Positions 1 to 5,279 of a stretch of DNA of 5,279 nucleotides are shown piece by piece. Source of the stretch: a bacterium (lineage in GTDB: Bacteria > CAIJMQ01 > JAADFP01). Below the pieces are notes generated by a model. The model made no database searches. It saw only the letters and a program-made list of their open reading frames with translations, and was not told the origin of the DNA. Every line of letters begins with the position of its first letter. The first letter of the stretch is position 1. The DNA is taken from positions 1-5,279 of the forward strand of contig JALUVB010000296.1 of assembly GCA_027021085.1 (NCBI GenBank). Reading direction: 5' to 3'. Made by a program: the position numbers and the translations under genes.

Positions 1-18
1 CTTATAGGACTTATAAAT
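1..18. repeat. Weak 9-base direct repeat at the window edge
   Basis: Two adjacent 9-base units both begin CTTATA (1-9 and 10-18) and agree at 6 of 9 positions. This may be the tail of a longer short-period array that starts before the window, or chance. It lies just upstream of the ribosome binding site of the first gene. No promoter is claimed here: the TATAAAT-like string has no convincing -35 partner inside the window. Confidence 0.25.
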
Positions 19-24
19 AGCCTT

Positions 25-31
25 GAGAGGA
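25..31 (+). promoter_or_regulatory. Ribosome binding site of the GspK-like gene
   Basis: GAGAGGA lies 7 bases upstream of the ATG at 39, a normal Shine-Dalgarno match and spacing. It supports the start at 39 over the next in-frame ATG at 108. Starting at 108 would remove the prepilin leader and the Gly that must precede the cleavage site. Confidence 0.65.
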
Positions 32-38
32 AGAACAA

Positions 39-3000
39 ATGAAAAGACCTTGTCACTCTGTACCCTTATCACTTTATCACTTTCTCCCTTTGTCATCTTC
101 TTCCGGTATGGCTTTAATCATCGTGGTGGCTATAATGGCTATCCTCTCGGCCCTGGCTGCTTCCTTTGCTTTCCAGATGAGGATGGAAGAAAAAGCAGCC
201 TTTAATTACCTAAAAGCCTCCCAGGCCAGGGTTATTGCCCTGGGGGGAGTGAATCTTGCCATCGGATTTCTGGAAGAAGACCGGGCAGATACAACAGATA
301 CCATGGATACAAACCAGGATATCTGGGCGCAATCTCCCTTTGACGGTAGCTGGGTAGAAATGAAGAATAAGAACGGAGAGCTTGTGGGCGTTTACAGTGC
401 AAGGATAATAGATTTAAACGGTAAGATAAATATCAACACCGCGGGAAATCCCAGCGGAACCTCCCCTGCCTGGACTCCTTACTGGGTGAGTTTCAAGGAT
501 TTCCTGGATGCAGGAGGCTGGAATCTGCATGGCAGTACTGCAAATACCCTGGCACAAAATTTACTCGCCTATCGTTATGGAACTGATGGCGTAGCAGGTA
601 CCTCAGCAGATGACGATGCTGATTCTATTATCCTGGATACTGACGGTATAGATAACAATGCCAATGGGAGCATAGATGAAAGTGAAGAAGGAGTAAATGA
701 ACCGGATGAATTCGTTTTCTGGAAGCCGTACCTGGATACTTCTGCCGGGCTAAATGCCGATACTCCCTTCATTGACCGGGAAGAGATACAGAAAGTTGCC
801 GGAATTAAGGGAACCAGCTACAACATTTACGACAGTATTGCTCCATTTATCACCCCTTACTCCCTGGACCTGGATATCAACGACTCCGGGGTTAATCGGG
901 TGAACCTGAACCTGGCAGAGTCTTCGGTGATCGATACTGTGCTCCTGGAAGAGGGTATAGGCTCAGATACCATGGCTTTGCAGCTGGCGGCCAATATTGC
1001 TGATTACCGGGACAGGAACTCCTATGCCACCGTGCTTTACGATAAAAACGGGAACAAATACTACGGAGTGGAAGGCATCCAGATAAACGAAGTAATGCCC
1101 CGAACCTGGGTAAAATTCAGGACGAGTGGTGCTGCACAATCTGCAGGAGTAATGAGTATTGTTTCCAATGATGGATGGTCAATCAATGGAGATTATATTT
1201 CTACTGGAGGTATAGGAACAAATGGCTTCAAGATCCATCTTAGATACGGGGATGCAAAATTGAAGAAGGGAAAATATTTATTGGCTGTATACTGTGGAGG
1301 AGCAACCGGGAGGATAGATATAGGCTGGGATGGTGATAATGATAATAATCTTACCTGGGATGACAACGGAGGAAATGGCTATCTACCTGATGCTAATGGA
1401 TGGATAAAGATAAACGTTGATGTGACAGCTGACCCGGGAGAAAGTGACTTAGATATTGGCTTCAGGGACCATGACGGGGGTGTGAGTGAACAGGATGCAT
1501 GCCGGGTTTACTACTTCATCCTCTCCCAGCAGTCCCAGTATATGGAACTTGTAAACTTAAGTCCGCGGGATATTGATTTAAGCGGCTGGATGGTGCAGGT
1601 TTATAATAACTCGGGAACCATTTCCCGGGGGTATTTGCCGGCAGGCACTGTTATCCCGGGAAGGGGTAAAGACCTTTCCCAAGACCCCTCCTTCCTGGTC
1701 CTGGTGGACCGAAAGGACACGACATCGCCTGAAAAGAGAACAGGCGATAATACCTCTTACGAAGCCCTTTTCGGGAACGACTCCGGCACCTGGGGAGATG
1801 CAGCAGGAGAAACCTATCCGGTAGTAGAATTGACTCCCGACCCTGCACTTTCCGGCTTAAGTGGCTGGACAAACGCTCCCGCCCTGTTCTTCCATGCGGA
1901 TGACTGGGACCATGCCTCCGGGGGGCCTGCCACAGAGTGGAATGAGGCAGGGGAAGGAGATACTATAATTATCTACGATGATAATCTCAACCCGGTGTGT
2001 GTGAGCTATATCACGCCGGGAGAATATAGTATGGGAGACAGCATCCTGGCTTTTACAGCTTTGGAGAAAGAAGACCCTACTCAACCTAATTCTAATAGTA
2101 AATGGGGAAGCAGGTTAACCACAGTGAGTAATGAAAATACCACCCTTCCAGAGGATGGTTCTTTTGCTCATGATGAAAAACGGGGAGTCCCGACGGCTAT
2201 TCTGGCTTCGCCCGGCAGTTTTAATTCCTCTGCCAACCAGGGCTCGACGAGCTTTACTGATTTCCTGGTCAAGGATAACCCCTTTGCCAGCGTGGGAGAG
2301 CTCTGGAGAGTAAAAGGAGAGACGGAAAGGGGCGCGAGCGAGTGGCAGAGAATCTACCAGATAAACACCGGTGGCGGCAGCGATGACTATCTCCTGGCCC
2401 GCCTGCCGGATAGATTCACGATTAGCGAGAAGAGATTGGAAGCAGAGCAGTCCCTATACAGGGACAGGGACATCTCTCCCTCCTCTCCGGGATTGCAGCC
2501 GTTCAGTGACAATCCGGCAAACTCCTCCAGCGAGTGGGTATATGACCATACCGATCCCTATGGCAACGAGATAGATGCCTCCCATCCTGATACTCCCTTC
2601 CTTACCCCTTACTACTACACCTCTTCCACTGACCAGGCTACCTGGGCCTGGGGAGCGCAGGAAAGAATTTCCCCGGATACTGCTGTTTATAACCTTTATA
2701 TCCTGGGACTTAAAGATGCTCCCCTGGAAATCTCTGTCAATACCTGGAATGAAGGTTTCAGGGAAACCAACTGGGTTTACCTTATCCCGGGGGCTGATGG
2801 CATTGCCTATTACGGTGAAGTAGTAGTGGGGGATTCTGATACGGAGCATGCTCTATCCGATACCTATATCCAGGTTTCTGTGAGAAAGCCGGGGAGTTTT
2901 GCTAATGCCACCTATTTTGATGGAATAGTGCTGGCTCCTCTCCCCCGCATCTACGGAAGGATAAATGTAAACACTGCCGATACGGAAGTCTTGCATGCCT

Positions 3001-3284
3001 TACCAGGATTCAATAACAATAATCTGGTAAATTATATAGTCAGCAGTCGGCCTTACCGGAGCGTAGGCTATGTATGGAATGCATTGAGAAATTATTATTC
3101 TTCTTCTCTTACCGCTTCCCGGTCCTTCTCCCGCCTTTCCAACCTGATTACTGTGCGGGGCAAGCTCTTCCGTATTGAGGTAACAGCAAGGTATATAAGA
3201 GATACCAACGGAAACGGCAAATACGATGAAGGGCAGGATGAAGTGCTGGGCGAATATACCATATCCACCATTTATGAACGATGA
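39..3284 (+). CDS. Giant GspK-like minor pseudopilin with inserted lamin-tail-like and beta-rich domains
   Basis: This is a 1081-residue protein related to GspK, the minor pseudopilin at the tip of the type II secretion pseudopilus; classical GspK is roughly 300-350 residues. A 23-residue leader ends in Gly23, followed by Met24 and a hydrophobic helix (24-45, MALIIVVAIMAILSALAASF). This is the prepilin peptidase pattern, without the Glu5 of major pilins, as is normal for GspK. The core includes IIDLNGKININTA (123-135), an Asp/Asn-rich possible Ca-binding stretch (200-217) before NEPDEF, and a second Asn-rich strand (VNLNLA, 288-293). INEVMP (349-354) and YMELVNLSPRDIDLSGW (501-517) look like the first strands of a lamin-tail domain, split by a beta-rich insert (about 355-498). 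A further beta-rich segment (about 830-970) precedes GRINVNTADTEVLHALPG (973-990), a ComEA/GspK-like helix-hairpin-helix, and a DTNGNGKYDE loop (1055-1064). The frame is intact. The GspK family call is fairly firm; the insert domain names are tentative, and no symbol is given because of the unusual length. Confidence 0.8.
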   Translation: MKRPCHSVPLSLYHFLPLSSSSGMALIIVVAIMAILSALAASFAFQMRMEEKAAFNYLKASQARVIALGGVNLAIGFLEEDRADTTDTMDTNQDIWAQSPFDGSWVEMKNKNGELVGVYSARIIDLNGKININTAGNPSGTSPAWTPYWVSFKDFLDAGGWNLHGSTANTLAQNLLAYRYGTDGVAGTSADDDADSIILDTDGIDNNANGSIDESEEGVNEPDEFVFWKPYLDTSAGLNADTPFIDREEIQKVAGIKGTSYNIYDSIAPFITPYSLDLDINDSGVNRVNLNLAESSVIDTVLLEEGIGSDTMALQLAANIADYRDRNSYATVLYDKNGNKYYGVEGIQINEVMPRTWVKFRTSGAAQSAGVMSIVSNDGWSINGDYISTGGIGTNGFKIHLRYGDAKLKKGKYLLAVYCGGATGRIDIGWDGDNDNNLTWDDNGGNGYLPDANGWIKINVDVTADPGESDLDIGFRDHDGGVSEQDACRVYYFILSQQSQYMELVNLSPRDIDLSGWMVQVYNNSGTISRGYLPAGTVIPGRGKDLSQDPSFLVLVDRKDTTSPEKRTGDNTSYEALFGNDSGTWGDAAGETYPVVELTPDPALSGLSGWTNAPALFFHADDWDHASGGPATEWNEAGEGDTIIIYDDNLNPVCVSYITPGEYSMGDSILAFTALEKEDPTQPNSNSKWGSRLTTVSNENTTLPEDGSFAHDEKRGVPTAILASPGSFNSSANQGSTSFTDFLVKDNPFASVGELWRVKGETERGASEWQRIYQINTGGGSDDYLLARLPDRFTISEKRLEAEQSLYRDRDISPSSPGLQPFSDNPANSSSEWVYDHTDPYGNEIDASHPDTPFLTPYYYTSSTDQATWAWGAQERISPDTAVYNLYILGLKDAPLEISVNTWNEGFRETNWVYLIPGADGIAYYGEVVVGDSDTEHALSDTYIQVSVRKPGSFANATYFDGIVLAPLPRIYGRINVNTADTEVLHALPGFNNNNLVNYIVSSRPYRSVGYVWNALRNYYSSSLTASRSFSRLSNLITVRGKLFRIEVTARYIRDTNGNGKYDEGQDEVLGEYTISTIYER
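50..97 (+). repeat. Degenerate 8-base tandem repeat inside the pseudopilin leader
   Basis: Six consecutive 8-base units run from 50 to 97: TTGTCACT, a divergent unit at 58-65, TTATCACT twice (66-73 and 74-81), TTCTCCCT and TTGTCATC. The two central copies are identical. The array encodes most of the 23-residue prepilin leader (Leu/Ser/His-rich), ending about ten bases before the codon of mature Met24. It may be an ordinary low-complexity leader or a spreading repeat captured as leader sequence. Confidence 0.5.
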
Positions 3285-3287
3285 AAT

Positions 3288-3322
3288 TAGACTATAGACT
3301 TTAGACCATAGACATTAGAACA
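3288..3322 (+). repeat. Upstream heptad array (TAGACNN x5)
   Basis: Five head-to-tail 7-base units start 3 bases after the stop codon of the GspK-like gene. The first four are TAGAC followed by TA, TT, CA and AT; the fifth is the variant TAGAACA. The array ends at the ribosome binding site of the next gene. Bases 3295-3319 are complementary to 3697-3721 beyond that gene: 21 Watson-Crick pairs, 2 G-U pairs and 2 mismatches, with an unbroken 11-base core (3303-3313 against 3703-3713). Confidence 0.9.
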
Positions 3323-3326
3323 GGAG
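3322..3326 (+). promoter_or_regulatory. Ribosome binding site abutting the start codon
   Basis: AGGAG directly touches the ATG at 3327 with no spacer, where 5-9 bases are usual. No upstream in-frame start exists: the frame is closed by TAG at 3309-3311, inside the heptads. The next in-frame ATG (codon 33) would remove the conserved N-terminal helix. Either initiation here is weak or it relies on something other than a normally spaced Shine-Dalgarno site. Confidence 0.4.
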
Positions 3327-3701
3327 ATGGCGAGAAATTATAGAAAGATAAAGGCATGGCAATTGGCCGATGAGTTAGCTTTGGCTATATACAAAACCAC
3401 GAAAGAATTCCCAAAGAGAGAAATGTGGGGGATAACTTCCCAGATGAGGAGAGCAGCAGTTTCAGTGCCGGCTAATATAGTGGAAGGGTCTGTGCGAAGA
3501 CATAAAGATGAGTACCTTCAATTTTTGTATATAAGTGCTTCCTCATTAGCTGAGTTAGGTTATTATATTAAATTCTCAAAAGATATAGGATATTTCAGGG
3601 AGGGAGAGTTTGAAGAACTTTATGAAAAGTACGAAGAAACAGCCAAGGTGCTACGGGGGTTGATTACTTACATTGAAAATACTAAAAAGTCTAAAGTCTG
3701 A
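3327..3701 (+). CDS. Four helix bundle protein (23S rRNA intervening-sequence protein / S23 family)
   Basis: This 124-residue protein matches the family's usual length of about 115-130. Family landmarks are in order: an N-terminal YRKIKAWQLADELALAIY helix (5-22), FPKRE (28-32), then S38-Q39, R41-R42, S46, P48, N50 and E53-G54 within SQMRRAAVSVPANIVEG (38-54), followed by a helix containing SSLAEL (72-77) and a long C-terminal helix. Relatives include proteins encoded by 23S rRNA intervening sequences and the pentameric Avd accessory protein of diversity-generating retroelements. Their biochemical role is mostly unknown; Avd binds a reverse transcriptase and RNA. The 'ribosomal protein S23' name is historical and should not be read as a ribosomal function. 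No reverse transcriptase or rRNA is in the window. The last residues (KSKV and the stop) are encoded by the downstream heptad array. G+C counted by hand in 3541-3660 is 45 of 120, against 67 of 120 in 2461-2580 and 62 of 120 in 4381-4500, suggesting a different origin from its neighbours. Confidence 0.92.
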   Translation: MARNYRKIKAWQLADELALAIYKTTKEFPKREMWGITSQMRRAAVSVPANIVEGSVRRHKDEYLQFLYISASSLAELGYYIKFSKDIGYFREGEFEELYEKYEETAKVLRGLITYIENTKKSKV

Positions 3702-3721
3702 GGTCTATGGTCTGATGTCTA
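3687..3721 (-). repeat. Downstream inverted heptad array (NNGTCTR x5)
   Basis: Five consecutive 7-base units have GTCTA or GTCTG preceded by AA, AA, AG, TG and AT. Read on the minus strand they are TAGACNN or CAGACNN, the same family as 3288-3322. The first two units overlap the end of the four-helix-bundle gene and its TGA (3699-3701). Where the sequence departs from the upstream array, two changes are of the type that keeps a G-U pair. A short AATTTT follows (3721-3726), so a terminator-like role is conceivable but unsupported, because the paired arms are far apart. Confidence 0.9.
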
Positions 3722-3800
3722 ATTTTGGCATGGAAATTGTTTTCTAATAGAAGGGTGAAAGATAGCATGGGAAAGTGTGATGATAAGGTAACAATAAAAA

Positions 3801-3806
3801 AGAGGG
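3801..3806 (+). promoter_or_regulatory. Ribosome binding site of the LamG-type gene
   Basis: AGAGGG lies 8 bases upstream of the ATG at 3815. A weaker AAGGGTG (3751-3757) lies 9 bases upstream of an alternative in-frame ATG at 3767. The stronger match, and the cleaner signal peptide it produces, favour 3815. Confidence 0.5.
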
Positions 3807-3814
3807 AAGAGAAG

Positions 3815-5279
3815 ATGGGAAAAAGGAATAAATCTGCTTACTTGCTCACTTACTACCTTACCTGTATCTCCCTGCTTGCCTTTTTAGCCTTTCCTGTGCT
3901 CCTCTTTTCCTGGACCCAGACAGACTGGTCAGCGGGAGACTCGCAGCTTCTCTGGCCTGACCCCAACGGCACCTCTGTCTCAAAATACTGGTGGGGTGGT
4001 GATGTAGATGTCACAGACACTCCCGGCAGTGTTTACCTGGCCCTTCCGGGGACCACCTATGTGGATACGGGCATTATCTTCTCTTCCTGGAGAGATGCTT
4101 CTGTGCCGGTGAAATGGGATAAAATCTCCTGGATTTCCCAGGATGCGATTTTAAAAAAGGGAGCATATACCAGGGGCCTCTGGTATATGGACGAGGGGGG
4201 AAATGCAAATACAGTGCTGGATTCTTCCGGCGGGGGATATAACGGAACCTTTAAAAGTACTCCTACTCTCTGGTTAACGGGAAGGCTGGGGTATCCGGGA
4301 GATAAAGCCCTGGGGCTTTCTTTGGGGAACTATGTAGAGGTAAGCCCTCCGGACTCAGGGCTTTACTTAGCCAATTTAAGCGTGGAGTGCTGGGTCAACC
4401 CTGTCTTAGCCCTTTCTCCCCAGACTATTCTCTCCCTGGGAGACGGGGAAAATGAAGGTTGGTGGCTGGGAACGGATAACCAAAACCACTTTGAAGTAAA
4501 GATTCGTACCTCATCGGGAACTTATAGTGTAAAGAGTGGTAAGGTAACCTTTACTTATATTACCGGGGTCTGGTACCATGTGGCCTTTACCTATGACGGA
4601 AGTAATCTCGTGCTTTACGTGAATGGAGATGTTAAGGCTTCCAGAAATGTCCCTCCAGGTGACATCACCTATGGAAACTCTCCTCCCTTGCGTTTCGGCG
4701 ATCCCACCACTCCTTTCTACGGTGGGATTGACCTGGTAAGGATAACTGCCGGTGCGCTTACAGATAGGGAGATTGCTCTCCATGCCAAGCCTGAGTATGT
4801 GATTTTTTATACCCGGGACGGAGATACAACTAATACAGATACAGACACAGAAGAAATTCCCACCACGGCAGGTTGGTCCCCCGTGTATCTTTACGGAAAC
4901 GAAGATTATGCAGAGCTGGAGATTGTAAGGTGGAGTGATAATTTCAACGATGATGATTTGGATACCAGCCTGTGGAATGTAGGGGGGGAAACTTCCAAGG
5001 TTCAGGAAACAAACCAGAGACTGGAGATTAGTGGAGCTACGGCTCCTTCCGGGGTTACTTCTAAACGAACTGTGGGCAGGCAGTTCTCGCTTACCCACTC
5101 TGTTACCCCCTTAGCCGGGAGAACCGTCTCTGAGATTTCCAACCAGGATACCGGGTTCCTGCAGGAAAATGTTCTAGGGAATACCGGCTACAGGGTACTC
5201 TTTGAGAACGGGGAAGTATATGCCCAGTACATAAATGATGGGACGCTTTCTGATACGCAATTCCTGGGCAATTATAACC
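3815..5279 (+). CDS. Secreted LamG/concanavalin A-like domain protein, 3' end beyond the window
   Basis: The frame is open without a stop to the window edge: 488 complete codons from 3815, or 504 from the alternative ATG at 3767. Residue numbers here count from 3815. A basic N-terminus (MGKRNK) and hydrophobic stretch (about 8-31) form a signal peptide or membrane anchor. A beta-type region with many Trp residues (about 35-118) follows. Residues about 121-322 read as a LamG/concanavalin A-like jelly roll, with GLWYMDEG (121-128), DSSGGGYNGTF, VECWV, then WYHVAFTYDG and LYVNG (267-271), and GGIDLVRI near the end. DNFNDDDLDTSLWNV (375-389) is a typical opening of a second lectin-like domain, which continues to the edge. 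Such domains usually bind glycans or proteins at the cell surface; no catalytic motif was seen. It follows the GspK-like gene on the same strand, so it may be a substrate or surface partner of that system (inference). Confidence 0.82.
   Translation, partial: MGKRNKSAYLLTYYLTCISLLAFLAFPVLLFSWTQTDWSAGDSQLLWPDPNGTSVSKYWWGGDVDVTDTPGSVYLALPGTTYVDTGIIFSSWRDASVPVKWDKISWISQDAILKKGAYTRGLWYMDEGGNANTVLDSSGGGYNGTFKSTPTLWLTGRLGYPGDKALGLSLGNYVEVSPPDSGLYLANLSVECWVNPVLALSPQTILSLGDGENEGWWLGTDNQNHFEVKIRTSSGTYSVKSGKVTFTYITGVWYHVAFTYDGSNLVLYVNGDVKASRNVPPGDITYGNSPPLRFGDPTTPFYGGIDLVRITAGALTDREIALHAKPEYVIFYTRDGDTTNTDTDTEEIPTTAGWSPVYLYGNEDYAELEIVRWSDNFNDDDLDTSLWNVGGETSKVQETNQRLEISGATAPSGVTSKRTVGRQFSLTHSVTPLAGRTVSEISNQDTGFLQENVLGNTGYRVLFENGEVYAQYINDGTLSDTQFLGNYN
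3837..3860 (+). repeat. Degenerate 8-base repeat in the LamG protein signal peptide
   Basis: Three successive 8-base units, CTTACTTG, CTCACTTA and CTACCTTA, encode part of the hydrophobic signal segment (YLLTYYLT). The pyrimidine-rich style resembles the octamers at 50-97 in the other exported protein. Hydrophobic codons are naturally T-rich, so this may be compositional rather than a true repeat. Confidence 0.3.

Follow-up and report, generated by a model that had tools for sequence, protein, structure and literature searches.

Genes and features of the locus

The window (the whole stretch of 5,279 nucleotides analysed) holds an S23 gene in the gap between two protein genes, with inverted arrays of 7-base tandem repeats at its two ends (Table 1). 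The left array begins 3 bases past the TGA of the upstream gspK open reading frame (ORF) and reads TAGACTA TAGACTT TAGACCA TAGACAT TAGAACA from 3288; the right array reads AAGTCTA AAGTCTG AGGTCTA TGGTCTG ATGTCTA. An earlier note on this DNA had described five heptads per side, with no further sequence between arrays and gene. On the right all five NNGTCTR units were perfect; on the left four TAGACNN cores were perfect, but the fifth unit reads TAGAA. The arrays do not abut the gene as supposed: about six bases containing AGGAG lie between the left array and the ATG, and the gene overlaps the right array, because its stop codon TGA (3699-3701), together with the last codons, falls within that array.

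Pairing of the arms at 3295-3319 and 3697-3721 was recomputed and agreed exactly with the note (21 Watson-Crick and 2 G-U pairs among 25 positions). A longer inverted repeat (3284-3319/3690-3725) spans 36 nt with 78% complementarity. As RNA, the arms are paired in the minimum-energy fold (z -2.9). The note's description of the cassette as a free-living version of a 23S rRNA intervening sequence (IVS) gained no support as a statement of descent; the Rfam search of the window gave zero matches and so no rRNA.

Table 1. Coordinates of the features annotated in the window.
Feature	Position	Strand	Remarks
3' end of a second, different S23 gene (LIGLINSLERKNK*)	1..42	+	Bulk of gene at end of contig C79 (L002/L135)
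Right array of second S23 element	43..95	-	7-8-mers of another type (TTATCACT, TTTGTCAT)
Host operon gene upstream, T2SS GspK-like	39..3284	+	Match below curated cut-off; context only
Left terminal array	3288..3320	+	TAGACNN heptads, four perfect and a degenerate fifth (TAGAA)
S23/23S_rRNA_IVP four-helix-bundle gene, 124 aa	3327..3701	+	PF05635, TIGR02436
Right terminal array	3687..3721	-	Five NNGTCTR units, the left array inverted; covers gene 3' end and stop codon

The same gspK is flanked by both S23 elements; the second (window 1-103 and the end of C79) lies directly upstream, and in the annotated gspK ORF its right array is read as an N-terminal leader. Contig C79 overlaps the contig of the window (C296) and is its neighbour. 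The two S23 copies of the window carry different heptads; heptads were likewise unlike between S23 copies within genome G004.

The S23 protein

Profile matches were obtained above the curated cut-offs for PF05635 (119.6 bits, cut-off 33.8, E 9e-35) and TIGR02436 (113.2 bits, cut-off 24, E 6e-33). The AF2 model of the protein (pLDDT 96) has the four-helix fold, and the nearest PDB structures were 2GSC (best) and 2RLD, followed by Avd in complexes of diversity-generating retroelements (DGRs). These matches of profile and structure place the protein in the S23/23S_rRNA_IVP family, the family encoded in 23S rRNA IVSs, as the note had it. Foldseek matched Avd in 8UB7 and 4DWL (probability 1.00, TM about 0.73-0.79), and the match to the bAvd profile was weak (E 3e-7, below the curated cut-off). 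The 2GSC and 2RLD entries contain five chains each and, going by these solved relatives, the S23 protein is probably an oligomer. The 2GSC protein is XCC0516 from Xanthomonas campestris, a species bearing published GGGAATC heptad arrays.

Searches of Pfam and NCBIfam returned S23/Avd-type matches only, with no recognised nuclease, transposase or recombinase motif. Near-invariant positions among 150 S23 sequences were S46, N50 and E53, at 1.00 each when rounded to two decimals, with Q39 and E76 at 0.99 and R42, Y22, G54 and S73 at 0.97. Q39, S46, N50, E53 and E76 could belong to an active site, but their conservation would also suit a structural role. A congener carries a 91% identical copy at the same site, against which the window gene is under purifying selection (dN/dS 0.11).

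S23 loci across phyla

About 170 homologous loci were compared in samples of mixed phyla, Bacteroidota and Cyanobacteriota, and inverted tandem 7-8-mers typically bracketed the S23 genes in every sample tested. For 80 homologues, flank self-similarity at lag 7 was 0.385 upstream and 0.350 downstream (control 0.258), with further peaks at lag 14 and weaker ones at 8 and 16 where controls were flat, and the median inverted-repeat score was 18 against 9 for mismatched flanks. These homologues had been selected by similarity to the window protein, and the comparison was therefore repeated on family-wide samples taken evenly from two phyla, in which lag 14 peaked too, with lags 8 and 16 weaker and controls flat. 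Values at lag 7 were 0.333/0.320 for 30 Bacteroidota genes (control 0.256; inverted score 15.5 vs 10) and 0.384/0.410 for 30 Cyanobacteriota genes (control 0.268; inverted score 22 vs 10). In the pooled flanks the median score was 16 for 150 S23 genes and 9 for 257 neighbouring ORFs (Mann-Whitney p about 1e-29). The signal is broad, yet many arrays must be short or degenerate, because only 19% of the 150 genes exceeded the 99th percentile of the control.

Heptads of the kinds TAGAC, GCCTGAA, GGATTAA, GGACNAC, ATACAGG, GGGAGTA and AGTCAGG were read in the flanks, and repeat sequence tracks the S23 protein clade, not the host phylum. The TAGAC cassette accompanies proteins of 64-91% identity in genomes labelled in their records as Caldisericota, Omnitrophota, Deltaproteobacteria, TA06, Dehalococcoidia and Syntrophaceae. 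Across 93 loci, k-mer similarity of the flanks climbed from 0.05 to 0.15 with protein identity above about 50%, whereas control DNA 400 bp away rose more weakly, from 0.05 to 0.08 (Mantel, 0 of 1000). The arms share a common polarity, the upstream one being the purine-richer in 81/91 loci.

S23 genes were present in 114/148 Bacteroidota genomes, with up to 16 copies per genome, and in 46/98 cyanobacterial genomes, the latter with numerous fragments of the gene and copies that bear stops, which a mobile gene would be expected to leave. Judging by eye from start sequences and one downstream ORF per locus, non-plasmid S23 genes seem often to lie beside sugar-nucleotide or polysaccharide genes (L058, L076, L078, L085, L088, L134).

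Filled and empty sites in relatives

At site 1, the arrays and gene are present in plasmid C of Trichormus variabilis ATCC 29413 and in Scytonema NIES-4073, and four compared plasmids of 97-98% identity are empty. The empty sequence is AAAAAGTAATTAACAAATAAATATG and the filled one AAAAAGTAAT/AAATCAGAATTCAG...GAGTTCTTCTTT/GTAATTAACAAATAAATATG; the junctions therefore define a 5-bp target duplication, GTAAT, around an insert that contains both arrays plus the gene. At site 2, Nostoc ATCC 53789 (filled) was compared with pC052_B of Nostoc C052, and a 5-bp duplication, TTCTA, was read. Arrays and gene were also gained together between cas10 and cmr3 (site 3; Picosynechococcus PCC 7003 filled, PCC 7002 empty) and between nrdB and nrdA (site 4; Nostoc edaphicum filled, compared with Calothrix), with diverged junctions in both cases. 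Target duplications were called by direct reading of junctions and were clean at two sites only; elsewhere divergence of the flanks blurs the junctions, those of L185, L186 and L190 being too diverged for a duplication to be read.

Empty target sites held no heptads, and arrays and gene were gained in relatives as one unit of about 420-430 bp. Three elements of about 80% identity (L172, L185, L188) occupy three different sites. Filled and empty sites with target duplication, which define a transposable element, were thus found for the cyanobacterial relatives, and a recognised encoded transposase or recombinase was absent by Pfam and NCBIfam. The note's supposition that the element is mobile gained support from cassettes of such anatomy, which have empty sites and 5-bp duplications in plasmid relatives and sit, as supposed, in operon gaps. 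No empty site was seen at the window's own locus, where the sole congener compared has the gene at the same place.

A decayed S23 cassette was observed at plasmid site 1 in Nostoc sp. C052 (L179:650-780). In two plasmids with the same insertion, the left array was about 14 bp longer in one (L172:2948-2988 vs L180:649-675), so array length changes after insertion. S23 cassettes were also seen inside CRISPR operons, at cas10/cmr3 (L173:1959-2388) and cas6/cas4 (L189:1282-1963).

Dispersed arrays lacking the gene

The pattern TAGACNNTAGACNNTAGAC gave 328 three-unit matches (165+163) in the window's genome and 0 for the mirrored control. Together with the flank scores of the 150 S23 genes, these counts put the pattern far beyond chance. 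On 19 contigs, which were picked for carrying arrays, 52 arrays were found beyond the window's pair, mostly of exactly five units; 50/52 lay outside ORFs, though ORFs cover 87% of these contigs. The genome hence contains dispersed intergenic tandem 7-mers of the sort that define heptanucleotide STRR arrays. Their number was extrapolated from matches per array to roughly 160, and only two S23 genes are present, one with other repeats. TAGAC arrays occur in composite islands with AGTNANC, GTAGCGR, AACTNAC and GATACAG heptads (read by eye; L113-L131), which also include the hairpin CTGTCATGCCTGCGAAAGCAGGCATCCAG. Some islands are present or absent relative to the congener, as at L122:1230-1533, where about 300 bp stand against 55 bp at L158:15630-15684.

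Five heptad patterns were counted in ten genomes, and the result was mostly diagonal: genomes are enriched for gene-less copies of their own arrays. TAGAC gave 328 matches in its own genome, 29 in the Dehalococcoidia genome of L037, 2 in G004 and 0 in the other test genomes. Counts were 44 in Desulfacinum and 2 elsewhere for GGATTA, 243 in Okeania and 2 elsewhere for AGTYAGG, and 16 in its Verrucomicrobia genome (two places) and 4 elsewhere for GGACNAC. GCCTG gave 13 in Schekmanbacteria, 3 in Desulfacinum and 135 in Okeania, the last being the one large off-diagonal value; the tested Okeania S23 copy uses another heptad.

Array load was taken as period-7/8/14 arrays per 100 kb in unselected stretches. 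Genomes with S23 carried more than those without in Bacteroidota (3.9 vs 0.27 per 100 kb, p 0.018, small sample) and in Cyanobacteriota (20 vs 4.5 per 100 kb, p 0.086, small sample), and other repeat periods were equally frequent with and without S23. In the window's class, two S23-less genomes gave 0-1.2 and two S23-bearing genomes 10-20; values for G000 and G001 are not comparable, because their stretches were chosen for arrays. The note had considered that heptads might occur genome-wide with no link to this gene family. They are genome-wide; they are not unlinked, since both the enrichment for own heptads and the load track S23.

Interpretation and alternative explanations

The feature in the window is probably a complete minimal mobile element, made up of an S23/IVP gene and terminal inverted arrays of a 7-8 bp tandem repeat, with an Avd-like protein that recognises the terminal heptads. 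An S23 oligomer would recognise its own heptads at both ends, would bring these ends close to each other, either in DNA or in an RNA whose ends are paired, and may promote insertion into intergenic gaps, perhaps with the help of the host's cleavage or repair enzymes. Arrays without the gene would be remnants of the element or non-autonomous derivatives, and the same protein could still act on them. A position just behind a stop codon in an operon could provide read-through expression at little harm to the host. Counting against this reading are the window's own copy, which is without an empty counterpart (one congener compared), and the presence in its genome of about 160 arrays (extrapolated) for two S23 genes, one of which has other repeats. 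So do the restriction of clean target duplications to two sites, the protein's lack of any recognised nuclease, transposase or recombinase motif, the GCCTG arrays of Okeania and the small samples behind the load comparison.

Short target duplications and terminal repeats are a usual signature of DDE-type transposition. The 5-bp duplications and repeats described here would fit a MITE-like, non-autonomous cassette whose heptad ends are moved in trans by a host transposase, and a role of S23 as passenger or stabilising cargo would suit a protein with no recognised catalytic domain. Such a cassette is nonetheless unlikely: across phyla the sequence of the ends varies with the S23 clade, which recognition of the ends by S23 would predict; S23-less genomes have few period-7 arrays; and the cassette ends are tandem 7-8-mers, which are not known from IS termini. 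Less probable still, by a clear step, is a parasite acting at the RNA level in the manner of 23S rRNA IVSs, with paired arms, excision by RNase III, spread by reverse transcription and S23 as an Avd-like partner of the RNA or the reverse transcriptase. In its favour, 23S rRNA IVSs encode a protein of this family and end in a 28-bp stem at which RNase III cuts (PMC4990558), the arms of the cassette are paired in the RNA structure prediction, and the S23 fold matches Avd of the DGR reverse-transcriptase complex. However, when seven lineage genomes, including the window's (assembly 94% complete), were searched for a reverse transcriptase with PF00078, none was detected, although five of the seven carry S23 genes; three control genomes gave matches. 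This speaks against the mobility as RNA entertained in the note, and inserts that lie outside rRNA with 5-bp duplications must have been integrated as DNA.

Arrays grown by slippage, or regulatory or terminator sequences adjacent to the gene by coincidence, are very improbable. Array length does differ between copies at one site (L172/L180), and heptad tracts without known function occur in many genomes (PMC4692102, PMC4679880), but empty targets are heptad-free, both arrays arrive with the gene, and the arrays are inverted across the gene and specific to S23 compared with 257 neighbouring ORFs. Chance or slippage alone was ruled out by the empty sites without heptads.

The reading of the cassette as a minimal element recognised by its own S23 protein may extend further. 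It is conceivable, at somewhat less than an even chance, that a large unrecognised class of minimal elements with tandem-heptad ends has S23/IVP proteins as its moving enzymes or recognition factors, that most dispersed heptamer arrays of bacteria (cyanobacterial STRRs, perhaps also the Xanthomonas and Beggiatoaceae arrays) are remnants or non-autonomous offspring of these elements, and that 23S rRNA IVSs are special cases that landed in rRNA.

Comparison with known systems

The 23S rRNA IVS of Coxiella burnetii contains an S23p ORF and has a 28-bp terminal stem cut by RNase III (PMC4990558). The cassette resembles IVSs, which are deemed selfish and are patchily distributed (PMC4990558), in its S23 family, its length of about 430 nt and its complementary, long-stem ends. 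IVSs occupy helices of 23S rRNA, from which RNase III excises them; the cassette lies between protein genes and not inside a 23S rRNA gene, and it has tandem-heptad ends, 5-bp target duplications in relatives and dispersed gene-less arrays. The fold of S23 is common to Avd/bAvd of DGRs, with a weak sequence match; DGRs, however, diversify genes rather than move, and their reverse transcriptase gene was not detected in the window's genome or the other lineage genomes, seven in all.

Like the cassette, REPIN/RAYT systems and BIMEs have short motifs in inverted pairs, many scattered copies without a gene, mosaics, and one partner gene with the same motif on its flanks. The REPs themselves are palindromic and are ascribed to Y1 transposases (PMC3116915, PMC2817692), whereas the motif of the S23 cassette is a tandem 7-mer and its protein a four-helix bundle without a Y1 domain. 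MITEs are similarly small and intergenic, with terminal inverted repeats and short target duplications, but are gene-less derivatives of a known transposon, and no parent transposase has been identified for the cassette.

Intergenic tandem 7-mer arrays, hundreds per genome, are also found as the heptamer repeats of Cyanobacteria (STRR), Xanthomonas and Beggiatoaceae, and the cyanobacteria compared here carry S23 cassettes that end in such arrays. Published examples are 186 GGGAATC heptad arrays in Xanthomonas campestris (PMC4692102) and TAACTGA heptamer repeats in Beggiatoaceae (PMC4679880); in those papers, unlike here, the arrays are tied to no gene family or mobile element.

The S23 cassette is placed in a new category because each established kind considered fails in a defining feature that was tested: it is not in rRNA (IVS), has no transposase (IS), no reverse transcriptase (DGR), and no palindrome or Y1 enzyme (REPIN/RAYT). 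On a stricter reading, the IVS could be counted as the parent kind, of which the cassette would then be a variant. No paper linking S23 to heptads was found in the open-access literature, on which the claim of novelty rests, subscription literature being outside the search.

Significance

Heptamer tandem repeats are over-represented in scattered bacterial genomes and were previously unexplained; the very widespread S23/IVP proteins formed a family without a function. The two are joined here: the heptads are the ends of cassettes, the cassettes are gained as units, and the type of repeat follows the protein. In a published screen for CRISPR associations (FLSHclust), 23S rRNA IVP appears just in a figure legend (PMC10910872); the cas10-cmr3 cassette of PCC 7003 may explain its place among the novel CRISPR-module associations (PMC10910872). 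Culturable cyanobacteria allow a direct test, with Picosynechococcus PCC 7002 set against PCC 7003. S23 cassettes give the 7-base repeats dispersed over many bacterial genomes a first explanation.
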